In this document: piece by piece, positions 1-64,000 of the stretch
Numbering within the stretch: the first letter of the stretch is position 1
How the letters are laid out: each line of letters opens with the position of its first letter
From: Bacteroidia bacterium
GTDB lineage: Bacteria > Bacteroidota > Bacteroidia > B-17B0 > Aurantibacillaceae
Direction of reading: 5' to 3'
Assembly (NCBI GenBank): GCA_016787705.1
Contig: JAEUTP010000004.1
Span: 1-64,000, forward strand
Length of the DNA stretch: 64,000 bases
Position numbers and translations under genes: made by a program
The notes under the pieces: generated by a model
What the model was told of the DNA's origin: nothing
What the model saw: the letters and a program-made list of their open reading frames with translations, nothing else
Databases searched by the model: none

Positions 1-2
1 TA

Positions 3-1295
3 ATGGTTCTCACCATTTTAATTTTCACAACCAATTCTGAGGCTCAAAATTGGTCACTAAAGCAATGTATTGATACAGCATTAGTGCATAATAAAACGTT
101 GAAAATAGCACAAGGCGATATTGAGATTGCCAATGAGAGGAACAAGGAAGCAAAAGGTGGTTTAGTGCCAAAATTGTATGGCAATGTAGACTATCGGTAC
201 TACACTGATCTTCCGTATCAATTACTTCCTGCATCTGTTTTTGGTGGACCGGTAGGTGCTTATAAAGAAGCACAATTTGGTGTTCCTCATAATTTGAATG
301 CAAACTTAACACTTGATGTGCCTTTATACAATCCTCAAGCAATTGGAGCAATTACCGTTTCAAAAAGAGTAAAAGAATTAAATCAAATACAGTTTCAACA
401 AACCGAGGAGCAAGTGATATTTGATGTAACAAATTTGTATTACAACGCACAGTTAGTATTGAATCAGATTGTGTTTATCAAAAATGGATTAAGTAATAGC
501 GAAAAACTATTTAGCAGTATTCAATTGCTTTACTCACAAAAAATGGTAAAGGGTACAGATGTAGATAAAATTAAACTTCAACAAAGTCAGCTAAATACAC
601 AGTTAAGTAAGGCTAATGCACAGTATCAACAAATTCTTAATTTGTTAAAACTTCAATTGGGCATAACATCATCCCGACCAATTACAATTGAAGAAACATT
701 TAGCACATCTTCAGAAGTAGTAAAATATACAAGTAAACCAACCTCTGATATATTATTGTTTAATTCGAAAGAACATCTCTTAAAATCTGAATTAAAAACT
801 TTGAAACTATCACATTTACCTTCTTTCTCACTTTATGGAACTTATGGAACTACCGGATTTGGAAACTACAGTGGTGCAAATGATTTCTTTAAAACATACC
901 CCATTGGATTTGCTGGAGTAAAAATGTCGTGGATGATATTCTCCGGTACTACTTTAGAACACAAGGTTTTTCAAAAGAGAGAAGAGATCAAGCAAAATAC
1001 AACTCGATTAGAATTATTAAATGATAAACAAAACGTTCAGATAGAAAATGCCCAAATGCAATTTGAAGTTGCAAGTTCTAGTCTGTTAAATTCCAAATCG
1101 CAATTGACATTGGCAGAAACAATTTATTCTAAAACTCTTATTCAGCAAAAGGAGGGTGTTGCCTCATTAACAGATGTTTTACTTTCAGATAATACCCAAA
1201 AGGAAGCGCAACAAAATTATTTGTCGGCATTAGTGGATGTGATGAAGGCAGACTTAGAACTAAAAAAAGTATCAGGAAATATTTTAAACAAGTAA
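3..1295 (+). CDS. TolC-family outer membrane efflux protein (5' end cut by window)
   Basis: Outer membrane channel of a tripartite efflux pump. The 430 visible residues have the TolC pattern: alternating long amphipathic helices (for example residues 190-215 and 325-375) and short Tyr/Phe/Gly-rich strands. The first 15 residues look like the end of a signal peptide with cleavage after SEAQ. The frame is open to the window edge, so the true start probably lies upstream and the visible ATG may be internal. It leads a tight plus-strand unit with the adaptor (27-bp gap) and the RND pump, which supports assignment to the same envelope-spanning complex. The substrate cannot be told from this protein. 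Confidence 0.88.
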   Translation: MVLTILIFTTNSEAQNWSLKQCIDTALVHNKTLKIAQGDIEIANERNKEAKGGLVPKLYGNVDYRYYTDLPYQLLPASVFGGPVGAYKEAQFGVPHNLNANLTLDVPLYNPQAIGAITVSKRVKELNQIQFQQTEEQVIFDVTNLYYNAQLVLNQIVFIKNGLSNSEKLFSSIQLLYSQKMVKGTDVDKIKLQQSQLNTQLSKANAQYQQILNLLKLQLGITSSRPITIEETFSTSSEVVKYTSKPTSDILLFNSKEHLLKSELKTLKLSHLPSFSLYGTYGTTGFGNYSGANDFFKTYPIGFAGVKMSWMIFSGTTLEHKVFQKREEIKQNTTRLELLNDKQNVQIENAQMQFEVASSSLLNSKSQLTLAETIYSKTLIQQKEGVASLTDVLLSDNTQKEAQQNYLSALVDVMKADLELKKVSGNILNK

Positions 1296-1322
1296 TAAAT
1301 TAATAATTAAAAATAACAGATA

Positions 1323-2372
1323 ATGAAAAAGGTTTTATACATCATCATACCATTGGCATTAATTGCAATTGTAGTCATAAAATTAAAAAGTAATAAAGAA
1401 ATCGTAAAAGATAAAGTTTATCAATATGATAAAGAGCAAGCTATCCATGTTCAGGTAGATACAATCAAATCGGAATTAATAGGAGTTGAATTCGCTTATT
1501 CTGGAACATTTGAACCTAATAAAGAAACTAAGCTTAGTGCTGAAATACAAGGCAAGATAAATGATGTTTTAGTTGATGTTGGAACTTTTGTAACAAAGGG
1601 GCAATCATTAATTCAGTTAGATAATTCACTATTGAAATTGCAATTACAATCAGCGGAGGTTCAAGTTGAAGGATTAGAAGCTGATGTAAAACGATTTACT
1701 GTTTTAGCGAATGCCGATGCTGTACAAGGGGTTCAATTAGAAAAAGCAGAGTTAGGTTTAAAATCTGCAAAAGTTCAAAGAGCAACTTTACTTGAACAAA
1801 TTAATAAAACAACAATCAAAGCACCGTTTAATGGAGTGGTTACTGCTAAACTTACTGAAGAGGGAGCATTTGCCGCACCGGGTGTGCCATTGCTTCAAAT
1901 TACAGATATTTCAGTTTTAAAATTTACCGTTAATGTTTCTGAAAATGATTTGAGTTCATTTCAATTAAATCAAACCTTCTCGATTAATGCAGATGCTTAT
2001 TCGGATGTGCTATTGTCGGGTAAAGCAACAATGATAGGTAGTAAAGCCAATATGGGCAGTAGTTTTCCTGTTCAGTTTATTGTAAGTAACACCTCCGATT
2101 TAAAAATCAAATCGGGAATGTTTGGTAAAGTAAATTTGAAAAGTGAAAATCAAAAAACAGGAATCATTATACCGGCTTCTGCTATTGTTGAATCGTCAAG
2201 TCAACCTCAAGTTTATAAAGTGAAGAACGGAAAGGCTGTTCTAAATAGCATAAGTATTGCGCAAAAAATAAAAAATAAAACTGTTGTGGCAAAGGGATTA
2301 GAAGAAGGTGATGTGATTGTAACAAATGGATTTATTAATCTATTTGACAATGCGAATGTAACTGTTAAATAA
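1323..2372 (+). CDS. RND efflux periplasmic adaptor (HlyD/MFP family)
   Basis: Periplasmic adaptor linking the inner membrane RND pump to the TolC-type channel. Residues 1-22 form an N-terminal membrane anchor. The biotinyl-lipoyl-like half motifs flank a short helical hairpin: LSAEIQGKINDVLVDVGTFV near residue 70 and KAPFNGVVTAKLTEEGAF near residue 165. A beta-barrel and a membrane-proximal domain follow (VVAKGLEEGDVIVTNGF near the end). The 349-residue length is normal for the family. It sits 10 bp before the pump gene, so co-transcription is likely. Confidence 0.92.
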   Translation: MKKVLYIIIPLALIAIVVIKLKSNKEIVKDKVYQYDKEQAIHVQVDTIKSELIGVEFAYSGTFEPNKETKLSAEIQGKINDVLVDVGTFVTKGQSLIQLDNSLLKLQLQSAEVQVEGLEADVKRFTVLANADAVQGVQLEKAELGLKSAKVQRATLLEQINKTTIKAPFNGVVTAKLTEEGAFAAPGVPLLQITDISVLKFTVNVSENDLSSFQLNQTFSINADAYSDVLLSGKATMIGSKANMGSSFPVQFIVSNTSDLKIKSGMFGKVNLKSENQKTGIIIPASAIVESSSQPQVYKVKNGKAVLNSISIAQKIKNKTVVAKGLEEGDVIVTNGFINLFDNANVTVK

Positions 2373-2382
2373 AACTTGAATT

Positions 2383-5300
2383 ATGAATATTACAGAAATA
2401 TCAATAAAACGTCCTTCGCTGATAATTGTTCTTTTCAGCGTACTTACTTTATTGGGAGTTATAGGATATAAAAATTTGAGTTATGAATTGATGCCTGATT
2501 TTAATCAACCTGTTGTGGTTATTAAAACTGTGTATCCTGGAGCAGAGCCCAACGAAGTAGAAACTTCGGTGTCACGAAAAATAGAGGATGCTTTATCTAA
2601 TTTAGAAGGCGTTGATTATTTGGTAACCAAATCTTTACCAAACGCTTCTATCATTATTGCCAACCTGAAATACGGAACTGATTTGGATAAAACCATGCAG
2701 GATGCTCAACGCTATATTGACAACATTCGCAAAGATTTACCGCAGGATATTTTAAGTCCGGTAATGAGTAAGGTTTCTCCTAATGATTTACCGATCATGT
2801 CCATTAGTGCAACAAGTAATTTACCCGCAACTGAGTTTTATCAAAAAATGAAAGACGAGTATCTTCCTCAAATTCAACAAATAAAGGGGGTTGCAGAGTT
2901 GACGATTTTGGGCGGTGAAGAACGAGAAATACAAGTAAAAGCAAACCGGGATAAACTGAAATTATATAAAATTTCATTGTATCAGGTTGTTGAGGCTATT
3001 AATCGTTCAGGCTTAGACTTACCTGCCGGAAAAGTACAAACGGATCAGGAGAATAACTCCGTTCGTTTAACCGGAAAATTTGCAACGATTGATGATGTAA
3101 AAAATGTTCAGGTGGCTATGCCAATGCTCGGCAGCCCAGTCTATGTAAAAGATGTTGCTCAGGTAGTTGATGGAATAAAAGAAACGACATCTATCAGTAG
3201 ATACAATGGAAAAGATGGCATTGGAATTCTATTAAAAAAACAAGGCGATGCAAATGCTGTTGATGTTTCAAAAATGGTTCGTGCAAAATTTAAAAGTATC
3301 GAAGCACAAAATAGTAATTCCTCTGTAAAATTCATCATTGCAGATGATAGCACCGACAATACAATTGCAGCTGTTAATTCTGTTGTATTTGATTTGGGAT
3401 TAGCAGTTGTTTTAGTTTCTTTAGTAATGCTATTATTTTTAAGAAGTTTCAGAAACTCTTTAATTGTAATCATTGCAATACCTACCTCTTTGGTCACAGC
3501 TTTTGCAGTTATGTGGCTTCTAGGATACACTCTAAATTTAATGACCTTGCTCGCCATGTCTTTAATTATTGGAATCTTGGTTGATGATGCTACTGTGGTG
3601 TTGGAAAACATTCAAAGGCATTTAGATATGGGAAAAGAAAAACATGCTGCCTCAATGGATGGGCGTATGGAAATTGGATTTTCTGCATTGTCGATCACAT
3701 TGGTTGACGTGGTTGTGTTTTTACCGATATTGTTTTTACAAGTATTTGTGGCAGATATGCTCAAACAATTTTCAGTAGTTGTAGTAACTTCAACCTTAAC
3801 GAGTTTGTTAGTTGGCTTTACGCTTACACCTTGGTTGGCATCAAGAATAGGTAAGAAAGAAGATTTACAACCAACCAACTTCTTCAATCGTTTTTTGCTT
3901 GGATTTGAACATCAATTAGAAAAATTCACCAATTGGTATGGCAAACAATTAGAATGGGTACTCAGCCACAAATTAATTTTCACAGGAATAGTTGTTTTAC
4001 TTTTTGCGGTTACTTTGGGAATAATGAAACAAGGTATCATTGGTAAAGAGCTTATCTCTACTGGAGATCAGGGTAAATTTCGTATGGCTTTAGAGTTTGA
4101 CAAATCAACTTCCATTCAACAAAACAATTTAATCGCTCAGAAAATAGAAACCTATATTATTAAGCAAGCAGATGTCTCTACTGTGTTTAGTAACATAGGT
4201 GGTCCGAGTACAGGCATTGGAAGTTTAGGTGTAGGATCAGCTAATAAAACTGAATTTACTATTCAGTTAAAATCCGCAAAAGAACGCCATAAGCAACCTA
4301 CTGAAGAGTTTATGAAAAAATTGAGGGAAGAATTAAAAATGAAATTCCCTGGAATAAATTATTCAATGGCTGCATTAGGATTGATACCACGTTCAGCTCC
4401 AATTGAAATTACTTTAAGCGGCAGTAATTTAGATTTAGTAATGAAAACAGGTAATGATTTAAAGTCGGTGATTGAAAAAATACCGGGTTCAGATAATGTG
4501 CGTTTATCTGTTGAACAAGGTAGTCCTGAATACAAAATAATTCCCGATAAAGATAAAATGCAACGCTTAGGATTAACGACAGCTTATGTTGGTATGAATT
4601 TAAGAACAGCTTTTACTGGCAATGACGATGCAACATTAACAGAAAACGGAACAGAATATCCTGTAAGAATTTGGCTTGACGGTTACAGTAGGCAAAATTA
4701 TGAAGATGTACAGCGCCTCTCAATTGTTAATCCAATGGGGTTACCAGTAGAAGTATCGCAGTTTGCAACGGTGGAACGAGATAATTCACCATCCTTATTG
4801 GAAAGAAAAGATCGTCAGCCAGCGGTAACGCTTACGTCTGACGCACTTGGTAGACCTTCGGGAACAGTAGCCGATGATGTAGTTGCTTACCTTAAAAATA
4901 ACCCATTACCCGATGGAATTCAAATGACTTGGGGTAGTGATATCAAAAGACAAAATGATAGTTTTGGTGCATTGGGTTCGGTTCTATTAATCTCATTCCT
5001 ATTGATTTATTTAATCATGGTTGCTTTATATGATAGTTTCGTTTACCCATTTGTGGTATTGTTTTCAATTCCCGTAGCTGCTATTGGTGCGTTTTTAGCA
5101 TTGAATTTATCATTAAACAATCTTAGTTTATTTGCTTTGCTCGGATTGATTATGCTCATGGGATTAGTAGTAAAAAACGCTATTTTAATTGTAGACTTTA
5201 CAAATCAATTGAAGGCGGAGGGAAAACATTTCAAAGATGCATTAATCATTGCCGGAAAAGGTCGTATGCGTCCAATCTTAATGACAACCATTGCAATGAT

Positions 5301-5481
5301 TATAGGAATGTTGCCAATTGCCCTTGGCAAAGGAACAGCAAGTGAATGGAAGAATGGTTTGGCATGGGTAATTATTGGTGGGCTGTTTTCATCCTTGATA
5401 TTAACTGTTTATTTAGTGCCAATGGTTTATTATTTAGTAGATCGTTTAAAAGAAAAAATTACAAATAGAAAAACGAGGTAA
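2383..5481 (+). CDS. RND efflux pump, inner membrane permease
   Basis: Proton-driven inner membrane efflux pump of the AcrB superfamily, 1032 residues, full length. It has the expected duplicated layout: TM1 near residues 12-30, a large periplasmic loop, a TM2-6 bundle (about 335-480), TM7 near 533, a second periplasmic loop, and TM8-12 (about 865-1025). In TM4 the motif GILVDDATVVLENI carries adjacent Asp401 and Asp402. A twin Asp is typical of the HAE (drug or amphiphile) type; heavy-metal HME pumps usually have a single Asp and a Glu there. A drug, bile-salt or lipid-like substrate is therefore more likely than a metal ion, although the neighbouring CDF-like gene might suggest metals. Confidence 0.95.
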   Translation: MNITEISIKRPSLIIVLFSVLTLLGVIGYKNLSYELMPDFNQPVVVIKTVYPGAEPNEVETSVSRKIEDALSNLEGVDYLVTKSLPNASIIIANLKYGTDLDKTMQDAQRYIDNIRKDLPQDILSPVMSKVSPNDLPIMSISATSNLPATEFYQKMKDEYLPQIQQIKGVAELTILGGEEREIQVKANRDKLKLYKISLYQVVEAINRSGLDLPAGKVQTDQENNSVRLTGKFATIDDVKNVQVAMPMLGSPVYVKDVAQVVDGIKETTSISRYNGKDGIGILLKKQGDANAVDVSKMVRAKFKSIEAQNSNSSVKFIIADDSTDNTIAAVNSVVFDLGLAVVLVSLVMLLFLRSFRNSLIVIIAIPTSLVTAFAVMWLLGYTLNLMTLLAMSLIIGILVDDATVVLENIQRHLDMGKEKHAASMDGRMEIGFSALSITLVDVVVFLPILFLQVFVADMLKQFSVVVVTSTLTSLLVGFTLTPWLASRIGKKEDLQPTNFFNRFLLGFEHQLEKFTNWYGKQLEWVLSHKLIFTGIVVLLFAVTLGIMKQGIIGKELISTGDQGKFRMALEFDKSTSIQQNNLIAQKIETYIIKQADVSTVFSNIGGPSTGIGSLGVGSANKTEFTIQLKSAKERHKQPTEEFMKKLREELKMKFPGINYSMAALGLIPRSAPIEITLSGSNLDLVMKTGNDLKSVIEKIPGSDNVRLSVEQGSPEYKIIPDKDKMQRLGLTTAYVGMNLRTAFTGNDDATLTENGTEYPVRIWLDGYSRQNYEDVQRLSIVNPMGLPVEVSQFATVERDNSPSLLERKDRQPAVTLTSDALGRPSGTVADDVVAYLKNNPLPDGIQMTWGSDIKRQNDSFGALGSVLLISFLLIYLIMVALYDSFVYPFVVLFSIPVAAIGAFLALNLSLNNLSLFALLGLIMLMGLVVKNAILIVDFTNQLKAEGKHFKDALIIAGKGRMRPILMTTIAMIIGMLPIALGKGTASEWKNGLAWVIIGGLFSSLILTVYLVPMVYYLVDRLKEKITNRKTR

Positions 5482-5482
5482 A

Positions 5483-5932
5483 ATGAAACAATTACTCTTA
5501 TTCGCACTTGTCAGCATATCATTATTGACCTTATCTTCCTTTAATAACCAAAAAGGAGAAAACTTTTCTTTAACCGTGGAAGTAAATGGTCTACAGAACT
5601 CGAAAGGTATTGTCCAGTTTGCATTATATAATAAGGACGGAACGATTCCTGATGAAGATTACAAAAAGTGTTGTAAGATATTGAAAGAAAAAATACAAAA
5701 TGGATCATCTAAAGTAACCTTTAGTAATCTTCCGGTAGGTAAGTATGCTGTAAATATTCTTCACGATGAAAATGAGAATGGTGAGATAGACAAAGGGTTT
5801 ATTTTACCAATAGAGGGAATTGGGTTTTCGAATTATGAATCAATTGGATTAACAAACCGCCCCAACTTTTCAAAAGCAAGCTTTGAGTTGAATTGTGATA
5901 AGAAAATCTCAGTAAAAGTCATCTACATGTAG
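5483..5932 (+). CDS. DUF2141 domain protein, exported
   Basis: Small predicted periplasmic protein of 149 residues with an N-terminal signal peptide (hydrophobic stretch at residues 3-20). The body fits DUF2141: LTVEVNGLQNSKGIVQFALY, then LPVGKYAVNILHDENENGEID, then a C-terminal stretch about an enlarged or unchanged object. The Asp/Asn/Glu-rich DENENGEID loop could bind Ca2+, but this is inference. The start codon is 1 bp after the stop of the RND pump, so translational coupling with the efflux operon is likely. The molecular function of DUF2141 is unknown. Confidence 0.8.
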   Translation: MKQLLLFALVSISLLTLSSFNNQKGENFSLTVEVNGLQNSKGIVQFALYNKDGTIPDEDYKKCCKILKEKIQNGSSKVTFSNLPVGKYAVNILHDENENGEIDKGFILPIEGIGFSNYESIGLTNRPNFSKASFELNCDKKISVKVIYM

Positions 5933-5964
5933 CTATCGAGAATCTATTACAGTATTTTAGCATT

Positions 5965-6756
5965 GTGAAAAAATCAACTATTTATATTTCTAAAATGGAT
6001 TGCCCTTCAGAGGAAAACATGATCCGACTAAAATTGCAAGGTCTGCATTTTATGAAACTTGATTTTGACATCCCTAATAGAAATTTATATGTGTACCATG
6101 AAAGTGATATAACGTCTATTTTTAATGCTGTTAACGACCTTAATCTTGGGGCTTCATTAATTGGTAGTGAAGAAAGTAATTATACCCATGTTAGCGAAGA
6201 CCATTCAAAAGAAAAAAAATTACTGTGGACAGTTTTATTGATCAATCTTTCGCTTTTTATTTTGGAAATTATCGCAGGGTTTATTTCAGAATCAATGGGA
6301 TTAGTTGCCGATAGCCTTGATATGCTTGCTGATGCTATGGTCTATGGATTAAGCTTATATGCTGTTGGTCATTTAGCTTCTAAAAAGAAGCAAATTGCTA
6401 AAATGAGTGGATATTTTCAGATGGCATTAGCTCTGTTTGGAATAATTGAGGTGATTAGAAGGTTTTGGGGGATTGAGGAAGTTCCCGAATTTCAATTAAT
6501 GATCATCATTTCGCTTTTCGCCTTAGTAGGAAATGCGGTTTCGCTTTACCTTCTTCAGAAATCAAAAAGCAATGAGGTTCACATGCAAGCAAGTGTAATT
6601 TTTACGAGTAATGATGTAATCGTAAATATTGGAGTTATTTTAGCTGGTGCAATTGTTTATTTCACAAATTCCAAATATCCCGATTTAATTGTGGGCTCCA
6701 TTGTTTTTGTTTTGGTCGCAAAAGGAGCAATAAGAATTCTTAAACTGTCTAAATAA
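5965..6756 (+). CDS. CDF-like cation transporter with N-terminal HMA-like domain
   Basis: Predicted inner membrane cation transporter of 263 residues, starting with GTG. Residues 1-75 resemble a small heavy-metal-associated ferredoxin-like fold, with MDCPSEE in place of the usual CxxC. Residues 88-260 form six predicted membrane helices of the cation diffusion facilitator type. TM2 keeps acidic residues (LVADSLDMLADAMVYGL). The metal-site half in TM5 is altered to TSNDVIVN, without the His expected in HxxxD, and no C-terminal cytoplasmic domain is present. Transport of a divalent metal is inferred from the family, and activity is uncertain given the missing His. It follows the efflux operon by 32 bp. 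Confidence 0.75.
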   Translation: MKKSTIYISKMDCPSEENMIRLKLQGLHFMKLDFDIPNRNLYVYHESDITSIFNAVNDLNLGASLIGSEESNYTHVSEDHSKEKKLLWTVLLINLSLFILEIIAGFISESMGLVADSLDMLADAMVYGLSLYAVGHLASKKKQIAKMSGYFQMALALFGIIEVIRRFWGIEEVPEFQLMIIISLFALVGNAVSLYLLQKSKSNEVHMQASVIFTSNDVIVNIGVILAGAIVYFTNSKYPDLIVGSIVFVLVAKGAIRILKLSK

Positions 6757-7002
6757 TATTTTTTGAATTAAGGCAGGAAATTCACCTCCCCCTTAGAACT
6801 TGAAAATCATCAGTAAAACTTGATAAATTTACCGGGAATAAGTTCGGAATCAATTTTCAGGGTTAAAATGAAAACTCCTTACCTTCCTTTCAACAGTATG
6901 CTTTCACTTAAATAGCGGTAAGAAATTCGTTGTGAAGTCATTTACCTGAGACCCTAAGGGGGATCTTTACAGTAAAATTACCGTAAAATACGATAATAGC
7001 CC

Positions 7003-7143
7003 CTATTTCTGACCAACCCTAAACACCTTGCAGAAGTGACTTATCGCCCTTAAATCGGCTAAAAATCGCTGAATTTCAGCATCTTTCAATTCTTCAGGGT
7101 TTTCGTTGGTTTTTTGGTTCGAACAGGGTAAATTTGAGCCCGC
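7003..7143 (-). pseudogene. Possible 3' remnant of a coding sequence
   Basis: On the minus strand a frame runs 46 sense codons and then a TAG at 7005-7003. It has no ATG and meets an in-frame stop inside the palindrome at 7131-7150. Its translation has protein-like composition, including ENPEELKDAEIQRFLADLR and the ending FCKVFRVGQK. The family is not recognised. The frame opens exactly at the palindrome, so it may be the tail of a gene cut at an insertion junction. A chance open frame is also possible. Confidence 0.3.
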
Positions 7144-7150
7144 TCAAATT
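7131..7150. repeat. 20-bp interrupted palindrome
   Basis: Arms AATTTGAGC (7131-7139) and GCTCAAATT (7142-7150) are perfect inverted copies around a central CC. The 8-bp palindrome GTTCGAAC lies just before it (7117-7124). This could be a recombination or protein-binding site. No second copy was found in the window. Confidence 0.5.
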
Positions 7151-7164
7151 GAGTGAATTAAGAT

Positions 7165-7201
7165 AAAAACGCTGTAAATTGTACTATTTACAGCGTTTTT
7201 T
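7165..7201 (+). terminator. Rho-independent terminator
   Basis: A perfect 15-bp stem (7165-7179 with 7186-7200), a 6-nt loop and a following T-rich run. It lies between the converging efflux block and the minus-strand TolC gene. The stem is also flanked by A-rich sequence, so it may work in both directions. Confidence 0.85.
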
Positions 7202-7386
7202 GTTTTATTTATTTTGTTTTTTTGACTAAAGTTTGCAAATCCAAATATTTATAAATGGATTGATATTATTGATAAGTGGAACGACTAAAATTAGCGCAAC
7301 GAATATGGTGTTTTATATGATCGAAACAGTAAGATATTAAAACAAAATACTTTTGATATTATTAAAGAGTGGCAAAATAATCTATT

Positions 7387-8781
7387 CTAGTTTAAGTCAT
7401 ATTCTAAACGCCCGTCATTGTATATGCCCTGGAGTACAAGCTTGACAAACTTGAGTTTATATTCGGCTAATTTAATTTCCGTTTCCAACCACTTACTCTC
7501 TCGCGAATTTACCATAAATAGAGAGCTTTCTCCGTTTTCGAATTTCAGTTTTTCTGCTTCCAATAACATTTTTGAATATTTGGCTGATGCATCGGCGTTA
7601 ATGATTTGCTTTGCAATTATTGCTCCGGTTTCGAGTATTATTTTTCGTTTATAATTAATCTGGTTCTTTTTATTAACCAACTCATATTCGTTGTTAACTG
7701 CTACAAGTTTGGCTATTTTAAATTCGTTTCTCGGGTTTCTTAAAAAAAGAGGAAACGATAATGTAGCGTTCCATTTGTAGGCATTTAAGCTGAAACTATT
7801 GTTGTTAAAGTTGTCTGATAAAAAATTATAGCCCACATCCAATTTTGGTTTTATTTGCTCTTTTCTCAATCGGGCCTCTGTTTCCAGGATTCCTTGTTTT
7901 GCAAAGTATTGTTGTATTTGTGGGTTAGTTACAGAATCTGTTTGTTTCCACTTACCAAAATATCCTAACGCAGATGTAAAATATTCATCAAGGCTATCCA
8001 TTGGGTTTATTTGTAAACCAGATTCTGATTCCTGATTGATATAAGTTAGCACATCATTTTTATTTTTTATTAGCTCAATTTCCGCAGCCTGGAGATCCAA
8101 CTGTCTGCTTTGTAAAAATATGTTTGCTTCAATTGTATCTACGGCGGGTCTTTCGCCGGCGATGGAAAGAACCTTTAAACCTTCATTACGATCTTTTGCA
8201 ATGCTAAAGAAAAAGCTGTTCAGGTTCAAAAGCTTTTTGTAGTAAAGCAATTCCATATATGTAATAGAAGACGAGTATAAAATATCGTTAAGAATAATTT
8301 GTCTCTCAGAATTATAATATTGTTTGTAAAACTTCCCCTTTATTACTTCCGCGCGTCGTTTATCAAATACGAGGCCTTGCAATAAACTCGCTTCAACACC
8401 AATGTAAGGTAAACCATAGCTTGGTGTATAGTTCTCTGGATTAATAAAATTTCCCTGTCCGATCTCGTAACCGGCTTTTATATATTGTGAAGTAAATATT
8501 GGTTGCTTTATCTGTGCATTACCAACATTATAATATAACTTATCATTAAAGTATTTATTTTCGTATACTCCTTCAATATTAGGATCGTAATTTCCTCTTG
8601 CAGCTTTCAACCTGGCTTTTCCTATCTCTTTATAATTTTCAGCTGCATTAGCAATAGGATTGTATTTTAAAACAAGCTCTCCATAATTTTTATAATTTAA
8701 AAGTAAGTTTTGTTGCGCTTTAATATTTGCACAAATCAACGTTAATATAAAAAAGAAAGTTTTTTTATTTTTTACTTTCAT
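7387..8781 (-). CDS. TolC-family outer membrane protein of a type I-like exporter
   Basis: Outer membrane channel, 464 residues from the chosen ATG. The signal peptide begins MKVKNKKTFFFILTLICANI and ends at AQ. An ORF starting at 8832 would add 17 residues that do not fit a signal peptide. Periodic coiled helices (about residues 160-260 and 310-430) alternate with strand regions such as PKLDVGYNFL and WNATLSFPLFLRNPR. The start overlaps the end of the upstream HlyD-fusion gene by 17 bp, which implies one transcript and a joint role as the outer component of that exporter. It is not closely similar to the TolC protein at the left edge. Confidence 0.85.
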   Translation of the reverse strand: MKVKNKKTFFFILTLICANIKAQQNLLLNYKNYGELVLKYNPIANAAENYKEIGKARLKAARGNYDPNIEGVYENKYFNDKLYYNVGNAQIKQPIFTSQYIKAGYEIGQGNFINPENYTPSYGLPYIGVEASLLQGLVFDKRRAEVIKGKFYKQYYNSERQIILNDILYSSSITYMELLYYKKLLNLNSFFFSIAKDRNEGLKVLSIAGERPAVDTIEANIFLQSRQLDLQAAEIELIKNKNDVLTYINQESESGLQINPMDSLDEYFTSALGYFGKWKQTDSVTNPQIQQYFAKQGILETEARLRKEQIKPKLDVGYNFLSDNFNNNSFSLNAYKWNATLSFPLFLRNPRNEFKIAKLVAVNNEYELVNKKNQINYKRKIILETGAIIAKQIINADASAKYSKMLLEAEKLKFENGESSLFMVNSRESKWLETEIKLAEYKLKFVKLVLQGIYNDGRLEYDLN

Positions 8782-10987
8782 AGTTGGATTCTTGTTTATC
8801 AGAGGCTTTGTAAAACTCCGGAGGAAAGCCATTTGCTTTACGCCATAGCTCGTAAATTAACGAAACATCTTTTAGCAATGCAAATCCTTTAGCGCCGCCA
8901 CCAATTTGTATTCCTTCAGGCCAGCGTTCACCTTTATTTGCAGCCAAAATTCTAAATTTACCATTATCAGAAATTACTTTATCGTAGGATACAACTTCTG
9001 CATGATAAGCCCCATAACTTAATCCGGGCCATCCTGTAAATACAAAAGATGGCCATCCGTCAAAAACGAGGTTTATTTTTTGTCCCTTTTCAATCAATGG
9101 CAAGTCTATTGGATCAATATAAAGTTCAACCACCTGTTCAGTTTGTGGCGGTACAATATTACAAAGAACCCCACCTTCTTTAATTATTTCCCCAATACCT
9201 TTCATCATCAAATTATTTATATAACCATCCTGTGGCGCAAGAACATAATAATATTTACTGCGCAAAGAATAATTTGATAACTGATTTTGTAATTTGGTAA
9301 GTGATCCTTCGGCATCATACAACAATGATATAGTGCTGTATTTATCTGATTCTGTTTTCATTAATTTCTCTGCATATTCTTGTTGTACTCCATTAAGGTC
9401 AAGTTCACTATTAAGAAGTTCATTCTTTGTAGAAATAATTTTATTATCCGCAGATATTTTTTTTGCTTGTGCTTCCTGTAATTTTACTTTTCTGTTTTCG
9501 TAATCGGTCTTAGAAATTACACCTTTTACAAGCAATTCTTCATAGCGCTTAAACTGTTCTTCTGCAACCTTTAAATTATTTTCAGCCGCTATTGCATCAG
9601 TACTGTCGCTGGTTAACTTGGCTTTTACCTGTAATATTTTATTTTTTGTTTGTTTGGTTTTTAGCAACAACGCTTGGTTTAACGCATCAATCTGTTCATT
9701 TATAGCTTCGATTTTACTTTCATATGATTTCATCGCTACCTCTTTCGATTTAACCTGCGATTCTGAGCGTGTAACCAACATACTGTCTAAATATTCTTCT
9801 TTTATTTCTGAAATAAAAGCAATGGTGTCATTCTTTCTTACATAATCTCCATCCTGGATGTACCAGCGCTCAATTCTCCCGGCAATACGTGAAGTTATTT
9901 GTTGTGGCTTGTTTTCTGGATTGAGTACTGAAACCTTACCATTCATATCTACAGTTTGCGTCCATGGCAGAAATAAAACAACTATCGCCGAAGCAACAAT
10001 TATGTAAAAACTTGTTTTTACAATTTTTCCGTATTTATGTGTATATATGTATTTCGCCGCAGGAAGTGAGGTAGAATCGCTTTCAGGAAAATCAGAATTT
10101 TCGCCAAATACAGAATAGATTTTGTATAAACCGGTTGTTAAATCATAAAAAGTGCCTAAACTACTTACCAGCTTTTCTACCGAATTAATTACCAATAAAA
10201 CTATAATTTCTGAGGCTACAAACTGCCCAATATTTAGCTGGCCATTTTGTACTAATACTACACCCAGTAAAAGTAAAATACTTACAAAAAGTATTTTGAA
10301 GAGTAAAATGCCCTTATATTGCGATTCGTATACGTTAAAATAAATTTTTCGGCTGCTCAGGTAGTTTTCCAGTTCAGCATTCATTTGATCAGTTTCAGCA
10401 CATTCGCTAATACGATTAAATACTTCGTACTTTTTATTCGATGTTTCAATGTTTGCTTCTTGTGCTTTACGGCCATAATAGGTAACGATAAGATAAAATG
10501 CAAGGCTAAGCAGTACTGCAAAGATCAAAAACCAATTACTGTAAGCCGGTAGTATTAAAAGTCCGAATACAATACTGATGATAGAAAACGAAAATTCAAG
10601 CAAAATTTTTCCGATTCCTTTTTGTAACGTTGCAACTTCAAAAAAATAAGCAAGTTTTTCTTTAAGTTTATTTAACTTTTCTTTTGAAAGATTAGCGCTG
10701 AAATTTTCTGTTACGTTAACGAATATTTTCTGCTGAAGCGTTTCATTAATTCTTATTTGCCAAAGCTGGAAAAAGCCTATTAAAGCGGTAGCAGCAATAG
10801 TTAGTAAGGTTAAAAGGATGAGCGAAGCGGAAAATCTACCGGCCATTGTGTAGGTTATTATGCCTTGTATGCTAAGCGGTATGCTTAGATAGATAGCACC
10901 CTGTAAAGTGGCCAACGCGTATATCCGATAAATAAAAATACGCTCTTTTCTTAGCCATCTGGTCAATAAACTGAATTTATTTTTCAT
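8765..10987 (-). CDS. Fusion of an ABC exporter membrane domain (no ATPase) with a HlyD adaptor
   Basis: A 740-residue inner membrane protein. Residues 1-295 look like the membrane domain of a type I secretion ABC exporter: helices near 22-45, 53-75, 130-147, 150-170, 228-247 and 257-275, ending with GQLNIGQFVASEI, the usual pre-ATPase segment. No Walker A, signature or Walker B motif follows. Instead, after a linker (296-320), an adaptor begins: TM at 325-341, a lipoyl-like half near 350-395 (SRIAGRIERWYIQDGDYVRK), a long coiled coil (about 405-590), then the second lipoyl half and beta-barrel (YYYVLAPQDGYINNLM onward). It lies 1 bp after the CutA-like gene and overlaps the TolC gene. An ATPase would have to come from elsewhere, or the membrane domain has another role. 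The frame is continuous, with no sign of a frameshift. Confidence 0.85.
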   Translation of the reverse strand: MKNKFSLLTRWLRKERIFIYRIYALATLQGAIYLSIPLSIQGIITYTMAGRFSASLILLTLLTIAATALIGFFQLWQIRINETLQQKIFVNVTENFSANLSKEKLNKLKEKLAYFFEVATLQKGIGKILLEFSFSIISIVFGLLILPAYSNWFLIFAVLLSLAFYLIVTYYGRKAQEANIETSNKKYEVFNRISECAETDQMNAELENYLSSRKIYFNVYESQYKGILLFKILFVSILLLLGVVLVQNGQLNIGQFVASEIIVLLVINSVEKLVSSLGTFYDLTTGLYKIYSVFGENSDFPESDSTSLPAAKYIYTHKYGKIVKTSFYIIVASAIVVLFLPWTQTVDMNGKVSVLNPENKPQQITSRIAGRIERWYIQDGDYVRKNDTIAFISEIKEEYLDSMLVTRSESQVKSKEVAMKSYESKIEAINEQIDALNQALLLKTKQTKNKILQVKAKLTSDSTDAIAAENNLKVAEEQFKRYEELLVKGVISKTDYENRKVKLQEAQAKKISADNKIISTKNELLNSELDLNGVQQEYAEKLMKTESDKYSTISLLYDAEGSLTKLQNQLSNYSLRSKYYYVLAPQDGYINNLMMKGIGEIIKEGGVLCNIVPPQTEQVVELYIDPIDLPLIEKGQKINLVFDGWPSFVFTGWPGLSYGAYHAEVVSYDKVISDNGKFRILAANKGERWPEGIQIGGGAKGFALLKDVSLIYELWRKANGFPPEFYKASDKQESNYESKK

Positions 10988-10988
10988 C

Positions 10989-11306
10989 TTAAACTGTAAC
11001 TGCTTTTGTATTTAGCCTTAAAATGTCTTCAAATACCTTATTACATTGTGTAATCGGTACCGAAAATATTTTCAGGTTTTTAGTATCGTTTTGTGCAACT
11101 TCGTCAACAATTTGGTTAAATAACAATGCCTTGGTCTGTCCGGTGATTACATAGTTTTCTTCTTCAACAATTTCTCCGTTTTTTAATATAAACGATTCGT
11201 TGTCTTTATCAATTGAAGCATGTGCAATTAGTTTTTTTTTCATCAAATTTAGTACAATTTGTCTCGCACTGTTATTACTGTCAGTATAAATATAAATATT
11301 AACCAT
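10989..11306 (-). CDS. CutA-like (PII-fold) small protein
   Basis: A 105-residue protein following the CutA1 pattern: N-terminal beta strand (VNIYIYTDSNNSARQIVLNL), KKLIAHASI in place of the usual xRLAACVNI, a GEIVEEENYVITGQT stretch matching GxIxxxxExxLxxKT, and KIFSVPIT matching the PEIIALPI strand. The family's conserved Trp and Cys residues are missing, so metal binding is doubtful. CutA proteins are trimers with a PII-like fold. Being first in an exporter operon, it may act as a regulator, which is inference. The ATG lies 4 bp downstream of a promoter-like box. Confidence 0.65.
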   Translation of the reverse strand: MVNIYIYTDSNNSARQIVLNLMKKKLIAHASIDKDNESFILKNGEIVEEENYVITGQTKALLFNQIVDEVAQNDTKNLKIFSVPITQCNKVFEDILRLNTKAVTV

Positions 11307-11310
11307 GTTG

Positions 11311-11318
11311 CAAATATA
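11311..11318 (-). promoter_or_regulatory. Promoter -7 box for the CutA-like/HlyD-fusion/TolC operon
   Basis: On the minus strand the sequence reads TATATTTG, matching the Bacteroidota -7 consensus TAnnTTTG. It lies directly before the start codon at 11306, so the transcript would have almost no leader. No clear -33 TTTG is visible. Confidence 0.55.
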
Positions 11319-11331
11319 GTAAAATGATTTT

Positions 11332-11354
11332 ATATAATAGTATTACTATTATAT
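11332..11354. promoter_or_regulatory. 23-bp perfect palindrome, candidate TetR operator
   Basis: Arms ATATAATAGTA (11332-11342) and TACTATTATAT (11344-11354) around a single T. It lies between the two divergent -7 boxes of the exporter operon and the TetR gene. This is the usual place and symmetry for a TetR-family operator controlling both directions. Binding itself is inferred. Confidence 0.6.
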
Positions 11355-11377
11355 TTAAGTATTTTATAATTATTATA

Positions 11378-11385
11378 TATATTTG
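11378..11385 (+). promoter_or_regulatory. Promoter -7 box for the TetR gene
   Basis: TATATTTG, matching TAnnTTTG, 12 bp before the ATG at 11398. It is 23 bp from the palindrome. Confidence 0.55.
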
Positions 11386-11397
11386 TACTTTTATATT

Positions 11398-12069
11398 ATG
11401 GAACTGGATATACACATAAAAATGAATGAAAAACTCTTTCTGCGTGACCCGTATCAAAGCGCACTAGGCAGAAAGATAGTTTCAGAAGGCCTTAAGTTAA
11501 TCAATAAGATTGGCTTTGAGGAATTTACATTCAAAAAACTAGCTCTTACCTGTAAAACAACAGAAGCCAGTATATATAGGTATTTTGAAAATAAGCACCG
11601 GTTATTGGTGTATATAATTAATTGGTACTGGAGCTATATCGAATATAAAGTTATTTTTAGCATAAATAATGTTAACGACTCTGAAACTAAATTAAAAACC
11701 ATAATACGTCTTCTTACAATAGAACCAACAATAACAAAAACAGATTTCATCTCCGAGTTATTTGCTTATAAATTGGTAATGTATGAAGGTTCTAAAACTT
11801 ACCTAACCCGCAATGTAACAAGAGATAATAAAGACCGTCTTTTTAAGCCGTACAAAGATCTTTGTGCGCGTATTGCAGGTATTATTAAAGAATATAATCC
11901 CAGGTATAAATTTCCTGCATCCATGGCAAGTACAATTCTTGAAATGTCTCACGCGCAGAAATTCTTTAAAAGTAATCTTCCTGCCCTTACCGACGCGGGC
12001 TCTAATGATGAATCTATCATAATATTTTTAGAACATTTACTATTTACTTCAATAAAAGCATCAAAATGA
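11398..12069 (+). CDS. TetR/AcrR-family transcriptional regulator
   Basis: A 223-residue DNA-binding regulator. The N-terminal HTH covers about residues 20-60 (GFEEFTFKKLALTCKTTEAS, then IYRYFENKHRLL), and the rest is an all-helical ligand domain without recognised specificity. ATG 11398 is preferred over the upstream TTG at 11383 because it follows the -7 box; ATG 11422 is a further option. It is divergent from the exporter operon with a 23-bp palindrome between them, so it probably represses that operon and itself. Its stop overlaps the YceI-like gene's start by 4 bp. Confidence 0.9.
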   Translation: MELDIHIKMNEKLFLRDPYQSALGRKIVSEGLKLINKIGFEEFTFKKLALTCKTTEASIYRYFENKHRLLVYIINWYWSYIEYKVIFSINNVNDSETKLKTIIRLLTIEPTITKTDFISELFAYKLVMYEGSKTYLTRNVTRDNKDRLFKPYKDLCARIAGIIKEYNPRYKFPASMASTILEMSHAQKFFKSNLPALTDAGSNDESIIIFLEHLLFTSIKASK

Positions 12070-12626
12070 AAAACAGCTTCATCCTATTGGCAATATTTTT
12101 TTTAGCAGGAATTAATGCACAATCTCAAACTAAAATTGCATCTGCTGCATACATTGATACTTATTATCATGGCCAAAAGTTTTTTTCGATTAAAGAGGCT
12201 GCAATGGTATTTTATGAACGCGAACAGGGCGAGCTTAATATTGAAATTGATTTCTCAAACTTTAAAAGTGGTGTTGACTCCTTAGATGAATGGCTTATTG
12301 ATTTAACCGAAACCAAATTTACTTTCAAAGCACATTTAGCCCAGACAGATCTTTTGATCTTAACTCATCACAATACAAAATCATTAAGTGTTACAGGTAC
12401 AGCTTCTTTTAATAATCAAAGCCATCCAATGAAAATTCAGTTTAATATGTATGAAATTTCGCGAGAGGGAATGTTAATGATTACCAATACCAACGATGTT
12501 CTTGATAGGATTGCCGCTAACATTCAACTAAGTATTTACCCTAAAGATTTTGGTATTAATAAAAAACCGCATCATCTTAAAAAAGTCATATCTGTAGCAA
12601 TTGGCCGGGCTGTACTCAATCATTGA
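12066..12626 (+). CDS. YceI-like exported protein
   Basis: A 186-residue protein with a signal peptide (MKNSFILLAIFFLAGINAQS). The body fits the YceI lipocalin-like fold: GELNIEIDFSNFKSGVDSLD near residue 58, then KFTFKAHLAQ, then LSVTGTASFNNQSHPMKIQF. Members of the fold bind isoprenoid or other lipidic molecules in the periplasm. It starts inside the TetR stop codon (ATGA), so it is translationally coupled. A lipid-like ligand shared with the TetR/exporter system is possible but not shown. Confidence 0.7.
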   Translation: MKNSFILLAIFFLAGINAQSQTKIASAAYIDTYYHGQKFFSIKEAAMVFYEREQGELNIEIDFSNFKSGVDSLDEWLIDLTETKFTFKAHLAQTDLLILTHHNTKSLSVTGTASFNNQSHPMKIQFNMYEISREGMLMITNTNDVLDRIAANIQLSIYPKDFGINKKPHHLKKVISVAIGRAVLNH

Positions 12627-12630
12627 TTTC

Positions 12631-13032
12631 TTAAACGTTATTAAGCCATTGTATGGCTTTATCAATAGATCTAAAAAGTTTGGTAGGTTGCGGTGGTTTA
12701 TCAAAGGTAATAATAAAATTACCCAATATATCCTGCGCAAGCGAGCGGGATACAAGCGCTAGTGCTTTTAGCATATCCGTAATGTCTTTGGAAGATATAA
12801 ATGATCGGGTTTCTTTGTCACAATCACTACCATCGGCTGCAATAAGTATGGCCTTAACTTTTTTACCACCGGTTAATTGTTTCATTGCTTCATAAATTTC
12901 CAGCGCTTCTTTATATGTATAAAAATAATCTGTAACTAAGTATACATAAAGTAACTTATTGTTCGAAATAATGAGCTTGCTATGATGAAGATCAATTTCA
13001 GGGTCAGTGGCTGAGTGCATAAAAATGTACAT
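12631..13032 (-). CDS. STAS-like small protein of unknown function
   Basis: A 133-residue cytoplasmic protein without signal or membrane segment. The order of strands and helices (KLIISNNKLLYVYLVTDYF, then KVKAILIAADGSDC, then LGNFIITFDKPPQPTKLF and SIDKAIQWL) resembles SpoIIAA/STAS-like proteins common in Bacteroidota, for which no activity is established. ATG 13032 is used; ATG 13020 is an alternative. It ends 4 bp after the converging YceI-like gene and lies 20 bp downstream of the LysR gene on the same strand. Confidence 0.7.
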   Translation of the reverse strand: MYIFMHSATDPEIDLHHSKLIISNNKLLYVYLVTDYFYTYKEALEIYEAMKQLTGGKKVKAILIAADGSDCDKETRSFISSKDITDMLKALALVSRSLAQDILGNFIITFDKPPQPTKLFRSIDKAIQWLNNV

Positions 13033-13052
13033 ATTTAAAGCGCAAATTAATA

Positions 13053-13973
13053 TTACTTTTTCTTAAGCACAAAGTTTTTAGCTGCAATATCTTCTTTTTT
13101 GCGTTTTACAAAATCAATGTATTGTTGGGCGGCGGGGCTCAATTTTCTATTTTTTAGCCATATTAATCTCCATTTGGTTTTTATTGGCAGGCCTTTGCAG
13201 GGTATTAGCTGCAATCGTTTACTTGCCAGTTCCGTTCTTATACCAATAAGTGGCATTAAAGAAATGCCTAAACCTGCAAGCACAGCTTGCTTTACCGCTT
13301 CGTTACTTGTAAGTTCAATTTTTTTTCTGATCTTAATATTACGTTTATTAAAAAAGTCTTCCATAACTTTCCTTGTTGCAGATCCTTCTTCTCTGTAAAT
13401 TAGCGACTCTTGTTCTAAATCATCTTTTGAAAGCATTGTTTTATGGATTTTGTAATCCATATTCGATACAAGTTGTAATTCGTTATCAATTAAAATCTCT
13501 TCTTGTATGTTTAATCCTTCAGGTAAAACAGATACCAGTGCAAAGTCTATTTCACCCTTTTCTAAACATCCAACCACCTTTGCTTTATTCGTTACATCCA
13601 TTACAAGATCCACACCAGAATTTTCTTTTAAAAAATCAGTCAAAAAGTAAGGCATCACATACTTTCCGGTTGATACAGAACTAATCAATAATCTTCCGGA
13701 AAGTAAACCCTTATACGCTTCAGTTTTATAATTTATTGCATATACCTCATTCAATATTCTTTCAGCTATTGTATATATCTCCATCCCAAAGTCAGTAATT
13801 CTTATCTGCCTGCCTATTACTTCTGTTAACCCTATTTCAAATTGATCCTGAAAGTTTTTAAGTTGAATTGAAACTGCTGGCTGTGTCATATAAAGCTCTT
13901 CTGAGGCTTTTGTAATACTCTTTGTTTGTACAATTTTCACAAATACGTGAAGTTGGTGTAAAGTGTAATTCAT
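13053..13973 (-). CDS. LysR-family transcriptional regulator
   Basis: A 306-residue LysR-type regulator. The N-terminal winged HTH spans residues 1-60 (TLHQLHVFVKIVQTKSITKA, then YMTQPAVSIQLKNF), followed by a periplasmic-binding-protein-like effector domain (about 90-290). It is divergent from the run that includes isocitrate dehydrogenase and an SbtA-type bicarbonate transporter. LysR regulators of the CbbR/CmpR group control carbon acquisition, so an inorganic-carbon role is a reasonable inference. Confidence 0.93.
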   Translation of the reverse strand: MNYTLHQLHVFVKIVQTKSITKASEELYMTQPAVSIQLKNFQDQFEIGLTEVIGRQIRITDFGMEIYTIAERILNEVYAINYKTEAYKGLLSGRLLISSVSTGKYVMPYFLTDFLKENSGVDLVMDVTNKAKVVGCLEKGEIDFALVSVLPEGLNIQEEILIDNELQLVSNMDYKIHKTMLSKDDLEQESLIYREEGSATRKVMEDFFNKRNIKIRKKIELTSNEAVKQAVLAGLGISLMPLIGIRTELASKRLQLIPCKGLPIKTKWRLIWLKNRKLSPAAQQYIDFVKRKKEDIAAKNFVLKKK

Positions 13974-13997
13974 AAATATTGTTTATGTATTGTATTA

Positions 13998-14005
13998 CAA
14001 ATATA
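13998..14005 (-). promoter_or_regulatory. Promoter -7 box for the LysR gene
   Basis: The minus strand reads TATATTTG, matching TAnnTTTG, 24 bp upstream of the LysR start codon. Confidence 0.45.
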
Positions 14006-14066
14006 AATAAAAATTTATGAATTGCTATCCGTTTCTTTGTGTTATCAAATTAATCAAAAAATAAAA

Positions 14067-14684
14067 ATGGAAACAATCATCTCTCAACAAACGTCTAAAA
14101 CACAAAAGCCGAAAGCGTTTTTGGTAGTTATAGCTACTTTTTTTGGTGTTCTTGCTTTAATAGGTTTTATTCTGCATTTATCTCCGTTACAGATGGCAGA
14201 TACTTTGGCAGACTTTGCTGCCCACCATTATTTTCTTTTTGCTTTCGTTTGCCTTATACTGGCAGTATTATCTTTCAGGTACTACTTAATTATGAATGAG
14301 CAATTGATCTCTGGCAACCAGCGTCGGTCACAGATTGGTTATTCACGAAAAAAAAGACGCCACGCCATAATTAGTAACCTGGTACGTACATTCGATCATC
14401 ATGTTTCAGATTCAGAGTATATCGCCAAAGAAAAAATTCAAAGTTTAAAATTTGATCAGGAAGATGTGATTAATGATACCAATCTTAGAAATGATCGGGA
14501 TAAGGATCTTTACAGCGCACTTCATCTGGGCAATCTTTACAAACAAAAAGTTATTATATCATTTAAAGACACTACTGGCCTAAAACACACCTTTGGCACC
14601 GTATGGCATGTTGATAATGAAAACATCTGTCTTAAATCAGGTATTACAATACCGGTAAAAAATATAACAAAAATCGAATTTTAA
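14067..14684 (+). CDS. Membrane protein of unknown function
   Basis: 205 residues from ATG 14067. A TTG at 14022 would add 15 residues without support. Two membrane helices (about residues 18-40 and 55-75) precede a soluble C-terminal domain of about 125 residues, which ends in a strand-rich segment (KQKVIISFKDTTGLKHTFGT, then GITIPVKNITKIEF). No family is recognised. It starts the plus-strand run opposite the LysR gene and precedes isocitrate dehydrogenase by 8 bp. Confidence 0.75.
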   Translation: METIISQQTSKTQKPKAFLVVIATFFGVLALIGFILHLSPLQMADTLADFAAHHYFLFAFVCLILAVLSFRYYLIMNEQLISGNQRRSQIGYSRKKRRHAIISNLVRTFDHHVSDSEYIAKEKIQSLKFDQEDVINDTNLRNDRDKDLYSALHLGNLYKQKVIISFKDTTGLKHTFGTVWHVDNENICLKSGITIPVKNITKIEF

Positions 14685-14692
14685 ATAAAACT

Positions 14693-16126
14693 ATGAAAAA
14701 AATCACAATCGCTAAAGGGGATGGCATTGGCCCCGAAATTATGGATGCAACATTAAGAATTATGAAGGCCAGCGGCGCCAACATTGAAACTGAAGAAATT
14801 GAGGTAGGCGAAAAAGTTTATCTTTCAGGCAACACCTCTGGTATAAGTGCCGAGTCTTGGGAAGTTATACGTCGCAACAAGGTTTTTCTAAAGGCACCTA
14901 TAACAACTCCACAAGGTGGCGGTTATAAAAGTCTTAATGTAACAACACGTAAAATGCTTGGGCTTTACGCAAATGTTCGTCCTTGCAAAAGCTTTTATCC
15001 TTTTGTTCAAACAAAGCATAGCAATATGGATATTGTGATCATAAGAGAAAACGAAGAAGATCTTTATGCAGGAATAGAACACCAGCAAACTGACGAAGTA
15101 GTTCAATGTTTAAAATTGATAAGCAGGCCGGGATGCGAGAAAATTATTCGTTACGCGTTTGAGTACGCAAAACAATACGGACGTAAAAAAGTAACCTGCT
15201 TTACTAAAGACAATATCATGAAACAAACCGATGGGCTTTTCCACCAGGTGTTTGATGAGATAGCCAAAGAATATCCACAAATTGAAAACGAGCATTGGAT
15301 CATAGATATTGGAGCCGCAAAAATGGCAGATACACCCGAAGCATTTGATGTAATAGTAACATTAAATCTTTACGGCGATGTACTGTCTGATGTAGCGGCG
15401 CAAATTGCAGGTTCGGTTGGTTTGGCAGGCTCATCCAACATTGGCGAAGAATGCAGTATGTTCGAAGCTATTCACGGCTCGGCACCGCGCAGGGCTGGCC
15501 AAAATGTTGCAAATCCTTCTGGCCTTATACAAGGTGCCATCCTGCTTCTTAATCATATTGGTGAGAACATTCCAGCAGAAAAAATTCAGAACGCATGGTT
15601 AAGTACGATCGAAGAAGGAATACACACCTATGATATATTTAAAGAAGGCATAAGCAAGAGAAAAGTTTCAACCAGCGAATTTGCTGATGAAGTTATTGCC
15701 CGTTTGGGACAGACCCCTAAAACTTTAAAAGAAGTAAAATACGATAACAAGGTGCTTGATCTTAAATCTTACAAGCGCAAACCACAAGCCATCAAGGAGC
15801 TAGTGGGAGTTGATGTGTTTATGCACTGGCCTGGTTTAGATCCTGAAGAGCTAGGAAATAAAGTGTCACTTGGCCAAACAGATAAATTAAAATTAAGTAT
15901 GATCAGCAACCGTGGTATCAAAGTTTTTCCGGGTGGTATGAGAGAAACTTTCTGCACCGACCACTGGCGTTGCAGGTTTAAAACCGATGAAGAATCAGTG
16001 ATTGATTATAAAGAAATTCTACAGATTATAACTAATGCGCACAGTCTTAATCTCGATGTAATTAAAACCGAAAACCTTTATAAGTTCGATGGAAAATTAG
16101 CTTTTTCTCTGGGGCAGGGGCAGTAA
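14693..16126 (+). CDS. icd: Isocitrate dehydrogenase, probably NADP-dependent
   Basis: Oxidative decarboxylation of isocitrate to 2-oxoglutarate in the TCA cycle. Visible motifs: GDGIGPEIM near residue 8, LNVTTRKMLGLYANVRP with substrate-binding Ser/Arg around residue 80, RENEEDLYAGIEH, KDNIMKQTDGLF, the Asp-rich metal site NLYGDVLSDVAAQIAGSVGL, and the cofactor segment EAIHGSAPRRAG. The 477 residues include a C-terminal extension of about 140, as in the Thermus/Rickettsia-type enzyme. NADP preference is inferred from that subgroup. Confidence 0.93.
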   Translation: MKKITIAKGDGIGPEIMDATLRIMKASGANIETEEIEVGEKVYLSGNTSGISAESWEVIRRNKVFLKAPITTPQGGGYKSLNVTTRKMLGLYANVRPCKSFYPFVQTKHSNMDIVIIRENEEDLYAGIEHQQTDEVVQCLKLISRPGCEKIIRYAFEYAKQYGRKKVTCFTKDNIMKQTDGLFHQVFDEIAKEYPQIENEHWIIDIGAAKMADTPEAFDVIVTLNLYGDVLSDVAAQIAGSVGLAGSSNIGEECSMFEAIHGSAPRRAGQNVANPSGLIQGAILLLNHIGENIPAEKIQNAWLSTIEEGIHTYDIFKEGISKRKVSTSEFADEVIARLGQTPKTLKEVKYDNKVLDLKSYKRKPQAIKELVGVDVFMHWPGLDPEELGNKVSLGQTDKLKLSMISNRGIKVFPGGMRETFCTDHWRCRFKTDEESVIDYKEILQIITNAHSLNLDVIKTENLYKFDGKLAFSLGQGQ

Positions 16127-16145
16127 TCTAAAATCAATATAAATT

Positions 16146-16391
16146 ATGACTGTGAATATAATCAAAGGTACATTCAATAAAGTGGAAGCCATTTCGCTTC
16201 TCACTAAAATGATTGACGTTAAAATAAAGTTTCAGGAAGATAAAATTCATCTGACACAGAATGAAGAAGACATAAAAATGCGCGAAATGCGAATTAAGCA
16301 ATTGCAAAAAGAATTGTTTGAAACGAGGCACTTTATCGACAATCACCCCGAGCCTATTTCAATTAAAGCAAAAATTGAACTTAGCGCATAA
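16146..16391 (+). CDS. Small protein, single copy of a repeated helical domain
   Basis: An 81-residue soluble protein. It has a short strand (VNIIKGTFNKVEAISLLTKM), a charged helical middle (NEEDIKMREMRIKQLQKEL) and a C-terminal strand (PISIKAKIELSA). The same domain occurs twice in the next gene, and NEEDIKMRE is identical in the first copy. No known fold is recognised; a helical hairpin or coiled coil is likely. It follows icd by 19 bp. Confidence 0.75.
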   Translation: MTVNIIKGTFNKVEAISLLTKMIDVKIKFQEDKIHLTQNEEDIKMREMRIKQLQKELFETRHFIDNHPEPISIKAKIELSA

Positions 16392-16474
16392 GTGCAAAAA
16401 AGCAGATGTAATAAAGATTAGATTATTCAAATTAATATCAAGAAGTAAATTATAAACTCAAAAAACAATTAACT

Positions 16475-17041
16475 ATGCAATTGATCAAAGGAAAATTCAA
16501 GAGTCAGGATGCGCTAACAATCATTACACAATTAGTAGATATAAAAATCAGATTTCACGAAGAAAAAATTGATGCGAGCGAAAATGAAGAAGATATTAAA
16601 ATGCGTGAAAATCGGATTAAAGAGCTCCAAAAATATTTGAAACAAACAAGGGATTACTTAATAGACAATCCGGGTGAAGTAAGTATGGAAGGACTTGTTA
16701 ATATAAATGCCTGGGAAAGTCCGACAGAAGAATTCTGTCTCATCAACGGAACATTCCGACCGCAAGATGCAAAAGATATTTTGTTAGAGGCATTTAATAA
16801 TAAAATTAAATTTCACAACCTTCAGGCCTTTTCTAAACGTGAAAGAGGGGAAAGTGGTGCTGAAATTCATGATGCGAGAATGGCAGAATTGAGATCTACA
16901 TTGGAAAATGTAATACAAGTTTTGGATATTTCGAGAAAAGCGAATAAAAACGTCTCTATCAACTGCATGGTTTCACTCAATATAGAATCTGGAAGAAAAA
17001 ATGAATTTGTTTCGCAACAGGCGGTTGGTTATAGCTACTAA
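16475..17041 (+). CDS. Protein with two copies of the same repeated domain
   Basis: 188 residues. Copy 1 covers about residues 1-78 (LIKGKFKSQDALTIITQLVD, NEEDIKMRENRIKELQKYL) and copy 2 about residues 87-172 (LINGTFRPQDAKDILLEAFN, ARMAELRSTLENVIQVL). Both follow KGxF-x3-DA-(I/L)-x3-LVDxKIxFH with a charged helix and a strand ending near VSxxxxVxxNI. Copy 1 is closest to the preceding 81-residue protein, so a gene duplication and an internal fusion are likely. Function unknown. Its 3' end overlaps the DUF6671 gene by 41 bp. Confidence 0.78.
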   Translation: MQLIKGKFKSQDALTIITQLVDIKIRFHEEKIDASENEEDIKMRENRIKELQKYLKQTRDYLIDNPGEVSMEGLVNINAWESPTEEFCLINGTFRPQDAKDILLEAFNNKIKFHNLQAFSKRERGESGAEIHDARMAELRSTLENVIQVLDISRKANKNVSINCMVSLNIESGRKNEFVSQQAVGYSY

Positions 17042-17834
17042 ACATGGCAAAGAGAGGGTAATATCGCCAATACTTATTGAGCATTTGGGGGTATTGCCTT
17101 TTACAACAGATTATTTAGATACAGATTTATTAGGAACTTTTACCGGCGAGATTGAAAGAAAATTATCACCCATTGAAGCGGCTCGTAAAAAATGTTTATT
17201 AGCCTGTCAGCTAAACTGCTGTGATCTTGCGGTAGCAAGTGAGGGTTCTTTTCTGCCGCATCCCCAAATAGGTTTTATTACAATCGATCATGAGATTCTT
17301 TACTTGTACGATAAAAAAAACGAACTTGAAATTCACGTATCCGAAATAAACACAAAAACTAATTTTTCATCAGATAAAATTAATAGTTTGGGTGAACTAA
17401 AAGAATTTGCACGCAAAGTAAATTTTCCGTCTCACCATCTTATTCTAAAAACAGAAGAGCGAAAAATAGTGAAAGGAATTAAAGATTGGCAGACATTGGA
17501 AAAACAATTTTCTTTGTTGTGCGGTTTTAGCAATGAAGTAATCGTGGAAACTGACATGCGTGCAATGGCTAATCCAACGCGCATGCAGGTAATTGCATTA
17601 ACTGCAAAAAAATTGGTTGATGTGGCAAACTCCCTTTGTCCATCATGTAAGTGGCCCGGTTTTTCTGTAATTGAACATAATCAGGGGCTTCCATGTTCCA
17701 ATTGTAATTTACCTACCAGATCTACACTCTCTCATTTATACAAGTGCAATAAATGCATGGCAACTAAAATTAAAATGTACCCAAATAGTAAAACGGTAGA
17801 GGATCCTACCTTTTGCGACTACTGTAATCCCTGA
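17001..17834 (+). CDS. DUF6671-family protein with zinc ribbons
   Basis: 277 residues. The N-terminal part (RRLVIATKHGKERVISPIL, later CLLACQLNCCDLAVASEGSF) matches DUF6671 proteins, whose activity is unknown. The C-terminus carries four CxxC pairs (CPSCKW, CSNC, CNKC, CDYC), consistent with two zinc ribbons. The start lies inside the preceding gene (41-bp overlap, different frame), which is unusual but supported by the LVIATKHGK start typical of the family. Co-translation with the repeated-domain gene is likely. Confidence 0.75.
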   Translation: MNLFRNRRLVIATKHGKERVISPILIEHLGVLPFTTDYLDTDLLGTFTGEIERKLSPIEAARKKCLLACQLNCCDLAVASEGSFLPHPQIGFITIDHEILYLYDKKNELEIHVSEINTKTNFSSDKINSLGELKEFARKVNFPSHHLILKTEERKIVKGIKDWQTLEKQFSLLCGFSNEVIVETDMRAMANPTRMQVIALTAKKLVDVANSLCPSCKWPGFSVIEHNQGLPCSNCNLPTRSTLSHLYKCNKCMATKIKMYPNSKTVEDPTFCDYCNP

Positions 17835-17837
17835 AAT

Positions 17838-17957
17838 ATGAAACTTACTTTAATAAAAAATACACGAGTCGTTAATGAATGCAACTTTTCTATACAGCTA
17901 AATGGTTACCTTTTCAATGAAATAGCCTTCCTGTCATCGTTGCAAAAATATTTTTAA
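17838..17957 (+). CDS. Possible 39-residue small protein
   Basis: The reading frame starts with ATG 3 bp after the DUF6671 stop and encodes MKLTLIKNTRVVNECNFSIQ followed by 19 further residues ending in LQKYF. Codon use is like its neighbours. The position suggests translational coupling, but the short length and lack of a known relative leave it uncertain. Confidence 0.3.
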   Translation: MKLTLIKNTRVVNECNFSIQLNGYLFNEIAFLSSLQKYF

Positions 17958-18037
17958 ACGGTACTGTTGTATATGGTAATAACATCACCCCAAATTAAAA
18001 TAGTTTACGCTTAAAATTTCAAAAAACAGCACCACAT

Positions 18038-18997
18038 ATGAATTTTGATCTGCTAGTAACAAATATCACAAATCCCGCTTTTTTATTCTTTGTATTAGGT
18101 GTTCTTGCCTTTCGGTTAAAAAGTGATCTCGAGATTCCTCCCAATTCTTCAAAATTTATTTCCCTGTACCTGCTTTTTTCAATTGGTTTTAAAGGTGGCC
18201 AGGAGCTATCTCACGAAACTATAACCGGCGAAGTACTTTTATCCATCTTGTTTGGGATTCTCGTTAGCTTGCTTATACCAGTTTATACATTTTTTATTCT
18301 TAAGCGCAGATTAAATGTTCACGACGCTGCAGCTATTGCAGCAGCTTATGGTTCTGTATCTGCGGTAACATTTGTAACAGCAGTTGCTTATCTCGACTAT
18401 CAACAGATGCAATTACATGGTCATATGGTAGCTATTATGGCGCTAATGGAGTCGCCGGCAATAATTGCAGGTTTAATTTTACTTTCGCTTTACTCAGGTT
18501 CTAAAAAATCTGGTATAGCAACCGCATCCGTATTAAAACATTCATTTACAAATGGTAGTGTATTACTAATTCTAGGAAGTCTTGCTATTGGCTTTCTCGC
18601 AAATGCTAAACAGGCCGAAGGTATTAAACCATTTACAAATGATATTTTCAAAGGTTTCCTCGCAATATTTCTGCTTGACATGGGAGTTACAAGTGGCCGT
18701 AAATTATCATCGTTTGTAACTTATGGAATATTTCCCTTTCTGTTTGCAGTGTTTATTCCACTTATAAATGGAATAGTTTTTACTTTTTTATCCTCATTTA
18801 TTACTTCCGAAATTTCCAGTCGTTTTATATTTGGGGTATTAGCTGCAAGTGCTTCTTACATTGCTGTACCGGCTGCAATGAAAATGGCTGTTCCTAAAGC
18901 TGATCCGGGTTTATATGTTCCAATGGCTTTAGCGGTAACCTTTCCGGTAAATATAACAATTGGTTTACCGTTATACCTGGCAGTAGCCGGCTATTAA
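18038..18997 (+). CDS. SbtA-type sodium-dependent bicarbonate transporter
   Basis: A 319-residue inner membrane protein with about ten predicted helices, fitting the DUF897/SbtA family. Features are LYLLFSIGFKGGQEL near residue 45, AAIAAAYGSVSAVTFVTAVA near residue 100, the inverted second half (KGFLAIFLLDMGVTSGRKL), and ASASYIAVPAAMKMAVPKAD near the end. SbtA proteins import bicarbonate with Na+. The usual partner SbtB (PII-like) is not adjacent. Bicarbonate supply for anaplerosis or carboxylation is inferred, as no carbon-fixation gene is seen. Confidence 0.85.
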   Translation: MNFDLLVTNITNPAFLFFVLGVLAFRLKSDLEIPPNSSKFISLYLLFSIGFKGGQELSHETITGEVLLSILFGILVSLLIPVYTFFILKRRLNVHDAAAIAAAYGSVSAVTFVTAVAYLDYQQMQLHGHMVAIMALMESPAIIAGLILLSLYSGSKKSGIATASVLKHSFTNGSVLLILGSLAIGFLANAKQAEGIKPFTNDIFKGFLAIFLLDMGVTSGRKLSSFVTYGIFPFLFAVFIPLINGIVFTFLSSFITSEISSRFIFGVLAASASYIAVPAAMKMAVPKADPGLYVPMALAVTFPVNITIGLPLYLAVAGY

Positions 18998-19120
18998 TCA
19001 TAAGTATTTAGGTATGCATTAATTTCAAAACAAATATCACCTGTTCTATTAAAAGATGTTTGCACAAAATAATTGAAAATTAGAGGGTTTATCTATAAAT
19101 TAATGTAAGAGCATCATAAA

Positions 19121-19128
19121 TAAATTTG
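19121..19128 (+). promoter_or_regulatory. Promoter -7 box for the lipoprotein gene at 19142
   Basis: TAAATTTG, matching TAnnTTTG, 13 bp before the ATG. Confidence 0.45.
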
Positions 19129-19141
19129 TATTTTTAATCAT

Positions 19142-19747
19142 ATGAGCAATTCTACAAAAAGTTTTGCAATTAATTGTTGTTTTATTGTAATAACATTAAT
19201 GACTTTTTCTTGTGATAACTCTAAAACCAAACAAGAAACAGGTAAAATGCCGGGTGTTACAGAAGTAAGTGTTCCTACTACAAAATCTGATGTACCGGTT
19301 GATAGCTCGTTGATGTTTACCAATATAGAACAGGTTGAATATTGTCTGCCTTTACCTCTAAATGAGTACACCGAAGATTTTTATAAAAGCGATGTGAAAG
19401 CAAAGCACGTATTTAAACATAATACAAAAAAAGATAATGAAATCAAGTTGCAAGGGATGTTCAGAGATGATCCTTCGGTATCCATAGAAGACTACTTTAT
19501 GAAGAGGTTTGAAAGTTCGGAAGAGCAGGGTGAGATAGTAGAGAAAAAAGAAATACTAAAAGCTAAAAATTGTTTTTACGCTCAGGGTTATATGTCTAAC
19601 TTAATTGATAAGTACAGGTTTATTGAAGTGGTTTGGTTACGAAAAGATGAAGTTATTGTTTATTCTGCCTCTTTTGATGTTGCAGATACGACATTATGGA
19701 ACGAGCGATTGAAACACTTAACCAACTCAACTTCAAATTGTAATTAG
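19142..19747 (+). CDS. Lipoprotein of unknown function
   Basis: A 201-residue secreted protein. The signal peptide (residues 1-23) ends in the lipobox-like LMTFSCD, with Cys at residue 24, so it is probably lipid-anchored. The remainder is soluble and charged (FKHNTKKDNEIKLQGMFRDD, then RFIEVVWLRKDEVIVYSAS). No family is recognised. Its stop codon overlaps the stop of the converging gene by 4 bp. Confidence 0.72.
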   Translation: MSNSTKSFAINCCFIVITLMTFSCDNSKTKQETGKMPGVTEVSVPTTKSDVPVDSSLMFTNIEQVEYCLPLPLNEYTEDFYKSDVKAKHVFKHNTKKDNEIKLQGMFRDDPSVSIEDYFMKRFESSEEQGEIVEKKEILKAKNCFYAQGYMSNLIDKYRFIEVVWLRKDEVIVYSASFDVADTTLWNERLKHLTNSTSNCN

Positions 19748-21486
19748 TTTATTATTATTTTTTTTGTAATGTTTTTTGTGCCTGATTGAAAATTAATGAA
19801 GTAATTTCCTGAGATCAATTTTTTTATATTTAAACTTAATTCTTCTGAATTTTCCGTTATAATATTTTCAAGAATTTTTTTTCCAAAAAGATCTGTAAAT
19901 ATAATTTTATCTCCTTTCATAAATTGTTGTCCATTTAATTTTAAAGACACCTTTTCTTTAGCAGGGTTAGGATAAACTGTAAGATCGGTTTCAATTTTAT
20001 TTTCTTTTATCCCTACCGTGCTTACACTTTGTGTTATAGTAATAATTTGATTTACATTTATGTTAGTTATAGTTTCAATTGTTCCTGGCATCCATTCAAC
20101 TTTTATCGAATCAACCTGTATTGCGTTACCTAAACCAAAATGTGCACGAATATCATTCTGACTGCAATAAGCATTTTGTGCCGAGATCTCGCGCATTTGC
20201 CAAACAGGATTACCATTTATGATCGCTTTAATACGGATCTTTGTACCAATTGCAGCTTTATTTGCCTGCACACCAATCAGTTTTATGGTGATCCATTTAT
20301 TGCTGTTTCCATTATTGTGATACAAAAGATCTGTACGATCTACAGATGCGTAACGTGTAGTTGCAACCGCGAGATCTTCAAAACCATCGTTATCATAATC
20401 GCCAAAGGCACAGCCATAAGCCCAGGTAGAATCTTTTCCAATAATATCTGTACTATTTCTTGTAAAAGTGCCGTTACCATTATTAGTGTAAAAATAATTA
20501 AGCTGTTTAAGAGTTGTACCAAAAGCGTTGGTAACAAATAGATCAATATCACCATCATTATCTATATCCGACCATGATGAACTAAATGAATGACCATTGG
20601 TTTTCGAAACTGTATCAGAAATGATTTTTGTAAAGTTAAAATTACCGTCATTTCTGAATAAACAATTACTGCCACCATCATTGGTTAAAAAAACATCCAG
20701 GTCGCCATCATTATCATAATCGGCCCAACTACTACTCATGGTGCTACCGCCATTATGCAAAAGTGTACCTACTGTTAATTTTGTAAAAACACCATTCCCA
20801 TCATTCCTGTAAAGATCTTCATTTTGATTGCTTTCATTTGTGATAAAAAGATCGAGATCACTATCATTGTCAATATCTGTCCAGTTAACGCATCTTGATT
20901 CATTTGCATCATTCACCAATGTGCCTGTTATTATTTTTGTGAATGTATTATTGCCATTGTTGTGATATAAAAAGTTCTTTTTAACACCTCCGCTATTTGT
21001 TACATACAAATCAACAAAACCATCATTGTCATAATCTCCCCATGCCGCTGTTTCAGAGTAGCCGAAATCATTTACTGTTGAGCCCGACGATATTTGTGTG
21101 AATGTGCCTGTGCCGTTATTTGTATATAGCATATTGTTTTGATTGTACCAATTCGCTATAAAACAATCCATATCGCCATCGTTATCCATATCGGCCCATG
21201 TAGCACCATCAGAAGACTTTTTGTCTTTTACAATCGTGTCTACTGTTAAAGTTGTAAATCCGCCAACACCATCATTTAAATAAAGCATATTGTTTTGTCC
21301 TGCACTTGGTCCGTTAGTTATCTGGCAATCGGTAAAGCCATCGTTATTAACATCTATCCAATTAACGCTGCGAGCATCGCCTGGAGAATTTACCAATGGC
21401 CCTGTTGTTATTTTTGTAAAAAATTGCGCTTTAAAATTTATAGTTAATATAACAATGCTTAAAAAAGTGAGTAATGATCTTTTCAT
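19744..21486 (-). CDS. T9SS-exported FG-GAP/ASPIC-UnbV repeat protein
   Basis: 580 residues with signal peptide. From residue 25 to about 390 there are VCBS/FG-GAP propeller repeats with Ca-binding loops of the form DxDNDGDxD (for example WADMDNDGDMDCFIANW, WGDYDNDGFVDLYVTN). An ASPIC/UnbV-like domain follows (AIGTKIRIKAIINGNPVWQM, RAHFGLGNAIQVDSIKVEW). Residues 505-580 are a type A T9SS sorting domain (VYPNPAKEKVSLKLNG to NITKKIIIN). It is thus a predicted surface or secreted cargo of the T9SS whose components lie at 39.5-47.5 kb. Ligand unknown. Confidence 0.9.
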   Translation of the reverse strand: MKRSLLTFLSIVILTINFKAQFFTKITTGPLVNSPGDARSVNWIDVNNDGFTDCQITNGPSAGQNNMLYLNDGVGGFTTLTVDTIVKDKKSSDGATWADMDNDGDMDCFIANWYNQNNMLYTNNGTGTFTQISSGSTVNDFGYSETAAWGDYDNDGFVDLYVTNSGGVKKNFLYHNNGNNTFTKIITGTLVNDANESRCVNWTDIDNDSDLDLFITNESNQNEDLYRNDGNGVFTKLTVGTLLHNGGSTMSSSWADYDNDGDLDVFLTNDGGSNCLFRNDGNFNFTKIISDTVSKTNGHSFSSSWSDIDNDGDIDLFVTNAFGTTLKQLNYFYTNNGNGTFTRNSTDIIGKDSTWAYGCAFGDYDNDGFEDLAVATTRYASVDRTDLLYHNNGNSNKWITIKLIGVQANKAAIGTKIRIKAIINGNPVWQMREISAQNAYCSQNDIRAHFGLGNAIQVDSIKVEWMPGTIETITNINVNQIITITQSVSTVGIKENKIETDLTVYPNPAKEKVSLKLNGQQFMKGDKIIFTDLFGKKILENIITENSEELSLNIKKLISGNYFINFQSGTKNITKKIIIN

Positions 21487-21671
21487 AACTTTGGTTTTTT
21501 GAATGATAGATCAAAATTAAAACTAATAATAACGTGTTTTTCACTTAATATAGGTACTGCGGCTTATTACATTTAGAAACGGTTTACATGTTTTAAGCTT
21601 TAGTTTATATGCTTTTTGATGTTGTTGGTATATTTTTTTTGAATATCTGTAATTATTTGTGATTTTTAAAT

Positions 21672-22760
21672 ATGGTTAAACAAAAACGGCTGCTGCTTCA
21701 TATTATTTTTTGGCTTGTTTATTTTGGCATTATCATTTTTAACGAATTATATCTTTCGTCCTCATTTTTAAATGACCCTTCTGTAAAATGGATCAACAAA
21801 GCTATTTTAAGCCAGCTTTTACTTTTGATCATTAAGATCAGCGCTGTTTATTATGTTATTTACTCTTTAATTCCGCGTTGGCTAAAAAGCAGTAATAAAG
21901 CACGGCTTGCTGTTGAGCTCGTGCTTATGTTTTGCCTATTTGTGGCCGCTTACAGGGCCATGATGCATTTTGTAATTTGGCCATATATTTATGAAGAACC
22001 GGGCAAGATACAGGCTTTATCTATGGTAGCGCGTTATTTGTATTCGTTGTTGGACGTTTTGCAGGTGGTAGGCATTGCAGCGGCTATAAAGTTGTTTCGC
22101 TTACGACTTTCGGCCATGAAAAATGAGAAGATGCTGCAACAAGAAAAATTTACGGCAGAATTGTTACATCTAAAAGCGCAAATGAACCCTCATTTTCTTT
22201 TTAATTCACTTAACAGTATTTTTTCTTTATCAAGAATGCAATCTGAAAAAACACCGGATATGGTTTTAAAGCTCTCTAATATTTTGCGTTATATGTTGTA
22301 TGAGTCTGAAAAAAAGATGACAACATTAGAGGATGAATTAAAGATCATTAACGATTATATTGACCTGCAGTTAATGCGCTATGGTGAAAAAGTAAAAGTG
22401 ATAAAAGAAATGGGTATTGAAAATACCGGCGCTCAGATTACCCCATTATTAATATTGCCCTTAATAGAAAACTCATTTAAACATGGTATAAATGGGTCGC
22501 AAGAAATATCGGTTATACATTTTAGTTTGAAATTAAGGAAGAATATTTTAGTAGTACAAACAAAAAATAGCCTTTCAAATGAATCTGTTATAACAGATAA
22601 AAAAGAAGGAATTGGTTTAATGAATATAAAAAGGCAACTGGAATTATTATACCGTGATTATACATTAAATTATTTTGAAAAGGAAAATTATTTTATTGTA
22701 GATTTAGAAATAAAATTAAATAGTTATGCAGGATCTGAATTGCTTGATAGTAGAGGATGA
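21672..22760 (+). CDS. Sensor histidine kinase, LytS family
   Basis: 362-residue inner membrane kinase. Four predicted helices (about residues 8-140) precede the His_kinase domain, with the phosphoacceptor in LKAQMNPHFLFNSLNSIF (His174), then DELKIINDYIDLQLMRYG and the ATPase N-box and G-box (LPLIENSFKHG, GIGLMNIKRQLELLY). No periplasmic sensor domain is visible. The gene overlaps the response regulator by 35 bp, so the two are co-translated and form a pair. Confidence 0.93.
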   Translation: MVKQKRLLLHIIFWLVYFGIIIFNELYLSSSFLNDPSVKWINKAILSQLLLLIIKISAVYYVIYSLIPRWLKSSNKARLAVELVLMFCLFVAAYRAMMHFVIWPYIYEEPGKIQALSMVARYLYSLLDVLQVVGIAAAIKLFRLRLSAMKNEKMLQQEKFTAELLHLKAQMNPHFLFNSLNSIFSLSRMQSEKTPDMVLKLSNILRYMLYESEKKMTTLEDELKIINDYIDLQLMRYGEKVKVIKEMGIENTGAQITPLLILPLIENSFKHGINGSQEISVIHFSLKLRKNILVVQTKNSLSNESVITDKKEGIGLMNIKRQLELLYRDYTLNYFEKENYFIVDLEIKLNSYAGSELLDSRG

Positions 22761-23430
22761 GCCATTGGCAGCGAAGATCATTGAGGATTATGTTTCGCAA
22801 TTGCCCGGTCTCAAACTAAAAAGTATTTGTGGTGATGTTATTTCAGCCGGTGAAAAATTACGAACCGAGAAGATCGATATTATTTTTTTGGATATTAATC
22901 TTCCAAAAATTAATGGGTTAGAGTTTGCAAAATCAATCAATAATAAATACAGTATTATTATTACAACAGCTTACCATCAATATGCATTGGAAGGTTTTAA
23001 TTTAAATGTTACCGATTACTTATTAAAGCCAATTGAGTTTAGCCGTTTTGTACAAGCTATAAATAAAGTATATACACAAAATTCTTCAAGAGAAAACATA
23101 GGAAATAAAGAAATCGATGAAAGAAAGTTCTATTTTTTTGTTGCAGATAAAAAAAGGCACAAGATCTTTTTTGATGAGATACTTTATGTAGAAAGTCTGA
23201 AAGATTATGTAAAGGTACAAACTGGTGAAAGAAGTGTGGTTACAAAATTTCAGATAGGGGAAATGGAAGAGCTTTTAAAAGGTCAGAATTTTTTCAGGAT
23301 CCACAAATCATTTATTGTTAACTTAAATCATTTAACCGCTTTTAACGCAAACGAAATAGAGATAGGAAAAATTAATCTTCCGATCGGACGAACCTATGCC
23401 GAATTATTTAAAAGACAAATGGAAAAATAA
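22726..23430 (+). CDS. LytTR-family response regulator
   Basis: 234 residues. The receiver domain (residues 1-120) has the acidic pocket VEDEP, the phosphoacceptor Asp56 in FLDINLPKINGLEF, TTAYHQYALEGF and DYLLKPI. The C-terminal LytTR DNA-binding domain starts near residue 135 (RHKIFFDEILYVESLKDYVK, then HKSFIVNLNHLTAFNANEIE). It forms the output partner of the LytS-type kinase upstream. Target genes are unknown. Confidence 0.95.
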   Translation: MQDLNCLIVEDEPLAAKIIEDYVSQLPGLKLKSICGDVISAGEKLRTEKIDIIFLDINLPKINGLEFAKSINNKYSIIITTAYHQYALEGFNLNVTDYLLKPIEFSRFVQAINKVYTQNSSRENIGNKEIDERKFYFFVADKKRHKIFFDEILYVESLKDYVKVQTGERSVVTKFQIGEMEELLKGQNFFRIHKSFIVNLNHLTAFNANEIEIGKINLPIGRTYAELFKRQMEK

Positions 23431-23919
23431 TTAAGCTGTTATTGTCCAGGCTTCTTTAGTACTTATTGCGTGATTTCCGCTCGCTTTTAAATTAAAAAAT
23501 AATTGCATACGATAAGTAGCCAGCCATTTAATGGGGCAGTTAATAATTGCAATGCCCAATATCATTTTTTCTTTTGAAGGCAATTCAACTTCTTTAGTGT
23601 AAAGATCTTCTTCGCTAAACATACCAAAATATCTTTTTACTTCTTCAAATTGTTTGTCTAAACGTTCGCTAAAATCAGCAATGGTTAAGGTTTCTCGATA
23701 GGCTTTTAGTTTTGCAAATTCTTCTTTTGTAAGGTCATTTAACATAAACCAGCGAAGCATGGTTGTTCCTATAGTTGAAAGATATTGCATCAGTTCTAAA
23801 GTACTCCTTACTTTTTCTGATTGCCTGTATGAAAGATCTTTTTCTTCAATAAGTGGTATGATCTGTTTTAGGAGAATATATTCTCTTTCGATGTTTTGTA
23901 ATAAATGTTGTTTATACAT
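23431..23919 (-). CDS. DinB-like domain protein
   Basis: 162-residue soluble all-helical protein of DinB/YfiT type: LLKQIIPLIEEKDLSYRQSE, then YLSTIGTTMLRWFML, GMFSEEDLYTKEV and a final WLATYRMQLFFNLKASG. The family often binds a divalent metal through His; the usual His triad is not obvious here, so activity is uncertain. It lies directly after the methyltransferase gene on the same strand (3-bp gap) and its stop touches the converging response regulator gene. Confidence 0.6.
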   Translation of the reverse strand: MYKQHLLQNIEREYILLKQIIPLIEEKDLSYRQSEKVRSTLELMQYLSTIGTTMLRWFMLNDLTKEEFAKLKAYRETLTIADFSERLDKQFEEVKRYFGMFSEEDLYTKEVELPSKEKMILGIAIINCPIKWLATYRMQLFFNLKASGNHAISTKEAWTITA

Positions 23920-23922
23920 AAA

Positions 23923-24786
23923 TTATTTTTTTAAACTCCCCCAAACCCCTAAAGGTAGCTTAACACCACTTTTAGCGTTCAGGTATAATTCACCAATATT
24001 TAATTCTGATTTATTTTTTTGAGCAAATGGTTTTAATAAATTTTCCGGTACTAAAGCAGAAAAACCTAAAGAGTAAGCGTTTAAAATTAATAGATGTTCT
24101 TTAGGATCGAGTATTTGTAATACGGCTGTTATCATTTCTGAGATATTATCTTCTAACTTCCATTTTTCACCGTTAGGGCCGTGACCAAAAGCCGGTGGAT
24201 CCAAAATAATTCCCTGGTAAAAATTACCACGTCTTACTTCTTTGTTTACAAATTTTAAAGCATCATCTACCAGCCAGCGAATGTTATCCAGATTAGAGTT
24301 TTTCATATTTTCATTGGCCCAGGTAACCACCTGTTTAATACTATCCACATGCGTTACATCTGCACCTGCGGCTTTTGCAGCAATAGAAGCGCCTCCGGTA
24401 TAAGCAAACAGATTCAAGAATTTTGCTTTTGGTTTATCTTTTAAAAATGAATAGATCTTATCCCAGTTAACAGCCTGCTCGGGAAAAATACCAACATGTT
24501 TAAAAGAAGTTAACCCTAAACGAAAAACAAGGTTTTGCGGTGCGTAATTAATGGTCCACTGGTCGGGCATTTGTTTTAATTTTTTCCAATCGCCGCTGCT
24601 AGATGAACGGGGAACAAATTTTACATGTGCCTGTTTTTCCCAATCTTGGCTAGAATAGATCTTTGGCCAAACGGCCTGTGGTTCGGGCCTTATGGTAATG
24701 TATTTACCAAAACGTTCCAGCTTTTCAAAATCGCCACAATCTATTAATTCGTAATCGGCAAAATGGGTAGGTGTAAGTAATTGCAT
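23923..24786 (-). CDS. Class I SAM-dependent methyltransferase, RlmI-like
   Basis: 287 residues resembling the C-terminal catalytic part of RlmI-type 23S rRNA (cytosine-5) methyltransferases. SAM-binding motif I is FLNLFAYTGGASIAAKAAGA near residue 140. ADVTHVDSIKQVVTWANENM follows, and the catalytic loop is ILDPPAFGHGPNGEKWKL. The N-terminal PUA domain is missing. RNA as substrate is inferred from the subgroup. Confidence 0.85.
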   Translation of the reverse strand: MQLLTPTHFADYELIDCGDFEKLERFGKYITIRPEPQAVWPKIYSSQDWEKQAHVKFVPRSSSSGDWKKLKQMPDQWTINYAPQNLVFRLGLTSFKHVGIFPEQAVNWDKIYSFLKDKPKAKFLNLFAYTGGASIAAKAAGADVTHVDSIKQVVTWANENMKNSNLDNIRWLVDDALKFVNKEVRRGNFYQGIILDPPAFGHGPNGEKWKLEDNISEMITAVLQILDPKEHLLILNAYSLGFSALVPENLLKPFAQKNKSELNIGELYLNAKSGVKLPLGVWGSLKK

Positions 24787-24805
24787 GCTGTATTTATAAT
24801 GAATG

Positions 24806-24813
24806 CAAATTTA
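24806..24813 (-). promoter_or_regulatory. Promoter -7 box for the methyltransferase gene
   Basis: The minus strand reads TAAATTTG, 19 bp upstream of the ATG at 24786. Confidence 0.45.
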
Positions 24814-24901
24814 CACAAATTAAAACAAGCAAGTTAACAACTTGGCCGTTTTAGCCTTTAAAATACTTTTAAATTAAGATATATTCGGTAAAATTATTAT
24901 T

Positions 24902-26329
24902 ATGCAAACAAATAAATCGGCTTTGGTAACCTTGATCTCCGTTTTCTTTTTTTGGGGATTCGTAGCAGCGAGTAATGACATTTTGATACCGGTTTTTAAA
25001 GAAAAATTAAATCTTGAACAATGGCAAAGCCAGCTTATTTCGGTTGCTTTTTATCTTGCTTATACAGTTGGCTCTATCATTTATATTGGTATTTCTAAAA
25101 TTTATGGTAGCGATATTTTAAATAAGATCGGTTATAAAAATGGTATTGCTTTAGGTTTATGCATCTCTGCTATTGGAACATTATTGTTTTATCCTGCCGC
25201 GCAATTGGTATCTTTTAATTTAATGATTACAGGTTTATTTATTGTTGCACTTGGTTTTTCTTTGCAACAAACCGCGGCAAATCCTTTGGCTATTGTTATG
25301 GGTGATCCATCTAAAGGTTCTCAACGCCTAAGCCTGGCAGGCGGTGTAAATAATATTGGTACAACCATCGGCCCATTGGTTGTTAGCTATGCTATTTTTG
25401 GAGCAGTTAGCAGCGGCAATAAGCTGGATGATATTGGCGCAGTTAAATTTCCTTATTTAATATTAGGCGCTGCTTTCTTGATCGTGGCACTCATTTTTAA
25501 ATTCTCGTCTCTTCCAAACAAGATACATGATGAAAAGCAGGAAGTGATCAATGATCCAACCGCTAAAAAAAGCTCATTGCATTATCCGCAATTGGTGCTA
25601 GGCATGATAGCCATTTTTATTTACGTTGGTGTAGAGGTGGCAACGGCTTCTAACTTGCCTGAATATATGAAGCAATACATAAATATCGAAACCAGCCAGG
25701 CCGCTCCGTATGTTTCTTTATTTTGGGCCAGTTTAATGATAGGCCGGTGGACAAGCTCTGCCGGTGCTTTTGATGTTAAGCCAACAACCAAACAAGCGCT
25801 GCGCTTTTTAATGCCTTATCTGGCATTTGGTGTATTTTTATTGGTAAACGCTATGGCAAAAAGTGATTTGAGTGTTTTTTATCCATATGCGTTTGTAATT
25901 CTTGTGATGATTGGTGCGGATATTTTAAGTAAAGGAAATCCTGCCCGTCAGTTGGTTATTTTTTCAATATGTGGTATTGCAGCCTTAGTTATAGGTATGC
26001 TCACAACAGGTCTTGTAAGTGTATATTTATTTATTAGTGTAGGTTTATTTTGTTCTACTTTATGGCCCTGCATTTTTACGTTGGCAATTGCAGGTTTAGG
26101 AAAATATACAAATCAGGGTTCAAGTTATCTAATTATGATGATCATGGGTGGCGGTTTAATTAGCTGGTTACAGGGCTGGTTGGCTGGAGATGATCTTTTA
26201 GGTATTAAATGGAGTTATATAGTTGGCGTTTTTTGCTTTATATACCTTGCTTTTTATGGATGGAAGTCATCTGCTTTGCTTAAAGCGCAGGGAATTGATC
26301 TGGATGCTCAAAATACACCAGCACATTAA
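24902..26329 (+). CDS. MFS sugar transporter, FucP/GluP-like
   Basis: 475-residue, 12-helix permease. The FucP/GluP features are VFFFWGFVAASNDILIPVFK near residue 15, ALGFSLQQTAANPLAIVMG near residue 115, and RLSLAGGVNNIGTTIGPLVV near residue 142. Family members import fucose, glucose, galactose or related sugars with H+. The specific sugar is not clear. The GH92 mannosidase about 2 kb downstream may supply free sugar. Confidence 0.88.
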   Translation: MQTNKSALVTLISVFFFWGFVAASNDILIPVFKEKLNLEQWQSQLISVAFYLAYTVGSIIYIGISKIYGSDILNKIGYKNGIALGLCISAIGTLLFYPAAQLVSFNLMITGLFIVALGFSLQQTAANPLAIVMGDPSKGSQRLSLAGGVNNIGTTIGPLVVSYAIFGAVSSGNKLDDIGAVKFPYLILGAAFLIVALIFKFSSLPNKIHDEKQEVINDPTAKKSSLHYPQLVLGMIAIFIYVGVEVATASNLPEYMKQYINIETSQAAPYVSLFWASLMIGRWTSSAGAFDVKPTTKQALRFLMPYLAFGVFLLVNAMAKSDLSVFYPYAFVILVMIGADILSKGNPARQLVIFSICGIAALVIGMLTTGLVSVYLFISVGLFCSTLWPCIFTLAIAGLGKYTNQGSSYLIMMIMGGGLISWLQGWLAGDDLLGIKWSYIVGVFCFIYLAFYGWKSSALLKAQGIDLDAQNTPAH

Positions 26330-26379
26330 ACGCGGGTTATTTATTTATTTTATCAGGCTTTTATTTTTAAATTTACTTT

Positions 26380-27450
26380 ATGACCAAAGTATTAGATTAT
26401 TTGTATTCCAATAGTGTATGGATGACAGTGATCCTGTGTGTGGTTATGTTCTTATGTGTTGGTTTGGCATTTGCCAATCCTTTTAAAAAGAAAAATCTTA
26501 ATTATGCCTATAAAGTCTTTTTGTACGTTTTTGCTTTTTGCTTTATGATGAGTTTTCAATTCATGTATTATGGTTATACTTCCGAATTCAGATCTATACA
26601 CATTGGTAAAACGACAATTTGTTTGTTCGAAGTATACGAACGTGGAGGCGAAGGGCCCGATGAAACGGTTTGTAGATTGCATGTCATTGATAAAAAAGAC
26701 GGTATGAGAAAAGACAGATTTTATCTGGGCTGGAGTGCTAAAATGTTTGGTATTCGAAACGATTCAATTTGTTATTTGAAAGAAAATGATCTTGTATTGT
26801 TTGATGCCCAAAATTTAAAAGAAATTTATACCATTAAGATGGAGGACTGGGGAAATTTTTTAACTGAATTGGCTGTGGGCATTGAAAGTATTTATAGTTA
26901 TGATGATGCACAAAATGCTTGTGTACAATTGAATTGTAAGAATGGTAAAAAATACTGGTTCGATCCTTTTGCTAAAAAAATAATTACCGAAAAACCGCGA
27001 GAAAACTATGCCTCTTTTTTTGTAAAAAAAGAGTATGAATTGGCAATAGATGATGGTTATGGTAATAAACGCTATCTTTTAAATGATGCTTATAGTACTG
27101 ATAAACTTAAAATAATTGTTCCGGGAGAATACGGTAAGCATTTTTTTAAAACGGTTGATTCTACCACCTATCTCGATCCTTTCTTTTTGGCTATCGATAC
27201 CATGAAAAATGTTTTTGTATTTGGCCATTACACTACAACTGATCGTGAAGATTTTTATATCGAGGCCAAAGATTTTGAATTTAATACTAAATGGAAAAAA
27301 GCCTGTGCCGAAATAGCTAGTGATAGTTATAATAAGCAAAAAGTAAATATTTGGGAATATGTAAATGAGATACTGTATTTTAATATTGGCGGTTTTGTAA
27401 TTGCTATGGAGCCTGCAACCGGTAAAACAATTTGGACATCACGTTTATGA
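26380..27450 (+). CDS. Membrane-anchored protein, paralogue A of a tandem pair
   Basis: 356 residues. Two membrane helices near the N-terminus (about 13-33 and 42-65) precede a strand-rich domain with propeller-like turns (LHVIDKKDGMRKDRFYLGW, MFGIRNDSICYLKENDLVLF, LNCKNGKKYWFDPFAKKI) and a PQQ-repeat-like end (GGFVIAMEPATGKTIWTS). No exact family is recognised; a beta-propeller is the best guess. It is a paralogue of the next gene over its whole length. Confidence 0.7.
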   Translation: MTKVLDYLYSNSVWMTVILCVVMFLCVGLAFANPFKKKNLNYAYKVFLYVFAFCFMMSFQFMYYGYTSEFRSIHIGKTTICLFEVYERGGEGPDETVCRLHVIDKKDGMRKDRFYLGWSAKMFGIRNDSICYLKENDLVLFDAQNLKEIYTIKMEDWGNFLTELAVGIESIYSYDDAQNACVQLNCKNGKKYWFDPFAKKIITEKPRENYASFFVKKEYELAIDDGYGNKRYLLNDAYSTDKLKIIVPGEYGKHFFKTVDSTTYLDPFFLAIDTMKNVFVFGHYTTTDREDFYIEAKDFEFNTKWKKACAEIASDSYNKQKVNIWEYVNEILYFNIGGFVIAMEPATGKTIWTSRL

Positions 27451-28529
27451 CAGAATTTTTAGACGATCTGTATTCAAGTTTTATTGCGATGTTAGTGATC
27501 GCCTTCTTCCTGCTTTTTTTATTTGTTTTTCTTGCTACGTTAAAGCCCTTTAAAAATAATGGCCTTAATAAGGTTTATAAAATGTTAATGTACCTGTGCT
27601 CAGTAACATTTTTTTTTACCATCCCACTTTTTAATTATGGTCACGCCAAACGTTTTGAAAGAATTGCTTTTGGTAAAACAACTATTTGTCTTTTCGAACA
27701 AGCAATTCGTGCAGTTGGTAAAAGTGCCGGTAAACCTGCGCGTATTCATATTTTAGATATTGAGACAGGAGTACGCAAAGAACGCTTTGCGGCAGGTAAG
27801 CCTGGCGAAATGCTAGGAATGCGTAATGATACTTTATGTTATTTGGATGAAAAAGACGTAGTGTTATATGATGCAGACAATCTTAAAGAGATATACAGAA
27901 TAAAAGAAGAGGAGTGGGGTACCATATTACCTGAATTGGCTGTTGGTGTTGAAAATATTGACATTACAGATCAAACGGTGAATCATATTGTTTCTCATTT
28001 TATTAAGTTGGATTGTTTAAATGGTAAAAAATACTGGTTCGAACCTTTTTCAAAAAAAATATATACAAAGCAACCTGTAACTGAATACATCACGGATTTT
28101 GATAATAAAAAATCTGAATTAACAGTAAAAATTTCAGATAATCAGGAACTTAAATATTTGCAAACATCTTCCAGTGGGCAAGGCAGACTCGAATATATTG
28201 TTCCGGGTTATAATGGTACAAAATATTTTTCAAGAATAGATTCTACAGGGTATATAAATCCATTTTTACTTTGTATTGATACTGTTAAAAAAATATTTGT
28301 ATTTGGCTATTACACCACTACCAAAAAAGAAGACTATTTTATTGAAGCCAAAGATTTTGATTACAATACCAAATGGAAAAAAGCAAATAACGAATTGGTG
28401 GATGAAACTAAAAATCCCGGAGTGGCGGTTTGTAAATACCGTAACAACATAATGTATTTTACCATTGGTTCTTATTTTTTTGCAGCTGATCCGGTAACAT
28501 TTAAGCTCTATTGGAAAATACAGCTGTGA
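27447..28529 (+). CDS. Membrane-anchored protein, paralogue B of a tandem pair
   Basis: 360 residues from ATG 27447, overlapping the previous stop by 4 bp; an upstream ATG at 27432 is less likely. Same layout as paralogue A: two N-terminal helices, then KTTICLFEQA, MLGMRNDTLCYLDEKDVVLY, LDCLNGKKYWFEPFSKKIYT, VFGYYTTTKKEDYFIEAKDF and a terminal propeller blade. Conserved segments such as the NGKKYWF block are near-identical, which implies a local duplication. Function unknown. Confidence 0.7.
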   Translation: MTEFLDDLYSSFIAMLVIAFFLLFLFVFLATLKPFKNNGLNKVYKMLMYLCSVTFFFTIPLFNYGHAKRFERIAFGKTTICLFEQAIRAVGKSAGKPARIHILDIETGVRKERFAAGKPGEMLGMRNDTLCYLDEKDVVLYDADNLKEIYRIKEEEWGTILPELAVGVENIDITDQTVNHIVSHFIKLDCLNGKKYWFEPFSKKIYTKQPVTEYITDFDNKKSELTVKISDNQELKYLQTSSSGQGRLEYIVPGYNGTKYFSRIDSTGYINPFLLCIDTVKKIFVFGYYTTTKKEDYFIEAKDFDYNTKWKKANNELVDETKNPGVAVCKYRNNIMYFTIGSYFFAADPVTFKLYWKIQL

Positions 28530-28552
28530 TTTTTTTTAAGAATGATTAATCG

Positions 28553-28560
28553 TATCTTTG
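28553..28560 (+). promoter_or_regulatory. Promoter -7 box for the GH92 gene
   Basis: TATCTTTG, 3 bp before the GH92 ATG at 28564. If used, the mRNA would be leaderless or nearly so. Confidence 0.4.
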
Positions 28561-28563
28561 AAT

Positions 28564-31503
28564 ATGCCTTTGTGTTTTTTTAAAAAATCTTTTTTCATTG
28601 CATTTGTGTTATGTTTTTATGTAACATTCAGTCAAACTAATTTATCTCAGTATGTAGATCCGTTTATTGGAACTGGTGGTCATGGACATACTTTTCCCGG
28701 AGCGGTTTTACCATTTGGTATGGTGCAGTTAAGTCCCGATACACGTATAGATGATAGCTGGGATGGTTGTAGCGGTTATCATTACAGCGATAGTATTATT
28801 TATGGTTTTTCGCATACACATTTAAGTGGTACGGGTGTTAGTGACTGGGGTGATATTTTGGTGATGCCAACAACAGGACAACCTACATGGGACAATAAAA
28901 TTTATTCTTCAAAATTTAGTCATGGTCAGGAAGCTGCGGGTGCGGGATTTTATGAAGTAAAATTATTGGATGATGAAATTAAAGCGGAATTAACCACCAC
29001 TTTAAGGGTAGGCATTCATCGCTATACTTTTCCAACAACACAAGCGGCAAATATAATTTTAGATCTGATCCATCGTGATAAAAGATTGCAGAGCCAACTT
29101 ACTATTATTGACAGTGTAACTGTTGGTGGTTATAGAATGAGTGAAGGTTGGGCAAAGAACCAGGAAGTTTATTTTGTGATGCGTTTTTCAAAGCCTTTTA
29201 AAAAAACGGAGTTCATTTTTCAAAATTCATTTCGCGAAGCCACAAATTTTATAAAAAAAGGTAAAAGTGCCCAGGGCGCCTATTTTCAATTTAGTGTTAC
29301 ACAGGACGAGCCTTTAATAGTTAAAGTTGCTATATCTCCTGTAAGTACAGAAGGCGCGTTAAAAAATTTGGAATCGGAGGCAAAACATTGGGACTTTGAT
29401 AAATATAAAACGGATGCAAAAAGTGTATGGAATGAGCAGCTTAAAAAAATTGAAGTAAAAGATAAAGAAGAAGATTTTAATAGACTCAAAATTTTTTATA
29501 CGGCTTTATATCACACTTGTATTCACCCTTCCTTAAATATGGATGTAGATAATCAGTACCGAGGCCGCGATAAACAGGTTCACACAGCTAAAGGATTTAC
29601 AAATTATACAGTTTTTTCGTTATGGGATACCTATCGCGCATTACATCCTTTATTTACAATTATTGAACGTAAGCGCACTGCCGATTTTATAAATACATTT
29701 TTAGTTCAATATCAGCAAAGTGGTCGTTTACCCATGTGGGAATTATCCGGTAATGAAACAGATTGTATGATCGGCTTTCATTCTGTTTCGGTTATTGCCG
29801 ATGCTATGGCAAAAGGCATAACAGGGTTTGACAAAGAGGTAGCCTACCAGGCAGCAAAAGCCGCGGCAAGTTATTCCGCCATGGGTATTCCAATGTTTAA
29901 TAAGAATGGGTATTTGCAAATTGATGATGAAAGTGAAAGTGTAAGCAAAACGTTAGAGTATGGTTATGATAATTGGTGTGTAGCACAAATTGCAGGCATG
30001 CTTAATAAAAAAGAAGAACAAAAAAAATATTTTAAATTATCACAGGCTTATAAAAATATTTTTGATACATCAACAGGTTTTATGCGCCCTCGCAAGAATG
30101 GCAATTGGCTCTCACCTTTTTACGCCAGCGAAATAAATAATCACTTTACTGAAGGTAACAGTTGGCAATATTCATTTAATGTACCACACGATATTAATGG
30201 GTTAATAAATTTGCATGGCGGTAAACAAAAATTTGAAGAAAAATTAGATGAATTATTTACTACCAAAGAAAAATTAAGCGGAAGGGACCAATCGGATGTA
30301 ACAGGTTTAATTGGGCAGTACGCGCATGGCAACGAGCCCAGTCATCATATGGCTTACCTTTATAATTTTGTTGGTAAACCTCAAAAAACAATTCAGTTAA
30401 TCCGTCAGATAGGGAAAAATTTTTATAAGGCCGCTCCGGATGGTTTAATTGGTAATGAAGATTGCGGCCAAATGAGCGCCTGGTATGTTTTTAGTGCCAT
30501 GGGTATGTATCCTGTTTGTCCGGGCACAACCCAATATATTTTAGGTATTCCTCTTTTTAATGAGGTGAAAATAAATTTAGAGAATGGTAAAAGCTTTTCA
30601 ATTTCGAATGAACGAGAAATGATCATTAACGGCTATACATTAAATGGTAAAAAAGAAAATAATTCTTTCATTGAACATAAACTGCTAATGAATGGTGGTT
30701 CAATGAAATTTGATTATTCTCAACCGACAGAAGCTGTAAACAAATATGGTGCAAGTATGCCTTCTACTTCAGTTGCTTCCGACTTTTTTATTGCAACACC
30801 TCTTATCGTTTCGGAGGCGCAAGTGTTTAAAGATAAAATGGAAGTAAGCATTCAATCTGTAAACACAAAAGCTGCAAAAATTGTGTATACAACTGACGGC
30901 TCAGAACCAAAACAAACATCAACGCACTATTCAAAACCTTTTATCATAGAAAAGAATTGCATAGTAAAAACAAAAGAATTTGCAGGAAAAGAAAGCAGTG
31001 CTGTTGCAGAAGCGAGTTTCTTTAAATTAAAATACGATTATGATATTACTATTATTTCAAAACCTAACCCACAATATTTCGCAGATGGCCCTCAAACATT
31101 GGTTGATGGTATTGAAGGAAATACAAACTGGCGTAAAGGCAACTGGCTTGGTTTTCAGTACCAGGATTTTGAATGTTTAATAGACATGAAAAAGATCAGA
31201 TCTTTTGATCGTATAAGCCTTGAATGTCTGCAGGATACACGTTCGTGGATCATTTATCCAACTAATGTTTCCTATTATGGATCGCAAGATGGAAAAACCT
31301 ATGAATTGATTGCAAGTGTTGATAATCAGGTAAAGGCAGATGATTATAATACGCAATTGCAAAGTTTTGAAAATAAAACACCAATAAAATTAAATTACCG
31401 CTACCTTAAAATAGTAGCTAAAAATTTTGGTGATCTTCCTGAATGGCATGCAGGAAAAGGAGATAAGGCCTTTATATTTGTGAGTGAACTTGTAATTGAA
31501 TAA
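28564..31503 (+). CDS. GH92 family alpha-1,2-mannosidase with C-terminal accessory domains
   Basis: 979 residues with signal peptide (MPLCFFKKSFFIAFVLCFY onward). GH92 enzymes are Ca-dependent exo-mannosidases acting on N-glycans or fungal mannans. Signatures: YVDPFIGTGGHGHTFPGA near residue 30, FSHTHLSGTGVSDWGDILVM, LWDTYRALHPLFTI, and GNEDCGQMSAWYVFSAMG near residue 640. The catalytic core ends near 730. A chitobiase C-like Fn3 domain (VYTTDGSEPKQTSTHYSKPF) and a discoidin-like domain (about 840-979) follow, probably for sugar binding. ATG 28564 is preferred over TTG 28558. Confidence 0.92.
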   Translation: MPLCFFKKSFFIAFVLCFYVTFSQTNLSQYVDPFIGTGGHGHTFPGAVLPFGMVQLSPDTRIDDSWDGCSGYHYSDSIIYGFSHTHLSGTGVSDWGDILVMPTTGQPTWDNKIYSSKFSHGQEAAGAGFYEVKLLDDEIKAELTTTLRVGIHRYTFPTTQAANIILDLIHRDKRLQSQLTIIDSVTVGGYRMSEGWAKNQEVYFVMRFSKPFKKTEFIFQNSFREATNFIKKGKSAQGAYFQFSVTQDEPLIVKVAISPVSTEGALKNLESEAKHWDFDKYKTDAKSVWNEQLKKIEVKDKEEDFNRLKIFYTALYHTCIHPSLNMDVDNQYRGRDKQVHTAKGFTNYTVFSLWDTYRALHPLFTIIERKRTADFINTFLVQYQQSGRLPMWELSGNETDCMIGFHSVSVIADAMAKGITGFDKEVAYQAAKAAASYSAMGIPMFNKNGYLQIDDESESVSKTLEYGYDNWCVAQIAGMLNKKEEQKKYFKLSQAYKNIFDTSTGFMRPRKNGNWLSPFYASEINNHFTEGNSWQYSFNVPHDINGLINLHGGKQKFEEKLDELFTTKEKLSGRDQSDVTGLIGQYAHGNEPSHHMAYLYNFVGKPQKTIQLIRQIGKNFYKAAPDGLIGNEDCGQMSAWYVFSAMGMYPVCPGTTQYILGIPLFNEVKINLENGKSFSISNEREMIINGYTLNGKKENNSFIEHKLLMNGGSMKFDYSQPTEAVNKYGASMPSTSVASDFFIATPLIVSEAQVFKDKMEVSIQSVNTKAAKIVYTTDGSEPKQTSTHYSKPFIIEKNCIVKTKEFAGKESSAVAEASFFKLKYDYDITIISKPNPQYFADGPQTLVDGIEGNTNWRKGNWLGFQYQDFECLIDMKKIRSFDRISLECLQDTRSWIIYPTNVSYYGSQDGKTYELIASVDNQVKADDYNTQLQSFENKTPIKLNYRYLKIVAKNFGDLPEWHAGKGDKAFIFVSELVIE

Positions 31504-31512
31504 TATTAAACT

Positions 31513-32148
31513 ATGAACTACTTCAAAAAAATTGTAGCTTTTGCTATTATTTCACTAACACTGCATACCTGTACACTTTTTAAAAAAGGTATTAATAAAC
31601 CGGTGACTATAGCCATGCTTGATAGATCTGTACCTGTAAGTATTAGTTCTACTGCTTTGAATGCAAAGTATACTGTTAATTTAGCAGAGGCGGGCTTAAA
31701 TGAAAATTTTTTACAAGGCTTTGATAGTGAGGCCAAGATCACAAAAAACGTAACCTTTGTTTCAGATGAAGCCATCGCAGATTATATTTTAAAAGTAGTT
31801 TCTTTAAAAATTGTAGAAAGTTCAAAGGTCGAGAAGATTAGCGATGAGAAATCGCCATATAACGGGCAGGAAATGGTTTTAAATACCATTGATGTTACTG
31901 CTGAAGTTGAATTAACGAATGCAAAAGATAAAAGCAAAAAATTAAACAGCTGCTCTAATACAAAAAGCAGATCTGAAAAATTGAAAAATAACCGTGATGT
32001 TGGTGATCTTATAATGGGGACAAATAAAGATAATACCAATTACCGCACCAAATTGTTAGATGATAATATTTGCAATAATCTTTCAGAGGATGTTGGCAGA
32101 AGGATATGGGTGCCTATAACCCGCCGCATTGCCAATGCGCAAAAATAG
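31513..32148 (+). CDS. Lipoprotein of unknown function
   Basis: 211 residues. The signal peptide ends in ISLTLHTCTLF, a lipobox with Cys20, so the protein is probably lipid-anchored. The body is polar (VSDEAIADYILKVVSLKIVE, then NAKDKSKKLNSCSNTKSRSE). No family is recognised. It is 9 bp after GH92, perhaps in the same unit, with a terminator downstream. Confidence 0.7.
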   Translation: MNYFKKIVAFAIISLTLHTCTLFKKGINKPVTIAMLDRSVPVSISSTALNAKYTVNLAEAGLNENFLQGFDSEAKITKNVTFVSDEAIADYILKVVSLKIVESSKVEKISDEKSPYNGQEMVLNTIDVTAEVELTNAKDKSKKLNSCSNTKSRSEKLKNNRDVGDLIMGTNKDNTNYRTKLLDDNICNNLSEDVGRRIWVPITRRIANAQK

Positions 32149-32175
32149 CTTTCAGTTAAAAATAACGTTGTTTAT

Positions 32176-32200
32176 CGGGCAAAAAAGCCCGTTTCTTTTC
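32176..32200 (+). terminator. Rho-independent terminator
   Basis: A 5-bp GC stem (CGGGC/GCCCG) around an A6 loop, followed by a T-rich tail. It separates the lipoprotein gene from ispG. Confidence 0.6.
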
Positions 32201-32201
32201 G

Positions 32202-32209
32202 TATCTTTG
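32202..32209 (+). promoter_or_regulatory. Promoter -7 box for ispG
   Basis: TATCTTTG, 16 bp before the ispG ATG. It directly follows the terminator. Confidence 0.5.
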
Positions 32210-32225
32210 TACGTCTTTTTACTAC

Positions 32226-34166
32226 ATGAATTTTTCCAAAAAATACTGCAATAGCTTAACTGAATACTCGCGCTTTTTAACGCGTGAAATAAATATGGGC
32301 GATCTTAATATGGGTGGCTTAAATCCTATACGCGTGCAAAGCATGACCACAACCGATACTATGGATACAATAGCAACTGTTGAACAAAGTATTAGAATGA
32401 TAAAAGCAGGTTGTGAATTGGTGCGTATCACCGCGCCAAGTATGAACGAAGCAAAAAATTTAGAGTTAATAAAAAAAGAATTGGTTACAAGAGGATATAA
32501 TACACCTATTTGCGCCGATATTCATTTTACGCCTAATGCTGCCGAATTTGCTGCCCGCGTGATAGAAAAGGTACGTGTTAATCCGGGTAATTACGCTGAT
32601 AAGAAAAAATTTGAGACCATCGATTATACTGATTCTGCTTATGAACAAGAACTGGAGAGAATAAGAAACCGTTTTACGCCATTGGTAAAAATTTGTAAAG
32701 AATATGGCACTGCTATGCGTATTGGCACCAATCACGGTTCTTTAAGCGATCGTATTTTAAGCCGTTATGGCGATACACCATTAGGCATGGTAGAAAGTGC
32801 TTTAGAATTTTTGCGTATTTGCGAGGATAACGATTATTTTAATATTGTTATCTCTATGAAAGCAAGTAATACACAGGTTATGGTACAAGCCTACCGTTTG
32901 TTGGTTGCAAAAATGATAGAGAGCAACCGCAATTATCCTTTGCATTTAGGAGTTACAGAAGCCGGTGACGGAGAAGATGGGCGTATTAAATCTGCTGTTG
33001 GTATCGGCACTTTATTGGAAGATGGATTGGGAGATACCATTCGTGTGTCTTTAACTGAAGAGCCGGAGTTTGAAATTCCTGTTGCAAAAGCATTGGCAGA
33101 CCGATATTCGAAACGAAAAGATCACACAAGATTAAAAGAAATAAATTTTGACTTACCCTATGATCCGTTCGAATTCAATAAAAATAAAACACAGGAAAGA
33201 ATAAACATTGGTAATCATAATGTGCCACGCGTAATTGCTGATTACAGCATGAAGCCGGAAGTAACGGCAGCAAGCTTATTTGGTGTTGGTTATAACTATT
33301 CGGTACCATTAGATAAATGGAATTTAACTGATCTTGCAGTTGATTATTTGTTTTTAGGGGATAATAAAATTGATTTTGAAATTCCCGGAACTTTGGGGTT
33401 AATTTATAATTCTCAAGCCTGGTTAATACAAAAAAACAAAGACAGATCTTATCCTTTATTTTGCGGCGAAGAATATTTTGAAGCAAAGGAAAAATCTGCC
33501 GAGTTAAATTTTGTGGCAGTAGATGCAACTGTTCTTACAAAAGAATTTATTCAAAAAATAAGAAATGAAAAAACAGTTTGTTTAATTTTAGATTCTTTTA
33601 ATAAGCATACAATGCCTGAACTGCGCCGAATGGCAATAGATCTTAAATTAAATAATTGTGAGTTACCTTTTATTATAAAAACAAATTATACTAATTTAAG
33701 TGAAGAGCAATTTCAATTATACGGTAGTACCGATAACGGTGGATTGTTATTAGATGGCTTTGGTGATGGTATCTGGATAAAACAAAAAGATTGTGTTAGC
33801 ACACAGGTTTGCAATTCAACAGCCTTTGGTATTTTACAAGCAACCCGCAGCCGCATTAGTAAAACAGAATATATTTCTTGTCCGAGTTGTGGCCGCACAT
33901 TATTTGATCTACAGGAAACAACACAAAAAATTCGTGAGCGTACTGATCATTTAAAAGGTATTAAAATTGGCATTATGGGCTGCATTGTTAATGGTCCCGG
34001 TGAAATGGCCGATGCCGATTATGGTTATGTTGGTACAGGTATTGGAAAAATTAGTTTATATAAAGGTAAAGAGGTAGTAAAGAAAAATGTTACTTCAGAA
34101 ACTGCAGTTGATGAATTAATAGCGCTTATTAAAGAACATGGCGATTGGGTAGAAAAGGTAAGCTGA
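32226..34166 (+). CDS. ispG: 4-hydroxy-3-methylbut-2-enyl diphosphate synthase (long form)
   Basis: Iron-sulphur enzyme of the non-mevalonate isoprenoid pathway, converting MEcPP to HMBPP. The TIM-barrel N-terminus has GGLNPIRVQSMTTTDTMDT and RITAPSMNEAKNLEL. An inserted central domain (about residues 280-520) gives the three-domain form known from plants, Chlamydiae and Bacteroidota. The 4Fe-4S ligands are Cys552 and Cys555 (ISCPSCGRTL) and Cys586 (MGCIVNGPGE), with the acid Glu593. All key residues are intact. Confidence 0.97.
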   Translation: MNFSKKYCNSLTEYSRFLTREINMGDLNMGGLNPIRVQSMTTTDTMDTIATVEQSIRMIKAGCELVRITAPSMNEAKNLELIKKELVTRGYNTPICADIHFTPNAAEFAARVIEKVRVNPGNYADKKKFETIDYTDSAYEQELERIRNRFTPLVKICKEYGTAMRIGTNHGSLSDRILSRYGDTPLGMVESALEFLRICEDNDYFNIVISMKASNTQVMVQAYRLLVAKMIESNRNYPLHLGVTEAGDGEDGRIKSAVGIGTLLEDGLGDTIRVSLTEEPEFEIPVAKALADRYSKRKDHTRLKEINFDLPYDPFEFNKNKTQERINIGNHNVPRVIADYSMKPEVTAASLFGVGYNYSVPLDKWNLTDLAVDYLFLGDNKIDFEIPGTLGLIYNSQAWLIQKNKDRSYPLFCGEEYFEAKEKSAELNFVAVDATVLTKEFIQKIRNEKTVCLILDSFNKHTMPELRRMAIDLKLNNCELPFIIKTNYTNLSEEQFQLYGSTDNGGLLLDGFGDGIWIKQKDCVSTQVCNSTAFGILQATRSRISKTEYISCPSCGRTLFDLQETTQKIRERTDHLKGIKIGIMGCIVNGPGEMADADYGYVGTGIGKISLYKGKEVVKKNVTSETAVDELIALIKEHGDWVEKVS

Positions 34167-34175
34167 TTGGAACTA

Positions 34176-35249
34176 ATGAACAAACTCTTTTTTCTCTTTT
34201 CACTATTCTTTTCTATTTCTTGTGTTTCTTCGGCACAATCAGTTTTAAATTTTGCTGATAGTATTCGTAAAGCCTATAAAATTCCTGAACTTGGCTACGC
34301 AGTTATTTCCTCTAATAATGTTATAGAAGTACAAACATTAGGTGTTAGAAAAATTAATTCATCATTAGCCGCCCGGGTAAACGATAAATTTAGGATAGGG
34401 TCCAACACAAAAGCTATTACGGGTTTCATTGCTGCCGGCCTTGTAAAAGAAAATAAAATTACATGGAATACAAAGTTTTTTGATCTCTATCCTGAATTAA
34501 AGTCAGCGAGTAATCAAGCGTATCACGATCTTACCTTACTGAATTTACTAAGTTTTAGAACACGATTGATCAAATACACTTACACTTATGCCGAACCAAA
34601 AGAAGGCCGGTTTAAAGGCTCCGAAGACCAGCAGCGTTATCAATTTGCACAATGGTTCTTTGCGCATAAACCGGCTGAATCAAAGGATAGTATTAATTTT
34701 TCAAATTTGGGTTATGTTGCGGCTGGTTTAATGCTCGAAAAAGTTACTGGTAAAACCTATAAAGAATTAGTAAAAGAATTCGGTAAAGAGCTTGCCATTG
34801 ATTTTGATTTTGGTGCACCAAATTCAAAAGATACTTTGCAGCCCTGGGGCCACTTTTCTGATCTTACGTTCGAAGCGCCGGGGGATAATTACAAACTAAA
34901 CTGGTTGTTGGCTGCAGGAAATATAAATGTTAGTCTGCCAGACTATTTAAAGTTTATCCAATTGCAACTGCAGGGATTAAAAGGCGAATCAAAATTATTA
35001 TCGAAAGAAGAATTTAATTTTTTGCATTTTGGATTACACAGGTTTTCCATCGGGTGGTTTTGGCTAAAGAACGAGCGAAACGAAATGTATTCTTACAACA
35101 TAGGAAACCCAGGTACATTTTTGTCAAAAGTGTATGTTTTTAATGCGACTGATAAGGCATTTATACTTTTAGCAAATGTGCAGTCTGATGAAGCCAATGA
35201 AGGTTTGGATGTTTTATTTGATTTTCTGAAAAGTAAATACAATAAATAA
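34176..35249 (+). CDS. Serine hydrolase, beta-lactamase/DD-peptidase-like
   Basis: 357 residues with signal peptide (MNKLFFLFSLFFSISCVSSA). ATG 34176 is preferred over TTG 34167. The nucleophile motif SxxK is S76-N-T-K79 in KFRIGSNTKAITGFIAAG. The second motif Y-x-N is altered, with INFSNLGYVAAGLMLEKV at the expected position. It resembles class C beta-lactamase-like esterases and peptidases. Substrate unknown. It begins 9 bp after ispG and may be co-transcribed. Confidence 0.82.
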   Translation: MNKLFFLFSLFFSISCVSSAQSVLNFADSIRKAYKIPELGYAVISSNNVIEVQTLGVRKINSSLAARVNDKFRIGSNTKAITGFIAAGLVKENKITWNTKFFDLYPELKSASNQAYHDLTLLNLLSFRTRLIKYTYTYAEPKEGRFKGSEDQQRYQFAQWFFAHKPAESKDSINFSNLGYVAAGLMLEKVTGKTYKELVKEFGKELAIDFDFGAPNSKDTLQPWGHFSDLTFEAPGDNYKLNWLLAAGNINVSLPDYLKFIQLQLQGLKGESKLLSKEEFNFLHFGLHRFSIGWFWLKNERNEMYSYNIGNPGTFLSKVYVFNATDKAFILLANVQSDEANEGLDVLFDFLKSKYNK

Positions 35250-35259
35250 TCTTATTGTA

Positions 35260-35284
35260 TTAAGGCATTTTTATTTTGCCTTAA
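35260..35284 (+). terminator. Weak terminator-like hairpin
   Basis: An 8-bp stem (TTAAGGCA/TGCCTTAA) with a T-rich loop after the serine hydrolase. The tail is only moderately T-rich. Confidence 0.35.
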
Positions 35285-35349
35285 ATTTCATTGACTAAAA
35301 GAAAAAAATAAGCTTATATCAAGCTACCTTACAAAAACAGACAATCATC

Positions 35350-36336
35350 TTACCAACCTAAAATCCAAGCAAAAATTAATGGGGCAACAATAGTTGCATC
35401 ACTCTCTACAATAAATTTTGGTGTATTAATATCTAATTTACCCCAGGTAATTTTTTCGTTTGGCACAGCGCCCGAATAAGAACCGTATGAAGTTGTTGAA
35501 TCAGAGATCTGGCAGAAATAACTCCAGAAAGGAATATTTTCCATTTCCATATCCTGGTATAGCATAGGTACAACACAAATAGGAAAATCGCCGGCAATAC
35601 CACCGCCAATTTGAAAAAAGCCAACGCCTTTGCCACCGCTATTTTTCGGATACCAGTCTGCCAGCCAGGCCATGTATTCAATACCACTTTTCATTGTACT
35701 TGCTTTTATTTCTCCTTTAATAACATAAGAAGCAAAAATATTTCCCATGGTGCTGTCTTCCCAACCCGGCACTACCATTGGTAAATTTTTTTCTGCCGCA
35801 GCCAACATCCAGCTGTCTTTAGGGTCAATTTCAAAATATTCTTTTAACTCACCACTTAATAAAATTTTATACATGAATTCATGCGGAAAAAAACGCTCGC
35901 CTTTTGTATCGGCATCTTTCCAGATTTTATAAATGTGTTTTTGTAAACGGCGAAATGCTTCTTCTTCAGGAATGCAAGTATCTGTAACGCGATTGTAATG
36001 GTTCTCTAAAAGATCCCATTCATCCTGAGGCGAAAGATCGCGGTAATTTGGTACACGTTTGTAATGGCTGTGCGCCACTAAATTCATAATATCTTCTTCT
36101 AAGTTGGCACCTGTACAAGAAATAATGTCAATTTTACCCTGGCGGATCATTTCTGCCAATGATTTGCCTAACTCAGCGGTACTCATGGCACCGGCAAGAG
36201 TTACCATCATTTTACCTCCTTCGGTTAAATGTGTTTCATATCCTTTGGCAGCATCAACCAAAGCTGCTGCGTTAAAATGTTTATAATGTGTTTCTACAAA
36301 TTTTGAAACAGGACCTTTATTTGCTGCTGATGACAT
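35350..36336 (-). CDS. Deoxyhypusine synthase-like protein lacking the catalytic lysine
   Basis: 328 residues from ATG 36336; 81 nt upstream of it in the frame look non-coding and hold the promoter box. The fold is the NAD-dependent deoxyhypusine synthase type: MVTLAGAMSTAELGKSLAEM, IDIISCTGANLEEDIMNLVA, DSWMLAAAEKNLPMVVPGWE and FIVESDATIVAPLIFAW. The segment with the catalytic Lys of eukaryotic enzymes (GGGxxKHH) reads GGGIAGDFPI here. Bacteria lack eIF5A, so a polyamine-related reaction is possible. The exact reaction is unclear. Confidence 0.82.
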   Translation of the reverse strand: MSSAANKGPVSKFVETHYKHFNAAALVDAAKGYETHLTEGGKMMVTLAGAMSTAELGKSLAEMIRQGKIDIISCTGANLEEDIMNLVAHSHYKRVPNYRDLSPQDEWDLLENHYNRVTDTCIPEEEAFRRLQKHIYKIWKDADTKGERFFPHEFMYKILLSGELKEYFEIDPKDSWMLAAAEKNLPMVVPGWEDSTMGNIFASYVIKGEIKASTMKSGIEYMAWLADWYPKNSGGKGVGFFQIGGGIAGDFPICVVPMLYQDMEMENIPFWSYFCQISDSTTSYGSYSGAVPNEKITWGKLDINTPKFIVESDATIVAPLIFAWILGW

Positions 36337-36356
36337 AATTCTTAATTTTTGAAGGG

Positions 36357-36364
36357 CAAAGATA
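36357..36364 (-). promoter_or_regulatory. Promoter -7 box for the deoxyhypusine synthase-like gene
   Basis: The minus strand reads TATCTTTG, 20 bp upstream of the ATG at 36336. It supports this start over the longer frame. Confidence 0.5.
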
Positions 36365-36473
36365 AAATTTTTATGGAAAAATACCTGCATTTTAGCGGCA
36401 GATTTGACAGATAACACAGATTTAACTTTAAAAATGCATTACGTACAAGAACAAAAAGCATTTTTTTATTGTA

Positions 36474-37184
36474 TTAATTCAACAGAATCTGATCTACGTC
36501 TGAACGGTATTTTTTCTTTATACGGCCATAATATTTTATATCACGGTAAATACCTCTAAAATCTACCCAAACCCCTAACGAATAATAAAGTCCGTCATAA
36601 TCAATCAGATCTTGTTTATAGGGAATATAACGATACCCGATCATGGTTGAAAGGCCTATCCACCTGATAGGTTTAGCAATTAATTTTACACCGGCTCCCA
36701 AAGGCATAAACCATTTTTCAATTTTATTAAGCCCGGTTGCCGTAGTATCGCGTAACTTGGCCTGAAAACCACCGGCACCAATTTCAAACGGAAGGTCAAT
36801 CTCAAGATGCTTCCTGTTCAATAAAAAATATTCATAAAAAGCGTTGATATAACCAAAGCGGTTAAACTCTGCAATAGCACTAAAAGGAGAGTTTTTCTTT
36901 GAGAATTTGGTGAGTGTATATAAACCTATGCCAAAAGTATGGTATTCGTTTACTATTACACCAAGTTGAAAGCCACTTAAATTGGTAAGATTACTTTCAA
37001 CAAATGAATTGCGGCTATCGATATTAGCGTAGGGGCGTATTTTTTTAAAACGGTAGTTGTGGGCAGAATCTGCCATCAGTTTTTGGGTTAAAGAATCGAT
37101 CTTAATTTTTTTAATGGAATCGTTTTGCGCTATAGAGCTGTGAAAAACAAAAAGTACAAATATAGCTGCAAGAAATGATCTCAT
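36474..37184 (-). CDS. Outer membrane beta-barrel-like protein
   Basis: 236 residues with signal peptide ending in SIAQN. Alternating amphipathic strands fill the rest (FQLGVIVNEYHTFGIGLYTL, RFGYINAFYEYFLL, LPLGAGVKLIAKPIRWIGLS, YYSLGVWVDFRGIY). This fits an 8- to 10-strand outer membrane barrel. No specific family or role is recognised. Confidence 0.65.
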   Translation of the reverse strand: MRSFLAAIFVLFVFHSSIAQNDSIKKIKIDSLTQKLMADSAHNYRFKKIRPYANIDSRNSFVESNLTNLSGFQLGVIVNEYHTFGIGLYTLTKFSKKNSPFSAIAEFNRFGYINAFYEYFLLNRKHLEIDLPFEIGAGGFQAKLRDTTATGLNKIEKWFMPLGAGVKLIAKPIRWIGLSTMIGYRYIPYKQDLIDYDGLYYSLGVWVDFRGIYRDIKYYGRIKKKYRSDVDQILLN

Positions 37185-37293
37185 TATTTCTTTGATATTG
37201 AAAAAGAAGTAAAGTTTAATTTAAAGTAATAGATATTATTTCGCATGTAAACGAAATTACATAAAAATCGCGAAACGATTTTCTTTAAAAAGG

Positions 37294-37761
37294 TTAATTT
37301 GAAGAATGAAGATTAGTGATATACAATTCGCAGGCTTTGTATACTAACTGAAAGACATCTTCAAATTCTTTTTCATTACCGTAATACGGATCCGGCACTT
37401 CAAGATCTTTGCCCGGATAAACCGAGTTTAAAAAAAGACTTACTTTTTCTTTATGTTTTTGATCTTTTGCAAGCGATAAAACATTTTTTAAATTGTTTTT
37501 ATCCATTACATAGATCTTATCAAAACCATCAAAATCAGTCACCTGAAATTGTCTTGCTCTTAAAGCAGAAAGATCTACGCCATTCTTTTTTGCATTGGCA
37601 ATTGTTCTTGGATCGGGCGCTTCATTTACATGATAATTAGCTGTACCGGCAGAATCTATTTTGAGTTGTAAATTATTTTTTTGTTTTAAATGCAGCATAA
37701 TACCTTCCGCTAATGGCGAACGGCAAATATTACCCAGGCAAACAAAAAGAATTTTTTGCAT
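37294..37761 (-). CDS. Low molecular weight protein-tyrosine phosphatase
   Basis: 155-residue cytoplasmic phosphatase. The P-loop CLGNICRS begins at residue 8: nucleophile Cys8 and Arg14, fitting C-x5-R-S. The general acid loop is VPDPYYGN near residue 122. The family dephosphorylates tyrosine or arginine residues, often on capsule or stress regulators; the substrate here is unknown. It lies 3 bp after the peptide-binding lipoprotein gene. Confidence 0.93.
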   Translation of the reverse strand: MQKILFVCLGNICRSPLAEGIMLHLKQKNNLQLKIDSAGTANYHVNEAPDPRTIANAKKNGVDLSALRARQFQVTDFDGFDKIYVMDKNNLKNVLSLAKDQKHKEKVSLFLNSVYPGKDLEVPDPYYGNEKEFEDVFQLVYKACELYITNLHSSN

Positions 37762-37764
37762 GAA

Positions 37765-39417
37765 CTATTTTTCTTTTGAAACTGTTTTTAAATTTAAAAG
37801 ATTCATTGAGTTGCTGCCAAGGCCTTTTACTTTATGGTTTACCAAACGAATAACCTGATCATAATATAACGGAATAATTGGTGCATCATCAATGATCATG
37901 CGGTCCATTTTTTGATACAGCTCAATTTTATTGGCTTCGCTGGTTTCCCGCTGCGCTTTTTCAAAAGCCTCATCAAACGCAGAATTGTTGTAATGAAAAT
38001 AATTTGAACCCTGTGGTGAGAAATTCTTGCTATAAAAAATATTCATAAAATTTTCTTCATCGGCATAATCGCCTACCCATGATTTTTTAAACATGGCATA
38101 TTCGCAGTTATTTACTGCCTGGCGCAGCACCGAGGTTTTCTCTATACTGATCTGTAAATTAATATTGCATTGTGCTAATTGTGATTGAATAAATTCTGCC
38201 TGTTCTTTATAATTCCCTACATCGGGTGTGTGCAGTGTAATTTCGGGTAGGCCTTCGCCATTTGGAAATCCCGCATCTTTTAATAATTCTCTAGCCAGAT
38301 CAGGGTTATATGAATAGCCTTTTACTTTTGTTGGATCATAACTTTTCATGCCTTCAGGAATGAAGCCTGCGTGAGCAGGGGTACCAATATTGTTTCTTAA
38401 ATATTTAATTAATTTATCCCTGTCAAACCCACAATTAATAGCCTGGCGAATTGATTTTTGAATTAATGGAGAGTTACGCACCGCAGCTATTTTATCATCA
38501 ATTAAAATGCCGATATAATCTGTCTTTAAAAAAGTTTGCTTTTGCAAATAAAATTTGCTGGTATAAACATCTCTTAAACCTCCGTCTTTATCTAAAACTT
38601 CATTTATATTAAATGCATCAGCGCCACTAAGCATATCGAACTTACCGTTTAATAATTCCATAAAAGCTGTTTCTTTACTTTTAATAAATGAAACAGATAC
38701 AGCATCAAGATATGGTAGTCGTGTACCTTTGTTGTCTACTTCAAAATAATTTGGGTTTTTTACCAGGATAAGTTTTGTGTTTTCTTCCCACATTTTAAAT
38801 TGAAAAGGACCTGTGCCAACCGGATTTCTTCTAAAATCCTGCTTGTAATATTCAATAGCTTCGAATGGAAGAACACTGAAAAATTTTTGTGTGAGTACGC
38901 TAAAGAACGGGCTAAAAGGTTGTTTTAAGCGAATAATAAGGGTTGAATCGTTCTTTGCTAAAAAGCCTTTGTATTCTGTTTTATCACTTCTGTCAATATT
39001 ATTTAGTAAAGTTGATGCACTACTTACTTTACTATCGTACAGTCGGTGAAAACTGTAAACAAAATCTTTTGCAACAACTTTTCTGCCTTTACCTCCTTCA
39101 AAACAAGGGTTGTCATGAAAATAAACATCTGTTCGAAGATTAAATGTATACGTTAAACCATCTTCGCTAACGCTGAATTTATGCGCAATGCAGGGAATCA
39201 CATTTAATTCGTCATCCATTTGCACAAGGCCATTAAACAATTGGTTAACTGGCCAAATGTTTTCAAAGCTAATAGCCGCAGCTGGATCGAGTGATGTAAC
39301 ACCGGCCATTTCGTTATAACTAAAAATTGTTCTGTTTTCTTTTTCCTCGTCGGAACCGCCGCATGAGAATAAAATAAACAAACAGGTAATTGGTATTAAA
39401 AGTTTTAATTTGCGCAT
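37765..39417 (-). CDS. Peptide ABC transporter substrate-binding lipoprotein (SBP_bac_5)
   Basis: 550 residues from ATG 39417; the frame extends upstream but the signal peptide begins here (MRKLKLLIPITCLFILFSCG, lipobox Cys at residue 19). The body is a DppA/OppA-type binding protein: VTSLDPAAAISFENIWPVNQ, LTYTFNLRTDVYFHDNPCFE, DFVYSFHRLYD, NPVGTGPFQFKMWEENTKLI and IDDAPIIPLYYDQVI. It captures peptides in the periplasm. No permease or ATPase genes are adjacent. Confidence 0.9.
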   Translation of the reverse strand: MRKLKLLIPITCLFILFSCGGSDEEKENRTIFSYNEMAGVTSLDPAAAISFENIWPVNQLFNGLVQMDDELNVIPCIAHKFSVSEDGLTYTFNLRTDVYFHDNPCFEGGKGRKVVAKDFVYSFHRLYDSKVSSASTLLNNIDRSDKTEYKGFLAKNDSTLIIRLKQPFSPFFSVLTQKFFSVLPFEAIEYYKQDFRRNPVGTGPFQFKMWEENTKLILVKNPNYFEVDNKGTRLPYLDAVSVSFIKSKETAFMELLNGKFDMLSGADAFNINEVLDKDGGLRDVYTSKFYLQKQTFLKTDYIGILIDDKIAAVRNSPLIQKSIRQAINCGFDRDKLIKYLRNNIGTPAHAGFIPEGMKSYDPTKVKGYSYNPDLARELLKDAGFPNGEGLPEITLHTPDVGNYKEQAEFIQSQLAQCNINLQISIEKTSVLRQAVNNCEYAMFKKSWVGDYADEENFMNIFYSKNFSPQGSNYFHYNNSAFDEAFEKAQRETSEANKIELYQKMDRMIIDDAPIIPLYYDQVIRLVNHKVKGLGSNSMNLLNLKTVSKEK

Positions 39418-39508
39418 AATACAAATATCACAAATGCGGGCTTGTATTTTAGCACTGCAAAATGCAATTATGCACAGCAGCATGTGAAAAGGGAATTAAA
39501 GCAGTAAA

Positions 39509-40741
39509 TTAAGGCTGAACAGGCGCGTCTTTTTCTTTTGCAGCGGCATCAAAATTAAAGCTGAGCGTTATTCTCCAGGTTCTTTGAAGCGGATTGTTTA
39601 ATAAGGTTGGGATCAAATAAGAACCGTCCACATTAATAACTTTAAACTTAAAGCCCATGCCCACGGTAAAGAACTGGCGTGAACCTTTTGTTTTTGGTTC
39701 ATAAAAATACCCCGTTCTAACAGCAAAAGTATTATTGTACCAGTATTCTAAACCGGTAGAAATATTAACTTCCTGCAATTCTTCTTTAGCACCACCCGGC
39801 GCATCGCCAAAGGATTGTAAAATACCTTGCGCAACAGGCACATTAGGGTTTTTTCCTTTTTCAATAACTTTTGCGCCGGTTGCCGGATCAATTTCAATAT
39901 CCGGTGTTGGATTTCCCTGCGCATCTACTTTATATTTATAAATCGGTGGGGTAGGCACTAATAGCTTATTAAGATCAACATACACACCAATTGTATTAAA
40001 TTCATCAATATCGGTTTTTAAACCTGCGCCTAAACGCATATTCATTGGAATAAAATTTTGATCGTTTGAATATTTTATTTTTGCACCAAGATTAGTAAAC
40101 GCTAAACCACTTGTGAAAATGGCTTTTTTATCACCCATTTTAAATTTATTGCTTTTGTAATACATGCTAAGGTCAACTGCACCGGTGCTTGCGGCATTAC
40201 CCTGGCTACCGTTAAAAAATACACGACTGATGCTTGAATTGATGTAACGCATAGCTACACCAAGTGAAAAATTTTCGGATAATTTTTGCGATACCGCTAC
40301 ATCAACTGCAAATTCGTTTGGTTTAAAATCGCCGGTTTTAACACCGGTAGCATTGGTCAATTCAATATTACCTAAACTAAAATAACGTAAAGATCCGCCA
40401 ATAGCTGTTCTTTTATTTACTTTAGCATAACCTCCTAAATAATAAAGATTAATGTCTGGCACTAATAAACGTAACCATGGTGTAACCGTAAACCCAACAC
40501 CGAATTTTTTTTCAGAGAAAGCTAATTTGCTTCCATTCCAGTGAATGGAATTAATATCCGGATCGGTAGCACAACCTACATCGCCCATAGCTCCCTGTTT
40601 ACTGTCAGGACTGATCATTAAAAAAGGTACAGCTGTGGTAATTGGATTTATATTTTGACCATTTAATTGAGTACTACTGATCTGACCAAATATAGATGTG
40701 GTAAGAAAAAGACCAGATATGATTATAATTTTTTTATTCAT
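39509..40741 (-). CDS. porV: PorV, type IX secretion outer membrane shuttle protein
   Basis: 410-residue outer membrane barrel of the FadL type with signal peptide. PorV receives T9SS cargo from the translocon and brings it to PorU. Features: TTAVPFLMISPDSKQGAMGD near residue 35, VGCATDPDINSIHWNGSKLA, LGNIELTNATG and a C-terminal barrel end NNPLQRTWRITLSFNFD. It lies 51 bp downstream of porU on the same strand, the usual pair. Confidence 0.93.
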   Translation of the reverse strand: MNKKIIIISGLFLTTSIFGQISSTQLNGQNINPITTAVPFLMISPDSKQGAMGDVGCATDPDINSIHWNGSKLAFSEKKFGVGFTVTPWLRLLVPDINLYYLGGYAKVNKRTAIGGSLRYFSLGNIELTNATGVKTGDFKPNEFAVDVAVSQKLSENFSLGVAMRYINSSISRVFFNGSQGNAASTGAVDLSMYYKSNKFKMGDKKAIFTSGLAFTNLGAKIKYSNDQNFIPMNMRLGAGLKTDIDEFNTIGVYVDLNKLLVPTPPIYKYKVDAQGNPTPDIEIDPATGAKVIEKGKNPNVPVAQGILQSFGDAPGGAKEELQEVNISTGLEYWYNNTFAVRTGYFYEPKTKGSRQFFTVGMGFKFKVINVDGSYLIPTLLNNPLQRTWRITLSFNFDAAAKEKDAPVQP

Positions 40742-40784
40742 TTAAAATTTTTGAGGGTATATACCAGTAATCAAAAATAAACGC

Positions 40785-40792
40785 CAAATTTA
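40785..40792 (-). promoter_or_regulatory. Promoter -7 box before porV
   Basis: The minus strand reads TAAATTTG in the gap between porU and porV, 43 bp before the porV ATG. It could allow porV expression apart from porU. Confidence 0.35.
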
Positions 40793-43700
40793 CTAATTTA
40801 GTATAACTAATTTCTCAGTTTTTTCAGCTTTTTGATTATCCGTGTTAATTATAGCCAATTTATAGATATAAACACCGCGGGCAAGTTTGTCGCCAAACTC
40901 GTCTTTTCCATCCCAATCAATACCTTCGGGCCTAAAACCCTCGCAGGTAACTGATCTTTGAATGGTTTTTACCACTTTTCCGCTAATTGTAAATATTTGT
41001 ATGGTTATTTTTAAAGGATTGCAGGCCTGGTTGTGTTCCAAATAAAATTTAGTATTGGTGGTGAAAGGGTTAGGATAATTTAATACATTTTTTAATGCTA
41101 ACTCGGCGCTTGGTGCTACAACAAAATCACTACTTACAATACTTGAATTATTTTGAATATCCCATGCTTTGAATGTTAAGCGATGGTTACCTTCTGCTAA
41201 TTCGTTAAAAGGAAATCTTACTTTACCGCTTTGATAACTGTTTAAGTTGGCTTCGTAATAATCATTTAAAATAATAGGTTTACTGCTATTTTCATCTAAA
41301 ACAACAGTTATATCATGGCCAATACTTGAGCCTACAGTATTAATGCCACTTGAATCGGTTAAACTAGCGTAAAGAATTGGTTTTTCGTTGGTAGTACCGC
41401 CATTTACAAAACCTTTATCGTTTAAATAAAGTGCGAGTTGGGGGCCGTCATTATCTATTATAGGATTTTTAGCGCTGCCACCAACTTTTACATTATTGGT
41501 ATAACCGGTTGCATCAAACTGGCCATTTGTGGCATAATAACTTATTTTTCCGGGCCCAATGGCAAAACTAATATCTTTTGGTACTATGAATGAAAAAGTA
41601 AAATCGCCATTCTTCACCTCTGCTTTTCCACGATATAAAATATTTTTTTGCAAAGTAAAAGTAAACGGATTTCCGGCAGTTATATAATATGAATCAGCAT
41701 CATTTAATAAACAATTAAGCGTTTCTTCCTTATCAAAAACGGTTGGATAAACAATACCATTAAAGCCGGTTAGTTTATTACCCAAAGAATCTGCAACAAA
41801 GCCCGAAACCGTTATTTTGGCAAGAGCAGAAATGGTATCCATACTTGTTGGTGTGACAATGTTATTATTGATCTTTGAAGTAATTACTTTTTGTTGCGGA
41901 TAAGCTAAAGGCATTGCCGGATCACCTAATAAATGAAAGTTGGCAAAGTAGATAGATTGACCTAAAGCTGCTTTTGTTTCCTGAATTACATCACCAAGTG
42001 CCGGCATTTTACCATTTGGTAATTTTTTAAATAAATAATTGAATAAGGTGGTATTTAAAACAAAATTAGTTGAGGAAAAAGCAAGGCGACAAGTAGTTAA
42101 TAAGGCAATAGAGCCACCTTTTGAGTTCAATAAACAAAGTTCGCCTGCAGATGTTCTGTCAGGGTCATCATAACGGCTAAATTCACACGTTGCTGTTACA
42201 AAAAGCGGTAAGCGGTTATAATTATCTAATGCATTAATGGCGGGCACATCTAAAATACGTTCGCCGGTAATGCCAACTTCACCACCATGGCCTGTATAAT
42301 TAAATATCAAAGCACCTTTCTTAAATCTTCTTAAAAGATCTTCTGCAGCATCAGGAAATCTTTGTCCGCCGGGTGTAGAAAATTGCTGGTAAGCATCCAG
42401 GTATATCTTATCCGAGTTGTAATTTGGATAACCGGCTTTAACAATTGAAGACAATTGATCTGCCTGATTCATATGTGTTGACTGGTCTTCATCATCTGCA
42501 AGAAATACAACCCAGTTTCTCCAATCTCCAAAAGGAGAAACATTAGTTGAATTACAATTTTCAGGCGCGGTTTCCTGGATTTTAAAATCCGGTTCTTTGC
42601 GATAATAATTTTCGATTTTATTTATAACATTTGTAACCTCCGGCAAGGTTCGGCACGTTAGCCTTCCTACACCAATATCAACTACACCAACCCCTTCAGC
42701 ATTGGCACCTTCGTTGGCATCCATCAAGCCATAAAAATCATCACAGGCTGTGCTGTTTAAATATGATTTAGAATCAAGTGTTTGATACGTAGGAATTAAA
42801 TTACTATTGGTATTCAAGTTTCGGTTAATATTATCGTAGGAGCCATCACCCACCAAAGCTACATATTTTACCTGCTTACCGGTTGATAAGCCACGACTGT
42901 AAAGCATTCGAATAAAATCACGAATGCCCGAAATATCTGGCCTTCCGCTACTAAATTCATTATATATCTGATCAACCGTTACAACGGCATAAGTTAATCC
43001 TTCCTGCAGTTGATGAAGGTTTGCAAGACGCTGTGCCTGCGATAAAAATAAAGGATGTGTTATAACAACATAATCTGCCTGTTGAATATTATGAAGATTT
43101 TGATTTATTACTTTGCCTACATAAGTTGGAGTATAAAAATCAACACCAGGCGAAACACCATAAATATTAAGAGAGTCGGCGCTTGCAATAAAGTTAATAC
43201 TTGTACCTGTACTATTATAAGGTTGAGAATAAGGGTTGATGGGATCTGTCACATTCCAAATTAAAGGATTTATGGTTTGTGGGTTTGTAAACGAATAATT
43301 GCAGATATTTCCTGCACCAACAACACGAGTATCCCTGAATTCAAATTGTTTTGAATTGATATTTAATTTTCTCCGAACATTAAGTGTTACTTTATCTAAC
43401 CAGGCAATGCAATTAGCAGTTTGTTTTGTAATAACAATACCAAGCGCACTTGCATCATTCATTAGTGCTTTATCGAATTTGGTTTGCACATCTACGTAAT
43501 CCGATAAGTAATTATTAATATTTACTGCGCCGGTACCCAAAGTATAACTAAGGCCAGAACCGCTTACATAAAAAACACCACCATTGGCACCCCTTCCGGC
43601 AATTGTAACTTCGGCTCTAACGGTATCGCCCACAACAAAATCACCCTCAGGAAAATTAAATGCAAAAGAATTAATAATATCAAAATATTCGCCATAAAAC

Positions 43701-44722
43701 TGACGACCACTTTTTACAAAGTTTACATGATTGTTTTCAGCATAATTATAATAATCGTATGTGGATGTGTTTGTATTTGATGGTAGTGATATGGGTGCAG
43801 GCGTGTTCACACGTTTTCCGTTTGTTGCATCAATGGTAATAAAATAAAAGCTTGTATCGCTGTATAAATTTTTATTATGCTTAAATTTTAAACCACTTAC
43901 TGAGCCCGTGTTTGCCCAGTCTGTAGGTCCTTTACCATAAAAAATTATGTAATCACTATTATCAAAAACGCCATCTGCTTCGCCAACAATTTGTATAGCA
44001 TTCTCTTCAAGATCGTCATAACGGAAAGCGCCATTTTGTTCAGGTAGCATGCGACCACCATTACCATAAAGTTTAATTTTTTTCGGATCAAGTCCGTTAA
44101 AATTTACCCCAATACTTGAAAGAAACGATTTATCAATTTTATGAAACCCTGTTTTTGTAATGCCTATTTTATACCAGATGCCTGAAGCTAAAACCGAATT
44201 GTTTTTGAAAGCTGCTGCGTTCAATAATTTTCTGCTATTATCAGTTAATACCTGCCAGTTAACGTCGTAGTCTGTTAATTCTTCTATTTGATTTTGATTA
44301 TTTAACCTGAAAGGAATTAACTTGTGTCTATTTAGATTTTGGTTCTTGCACAAGCTTGGAACAGCTGTGATCTCAAAATTTTGAGTTAGATAAGCAGATA
44401 GTATTTTTTTTATTACAGATGCGTGCGGCTCAGTAACTATTTGTGTTTTTTTTATTATGAGTGAAGGATTGGCCGTTTGGTTGTAAGCCGTTGTATTTGA
44501 AATAATAAAGTAAGGTAGATTGTTCTTTTTAGAATCGTATTGTGCATTCTTTACTTCAATTTTCAATAAAACAGAATCTAAAAGCGAAGAAGAAATAATT
44601 GCGGATGCATTACTTTTTAAAGGTGGGTTAATATTTTGGGTAATACCCAAGTTTTTCTGGCCCGCCAAAAAACCACTAAAACCAAAAAACACAGTAAAAA
44701 TGCTAATTCTGAGAAAATTCAT
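40793..44722 (-). CDS. porU: PorU, type IX secretion C-terminal signal peptidase
   Basis: 1309 residues, surface gingipain-like cysteine protease (C25) that removes the C-terminal sorting domain of T9SS cargo and attaches it to lipopolysaccharide. Signal peptide ends near AGQ. Catalytic residues are visible: His812 in FNYTGHGGEVGITGERIL and Cys846 in VTATCEFSRYDDPDRTSAGE. The C25 domain spans about 555-940 (VITHPLFLSQAQRLANL onward). An Ig-like part and its own sorting-type domain follow (NYPNPFTTNTKFYLEHNQ to the C-terminus). Divergent from the PorP/SprF gene. Confidence 0.95.
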   Translation of the reverse strand: MNFLRISIFTVFFGFSGFLAGQKNLGITQNINPPLKSNASAIISSSLLDSVLLKIEVKNAQYDSKKNNLPYFIISNTTAYNQTANPSLIIKKTQIVTEPHASVIKKILSAYLTQNFEITAVPSLCKNQNLNRHKLIPFRLNNQNQIEELTDYDVNWQVLTDNSRKLLNAAAFKNNSVLASGIWYKIGITKTGFHKIDKSFLSSIGVNFNGLDPKKIKLYGNGGRMLPEQNGAFRYDDLEENAIQIVGEADGVFDNSDYIIFYGKGPTDWANTGSVSGLKFKHNKNLYSDTSFYFITIDATNGKRVNTPAPISLPSNTNTSTYDYYNYAENNHVNFVKSGRQFYGEYFDIINSFAFNFPEGDFVVGDTVRAEVTIAGRGANGGVFYVSGSGLSYTLGTGAVNINNYLSDYVDVQTKFDKALMNDASALGIVITKQTANCIAWLDKVTLNVRRKLNINSKQFEFRDTRVVGAGNICNYSFTNPQTINPLIWNVTDPINPYSQPYNSTGTSINFIASADSLNIYGVSPGVDFYTPTYVGKVINQNLHNIQQADYVVITHPLFLSQAQRLANLHQLQEGLTYAVVTVDQIYNEFSSGRPDISGIRDFIRMLYSRGLSTGKQVKYVALVGDGSYDNINRNLNTNSNLIPTYQTLDSKSYLNSTACDDFYGLMDANEGANAEGVGVVDIGVGRLTCRTLPEVTNVINKIENYYRKEPDFKIQETAPENCNSTNVSPFGDWRNWVVFLADDEDQSTHMNQADQLSSIVKAGYPNYNSDKIYLDAYQQFSTPGGQRFPDAAEDLLRRFKKGALIFNYTGHGGEVGITGERILDVPAINALDNYNRLPLFVTATCEFSRYDDPDRTSAGELCLLNSKGGSIALLTTCRLAFSSTNFVLNTTLFNYLFKKLPNGKMPALGDVIQETKAALGQSIYFANFHLLGDPAMPLAYPQQKVITSKINNNIVTPTSMDTISALAKITVSGFVADSLGNKLTGFNGIVYPTVFDKEETLNCLLNDADSYYITAGNPFTFTLQKNILYRGKAEVKNGDFTFSFIVPKDISFAIGPGKISYYATNGQFDATGYTNNVKVGGSAKNPIIDNDGPQLALYLNDKGFVNGGTTNEKPILYASLTDSSGINTVGSSIGHDITVVLDENSSKPIILNDYYEANLNSYQSGKVRFPFNELAEGNHRLTFKAWDIQNNSSIVSSDFVVAPSAELALKNVLNYPNPFTTNTKFYLEHNQACNPLKITIQIFTISGKVVKTIQRSVTCEGFRPEGIDWDGKDEFGDKLARGVYIYKLAIINTDNQKAEKTEKLVILN

Positions 44723-44793
44723 ATATTTGGTAAAATTAAACCATTAACTACATATAAACGATTTAGGCGCTAAAATATTGTTTAGATTTTATT

Positions 44794-44823
44794 TTTGTTT
44801 TTGAAAAGGTTTTTATATATTTG
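44794..44823 (+). promoter_or_regulatory. Promoter for the PorP/SprF-family gene
   Basis: TTTG at 44794-44797 (-33) and TATATTTG at 44816-44823 (-7) with an 18-bp spacer, close to the Bacteroidota consensus. It lies 26 bp before the ATG. Confidence 0.6.
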
Positions 44824-44849
44824 TAGAATAGGTTAGGTTAACAATTTTT

Positions 44850-45797
44850 ATGAATCGACGCATACTGTTACCATTATTAGTGTTCTCGGTGTTTTTATTA
44901 GACTTAAAAGCGCAGGATCCGCAATTTACGCAATTTTACGCAAACCCATTGTACCTGAACCCGGCGTTTGCGGGTACTGCAAGGTGTCCGAGAATATGCA
45001 TGAACTACCGTAACCAATGGCCAAACTTATCTGGTACTTATGTTACTTATTCTGCCTCATATGATATGCATCTCGACGCATTAGCTGGGGGCATTGGAGC
45101 TTTAGTTACTACGGATGATCAGGCTCGTGGAACCTTAAAAACAACTAATTTTAGTTTACTTTATTCTTATCATGCGGCAGTTACCCGCGAATTTTCATTA
45201 AAATTTGGTATTCAGGCTACCTACCTTCAAAAATCTTTAGATAAAACAAAATTAAATTTTGGAGATATGATCGATGCCCGAAGAGGTTTCGTTTGGAATA
45301 CACAAGAAGCTGTACCTTCCCAAAATAAGCGTAACGCGGATTTTTCAGCAGGTATTTTGGGTTATAGCAAATATTATTTTTTTGGTTTTGCTGCTCACCA
45401 CATTAATCAACCGGATGAAGGACTATTAGGCACATCAAAATTGCCGGCTAAGTTTACGGGTCATGCAGGCGCTATCATCCCGCTAGAAAAGGGAAATGCG
45501 AGCTACCTTTCTCCAAATATCTTATTTCAGCAACAACAAAAATTCAGCCAGTTAAATTTAGGTCTATATTATGTTAAAGGATCTTTTGTGGCTGGTTTAT
45601 GGTATAGAAATGCTGATGCTGTAATTGCCTTGGTTGGTATTCAAAATAGTAATTTCAAGTTTGGGTATAGTTATGATATAACTGTCTCAAAATTAAGTGG
45701 TAACACAGCCGGATCACACGAAATTTCGTTACAAATCCAGTTCGAATGTAAGCCTAAACGAAAAAAATACCGTACCATTAGTTGCCCATCATTTTAA
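44850..45797 (+). CDS. PorP/SprF family outer membrane protein
   Basis: 315 residues with signal peptide. The family signature DPQFTQFYANPLYLNPAFAG follows it directly, then RICMNYRNQWPNLSGTYVTY and barrel strands (LGLYYVKGSFVAGLWYRN, FKFGYSYDITVSKL, HEISLQIQFECK). PorP/SprF proteins serve T9SS anchoring or adhesin secretion. The copy number in this genome is unknown, so the exact role cannot be set. Confidence 0.9.
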   Translation: MNRRILLPLLVFSVFLLDLKAQDPQFTQFYANPLYLNPAFAGTARCPRICMNYRNQWPNLSGTYVTYSASYDMHLDALAGGIGALVTTDDQARGTLKTTNFSLLYSYHAAVTREFSLKFGIQATYLQKSLDKTKLNFGDMIDARRGFVWNTQEAVPSQNKRNADFSAGILGYSKYYFFGFAAHHINQPDEGLLGTSKLPAKFTGHAGAIIPLEKGNASYLSPNILFQQQQKFSQLNLGLYYVKGSFVAGLWYRNADAVIALVGIQNSNFKFGYSYDITVSKLSGNTAGSHEISLQIQFECKPKRKKYRTISCPSF

Positions 45798-45798
45798 T

Positions 45799-45806
45799 TA
45801 TTTTTG
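45799..45806 (+). promoter_or_regulatory. Promoter -7 box for gldJ
   Basis: TATTTTTG, matching TAnnTTTG, 50 bp before the gldJ ATG. It starts one base after the PorP/SprF stop codon. Confidence 0.4.
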
Positions 45807-45856
45807 TAACCTTTTAAATAAAATAACGTTATAGCGTTGTACCAATAGTTAATACT

Positions 45857-47521
45857 ATGAATATAAAATGGATAAAAAAACCCGGATCGCTAGCCTTAAT
45901 TACGGCAGCTATTTTGGTTTCATGTTCTCAGGAACGCTCTCCTGTAACAGGATGGGCTTACAATGATCCCACCAATGGAGGTTTCGAAAAACCACCTTAT
46001 GAGGAGCAGGAAACGGGACCAGGCCTTGTACTTATTGAAGGTGGTACCTTTTCTATGGGGCGTACAGAAAATGATGTTACCTATGAGTGGAACAACGTAT
46101 CCCGCAGGGTTACCGTTTCATCATTTTATATGGATGAAACTGAGGTTAGCAACTTCTCTTATTTAGAGTATTTATTCTGGACAAGCCGTGTATTCGGTCC
46201 GACTTTTCCGGATATCTATTATAAAGCATTACCTGATACTTTAGTTTGGCGTGAAAAATTAGCGTATAATGAGCCATATGTAGAATATTATTTACGTCAT
46301 CCGGCTTACCGCGATTACCCGGTAGTTGGTGTTAACTGGTTACAGGCAAACGATTTTTGCGCATGGAGAACTGATCGCGTAAATGAGTTCATTTTAATTC
46401 GTGAAGGTTTATTGGAGCACGTTCCAAGTCCTTCCGATCAGGATTATTTTTCTACCGAAGCTTATTTGTCTGGTAAGTGGCAAGGTCAATTAAAACAAAA
46501 ATTACCTTCATTTGATGAGCAAAACCCTGAGCGAGATGTACGTATGGAAGATGGTATCTTTTTACCAAAATACCGTTTGCCGACAGAGGCTGAGTGGGAA
46601 TATGCTGCATACGGTTTAATTGGTAATACAATTGGTGAGCGTATCACAGATCGTCGTATCTACCCTTGGAACGGACATGGTGTTCGTAACGCTACTGATA
46701 AATATATGGGTCAGATCAATGCTAACTTCGTGCGTGGTGCCGGTGATTATATGGGTACAGCGGGTTTCTTGAATGATAATGCCGACGTTACAGCTCCTGT
46801 TTATTCATATTGGCCAAACGATTATGGCTTATATAATATGTCTGGTAACGTGTGTGAGTGGGTAATGGACGTTTATCGCCCTAATACTTTACAGGATGCA
46901 GATGAGTTCCGTCCTTTCCGTGGTAACGTATTTACAACTCAAAAACGCGATAGTACTACTTTAATTGGTGGTTTAGGTGGCGAGATCTTAACTAACGTTG
47001 ATGGTCCTGTTTACCAAAAATTCAAACATAAAGTTAACACACCTACTTTACATGGTGTTTCCGGTGAAACTACTGAAGTTACTGATAGCGTATTAACTAT
47101 TATGACCAACGATATTAACGGTAATAATAATGCTACACAAGAAGGTAAATCAGATATTCCTGGTCGTGTACAATGGAGAGAGGTTTCAAGTGCAGTATCT
47201 ACAGATAACTTAGATGAGCGCAGAAATTATAAAGCAGCTGACTATATCAACTACATGGACGGTGATGTTAACTCAAGTATTTTCTACGAACAAGGTGAAG
47301 ATGCCTATACTGATAAATCAGACAAGATGATGTATGAGTACGCAAAAACATCTTTAGTAAACGATAAATCACGTGTATATAAAGGAGGTAGCTGGAGAGA
47401 CCGTGCTTACTTCTTAAACCCGGGTGTTCGTAGATATTTAGATCAACGCCAGGCTAACGCCTGGTTAGGATTCCGTTGCGCTATGACGCGTGTTGGCAGC
47501 CCTGTTGGATTAGGTAAATAA
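45857..47521 (+). CDS. gldJ: GldJ gliding motility lipoprotein
   Basis: 554-residue lipoprotein (lipobox Cys in AAILVSCSQERSP) with an FGE-sulfatase-type domain. GldJ is needed for gliding and for stability of the T9SS motor in Flavobacterium. Visible features: LVLIEGGTFSMGRTENDVT, YPVVGVNWLQANDFCAWRTD, KYRLPTEAEWEYAAYGLIGN, YNMSGNVCEWVMDVYRPN and GGSWRDRAYFLNPGVRRYLD. The catalytic Cys pair of true sulfatase-maturing enzymes is not expected in GldJ. A strong terminator follows. Confidence 0.95.
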   Translation: MNIKWIKKPGSLALITAAILVSCSQERSPVTGWAYNDPTNGGFEKPPYEEQETGPGLVLIEGGTFSMGRTENDVTYEWNNVSRRVTVSSFYMDETEVSNFSYLEYLFWTSRVFGPTFPDIYYKALPDTLVWREKLAYNEPYVEYYLRHPAYRDYPVVGVNWLQANDFCAWRTDRVNEFILIREGLLEHVPSPSDQDYFSTEAYLSGKWQGQLKQKLPSFDEQNPERDVRMEDGIFLPKYRLPTEAEWEYAAYGLIGNTIGERITDRRIYPWNGHGVRNATDKYMGQINANFVRGAGDYMGTAGFLNDNADVTAPVYSYWPNDYGLYNMSGNVCEWVMDVYRPNTLQDADEFRPFRGNVFTTQKRDSTTLIGGLGGEILTNVDGPVYQKFKHKVNTPTLHGVSGETTEVTDSVLTIMTNDINGNNNATQEGKSDIPGRVQWREVSSAVSTDNLDERRNYKAADYINYMDGDVNSSIFYEQGEDAYTDKSDKMMYEYAKTSLVNDKSRVYKGGSWRDRAYFLNPGVRRYLDQRQANAWLGFRCAMTRVGSPVGLGK

Positions 47522-47539
47522 TATTGTTAATAATATAAC

Positions 47540-47574
47540 AAAACCCTTAAGTTAATTGCTTAAGGGTTTTTTTT
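47540..47574 (+). terminator. Rho-independent terminator after gldJ
   Basis: A perfect 12-bp stem (47540-47551 with 47559-47570), a 7-nt loop and a T8 run. It separates gldJ from murF. Confidence 0.9.
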
Positions 47575-47584
47575 ATTTTGTAGC

Positions 47585-48901
47585 ATGTTAAAATTAATTT
47601 CGATAGAAAAACTTTATTCTTTTTATTTAAACGCAGATCAAAAAGTTTGTACTGATACCAGAAAATTAGAGCCTGGATCTGTTTTTTTTGCCTTAAAAGG
47701 TGGAAATTTTAACGCTAATGAGTTTGCTCAAAAGGCAATTGATGCCGGCTGCAGCCTTGCTGTAGTTGACGAAGAAAAATATGTTACCAATGATAAAATT
47801 GTTTTTACAAACGATGTTTTAAAAACCTTGCAAAACCTGGCAACATATCATCGCAGTCAATTTAAGATACCGTTTTTAGCAATAACAGGTAGTAACGGTA
47901 AAACAACCAATAAAGAATTAATCAATGCAGTTCTTTCAAAAAAATATAACACACTGGCAACGGTTGGTAATTTAAATAATCACATTGGCGTTCCGCTTAC
48001 ATTATTGAATTTAAAACAAGAACACGAATTCGCTATAATTGAAATGGGAGCCAATCATCAAAATGAAATTGATGAGCTTTGCCATATTGCAGAGCCTGAT
48101 TTTGGATTGATCACAAACATTGGTAAGGCTCATATGGAAGGCTTTGGCGGTGTAGAAGGAATAAAAAAAGGCAAAAGCGAATTGTACAAGTATATTAAAA
48201 CAAAAAACGGCAAAGTATTTGTAAATGGTGATGATGAGGTGCTCTATGAATTGGCTTTTAATAACGATAAGATCACTTATGGTTGTAAAAAAATATATGA
48301 TGTTATTGGTAAAGATTGCACAATAGCCGAAACCGTTAGTATGAAATTTACAACACGTTACGAAGAAAAGGATTTTAATAAACTACCCATAATAAACACA
48401 CAAATTGTTGGCGCTTACAATTTCATTAATTGCCTTGCTGCAGCTTGTGTTGGCAATTATTTTAAAGTAGAAAATACAGACGTAAAAGACGCATTAGAAA
48501 ATTATCTACCAAATATGAACCGTTCTCAATTGGTGAAAACAGGTCGTAATACCATTTTACTGGATGCTTATAACGCTAATCCAAACAGCATGACTGCGGC
48601 TATTGAGAATTTTGCCAATTATAAATCTGACAAAAAACTGTTGTTATTGGGTGACATGTTTGAATTAGGAGAATATAGCCACGAAGAACATCAAAAAATA
48701 GTTAACTTGCTGCGTGAAAAAAAGTTGAAAGATGTGGTATTAGTTGGAAATGAATTTTTTAAACTGGATAATGAGTTTAAACGATTTAAAACCACTCAGG
48801 AATGTTTATCATACTTAAAAGAGTTGCATGTTACTGAAAATACTATTTTAATTAAAGGTTCACGAAGCATGAAAATGGAGATATTACAAGAGGCATTATA
48901 A
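47585..48901 (+). CDS. murF: UDP-N-acetylmuramoyl-tripeptide--D-alanyl-D-alanine ligase
   Basis: 438-residue cytoplasmic ligase adding D-Ala-D-Ala to the peptidoglycan precursor. It has the Mur N-terminal domain (DTRKLEPGSVFFALKGGNFN), the P-loop ITGSNGKTTNKEL near residue 100, GNLNNHIGVPLTLLN, EMGANHQNEIDELC and the C-terminal motif LLDAYNANPNSMTAAIENF. Its start is close behind the gldJ terminator. Confidence 0.95.
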   Translation: MLKLISIEKLYSFYLNADQKVCTDTRKLEPGSVFFALKGGNFNANEFAQKAIDAGCSLAVVDEEKYVTNDKIVFTNDVLKTLQNLATYHRSQFKIPFLAITGSNGKTTNKELINAVLSKKYNTLATVGNLNNHIGVPLTLLNLKQEHEFAIIEMGANHQNEIDELCHIAEPDFGLITNIGKAHMEGFGGVEGIKKGKSELYKYIKTKNGKVFVNGDDEVLYELAFNNDKITYGCKKIYDVIGKDCTIAETVSMKFTTRYEEKDFNKLPIINTQIVGAYNFINCLAAACVGNYFKVENTDVKDALENYLPNMNRSQLVKTGRNTILLDAYNANPNSMTAAIENFANYKSDKKLLLLGDMFELGEYSHEEHQKIVNLLREKKLKDVVLVGNEFFKLDNEFKRFKTTQECLSYLKELHVTENTILIKGSRSMKMEILQEAL

Positions 48902-48902
48902 A

Positions 48903-50240
48903 ATGAACTATTTCAAAAAAAACAAGCTGATTACTTTTATTATTGTAGCCATGTTACTAGGTCTTATATTAGGCTATTTCATTAACATGTCTATCACTTC
49001 CAATAAATTTACCTACGATGTTTCAAAGATTAACTATATTACAAATCCAACCATAAAAGAAGAAGTAAAAAAAGCTATTGTTAAACAAGAAGGCACGTGG
49101 TTTAAAGAAGCTAAAAAAGAAATTGCTTCTAATTATTCAATTTTAAGTGATATTTTTCTTCACCTTATAAAAATGATCATTGCACCGTTGGTATTGGCAG
49201 TATTGGTTTTGGGTGTTGCCAAGGTGGGCGATTTTAAAAGCGTAGGTCGTATTGGTTTAAAAACAATGGTCTATTTTACATCTGCCACATTAATTGCTTT
49301 AGCTTTAGGTTTAGTTATCGTAAATCTTTTTGAGCCTGGTAAGGTCATGCACCTCGATCTGCCAACAGCCAATGTGGAAACGGGTGTGAAGATCAGCAAA
49401 CAAACTTCTTCCAACTTTATTGATCATGTTATTCCTGAAAGTATTATCCGCGCCATGGCTGCTAATGATATTTTACCTATTGTGGTATTTGCTTTGTTTT
49501 TTGGTGTTGCCGCTGCAAGTATTGGCGATCACGGCAAACCCATTATTAAAGCTTTTGATAGTCTGAGTCATGTGATGTTCAAAATTACCAATTTTGTTAT
49601 GAACTTTGCACCTATAGGCGTGTTTGGTGCTATCACAGCAGTTGTTATTCAACAGGGGTTGGATGTTTTAGGGGGCTATTTATATCTCATACTCTGCTTT
49701 TTTGGTGGTTTATTTTTCTTTGTATTTGTTGTTCTTTATGTTATAAGTTTAGCGTTTAAAATAAATTATTTCCGTCTTTTAAAAGATGTAAAAGAGCCTA
49801 TCCTTTTAGCATTTAGCACCGCCAGTAGCGAAAGCGCCATGCCAAAGACCATCGAGGCTTTAGAAAAACATGGCATCAGCAACCGAATTGTTAGTTTTGT
49901 ATTGCCTTTGGGTTATTCTTTTAACCTGGATGGCAGTATTATGTACATGACCTTTGCCACCGTTTTTATAGCGCAAAGCTATGGTATTGACATTTCAATG
50001 GCCGACCAAATTAAAATGATGCTTATTTTACTGGTTACAAGTAAAGGTATGGCGGGTGTACCGCGCGCATCCCTTGTGGTTATTGCCGGTATGCTAAGTA
50101 TGTTCAAAATTCCGGGCGAAGGCCTTTTATTGCTGCTTGCTGTCGACCAACTGCTGGATATGGGGCGTAGTGCTACCAATGTGGTCGGTAATGCGGTTGC
50201 CAGCGCGGTTGTAGCTAAACTCGAGGGCGAAAAATTTTAA
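48903..50240 (+). CDS. Dicarboxylate/amino acid:cation symporter (DAACS family)
   Basis: 445-residue inner membrane symporter of the GltP/DctA type. It imports glutamate, aspartate or C4-dicarboxylates with Na+ or H+. Signatures: FLHLIKMIIAPLVLAVLVLG, AFSTASSESAMPKTIEALEK (hairpin 1), LPLGYSFNLDGSIMYMTFAT and GMAGVPRASLVVIAG. The gene follows murF by 1 bp. Confidence 0.93.
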   Translation: MNYFKKNKLITFIIVAMLLGLILGYFINMSITSNKFTYDVSKINYITNPTIKEEVKKAIVKQEGTWFKEAKKEIASNYSILSDIFLHLIKMIIAPLVLAVLVLGVAKVGDFKSVGRIGLKTMVYFTSATLIALALGLVIVNLFEPGKVMHLDLPTANVETGVKISKQTSSNFIDHVIPESIIRAMAANDILPIVVFALFFGVAAASIGDHGKPIIKAFDSLSHVMFKITNFVMNFAPIGVFGAITAVVIQQGLDVLGGYLYLILCFFGGLFFFVFVVLYVISLAFKINYFRLLKDVKEPILLAFSTASSESAMPKTIEALEKHGISNRIVSFVLPLGYSFNLDGSIMYMTFATVFIAQSYGIDISMADQIKMMLILLVTSKGMAGVPRASLVVIAGMLSMFKIPGEGLLLLLAVDQLLDMGRSATNVVGNAVASAVVAKLEGEKF

Positions 50241-50296
50241 CCGCCGTTTTCTCTTCTTTTATGAATTTTTCTTAGTCTTTATCGTTCAAAAAACGT

Positions 50297-50304
50297 TAAA
50301 TTTG
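50297..50304 (+). promoter_or_regulatory. Promoter -7 box for yidC
   Basis: TAAATTTG, 22 bp before the GTG start of yidC. No clear -33 box was seen. Confidence 0.45.
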
Positions 50305-50326
50305 CCCCGTTTTAAATTAATAAAGA

Positions 50327-52198
50327 GTGGATAAAAAATCGTTAATTGGTTTAGGTTTAATTGCCGGAATTTTAGGCATTTGGTTATACATCAGTGGCCC
50401 TTCAAAAGAAACAATAGCACGCAATAAAGCTGTAAAAGATTCAATAGCACTTGTTCAACAAAAACAGGAGGCGGAATTAATGGCTAAAGATGCAGCTGTA
50501 AAAAAGATCGCAGATACTTTAAAAGAAACTGTTGTTTTAAATGATTCTGTTAAAGCTGTTTTAGCTAATGAGCAATACAAAGATTTTACGCCTGCCACAA
50601 TTGGTAAAGAAGAAACATTTACTATTGAGAATGAAAATATTAAAGCCACCATTTTAAATAAAGGTGCACAAATAATAAAAGTTGAATTAAAAAAATATCA
50701 CCGCTCTGGTAAAACCGAACCTTTAATTTTATTTGATCGCGATTCATTAAACTTTGCACTAAAATTAAATGCTTATGATCGCTCACGCATTTTTTCTACC
50801 GATAGTTTTTATTTTAAATCAGCTAAACAAACAGCAACAAGCATTGATCTTAAATTAGAAACCTCAAAACCAGGAAGCTATATTGAATTTTCTTATTCAA
50901 TAAAACCAAACGAGTACATGGTTAATTCTGAAATTCGTTTTGTTGGTATGGAAAAGATCATTTCGCAAACCGAAGATCAGCTACAATTAGCATGGGGCAT
51001 GCTTTACCCAAGCCAGGAAAAATATATTAAGAAAGAAAAACAAGCTGCCACAATTTATTTTAAGCAAACCATTAACGATCCTGATTATATTAATGCTATA
51101 AAAGATGAGCAAAAAGAATTAAGCGAAGCAGATATAAAATGGGTAAGTTTTAAGCAACAATATTTTAATTCAACCATTATTGCTGCTAATGCTTTTGCAA
51201 AGGGTGGAAGTTTTATTAAAACAAGCGGTCGTCCAAATTCAACAGAAATTGTAAAAGCTGTTTCAAGTGAATTGGGAATTCCATACCAACATTTACCAAG
51301 CGAAAAATTTGCGTATAAATTTTATTTCGGACCAAACGATTACAAAACTTTAAAAGCTTATGGTGATGATTTGGAGCAAATAATTCCTACCGGTTGGAGT
51401 ATTTTCAGCTATATTAATAAATGGATGGTGATTCCATTATTTGATTCGTTAAGCTCAATGAACATGGGTATTGTAATTTTAATTTTAACCCTTATTGTTA
51501 AAATATTATTATTACCTATTGCTTACAAAACATACATGAGTGGTGCGCGTATGCGTGTGTTAAAGCCTGAGACGGATGCGTTGAATGCTAAGTTTGAGAA
51601 GAACGCCGATCCAATGAAAAAACAACAAGAGCAAATGGCGCTCTATCGAAAAGCCGGTGTTAATCCATTGTCTGGTTGTTTTCCATTGTTATTACAGTTT
51701 CCTATTTTAATTGCATTGTTTGCCTTTTTACCGGCAGCTGTTGAGTTACGACAACAAAATTTTTTATGGGCAACCGATTTAAGTACTTATGATACCGTGT
51801 GGGATTTTGGTTATGTACCTTTTATTAACTGGGCTTATGGCGATCATGTAAGTTTATTTGCCTTATTAATGTTTGTGAGTACATTGGTTTATACATACAT
51901 GAACAGCAGTATGATGCCACAGCAAAATAATCAAATGCCTGGCATGAAATTTATGATGTACTTTATGCCGGTAATATTTTTAGCGGTAATGAATGATTAT
52001 GCCGCAGGTTTAAGCTGGTATTATTTCTTAGCTAATATGTTTACCTTCTTGCAAAACTGGATCATGAAAAAAGTGATCAGTGATACTAAAATCAGGGCTG
52101 AATTGGAAGCAAATATGAAAAAGCCGGCAAAGGTTTCTAACTTCCAAAAAAAGCTGGAAGATATGGCCAAGCAACGCCAGCAATTAAATAAGAAGTAA
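50327..52198 (+). CDS. yidC: Membrane protein insertase YidC
   Basis: 623 residues, starting with GTG. YidC inserts and folds inner membrane proteins, alone or with Sec. N-terminal TM at about 6-22, a large periplasmic domain (about 55-350), then the conserved insertase core (residues 370-600): GIVILILTLIVKILLLPIAY, KQQEQMALYRKAGVNPLSGC, LPAAVELRQQNFLWATDLST and MPGMKFMMYFMPVIFLAVMN. A basic tail follows. The length is normal for Bacteroidota. Confidence 0.96.
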   Translation: MDKKSLIGLGLIAGILGIWLYISGPSKETIARNKAVKDSIALVQQKQEAELMAKDAAVKKIADTLKETVVLNDSVKAVLANEQYKDFTPATIGKEETFTIENENIKATILNKGAQIIKVELKKYHRSGKTEPLILFDRDSLNFALKLNAYDRSRIFSTDSFYFKSAKQTATSIDLKLETSKPGSYIEFSYSIKPNEYMVNSEIRFVGMEKIISQTEDQLQLAWGMLYPSQEKYIKKEKQAATIYFKQTINDPDYINAIKDEQKELSEADIKWVSFKQQYFNSTIIAANAFAKGGSFIKTSGRPNSTEIVKAVSSELGIPYQHLPSEKFAYKFYFGPNDYKTLKAYGDDLEQIIPTGWSIFSYINKWMVIPLFDSLSSMNMGIVILILTLIVKILLLPIAYKTYMSGARMRVLKPETDALNAKFEKNADPMKKQQEQMALYRKAGVNPLSGCFPLLLQFPILIALFAFLPAAVELRQQNFLWATDLSTYDTVWDFGYVPFINWAYGDHVSLFALLMFVSTLVYTYMNSSMMPQQNNQMPGMKFMMYFMPVIFLAVMNDYAAGLSWYYFLANMFTFLQNWIMKKVISDTKIRAELEANMKKPAKVSNFQKKLEDMAKQRQQLNKK

Positions 52199-52343
52199 GC
52201 TGAATGCCTTTTTGATAGAGGCTTTAGGCCGATTAATAAATTGTTTTCCGGAAATAAAAAAAGGGTGGGGAACTGTATCAAAAGCGGACACTTTGTTAAT
52301 TTTTTGACTGTTAAAAAAGAATGTTGTTATTTTGTAGTGTAAA

Positions 52344-52577
52344 ATGAAAAACAATAAATTCATAAAAATATCTGTAACAGTTGTTATTGTATTAGTTGCT
52401 TTATGGTTTGTTGTGCCTTCTGTTTATACAAATAATTTTAATTATAATGGCTCTTCTCTTTTACCTAAAACCGAAAATAAAATAGAAACACAAGAGCCTT
52501 CTGGTATTGATTATAAAAAACCTGTTTACTTCAATATCTTTAAATTTGTTACCAACCTTATTCCGGGTAAAAAATAA
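52344..52577 (+). CDS. Small membrane-anchored protein of unknown function
   Basis: 77 residues with one N-terminal membrane helix or uncleaved signal (KISVTVVIVLVALWFVVPSV). The rest is polar and ends NIFKFVTNLIPGKK. No family is recognised. It lies 145 bp after yidC and has a terminator-like hairpin behind it. Confidence 0.6.
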   Translation: MKNNKFIKISVTVVIVLVALWFVVPSVYTNNFNYNGSSLLPKTENKIETQEPSGIDYKKPVYFNIFKFVTNLIPGKK

Positions 52578-52587
52578 TTTTTTTTAT

Positions 52588-52618
52588 AAAAAAACAGATT
52601 CATAATCTTGTTTTTTTT
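52588..52618. terminator. Terminator-like hairpin
   Basis: A stem with one bulge (AACAGATT against AATCTTGTT), a short loop, flanking A and T runs on each side. It could end transcripts from both converging genes. Confidence 0.45.
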
Positions 52619-52679
52619 CGATCAAGTATATAAAAATCTGAAATGGTATAATATGCTATTCTTGTAATATTAAATTACT

Positions 52680-53012
52680 CTATAAGTTTATAAAAGTAAC
52701 GGGTGGTCCGCGAAGTGTAAATGTAAATTTAGTTGGTATAACTGTATTAAATACAATTGCTAAACTTAATATTATAATTATCTGCCTAAATACAATAAAT
52801 TGATTTTGATTTAATGGCAAATTTGATGTCGAAGAGAATACATAATCACAGATTGTACAAGTAGGTTCAATTTTACAATAATGCGTTTCTTTTATGTCGC
52901 AATGTTTTTCATAAATATGATCAATATAATGCACCGCTTTTTCTCCAATTGGAAAAAGAAGAGATATTAACATTACAAATGAAATATATTTGCGAAACAT
53001 CCTCATTTTCAA
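52680..53012 (-). CDS. Small Cys/His-rich membrane protein with C-terminal RGPP motif
   Basis: 110 residues. N-terminal helix or signal (about 7-24), then a Cys/His-rich stretch: HIYEKHCDIKETHYCKIEP and CTICDY, with five Cys and several His. A second helix (QIIIILSLAIVFNTVIP) and the tail RGPPVTFINL follow. The HYC and PP features recall the HYC_CC_PP group of Bacteroidota small proteins, but assignment is uncertain. The last gene of the TonB receptor unit; its counterpart at 56111 shares the RxPPV tail. A metal-handling role is inference. Confidence 0.6.
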   Translation of the reverse strand: MKMRMFRKYISFVMLISLLFPIGEKAVHYIDHIYEKHCDIKETHYCKIEPTCTICDYVFSSTSNLPLNQNQFIVFRQIIIILSLAIVFNTVIPTKFTFTLRGPPVTFINL

Positions 53013-53023
53013 TTAAAACTTTT

Positions 53024-53683
53024 TTAATTAATTTTTATTTTAAAAGGTACAGAAACATCCACATCACCCGGTGCATAAGTTCCGTTTTTAACACCCGGCT
53101 GATGTTTTAATTCGATACTTAATTCTTTTTTTGCCGCTGCTGCGCCTGTTATCCACTCCGTTAATAAACCAATAGGTTTTGGTGTTGAAGCGCCATCTGT
53201 ATCTTTATAATTGATCGTTAGGTTAGTGCCACTAATTGTAACTGACGCATTTGGTAAAGCACTTGGGCTAAGTTGATTAAAAAAGAACATGTGATCAGCT
53301 GCTTCTTCAAGAACTTCGTTACTAATGGTATCAACCGGGTTTTTTGTTTCATCTAATAATAAAAGACTAACTGTGTAGTTTTTACTTGCCAGTAAATTTA
53401 TTACAGAATCTGTTTGCGTAGAAGTTGTAGATGTGCCTGGCCCGTAAAAACCTGTAACTCCGCCATCACCATCAGGGTCTTTATAAAAGTAAGTTGCCGT
53501 TGTTGTACCATTATCGATCATTACTTTCATGGTTGTAATTACCTCTTGCTCATTTGGCGGCGGGTTGCCCGTTGTTGTTGGCTGTGGTGTCGGGTCAGGG
53601 TCTTTATCCTTTTTTTTACACGATACAGCTACTAATGCTACTGCTACAGCAGCACTTAGTATTACTTTTGTTGTTGTTTTCAT
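53024..53683 (-). CDS. Lipoprotein linked to TonB receptor
   Basis: 219 residues. Signal peptide with lipobox VAVSCKK (Cys near residue 22), then a Pro/Thr-rich linker (PDPTPQPTTTGNPPPNEQ) and a beta-rich domain (TATYFYKDPDGDGGVTGFYG, INLLASKNYTVSLLLLDETK, TNLTINYKDTDGASTPKPIG). It resembles lipoproteins commonly coded next to Bacteroidota TonB receptors (annotated as a periplasmic-binding-fold-like group). Ligand capture for the receptor is inferred. Confidence 0.75.
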   Translation of the reverse strand: MKTTTKVILSAAVAVALVAVSCKKKDKDPDPTPQPTTTGNPPPNEQEVITTMKVMIDNGTTTATYFYKDPDGDGGVTGFYGPGTSTTSTQTDSVINLLASKNYTVSLLLLDETKNPVDTISNEVLEEAADHMFFFNQLSPSALPNASVTISGTNLTINYKDTDGASTPKPIGLLTEWITGAAAAKKELSIELKHQPGVKNGTYAPGDVDVSVPFKIKIN

Positions 53684-53708
53684 TTTTTGTTGTTTTTGTT
53701 TTTCATAT

Positions 53709-56060
53709 TTATTGCTTTGTTTTTTTCTTATTATATAATGTAAAGGGCATTCGCAATCTAAAAGTTATATTTGTGCCTACAGCATCACTATAGTATCTGA
53801 ACCTATCTAAATAATCTCTGTAAATTGTATTTAAACCATTTGTAACAGATAAAGTAAAAATAAAAGGCTGGCGTTTTATTATTAAGGTGGTACTTAAATT
53901 ACCCCCCACTAAAAAATAGCTGTCGGGTGGAGGAGCAAAGTCAACATTAACAGGTACACGCGTTTGTTTTTTTACTGCTTGCGAAACCAACTCAACATAA
54001 CTGTCTTTAATGTTTTTTTTATCTTTAAAAGTATAACCTATTGTGCCTTCTAATCTATCAGCGGGCATGTATATCAGCGGTTGCTTGTCATCTAAATTAT
54101 ACCCACGCACGATCATGCTTCTTAATTTTAAATATAAATTAAACGGAAACAGATACTTTACCGAGCCATCGGTACCAAAAATATTGGCATTATTTTGTTT
54201 GTAATAAAAAACAGGAAAAGCTCCGCGAATTGTTAACTCTGGTCTATCGCCAGGAAAGTAGTAAATAAAATTATTAAAATAATAATTATAAACCGTGAAT
54301 TCGGTTTCAAATCGTTTGAAATTTAAACGTGTATTGCTTATAACATTAAACGATTTTTCTGTTTTTAGATTTTTATCACCGCGTTCAATTGTTGCTGTTC
54401 CATGATGCAAACCGTTTGTGTAAAGTTCGTTTACCGAAGGAGACCGCCATCCGTTTGATGCGTAGAAACTTGTTTTTAAATTACTAAATGGTTTATAAAT
54501 AAATCCTGCATTGCAGCTAAAGCCACGAAAAGAATTGTGATAACGTACAAATTGATTTTGCTCAAGCACGTATGGTGTAATATACCTTTCATCATAACGA
54601 ACCCCGGCTTCAAATTCTATTTTTGGAAGAATATATTTTTCAATTGCAAAAACTCCCCAGGTACCACTAAAAAATCCAGGTAGTAGATATCTTCCTGTGT
54701 AAGCATTTTCCTGATACATACCCTGGCCACCAAATTTTCCACTAAAGCGGTTTATGTAATCATGCTCCCATAAAATTTCACCATAGTGGGTTGTTAATCT
54801 GAAGTCATAATCGGGTAAATTAAGTTCAGCCAGCTGATTATTGCGAGGTTTGTGTTTATCATATTCCTGGCGTTTATTGTATTGATAGGCATAATTAGCA
54901 TAAAGTCTTGATCGTAAACCTGTATGAAAGTGGAAATTAAATTTTATTAATTCATGCTCCGAAATTTGTTTTGGTCTATCTATATCATAACTAAAAACTG
55001 CTAAAGAATCGGCCGGCTTAGAGCGATTAAATGCCGCCTGCAAGTCTGTTAAATTACCTATATGTGCACTCGAAAAAATACCGATTAATGAATTAAATTG
55101 ACTGTAAAATATTTCAGCATTAAATTTTTTGCCGTGATAAGCTAAAGCATAAGAGAAATTTTTTTCTTCAACACCTGTGTTTTTTAGATAATAGCCTGGT
55201 GTTTTCATATTCCCGCCCTGTTTAATAGTTCCCTGAACGCGCCAGCTAAAGCCCTTTAATTTATCAAAGTACCCCTGTAATTGTCCCGATGCAACTCCTG
55301 ATCTACCATTAGTTGCACCCGCAGTGTTAAACTCACCTGTTATTGAGGCCGAATCAGGAAGAGAATTAGGCTCTATTAATATTGCGCCACCAATAGCATC
55401 GCTGCCATAACGTACGGTAGAAGTACCTCTTATAACAGTAATTTTTTGTGCAATAAAAGGATCTATTTCCGGCGCATGTTCATTACCCCAGTTTTGCCCT
55501 TCTTGTCTTATACCATTATTTAATGTCATAATACGATAGCCTTGCATGCCGTTAATCATAGGCTTACTAATGGTGGCACCGTTATTAAAGGTTGTTATGC
55601 CATTGGCACTTTTTAAAACTTCACCCAGCGGCAATCCTTTGCTTTTATCGAGCTCTTTAATAGTTATAGTTTCCATAGCCTGCGGCAGCATCTCGTCAGA
55701 TTTTTTTTCAATAATTTCAATATCCTTAAGTTGATTATAACTATGAGGTAGATTAAAAATTATTTTTTTAGATTTATAAAGATCAATAGAAAAGATGGTG
55801 TCTTTACAGCCTACATGTTTAATTAAGATTTTGTAGTTGCCTTTACAAAGCTTATCGAAAATAAATTCGCCTTTCTCGTTGGTCTGAATTATGTTTTCAG
55901 GTGATAACAGTTTTACTACCGCAAAACCTAAGTGTTCGCTATTGTCATCATCTCTAACTATTCCTTTTAGCTGTAGATCGCAATTTTGCGAATGAAACAG
56001 CAAGCTAATAAATAGCAATATAAATACTAATATTCGTTTATTAATAAACATAAAAATCAA
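53709..56060 (-). CDS. TonB-dependent outer membrane receptor
   Basis: 783 residues. Signal peptide, then a carboxypeptidase-like regulatory domain (LKGIVRDDDNSEHLGFAVVK), the plug (LPLGEVLKSANGITTFNNGA, VRYGSDAIGGAILIEPNSLP near residue 220) and a 22-strand barrel ending TNITFRLRMPFTLYNK. TonB-dependent receptors import iron complexes, vitamin B12, sugars or metals. The flanking Cys/His-rich small proteins point to a metal ligand, but this is inference. It is 25 bp upstream of the lipoprotein gene on the same strand. Confidence 0.93.
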   Translation of the reverse strand: MIFMFINKRILVFILLFISLLFHSQNCDLQLKGIVRDDDNSEHLGFAVVKLLSPENIIQTNEKGEFIFDKLCKGNYKILIKHVGCKDTIFSIDLYKSKKIIFNLPHSYNQLKDIEIIEKKSDEMLPQAMETITIKELDKSKGLPLGEVLKSANGITTFNNGATISKPMINGMQGYRIMTLNNGIRQEGQNWGNEHAPEIDPFIAQKITVIRGTSTVRYGSDAIGGAILIEPNSLPDSASITGEFNTAGATNGRSGVASGQLQGYFDKLKGFSWRVQGTIKQGGNMKTPGYYLKNTGVEEKNFSYALAYHGKKFNAEIFYSQFNSLIGIFSSAHIGNLTDLQAAFNRSKPADSLAVFSYDIDRPKQISEHELIKFNFHFHTGLRSRLYANYAYQYNKRQEYDKHKPRNNQLAELNLPDYDFRLTTHYGEILWEHDYINRFSGKFGGQGMYQENAYTGRYLLPGFFSGTWGVFAIEKYILPKIEFEAGVRYDERYITPYVLEQNQFVRYHNSFRGFSCNAGFIYKPFSNLKTSFYASNGWRSPSVNELYTNGLHHGTATIERGDKNLKTEKSFNVISNTRLNFKRFETEFTVYNYYFNNFIYYFPGDRPELTIRGAFPVFYYKQNNANIFGTDGSVKYLFPFNLYLKLRSMIVRGYNLDDKQPLIYMPADRLEGTIGYTFKDKKNIKDSYVELVSQAVKKQTRVPVNVDFAPPPDSYFLVGGNLSTTLIIKRQPFIFTLSVTNGLNTIYRDYLDRFRYYSDAVGTNITFRLRMPFTLYNKKKTKQ

Positions 56061-56110
56061 CGCCTTGGCATTGCAAAATAAATTGTAAAAAAAATAGAAT
56101 TAAACCTGTA

Positions 56111-56443
56111 TTAAAGGTTTACAGGCGGTGCCCGAGCAGGAAGCTGCGTTTGCGCTAAATGAAAATAAGAACTTTCAAATTTTGTAAGCAATTCATTTTC
56201 TAAAACCAGATCGGCTTTTTTGAATGCAACAAATTCAGGAATATCATAAACAGGTGCGTTGGTTTGAAAAACATCACAATGGGTATGCCTTGCTTCTACA
56301 TTAGTGGTTTTACTATGATGATCGAAATGACAATCTGTATCTTCATGATCTGCAAATATCTCGTGCGAAAGAGAAGCGGGTAAAATTACCCAGCTAAAAA
56401 CAAGCAATAAAAAGAAAGCTATATGTTTTTTAAATTTTTGCAC
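56111..56443 (-). CDS. Small His/Cys-rich exported protein with C-terminal RAPP motif
   Basis: 110 residues if it starts at GTG 56443, where a signal peptide begins (VQKFKKHIAFFLLLVFSWVI) and a TATCTTTA box lies 3 bp upstream. An ATG at 56506 would add 21 residues with a second hydrophobic stretch. The mature part has HEDTDCHFDHHSK and ARHTHCDVF, suggesting metal binding, and the tail RAPPVNL. It is first in the TonB receptor unit and resembles the small protein at its other end. Start uncertain, product likely real. Confidence 0.6.
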   Translation of the reverse strand: MQKFKKHIAFFLLLVFSWVILPASLSHEIFADHEDTDCHFDHHSKTTNVEARHTHCDVFQTNAPVYDIPEFVAFKKADLVLENELLTKFESSYFHLAQTQLPARAPPVNL

Positions 56444-56516
56444 GGTTAAAGATACAAAAAAATATTTAACTATAAAAGTGTATATTAGAATTATGTTTAA
56501 CAGCATTTATAATTAA

Positions 56517-57926
56517 ATGAAAATACGTAGTATAAAGATCCTCTTCTTCTATTTTTTTTCTTTTGTTGTTCACGCCCAGCAAAATCCAATAGATTCTTTA
56601 TTAAATAAATTAAAAACAAGTGAGGAAGATACCAATAAGGTTATTTTACTTTTTAATTTATCTGAAATTTGCGATGAAAAAGATATTTTAAACTATGCCG
56701 AACCCGCATTAAAATTGGCAGAAAAGCTGGGTTATAAGCGTGGTATGGCAAATGCATTAAACAACATTGCTTATGCTTACGGACACCAGGGTAATGTTGC
56801 CCGCGCATTAGTATTATATAATCAAAGTCTTGAATTAAATTTAGAAATCGGAAATGAATCCGGGGCGGCCAACTGCTATTATTTTATTGGCGATCTGTAT
56901 CAAAACCGTGGTAATTCAAAAAACTCGTTGATCTTTTATCAGAAAAGCTTAACTATTCGCGAAAAACAAAAAGACCTACAAGGCATAGCCCGAATCTACG
57001 ATCAAATGGGAAATATTTATTCGGAATTTAATAATTTTAAAGTGGCACTGGATTATTTGAAAAAAAGTCTTGCAATAAACTTAAAAATAAATGATGAAGT
57101 TGGCCTTGCCTTATGTTATAACGACATTGGAGTTTTGTACCATAAACAAAAAAATTACTCCAAGGCACTGTACTTTTATAAAAAGAGTATGCAGATACTT
57201 GAAAAGCGCAGTGATAAAGTCGGCATCGCCCGATCTTTAAATAACATTGCGGGTATTTACCAGGCCTCGGGCAATTCAGTAAAGGCGCTTGAATATTATT
57301 TTAAAAGCCTTGAAATTGTTGAATCGATTGACTTTAAGCATGGCTTGGCACAGGCACTAAATAATATTGCTTCTATATATATTGATAATAATGAAAATGA
57401 GAAAGCGGAGCCTTTTGCAATACGGTCATATAAAATAAGTGAAGAGATAGGATATCCACAGAATATTTTAGGGGCCGCTGAAAAGCTCTCAATTTTATAT
57501 AAGCGACAAGGGAAATTTAAAGAAGCATTTGAGATGATGATGGTAGTAAAAAAAATGACAGACAAAGTAAATAGCGAAGAATCGTTAAAGGCGACTTTAC
57601 AATACGAATTTGATAAAAAAGAGGAACTGGTAAAAGCAGAACAGCAAAAAAGAGATGAGATTACCGCGCGCGAAAAACAAAAACAGAGAATTATTATTTT
57701 TGCTACCAGTTTGGTTTTATTATTGGTGGTAATTTTTTCGGTGATATTATTTAGCCGTTACAAGCTTATTCAGGGGCAAAAAATTATTATCGAAAAACAA
57801 AAAAAATTGGTAGAGGATAAACAAAAAGATATTTTAGACAGTATTAAATACGCCAAGCGTATTCAAACATCTTTATTACCAATGGAAAAATATCTTGAAA
57901 AAACGTTTAAAAGACTAAAAGAGTAA
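56517..57926 (+). CDS. TPR protein with membrane helix, phosphatase domain absent
   Basis: 469 residues. Signal peptide (1-21), then about seven tetratricopeptide repeats (residues 60-340), with motifs such as ALNNIAYAYGHQGNVARALV and ALCYNDIGVLYHKQKNYSKA. One TM helix follows (IIIFATSLVLLLVVIFSVIL, about 395-415), then a coiled coil to DSIKYAKRIQTSLLPMEKYL. In many Bacteroidota relatives this YAKRIQ linker leads into a SpoIIE/PP2C phosphatase. Here the protein stops about 15 residues later, so the output domain is missing. Confidence 0.85.
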   Translation: MKIRSIKILFFYFFSFVVHAQQNPIDSLLNKLKTSEEDTNKVILLFNLSEICDEKDILNYAEPALKLAEKLGYKRGMANALNNIAYAYGHQGNVARALVLYNQSLELNLEIGNESGAANCYYFIGDLYQNRGNSKNSLIFYQKSLTIREKQKDLQGIARIYDQMGNIYSEFNNFKVALDYLKKSLAINLKINDEVGLALCYNDIGVLYHKQKNYSKALYFYKKSMQILEKRSDKVGIARSLNNIAGIYQASGNSVKALEYYFKSLEIVESIDFKHGLAQALNNIASIYIDNNENEKAEPFAIRSYKISEEIGYPQNILGAAEKLSILYKRQGKFKEAFEMMMVVKKMTDKVNSEESLKATLQYEFDKKEELVKAEQQKRDEITAREKQKQRIIIFATSLVLLLVVIFSVILFSRYKLIQGQKIIIEKQKKLVEDKQKDILDSIKYAKRIQTSLLPMEKYLEKTFKRLKE

Positions 57927-57927
57927 A

Positions 57928-58440
57928 TTATGCTTTAGGCAATAATTTTTCATAAGCTTTTCTGATTCCGTCCCGTAGCATTACTTCGCCGCAGTAGCTA
58001 TAACCGCAGTTTTCAAAGGTTTTTAGCATGGCAGGGTTATCAAAGTTGGTATCTACTTTAACGCTGTAAATATTATTTTTTAATGCAATATCTTCTGTGA
58101 AGGTCATGATGAGTTTTGCAAGACCTTTACCACTTTGTTTATCTGAAATAGCAATACGGTGAATCACAATAAATTCTCTTTTAGATAGCCAGGCGCCTTT
58201 TATATCATTATACGCCGGCTCATCATTAAATATAACAGCAGCATAGCCCATAATTTCATCGTTACCCGTTAAAACATAAGCAATGCCTTTTTCAATATCG
58301 CTTTTTATTATTTCTTCATTCGGATAACCATCCTGCCATTGTTTGCTGCCGTCGTTCTTTCTGCGCATTATGGCTTGCTGCAGTATCTCCCAAATTTGTG
58401 GTACTTCTGTTAATACGGCTTTTCTAAAATTGTAGTTCAT
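57928..58440 (-). CDS. GNAT family N-acetyltransferase
   Basis: 170 residues, full GNAT fold: NFRKAVLTEVPQIWEILQQA, GYAAVIFNDEPAYNDIKGAW, the acetyl-CoA loop IAISDKQSGKGLAKLIMTF (Q/RxxGxG/A) and YSVKVDTNFDNPAMLKTFEN near the C-terminus. The acceptor substrate is unknown. First gene after the stop of the converging TPR gene (1 bp gap). Confidence 0.87.
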   Translation of the reverse strand: MNYNFRKAVLTEVPQIWEILQQAIMRRKNDGSKQWQDGYPNEEIIKSDIEKGIAYVLTGNDEIMGYAAVIFNDEPAYNDIKGAWLSKREFIVIHRIAISDKQSGKGLAKLIMTFTEDIALKNNIYSVKVDTNFDNPAMLKTFENCGYSYCGEVMLRDGIRKAYEKLLPKA

Positions 58441-58451
58441 TTTATTAAATT

Positions 58452-59219
58452 TTATATTTTTCTTTTAATATTGTAAACAGTGTCGCATAAATAAATACCA
58501 ATTGAGCTTTTGTGAAGGTCTTTTTGTATGCTATCTTTAAGTCCTTTAAAATAGTTAATATCCTCTGTTTTTACCCAAACAGTATCGTTGTAAGGAAAAT
58601 AATAAATAGTCTTATCATTTTCCCTTACAATAAATATTCCAGCGCCTGAACTATCTTGAATAAAATTGAATTTATATAATTCATTTGTTAATACCCTGAT
58701 TTCTCCTTCTTCAAATTGATCAGGATAATATGCAATTGAATTATTACCCCTGGCAAATGTTTCATTTTTTGTTTCTTTGTTTTCAAATTGGTCATTAATG
58801 TAATACGGAATGGCGATCAATACTAACAAAATTAATAAACTAAATATTCCAACAAATAATCCCCGCCAATTTGAATATGGAGTATTGCCATTTTGTATAT
58901 ATTCTTCAATTTTTTTTTCCTGGTATTTATTCATAAATGAAATCGAAATAACAAGAGAAAGTAATCCAAAAACAAAGTTTGGCAACTCAGGAAATACAAA
59001 ATCTGATAAAAAGATCAATACGAAAAAAAACACTAAGAAAAGCCAAGTAAGTTTAGCTTTTCTCTTATCTCCCAATACTTTAAAATTGCGGCTAATAATA
59101 TAGGCTGCTGCGAAAGGGCCGCCGACTATAATAGCCAAAAGAAGGCCTCTGCTTTTATAAAGCTTTCCATTATAAATTCTTTTTTCAGAATTATCTTCGT
59201 TTATAATTTCTTCGGTCAT
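58452..59219 (-). CDS. Membrane protein of unknown function
   Basis: 255 residues. Four predicted helices (about 27-45, 56-75, 80-96, 122-142) are followed by a soluble domain of about 110 residues (VLTNELYKFNFIQDSSGAG, IFIVRENDKTIYYFPYNDTV). No family is recognised. It lies 11 bp upstream of the GNAT gene and may be in the same transcript. Confidence 0.65.
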   Translation of the reverse strand: MTEEIINEDNSEKRIYNGKLYKSRGLLLAIIVGGPFAAAYIISRNFKVLGDKRKAKLTWLFLVFFFVLIFLSDFVFPELPNFVFGLLSLVISISFMNKYQEKKIEEYIQNGNTPYSNWRGLFVGIFSLLILLVLIAIPYYINDQFENKETKNETFARGNNSIAYYPDQFEEGEIRVLTNELYKFNFIQDSSGAGIFIVRENDKTIYYFPYNDTVWVKTEDINYFKGLKDSIQKDLHKSSIGIYLCDTVYNIKRKI

Positions 59220-59271
59220 TTTAAAGTTACAGCGCTATTACGGCAATCAAAGTTATGATTAATAGATTTAA

Positions 59272-59712
59272 TTAATGTAAACTAATAACCCTGGTGATTG
59301 TCCATTTATTATTTTTGTTTCGCCAGATGATCACAAATTTACTTGGCTTGGATGTAGTATCTTTTTCATGGTTGTTGTGAAAAGTGTGCGATCCTAATTC
59401 AACAGCACCATAGCCGGGAATTGGCGATACTTCAATACTTCCTTTTACCAACTCTCGTGTAACTTTGCCGCAAATAAATTTTTTTGTGCCTTCTAGTATT
59501 TCTTTTTTAGAATTACTTAAACCTCCTTTATCATGAAAAAATTCAATACTGTCTGAATAATATTTTTCCTGCGTAGCAATATCGCAAGTGTTGTAAGCAT
59601 GAAAAAATATACTGTCTAATTTTGTAATTGTTTTGTACAGGCTTTCAGACTGAGCTTTAAGTGAAATACCACTTGCTAAAAAAGCTAAAAATAATAAGAA
59701 TTTTTTGTTCAT
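59272..59712 (-). CDS. NTF2-like (DUF4440-type) exported protein
   Basis: 146 residues with signal peptide (MNKKFLLFLAFLASGISLKA, then QS). The body fits the SnoaL/DUF4440 cone fold: FHAYNTCDIATQEKYYSDSI, EFFHDKGGLSNSKKEILEG and FVIIWRNKNNKWTITRVIS. Binding or enzymatic role unknown. The intergenic repeat A lies directly upstream. Confidence 0.75.
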   Translation of the reverse strand: MNKKFLLFLAFLASGISLKAQSESLYKTITKLDSIFFHAYNTCDIATQEKYYSDSIEFFHDKGGLSNSKKEILEGTKKFICGKVTRELVKGSIEVSPIPGYGAVELGSHTFHNNHEKDTTSKPSKFVIIWRNKNNKWTITRVISLH

Positions 59713-59729
59713 GTTTTTTTTGCTTGAAG

Positions 59730-59914
59730 TATAACGTTCCCATGCAATGTGCAGGTTGCTTTGCGAAACACCACCTGTCTAAACCCTTAAACGGTTATAT
59801 GAAGATACAAATGTTTTTTAGTGAGGACAAATGAAAATTAAATTTGCGCCTTAGTAACCACTTTTCCGCACCGCCTGCTTATGTTTATTTGCTTTTAGGC
59901 GGTTGCTGTTTTAC
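59730..59914. repeat. Intergenic repeat A (diverged copy)
   Basis: About 185 bp, between the genes at 59272 and 59911. It shares with copies B and C a left end with TAACG and GCAAT near CAGG, a central GAAGATACAAATGTTT-like block, and a right end with TTGCTGTTTTA. It also holds a 7-bp hairpin (ACCGCCT 59870-59876 and AGGCGGT 59897-59903) and an inverted TATAACG/CGGTTATA pair (59730-59736 and 59792-59799). It overlaps the stop of the upstream gene. Confidence 0.55.
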
Positions 59915-60399
59915 AATGATGTTTTATTAGCGCTGAGTTTTTTTAATATTATTCCTCTTACCTGATAAAATCTTTCAGGGTAATAAAAATGAATTTCGCC
60001 GTCAAATTTCTTTATGAGCTGTAATTCATTTCCGCCAATTAATTTTTTCGTTTTAACCTCCCACGGAATTGTTTCGTATTCCTTTAGTTTAATAGAGTCT
60101 GGGTTTCTTCTGTCTGCAAATTTAAAATACACAGCGTAGCCACCCCTCCATGGGTTTGGCCAATTTCCCAACTCCAATTCAGAAAAATTATTTTTAATCC
60201 GCCCTAAGGTGTCACCTTTTAAAATGTCACGCAGGGTGAAATTAGTAGTATGATTTTTTCGCATATAGTCTCTGATTAGATAAGAAAGCACAACAACGTC
60301 TTTGTTCTCATCTGCTATAGCTCTCATTTTAGCTGTCTGCTCAGCAGTTCTGCAACCTGCACACAGAATCAATAAGAAAGTAATAATTCGAAAAATCAT
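59911..60399 (-). CDS. Small lipoprotein of unknown function
   Basis: 162 residues with signal peptide and a lipobox-like end (LLILCAGCRTAEQ, Cys at residue 16). A charged body follows (DYMRKNHTTNFTLRDILKGD, GGYAVYFKFADRRNPDSIKL). No family is recognised. It lies between intergenic repeats A and B. Confidence 0.65.
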   Translation of the reverse strand: MIFRIITFLLILCAGCRTAEQTAKMRAIADENKDVVVLSYLIRDYMRKNHTTNFTLRDILKGDTLGRIKNNFSELELGNWPNPWRGGYAVYFKFADRRNPDSIKLKEYETIPWEVKTKKLIGGNELQLIKKFDGEIHFYYPERFYQVRGIILKKLSANKTSL

Positions 60400-60452
60400 G
60401 ATTGTTTAATATATTAAATTGTATATCATAACTGTAGCAAATGGTAGTGCGA

Positions 60453-60626
60453 ACTAACGGTTTGCAATCAGGCGCATGCGAGATTATGAAACACTATCTG
60501 CCGAAACGTTAATATAAAGATATGTGTTTATTAGCCTTTTGCAAAATGAAAATAATTGTCAGCGAAGCGACCTTGAATTTGCAAAAGCCTTATTAGTCCG
60601 CCCGCTTGCGCTTGCTTGCTGTCAGT
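60453..60626. repeat. Intergenic repeat B
   Basis: 174 bp with imperfect terminal inverted repeats: left end begins ACTAACGGTTTGCAATCAGG (60453 on), right end is TGCGCTTGCTTGCTGTCAGT (60607-60626). Two internal TTTGCAAAA motifs face each other (60537-60546 and near 60579-60587). It aligns along its length with copy C. Confidence 0.75.
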
Positions 60627-60629
60627 GGC
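60619..60629. repeat. Left member of inverted repeat around the gene at 60636
   Basis: CTGTCAGTGGC, matched by the inverted copy GCCACTAACAG at 61130-61140 (10 of 11 bases). The pair brackets one gene. Confidence 0.6.
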
Positions 60630-60635
60630 AGTTAA

Positions 60636-61118
60636 TTAAGGTCCTATTGCTCTGAGAGTCACTCGATAGGGTGTTGTCCAGTCAAATGAATTGTCGATAG
60701 GAATATTATAACCAAAATTAAGACTAAAATAATAAAAACAGAGTCCGATTTCAGGTGTTATTGTATTACTTGTTATATTATTTATTTTTCTATATGAATA
60801 TTCTAAACTTATGATCGGTCCAACCATTTTTTTGATTGGCTTATAATAGCTTAATAATAATACTGGCGAAATATAAGTTGCCGTCCTTTTTTGAAATTGA
60901 ATTAACCCGCAAATAGAAAACAGTTCTCTCTTTTTTTTAAACCCAATTCTTTGTCCAATTTGAAACAAAAATTCATTTTGATAAACAATTCCAGATGGTC
61001 CATGTTGTGGAGTATATCCAAATTTCCAAGGCACGCCCTTGTCATCTTTGAGGTCCTGTCCCTTGACTATAAAGAAAGTAAAAAGAAATAATATTAAAAG
61101 TCTATGTCTCAGGGTCAT
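60636..61118 (-). CDS. Small exported protein, barrel-like
   Basis: 160 residues with signal peptide (MTLRHRLLILFLFTFFIVKG). The rest shows alternating strands (NEFLFQIGQRIGFKK, FSICGLIQFQKRTATYISPV, GPIISLEYSYRK, IGLCFYYFSLNFGYNIPI), suggesting a small outer membrane barrel. No family is recognised. It sits between intergenic repeats B and C and between the CTGTyAGTGGC inverted pair. Confidence 0.62.
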   Translation of the reverse strand: MTLRHRLLILFLFTFFIVKGQDLKDDKGVPWKFGYTPQHGPSGIVYQNEFLFQIGQRIGFKKKRELFSICGLIQFQKRTATYISPVLLLSYYKPIKKMVGPIISLEYSYRKINNITSNTITPEIGLCFYYFSLNFGYNIPIDNSFDWTTPYRVTLRAIGP

Positions 61119-61129
61119 TTTTTTTAATT

Positions 61130-61140
61130 GCCACTAACAG
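61130..61140. repeat. Right member of inverted repeat around the gene at 60636
   Basis: GCCACTAACAG, inverted copy of 60619-60629. It overlaps the left end of repeat C. Confidence 0.6.
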
Positions 61141-61282
61141 TTTGCAAGCAGGCACAGTAACGAAATGTTTGTTTAAAGATACTAATGTTTGTTGCTTTTG
61201 CAAAAATGAAAAACTTGTCTACTGAAAATTTTTGCAAAAGTTATTACCTCGTCCGCGCAAATTGTGCTTGCTTGCTGTTATA
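61133..61282. repeat. Intergenic repeat C
   Basis: 150 bp with imperfect terminal inverted repeats: left ACTAACAGTTTGCAAGCAGG (61133 on), right TGTGCTTGCTTGCTGTTATA (61263-61282). An inner stem CTTTTGCAAAAA pairs with TTTTTGCAAAAG around a short loop. The unit could form a long cruciform, with a TATCTTTA-like box on the minus strand in the internal bulge. Strong alignment with copy B (about 20 of 24 bases at the left end). Confidence 0.75.
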
Positions 61283-61294
61283 ACCAGTACGGCG
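61277..61294. repeat. Terminal inverted repeat, left, of a 915-bp unit
   Basis: GTTATAACCAGTACGGCG. The inverted partner is at 62174-62191, matching 17 of 18 bases. The pair encloses the YwqK-like gene. Confidence 0.7.
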
Positions 61295-61328
61295 CACCCA
61301 GCTTGCGTTTTGTTTAAGTGCTGTCGAA

Positions 61329-62141
61329 TTAATAATTAATTGTTTTAATAATTTCGTCTTTGTCGTAAAATATTTCTTTTTCTAATTCCCCTGATTTATT
61401 ATAGTACGACCATTTACCAATTTTAAATGCATTTCTATAACCAGCCTTTAATATCGAACGATATTCGTTTTCTGCTTCGTATTGCCCAGTAATTTTAATA
61501 ACTCCGTTATCGTGAAATTCTTTGAATTCGTCAACTAATGAATAATTAAACCAAAATCTATCTTGTAATATTTTACCATTTTCATAGTAAAGAATTTCAT
61601 GCACCTTATTTTCCCAATCAACTTTGTGAGGATCGAACATTTTTTGTCCGTTTTTGTAATATTTTTCAAGGAAAAATAAGTTTAGGCCTTTTTCTTGAAG
61701 TTTTGCTTCTAATTTACCATTGTCATAATACATTAATGTTACACAAGTGTCATTATTGCATTTTCGACTAAGTTTTAACTGTTTATTTTTATGGTATTTC
61801 GTTCCTTCCCAAAGTTCAGCATTGCCGTTCTTTTTGCTATAATAAATTTGTTTTACTTGACCGTTTTCGAACCACTCTCTTATCGTGTCCATTAAACCTT
61901 TGCTGTCACAGTTAAATTCTGAAGCAAGTTTTTTCTTTTTATCGTCGTAGTATATCCTGAATTTTTTATTTTCTTTTTCTTTATTTGAAATTTTGAGAAA
62001 GTAATTTATTTCGGAGGTGTCTTGAAAGGTTTTAAAAACACCAACTTTTGCAGTGTCCGAAATAACGTAGTCAATTGTCTGAGCACTAAGTTGTCCGAGT
62101 GAGAGTAGAAGTAGTATGAAACTGAGCGTTTTTAAATTCAT
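61329..62141 (-). CDS. YwqK/MORN-variant repeat protein, exported
   Basis: 270 residues with signal peptide (LSFILLLLSLGQLSAQ). MORN-variant repeats follow from about residue 70: REWFENGQVKQIYYSKKNG, KYHKNKQLKLSRK, MYYDNGKLEAKL, KYYKNGQKMF, LYYENGKILQ, EFHDNGVIKITGQY and SYYNKSGELEKEIFYD. Such YwqK-family proteins are called antitoxin-like in databases, but no toxin gene is seen here. The gene is enclosed by an 18-bp inverted repeat pair (61277-61294 and 62174-62191). Confidence 0.82.
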   Translation of the reverse strand: MNLKTLSFILLLLSLGQLSAQTIDYVISDTAKVGVFKTFQDTSEINYFLKISNKEKENKKFRIYYDDKKKKLASEFNCDSKGLMDTIREWFENGQVKQIYYSKKNGNAELWEGTKYHKNKQLKLSRKCNNDTCVTLMYYDNGKLEAKLQEKGLNLFFLEKYYKNGQKMFDPHKVDWENKVHEILYYENGKILQDRFWFNYSLVDEFKEFHDNGVIKITGQYEAENEYRSILKAGYRNAFKIGKWSYYNKSGELEKEIFYDKDEIIKTINY

Positions 62142-62173
62142 TTAAAATGTTTTTGTCTACCGAAATGTTTGTC

Positions 62174-62191
62174 CGCCGTATTGGTTATAAC
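62174..62191. repeat. Terminal inverted repeat, right, of a 915-bp unit
   Basis: CGCCGTATTGGTTATAAC, inverted partner of 61277-61294. Confidence 0.7.
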
Positions 62192-62279
62192 TACCCGCTA
62201 AGCGCCATAAAGCCGCTTCCAAACAATTACAAACGCTTAAAAACGGCTAGCCGGTTTACTTTACCAAATATAATAAATA

Positions 62280-62310
62280 AAAAAGCCTTCTGCATAACAG
62301 AAGGCTTTTT
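62280..62310 (-). terminator. Rho-independent terminator of the PD40 gene
   Basis: A perfect 13-bp stem (62280-62292 with 62298-62310) and a 5-nt loop. Read on the minus strand it is followed by a T-rich tract, 38 bp past the stop of the gene at 62348. Confidence 0.85.
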
Positions 62311-62347
62311 CTTTGGGCTTATGCCTTACGGGGCAAGAGCTAAAGAT

Positions 62348-64000
62348 CTAATTAATTGTTTTCCCTAAAAAATCAAGCATTATCAGATCTTCGAGTGTGT
62401 AGCGTTTGCCATCAACAAATGCAACAATCCAGGCATCTTTTTGCCCTTTTGCAATTGCTTTTTGGCGTTGTACTTCTGCTTCTTTTAATGTGGTAAATTC
62501 TTTTTGTGTAAAGCGCGTAATACCATCAGGGTAATTTATTACTTCTGCTTTACCATATACCTGTAAGTTTGGGTATTTAAAATTTTCCGGTTTACGGTAG
62601 GCTCCAATCTGCACTTTAAAAATTAAATTACCCGCGCAATAGTTACCGGCCATATTTAATAACTGGTTATAATAAGTAATATCGTTTAACGATTTTCCTT
62701 TTAGCGGACCAAAATCAGGCAAAGTAGCATCTGAGCAAGGCGATGTTGTTGTAGCAACCGTATTTGTTTCGCTGGTGGTTGGTGTAACAACTGCTAATGT
62801 TGTATTTGTTTCAGTGGTTGTAGGCGTCACAACCGCAACCGTTGGGCTTACTGTGGTGGTTGGATTTTCTACCGCAACTGTAGGTGTTACTTCTGTAGTA
62901 GTTGGTGTAACCACTGCAACTGTTGGTGTTACGGCTACTGTTGGATTAGTTGCTAGGACGGTTTGTGTGCTTACCAAATAAAAATCTCTTACAATTTCTT
63001 TATATTCTGTTATTTTTTCTACATCCAGTTCTTCTTCAACAGCTTCATACTTATCTGCAGATACTCTTACTTTATAAACTGCGCCGGGATTAATTGTAGT
63101 TAAATATTTACCGGTTGCCGAGTTTGAATAGTAAGTGCCTAATACCAATCTACCATCAGCACTTATTTCGTTTTGCGATAAGATCTCTAATTCTTCTTTT
63201 GTGTATTGGTCTTTTGGTATATTACGAATGATCTCAATTTTTGCTTCTATGGGTTGATCGTTGGCATAAATGGTTCCTTTTAATAAAGCAATAACCGGTT
63301 TCTCACCTAATATACCCGGTGTTACTGTGTAAATGTCGTTTTTACCCTTACCACTCGAAGAGGCTCTGTTACTACTAAAATATCCTCTATCACCTTTTGA
63401 GTTGATCACGTAATAGCGGTCATCTTCGGTAGTATTTAAAGGCAAGCCCATGCTTTTTGGCGTGGTCCATTCATTATCTTTTTTAATAGTGAACATAATA
63501 TCGTAACCGCCAATACTCATATGTCCTTTTGAACTTAAAAATAAAGTAATACCATCAGGGTGAATAAAAGGCGCGTCGTCATCAAGGGGCGTATTAATTA
63601 CTGGGCCCATGTTTTTTGGAGGCCCCCAATCACCATCGGTTTTTTCGCTTATCCAGATATCCCTGCCACCATATCCTCCGGGCCTCTCGCTGGCAAAGTA
63701 TAAATACCTTCCGTCAGCAGAAATAGAACAAGAGCCTTCCCATGAATCGCTATTAATATTCTTATTTAATAATTCGGGTTTTGTAAATTCATCTCCAACC
63801 AATTTACTCATGGCAATATCGCCAGAGTTTTTGGCATCGCTATAAAATGTAAATAAAGTTTGCCCATCGGGTGAAATAGCGATAGCAGCATCGTTACCTT
63901 TTGTATTAATAGCATCAATACCTATTGGTTCGGCGTATTTATTATCAGGGCGTTTATATGCTACGTAAACATCTTCGTTATAACGACCTTCAATAAGATC
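62348..64000 (-). CDS. PD40 propeller protein with SPOR-like C-terminus (5' end beyond window)
   Basis: 550 residues are visible; the frame is open to the window edge, so the start lies outside and the internal ATG at 63811 is not the start. Several WD40-like PD40 propeller motifs lead (AIAISPDGQTLFTFYS, CSISADGRYLYFASERPGGY, DDAPFIHPDGITLFLSSKG, DRYYVINSKGDRGYFSSNR). A carboxypeptidase-regulatory-like part and a Pro/Thr/Val-rich repeat (about 62745-62960) follow, then a C-terminal SPOR-like domain (NLIFKVQIGAYRKPENFKYP). An envelope role is likely; related PD40 proteins occur with T9SS and OmpA-family proteins. No OmpA domain is visible. Confidence 0.8.
   Translation of the reverse strand, partial: DLIEGRYNEDVYVAYKRPDNKYAEPIGIDAINTKGNDAAIAISPDGQTLFTFYSDAKNSGDIAMSKLVGDEFTKPELLNKNINSDSWEGSCSISADGRYLYFASERPGGYGGRDIWISEKTDGDWGPPKNMGPVINTPLDDDAPFIHPDGITLFLSSKGHMSIGGYDIMFTIKKDNEWTTPKSMGLPLNTTEDDRYYVINSKGDRGYFSSNRASSSGKGKNDIYTVTPGILGEKPVIALLKGTIYANDQPIEAKIEIIRNIPKDQYTKEELEILSQNEISADGRLVLGTYYSNSATGKYLTTINPGAVYKVRVSADKYEAVEEELDVEKITEYKEIVRDFYLVSTQTVLATNPTVAVTPTVAVVTPTTTEVTPTVAVENPTTTVSPTVAVVTPTTTETNTTLAVVTPTTSETNTVATTTSPCSDATLPDFGPLKGKSLNDITYYNQLLNMAGNYCAGNLIFKVQIGAYRKPENFKYPNLQVYGKAEVINYPDGITRFTQKEFTTLKEAEVQRQKAIAKGQKDAWIVAFVDGKRYTLEDLIMLDFLGKTIN
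62745..62960. repeat. Low-complexity Pro-Thr-Val repeat in the PD40 gene
   Basis: Imperfect tandem units coding for VVTPTTTE, TPTVAV and similar, about 70 residues in total. It forms a flexible linker between the propeller and the SPOR-like domain, and could vary in length between strains. Confidence 0.75.

Follow-up and report, generated by a model that had tools for sequence, protein, structure and literature searches.

A small array of putative integron-like gene cassettes in a Bacteroidia genome and a candidate tyrosine recombinase for their mobility

Genes and repeats at the locus

The window analysed here, i.e., the whole stretch of 64 kb, contains between positions 59272 and 62141 genes that all lie on the minus strand and are separated by the repeats A, B and C (Table 1), in accordance with the one-direction, one-gene-per-repeat layout given in the preliminary description. 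The encoded products are of ordinary small accessory types (DUF4440, lipoprotein-like, barrel-like and MORN_2/YwqK-like), and no Pfam match was found for the lipoprotein-like and barrel-like proteins. The relatedness of B and C proposed earlier was borne out: they can be aligned along most of their length, at 70% over 129 bp (E 2e-5) and 87.5% over 24 bp, a similarity far beyond chance, both match the covariance model of a family that occurs phylum-wide, and their ends have the form ACTAACrG...CTGTyA. Read on the minus strand, the two sites begin with TAACAGC or TGACAGC and finish with GCAAAC[TC]GTTAG, site C running TAACAGCAAGCAAGC...GCTTGCAAACTGTTAGTGG. The facing TTTTGCAAAA motifs pointed out previously are present as well, but, read on the minus strand, the copy closer to the GTT end forms the -33 element of a Bacteroidetes-type promoter (TTTG-N19-TATCTTT) in both B and C. 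Covariance-model matches in the window are confined to B and C. Repeat A (59730-59914), taken before to be a diverged relative, has the inner promoter block in common with them by eye but was not matched by the model, even with filters off; its place in the site family is likely but unproven. Two clear cassettes are present in the window, along with a decayed third, which as read from the DNA is a probable cassette with its start at site B and an unconfirmed tail end.

Table 1. Sites, cassettes and promoter-like motifs in the window
Feature	Position	Strand	Remarks
Site C (attC-like)	61124-61287	minus	covariance model E 1.4e-13; TAACAGC stem ... stem' GC-AAACT-G|TTAGTGG; crossover G at 61138
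Site B (attC-like)	60444-60631	minus	covariance model E 5e-9; crossover G at 60458
Repeat A, probable decayed site	59735-59913	minus	AAAACAGC ... GGGAACG|TTATAC; inner promoter block common by eye; no model match
Cassette 1	61138-62190	minus	from TTATAACC... to G of site C; cargo YwqK/MORN-like gene 61329-62141
Cassette 2	60458-61137	minus	from TTAGTGGCAATT... to G of site B; cargo 160-aa outer-membrane-barrel-like gene 60636-61118
Probable cassette 3	59735-60457	minus	lipoprotein-like gene 59911-60399; begins at G|TTAGTT of site B; tail site decayed
Promoter-like TTTG-N19-TATCTTTA in site C	61174-61204	minus	points into cassette 2; from sequence
Promoter-like TTTG-N19-TATCTTTA in site B	60515-60545	minus	points into cassette 3; from sequence

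Site family and cassette boundaries

The site family was assembled via pattern searches and then a covariance model in a genome set consisting mostly of fragmented MAGs. Besides further copies in the genome itself, pattern searches detected others in nine named MAGs, almost all of them from Bacteroidota, frequently close to contig ends; one of the nine is labelled Sphingomonadales. BLAST of repeat C against its own genome yielded mainly promoter-like fragments, and an Rfam search of four array loci returned no match. Further copies beside different genes, which had been expected of a cassette system, were found in the own and in related genomes: covariance-model sites occur in 52 of 61 family genomes (44 of the 47 good ones) and, in a sample of Bacteroidota, in 51/247 genomes and 29/122 genera. 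The array of G008:C1 (1811-1838 kb), which reaches the contig end, comprises over 25 sites on one strand, and long, one-directional arrays are also present in G029, G024, G048 and G033. Consecutive sites enclose one unit (median 1045 bp), the longest ORF of which runs with the site in 113 of 121 units and starts at a median of 58 nt past G|TT.

In the 19-copy alignment from which the structure was derived, two helices were recognized, namely TAAC/GTTA and a 13-bp stem, with an unpaired 1 x 5 spacer between them. The stem differs in most of its sequence between copies but retains its pairing: compensated, i.e., two-sided, changes affect 11 of the 17 pairs, 88.9% of the cells are paired as compared to 22-33% when slid, and the covariation score is 0.397 as compared to 0.129 for shuffles and at most 0.092 for slid versions. 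Alignment position 22/207 is mostly mismatched. The TAAC/GTT core is 94-99% conserved, with the consensus GTTAGCG, and the site consensus reads CCGCTAAC-A-GC...GC-AAA[AC]C-GTTAGCGGYAAT. As in attC, structure is conserved rather than sequence. This consensus departs from the strict attC form RYYYAAC/GTTRRRY, and the rough fit of the ends to this rule, remarked on earlier, is in line with a system that has a recombinase and a site consensus of its own.

Comparison of unit ends shows that the moving unit is a gene together with its site, joined into a circle at G|TT, the circle being suggested by the complementarity of the two ends. In 123 units, the 8 nt after GTTA at the unit start were compared with the 8 nt before TAAC at the unit end. 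Complementarity to the own end was 5.41/8 as compared to 2.79/8 across the same site (random: 2.75, sd 0.10), and the own end beat the adjacent end in 105 units and lost in 8 (p=1e-22). The starts of cassettes 1 and 2 of the window are each 7/8 complementary to their own ends, and 3/8 and 2/8 complementary to the ends across sites C and B, respectively. Since ends about 1 kb apart pair and touching ends do not, the two ends of a cassette must have come together, as in a circle. Units common to different genomes confirm the borders. A unit running from G|TTAGCGG to G|TTAGC is common to L095 and L102 (91% identity), and L102 has it as an isolated cassette at the 3' end of a glnN-like gene (identified by eye as glutamine-synthetase-III-like), beside the attI-like GGTAAG|TTA. 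The G008 array contains two identical copies of a 66-aa cassette, whose match starts precisely at G|TTA, and two cassettes that are neighbours in G029 are separated by 29 kb and reversed in order in G024. The precise gain or loss of a gene plus its repeat, named earlier as a mark of such a system, is thus seen as common cassettes bounded at G|TT, which, along with the complementary ends, correspond to a circularisable gene plus attC.

These boundaries also bear on the suggestion that the repeats are MITE-like or palindromic transposable elements spreading between genes. Inverted ends, variable middles and many copies would fit such elements, whose hallmark, mobility of the repeat itself, was not found; instead, the repeats form ordered arrays on one strand, each accompanied by a single gene, the cassette start pairs with the far end of its own unit and not with the adjacent repeat end, and what is common between genomes is a gene plus a site with G|TT borders. 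We consequently consider this part of the preliminary description highly improbable.

Recombinase, attI-like site and promoters

Site-bearing genomes encode a tyrosine recombinase of about 380 aa, a XerA/IntI relative of the enzyme type for which a search elsewhere in the genome had been suggested. No recombinase lies beside the window array; the own copy is located on another contig (C3, 19607-20722, minus strand), where recombinase, attI and an array of their own occur together, apart from the window array. The protein comprises the domains PF13495 and PF00589 and an N-terminal extension of about 95 aa without Pfam match. In the four proteins of group 1 (defined below) that were scanned, the best NCBIfam match was NF040815 (XerA) with 207-216 bits (cut-off 220), the XerC/XerD equivalogs TIGR02224 and TIGR02225 reached 173-195 bits and remained below their cut-offs of 330-335, and TIGR02249 (IntI) reached 196-207 bits, below its cut-off of 265, with profile positions of about 180-238 unmatched. 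The additional domain of IntI, an insertion of about 40 residues, is lacking, and the spacing from KDR to HxLRH is 58-59 aa in cassette recombinases as compared to 100 aa in IntI. In the tree, the cassette recombinases stand apart from IntI (100) and from the XerC/D proteins of the genomes (SH-aLRT 100). An AlphaFold model of moderate quality (pLDDT 76, pTM 0.45), with IntI4 (2A3V) and XerA (5HXY) as best PDB matches, leaves the kinship undecided. A 294-aa recombinase in G063:C7, which resembles the IS91-associated type, was excluded from the set.

Recombinases scoring 390 bits or more were assigned to group 1 and those scoring 280-354 bits to group 2, the proteins of the latter forming several branches of the tree. 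Around 44 recombinase genes 63 model matches were detected, as opposed to none around 16 XerC/D genes (298 kb). With group 1, all 35 sites (E<0.01) lie downstream of the recombinase and on the same strand, and with group 2, 17 of 19 lie on the opposite strand, mostly upstream of the gene. Contigs with group 1 genes end at a median of 1.7 kb downstream versus 27 kb upstream of the recombinase, in keeping with assembly breaks inside variable arrays. Phylum-wide, sites occur in 18 of 25 genomes with a close recombinase versus 33 of 222 without (p=5e-9), and the latter genomes imply that some arrays are supplied in trans, are served by group 2 recombinases or are remnants.

Most group 1 genes are followed, 93-104 nt beyond the stop codon, by the motif TATAARNWAG|TTA, in which the left side of the junction is conserved and the right side varies. 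Its strict form is present in 20 of 31 cases versus 0 of 16 controls, the own attI, although kept out of training, scored 32 bits, and in 11 of 12 cases the first cassette begins with a sequence matching the complement of the first site at 6-7/8 positions. An attI with insertion at G|TT thus lies beside the recombinase, as in integrons. In L223, the cassette that comes first at an attI opens with TTATAACCAATACGGCGGACAAA, as does cassette 1. By eye, the motif recalls attI1 (AAACAAAG|TT, in L313). The window array was not taken to begin with an attI, its left boundary scoring only 0.7 bits (rank 27 of 127,936).

Promoter motifs of the strict form TTTG-N17-23-TANNTTT are confined to 24 of 125 sites, where they point toward the next gene, as compared to 1 antisense and 1.75 in shuffles, and they probably function as promoters. 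Such blocks, and the folding of the sites, would also suit conserved regulatory elements, i.e., promoter/terminator hairpins shuffled by homologous recombination, although single-strand folding of B and C alone, proposed earlier as a check, is unremarkable, with modest z values of -1.4 and -2.0. Breakpoints falling exactly at G|TT despite little common sequence among the sites, together with recombinase and attI at the array heads, speak against regulatory elements, and this explanation appears very unlikely.

An ordinary integron remnant (CALIN), in which classic attC sites are served in trans by a classic IntI, would have the same logic of G|TT junction, hairpin sites and arrays, and the classic attC sites of aadA1 and blaVEB-1 score weakly and about equally with the covariance model (17-18 bits, E 0.03-0.04). 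However, neither the own genome nor 11 site-bearing genomes contain an IntI above the curated cut-off. Although IntI exceeds the cut-off in 70 of 247 phylum genomes, only one of these lies in the same class among the matches listed, and sites are present in 7 of the 70 IntI genomes versus 44 of the 177 others, a negative association (p=0.009). No model match was obtained in 147 kb around 11 true IntI genes, as compared to 25 sites in 9 stretches around sites or cassette recombinase, and G167 carries IntI on one contig but sites and the other recombinase on another. A CALIN is therefore improbable as an explanation of the array.

Proposed system, plasmid relatives and comparison with integrons

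With copies beside other genes, exact borders and a tyrosine recombinase, the earlier proposal of an integron attC-like gene-cassette system that shuffles small genes is supported. We propose, with a probability of roughly 90%, that the window locus is a small array of integron-like mobile cassettes, each consisting of one gene and one hairpin-forming attC-like site. The dedicated recombinase encoded on C3 would excise them as circles, presumably acting on a folded single strand, and insert them at G|TTA either of its own attI, about 100 nt past its stop codon, or of other attC-like sites. Promoters borne by many sites would render a captured gene transcribable without a separate array promoter.

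Relatives of the recombinase are present on plasmids. In Chryseobacterium sp. SNU WT5 the recombinase is accompanied by one site (E 3e-7) and the attI-like TATAAACAAG. In Acinetobacter, plasmids carry tet(X3) 190 bp behind a truncated relative (tpnF/xerD), a layout known as xerD-tet(X3) (PMC7494873; PMC8635130), which the passages located in these two papers do not tie to a cassette system. Another truncated relative precedes blaVEB-3 on Klebsiella and Aeromonas plasmids, with the junction ...TTAGGGAG|TTAGCGGTAATTT, and the same G|TT marks where identity to blaVEB-1 cassettes in class 1 integrons sets in. This common start suggests that the cassette was exchanged between the two systems, in either direction. 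The system seems to have carried some resistance genes of clinical importance.

In the literature searched, which included few subscription papers and no preprints, no account of such a system was found. It is likely that we are dealing with a second kind of integron, sister or convergent to that of IntI, which is Bacteroidota-wide, uses a Xer-like recombinase without the IntI domain, has its own attI and attC and site-borne promoters, is missed by IntI and classic attC searches, and has served as a route for tet(X3) and blaVEB to plasmids of Gammaproteobacteria. If true, this would revise the near-absence of integrons in Bacteroidetes, for which IntegronFinder 2.0 cites earlier In0 elements only and one complete integron in Salinibacter ruber (PMC9024848), given the sites in 44/47 good genomes of the family and 29/122 sampled genera. 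Moreover, it raises the question of how folded attC sites can be processed by a recombinase that lacks the IntI domain, and provides a testable account of the origin of the xerD/tpnF-tet(X3) module.

By function the system would be an integron; by its recombinase it is not an IntI integron. It resembles IntI/attI/attC integrons in the recombinase gene, the attI with its insertion point at G|TT, long arrays of single-gene cassettes on one strand, attC sites of hairpin type, mutually complementary cassette ends and insertion at secondary sites. Unlike in integrons, the Bacteroidota recombinase lacks the IntI-specific insertion, falls outside IntI in the tree and possesses the N-terminal extension of about 95 aa, and the Bacteroidota sites have their own consensus, the unpaired 1 x 5 spacer and, in part, a promoter. 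The catalytic domain is common with XerA, XerC and XerD (NF040815, TIGR02224, TIGR02225), from which the cassette recombinases differ in forming a clade separate from the XerC/D of their genomes and in being sited at cassette arrays. Like a CALIN, the window array has no adjacent recombinase; in contrast to CALINs, it consists of non-classic sites, and the same genome encodes a matching recombinase that has an attI and an array of its own. The divergent layout of classic integrons is matched by group 2 recombinases. The closest integrons are the sedentary chromosomal ones and those with intI in reverse orientation, as in Spirochaetota (PMC9668308).

Edges and heads of the arrays

A terminator-like hairpin, AAAAAGCCTTCTGCATAACAGAAGGCTTTTT, forms the upstream limit of the array in the window. 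Short inverted repeats (GGTGTCGCAAAATGCGACACC) lie 3' of the recombinase and close to the array head in two loci (L203 and L199), and a similar coding stretch, common to L199 and a further locus, L208, is also located 3' of the recombinase, where it seems to displace the attI-like site farther from that gene. On a plasmid of the named isolate Chryseobacterium sp. SNU WT5, which carries a small version of the cassette system, a palindromic insertion (TTGGGAAAAATCG...CGATTTTTCCCAA) is placed precisely at the attI junction.

Coordinates of the features, in the window or in the individual loci
Feature	Locus	Positions	Accession
Terminator-like hairpin	window	62280-62310	
Adjacent cassette pair	L223	4031-8520	
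Small cassette system	L310	6974-9514	
tpnF/xerD and tet(X3)	L308/L309	5019-7040	FJ012881.1, NZ_CP041297.1
Truncated recombinase relative and blaVEB-3	L311	5133-6754	NZ_CP084417.1

Possible duplication and transfer

The products of the two adjacent cassettes in L223 are 44% identical, and the pair possibly arose by duplication and divergence within the array. One identical group 2 recombinase is found in two different genera (L240, G029:C2; L241, G005:C12), an identity that suggests recent movement between them. An exact site is present in each of 15 IMG/VR contigs filed as viral (L293-L307).

Resistance gene loci

On both tet(X3) plasmids, tpnF/xerD, a truncated relative of the cassette recombinase, immediately precedes tet(X3); the junction reads ...TATAGCCACTTG|TTATGTGCC, and a half site, CTACTAACAAGCAG, follows 3' of tet(X3). 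Across the loci L311 and L313-L315, a truncated recombinase relative precedes blaVEB-3 and is joined to it at GGGAG|TTAGCGG, and the same cassette start as that of blaVEB-3 occurs in class 1 integrons, there placed after the aadA1 attC and attI1.
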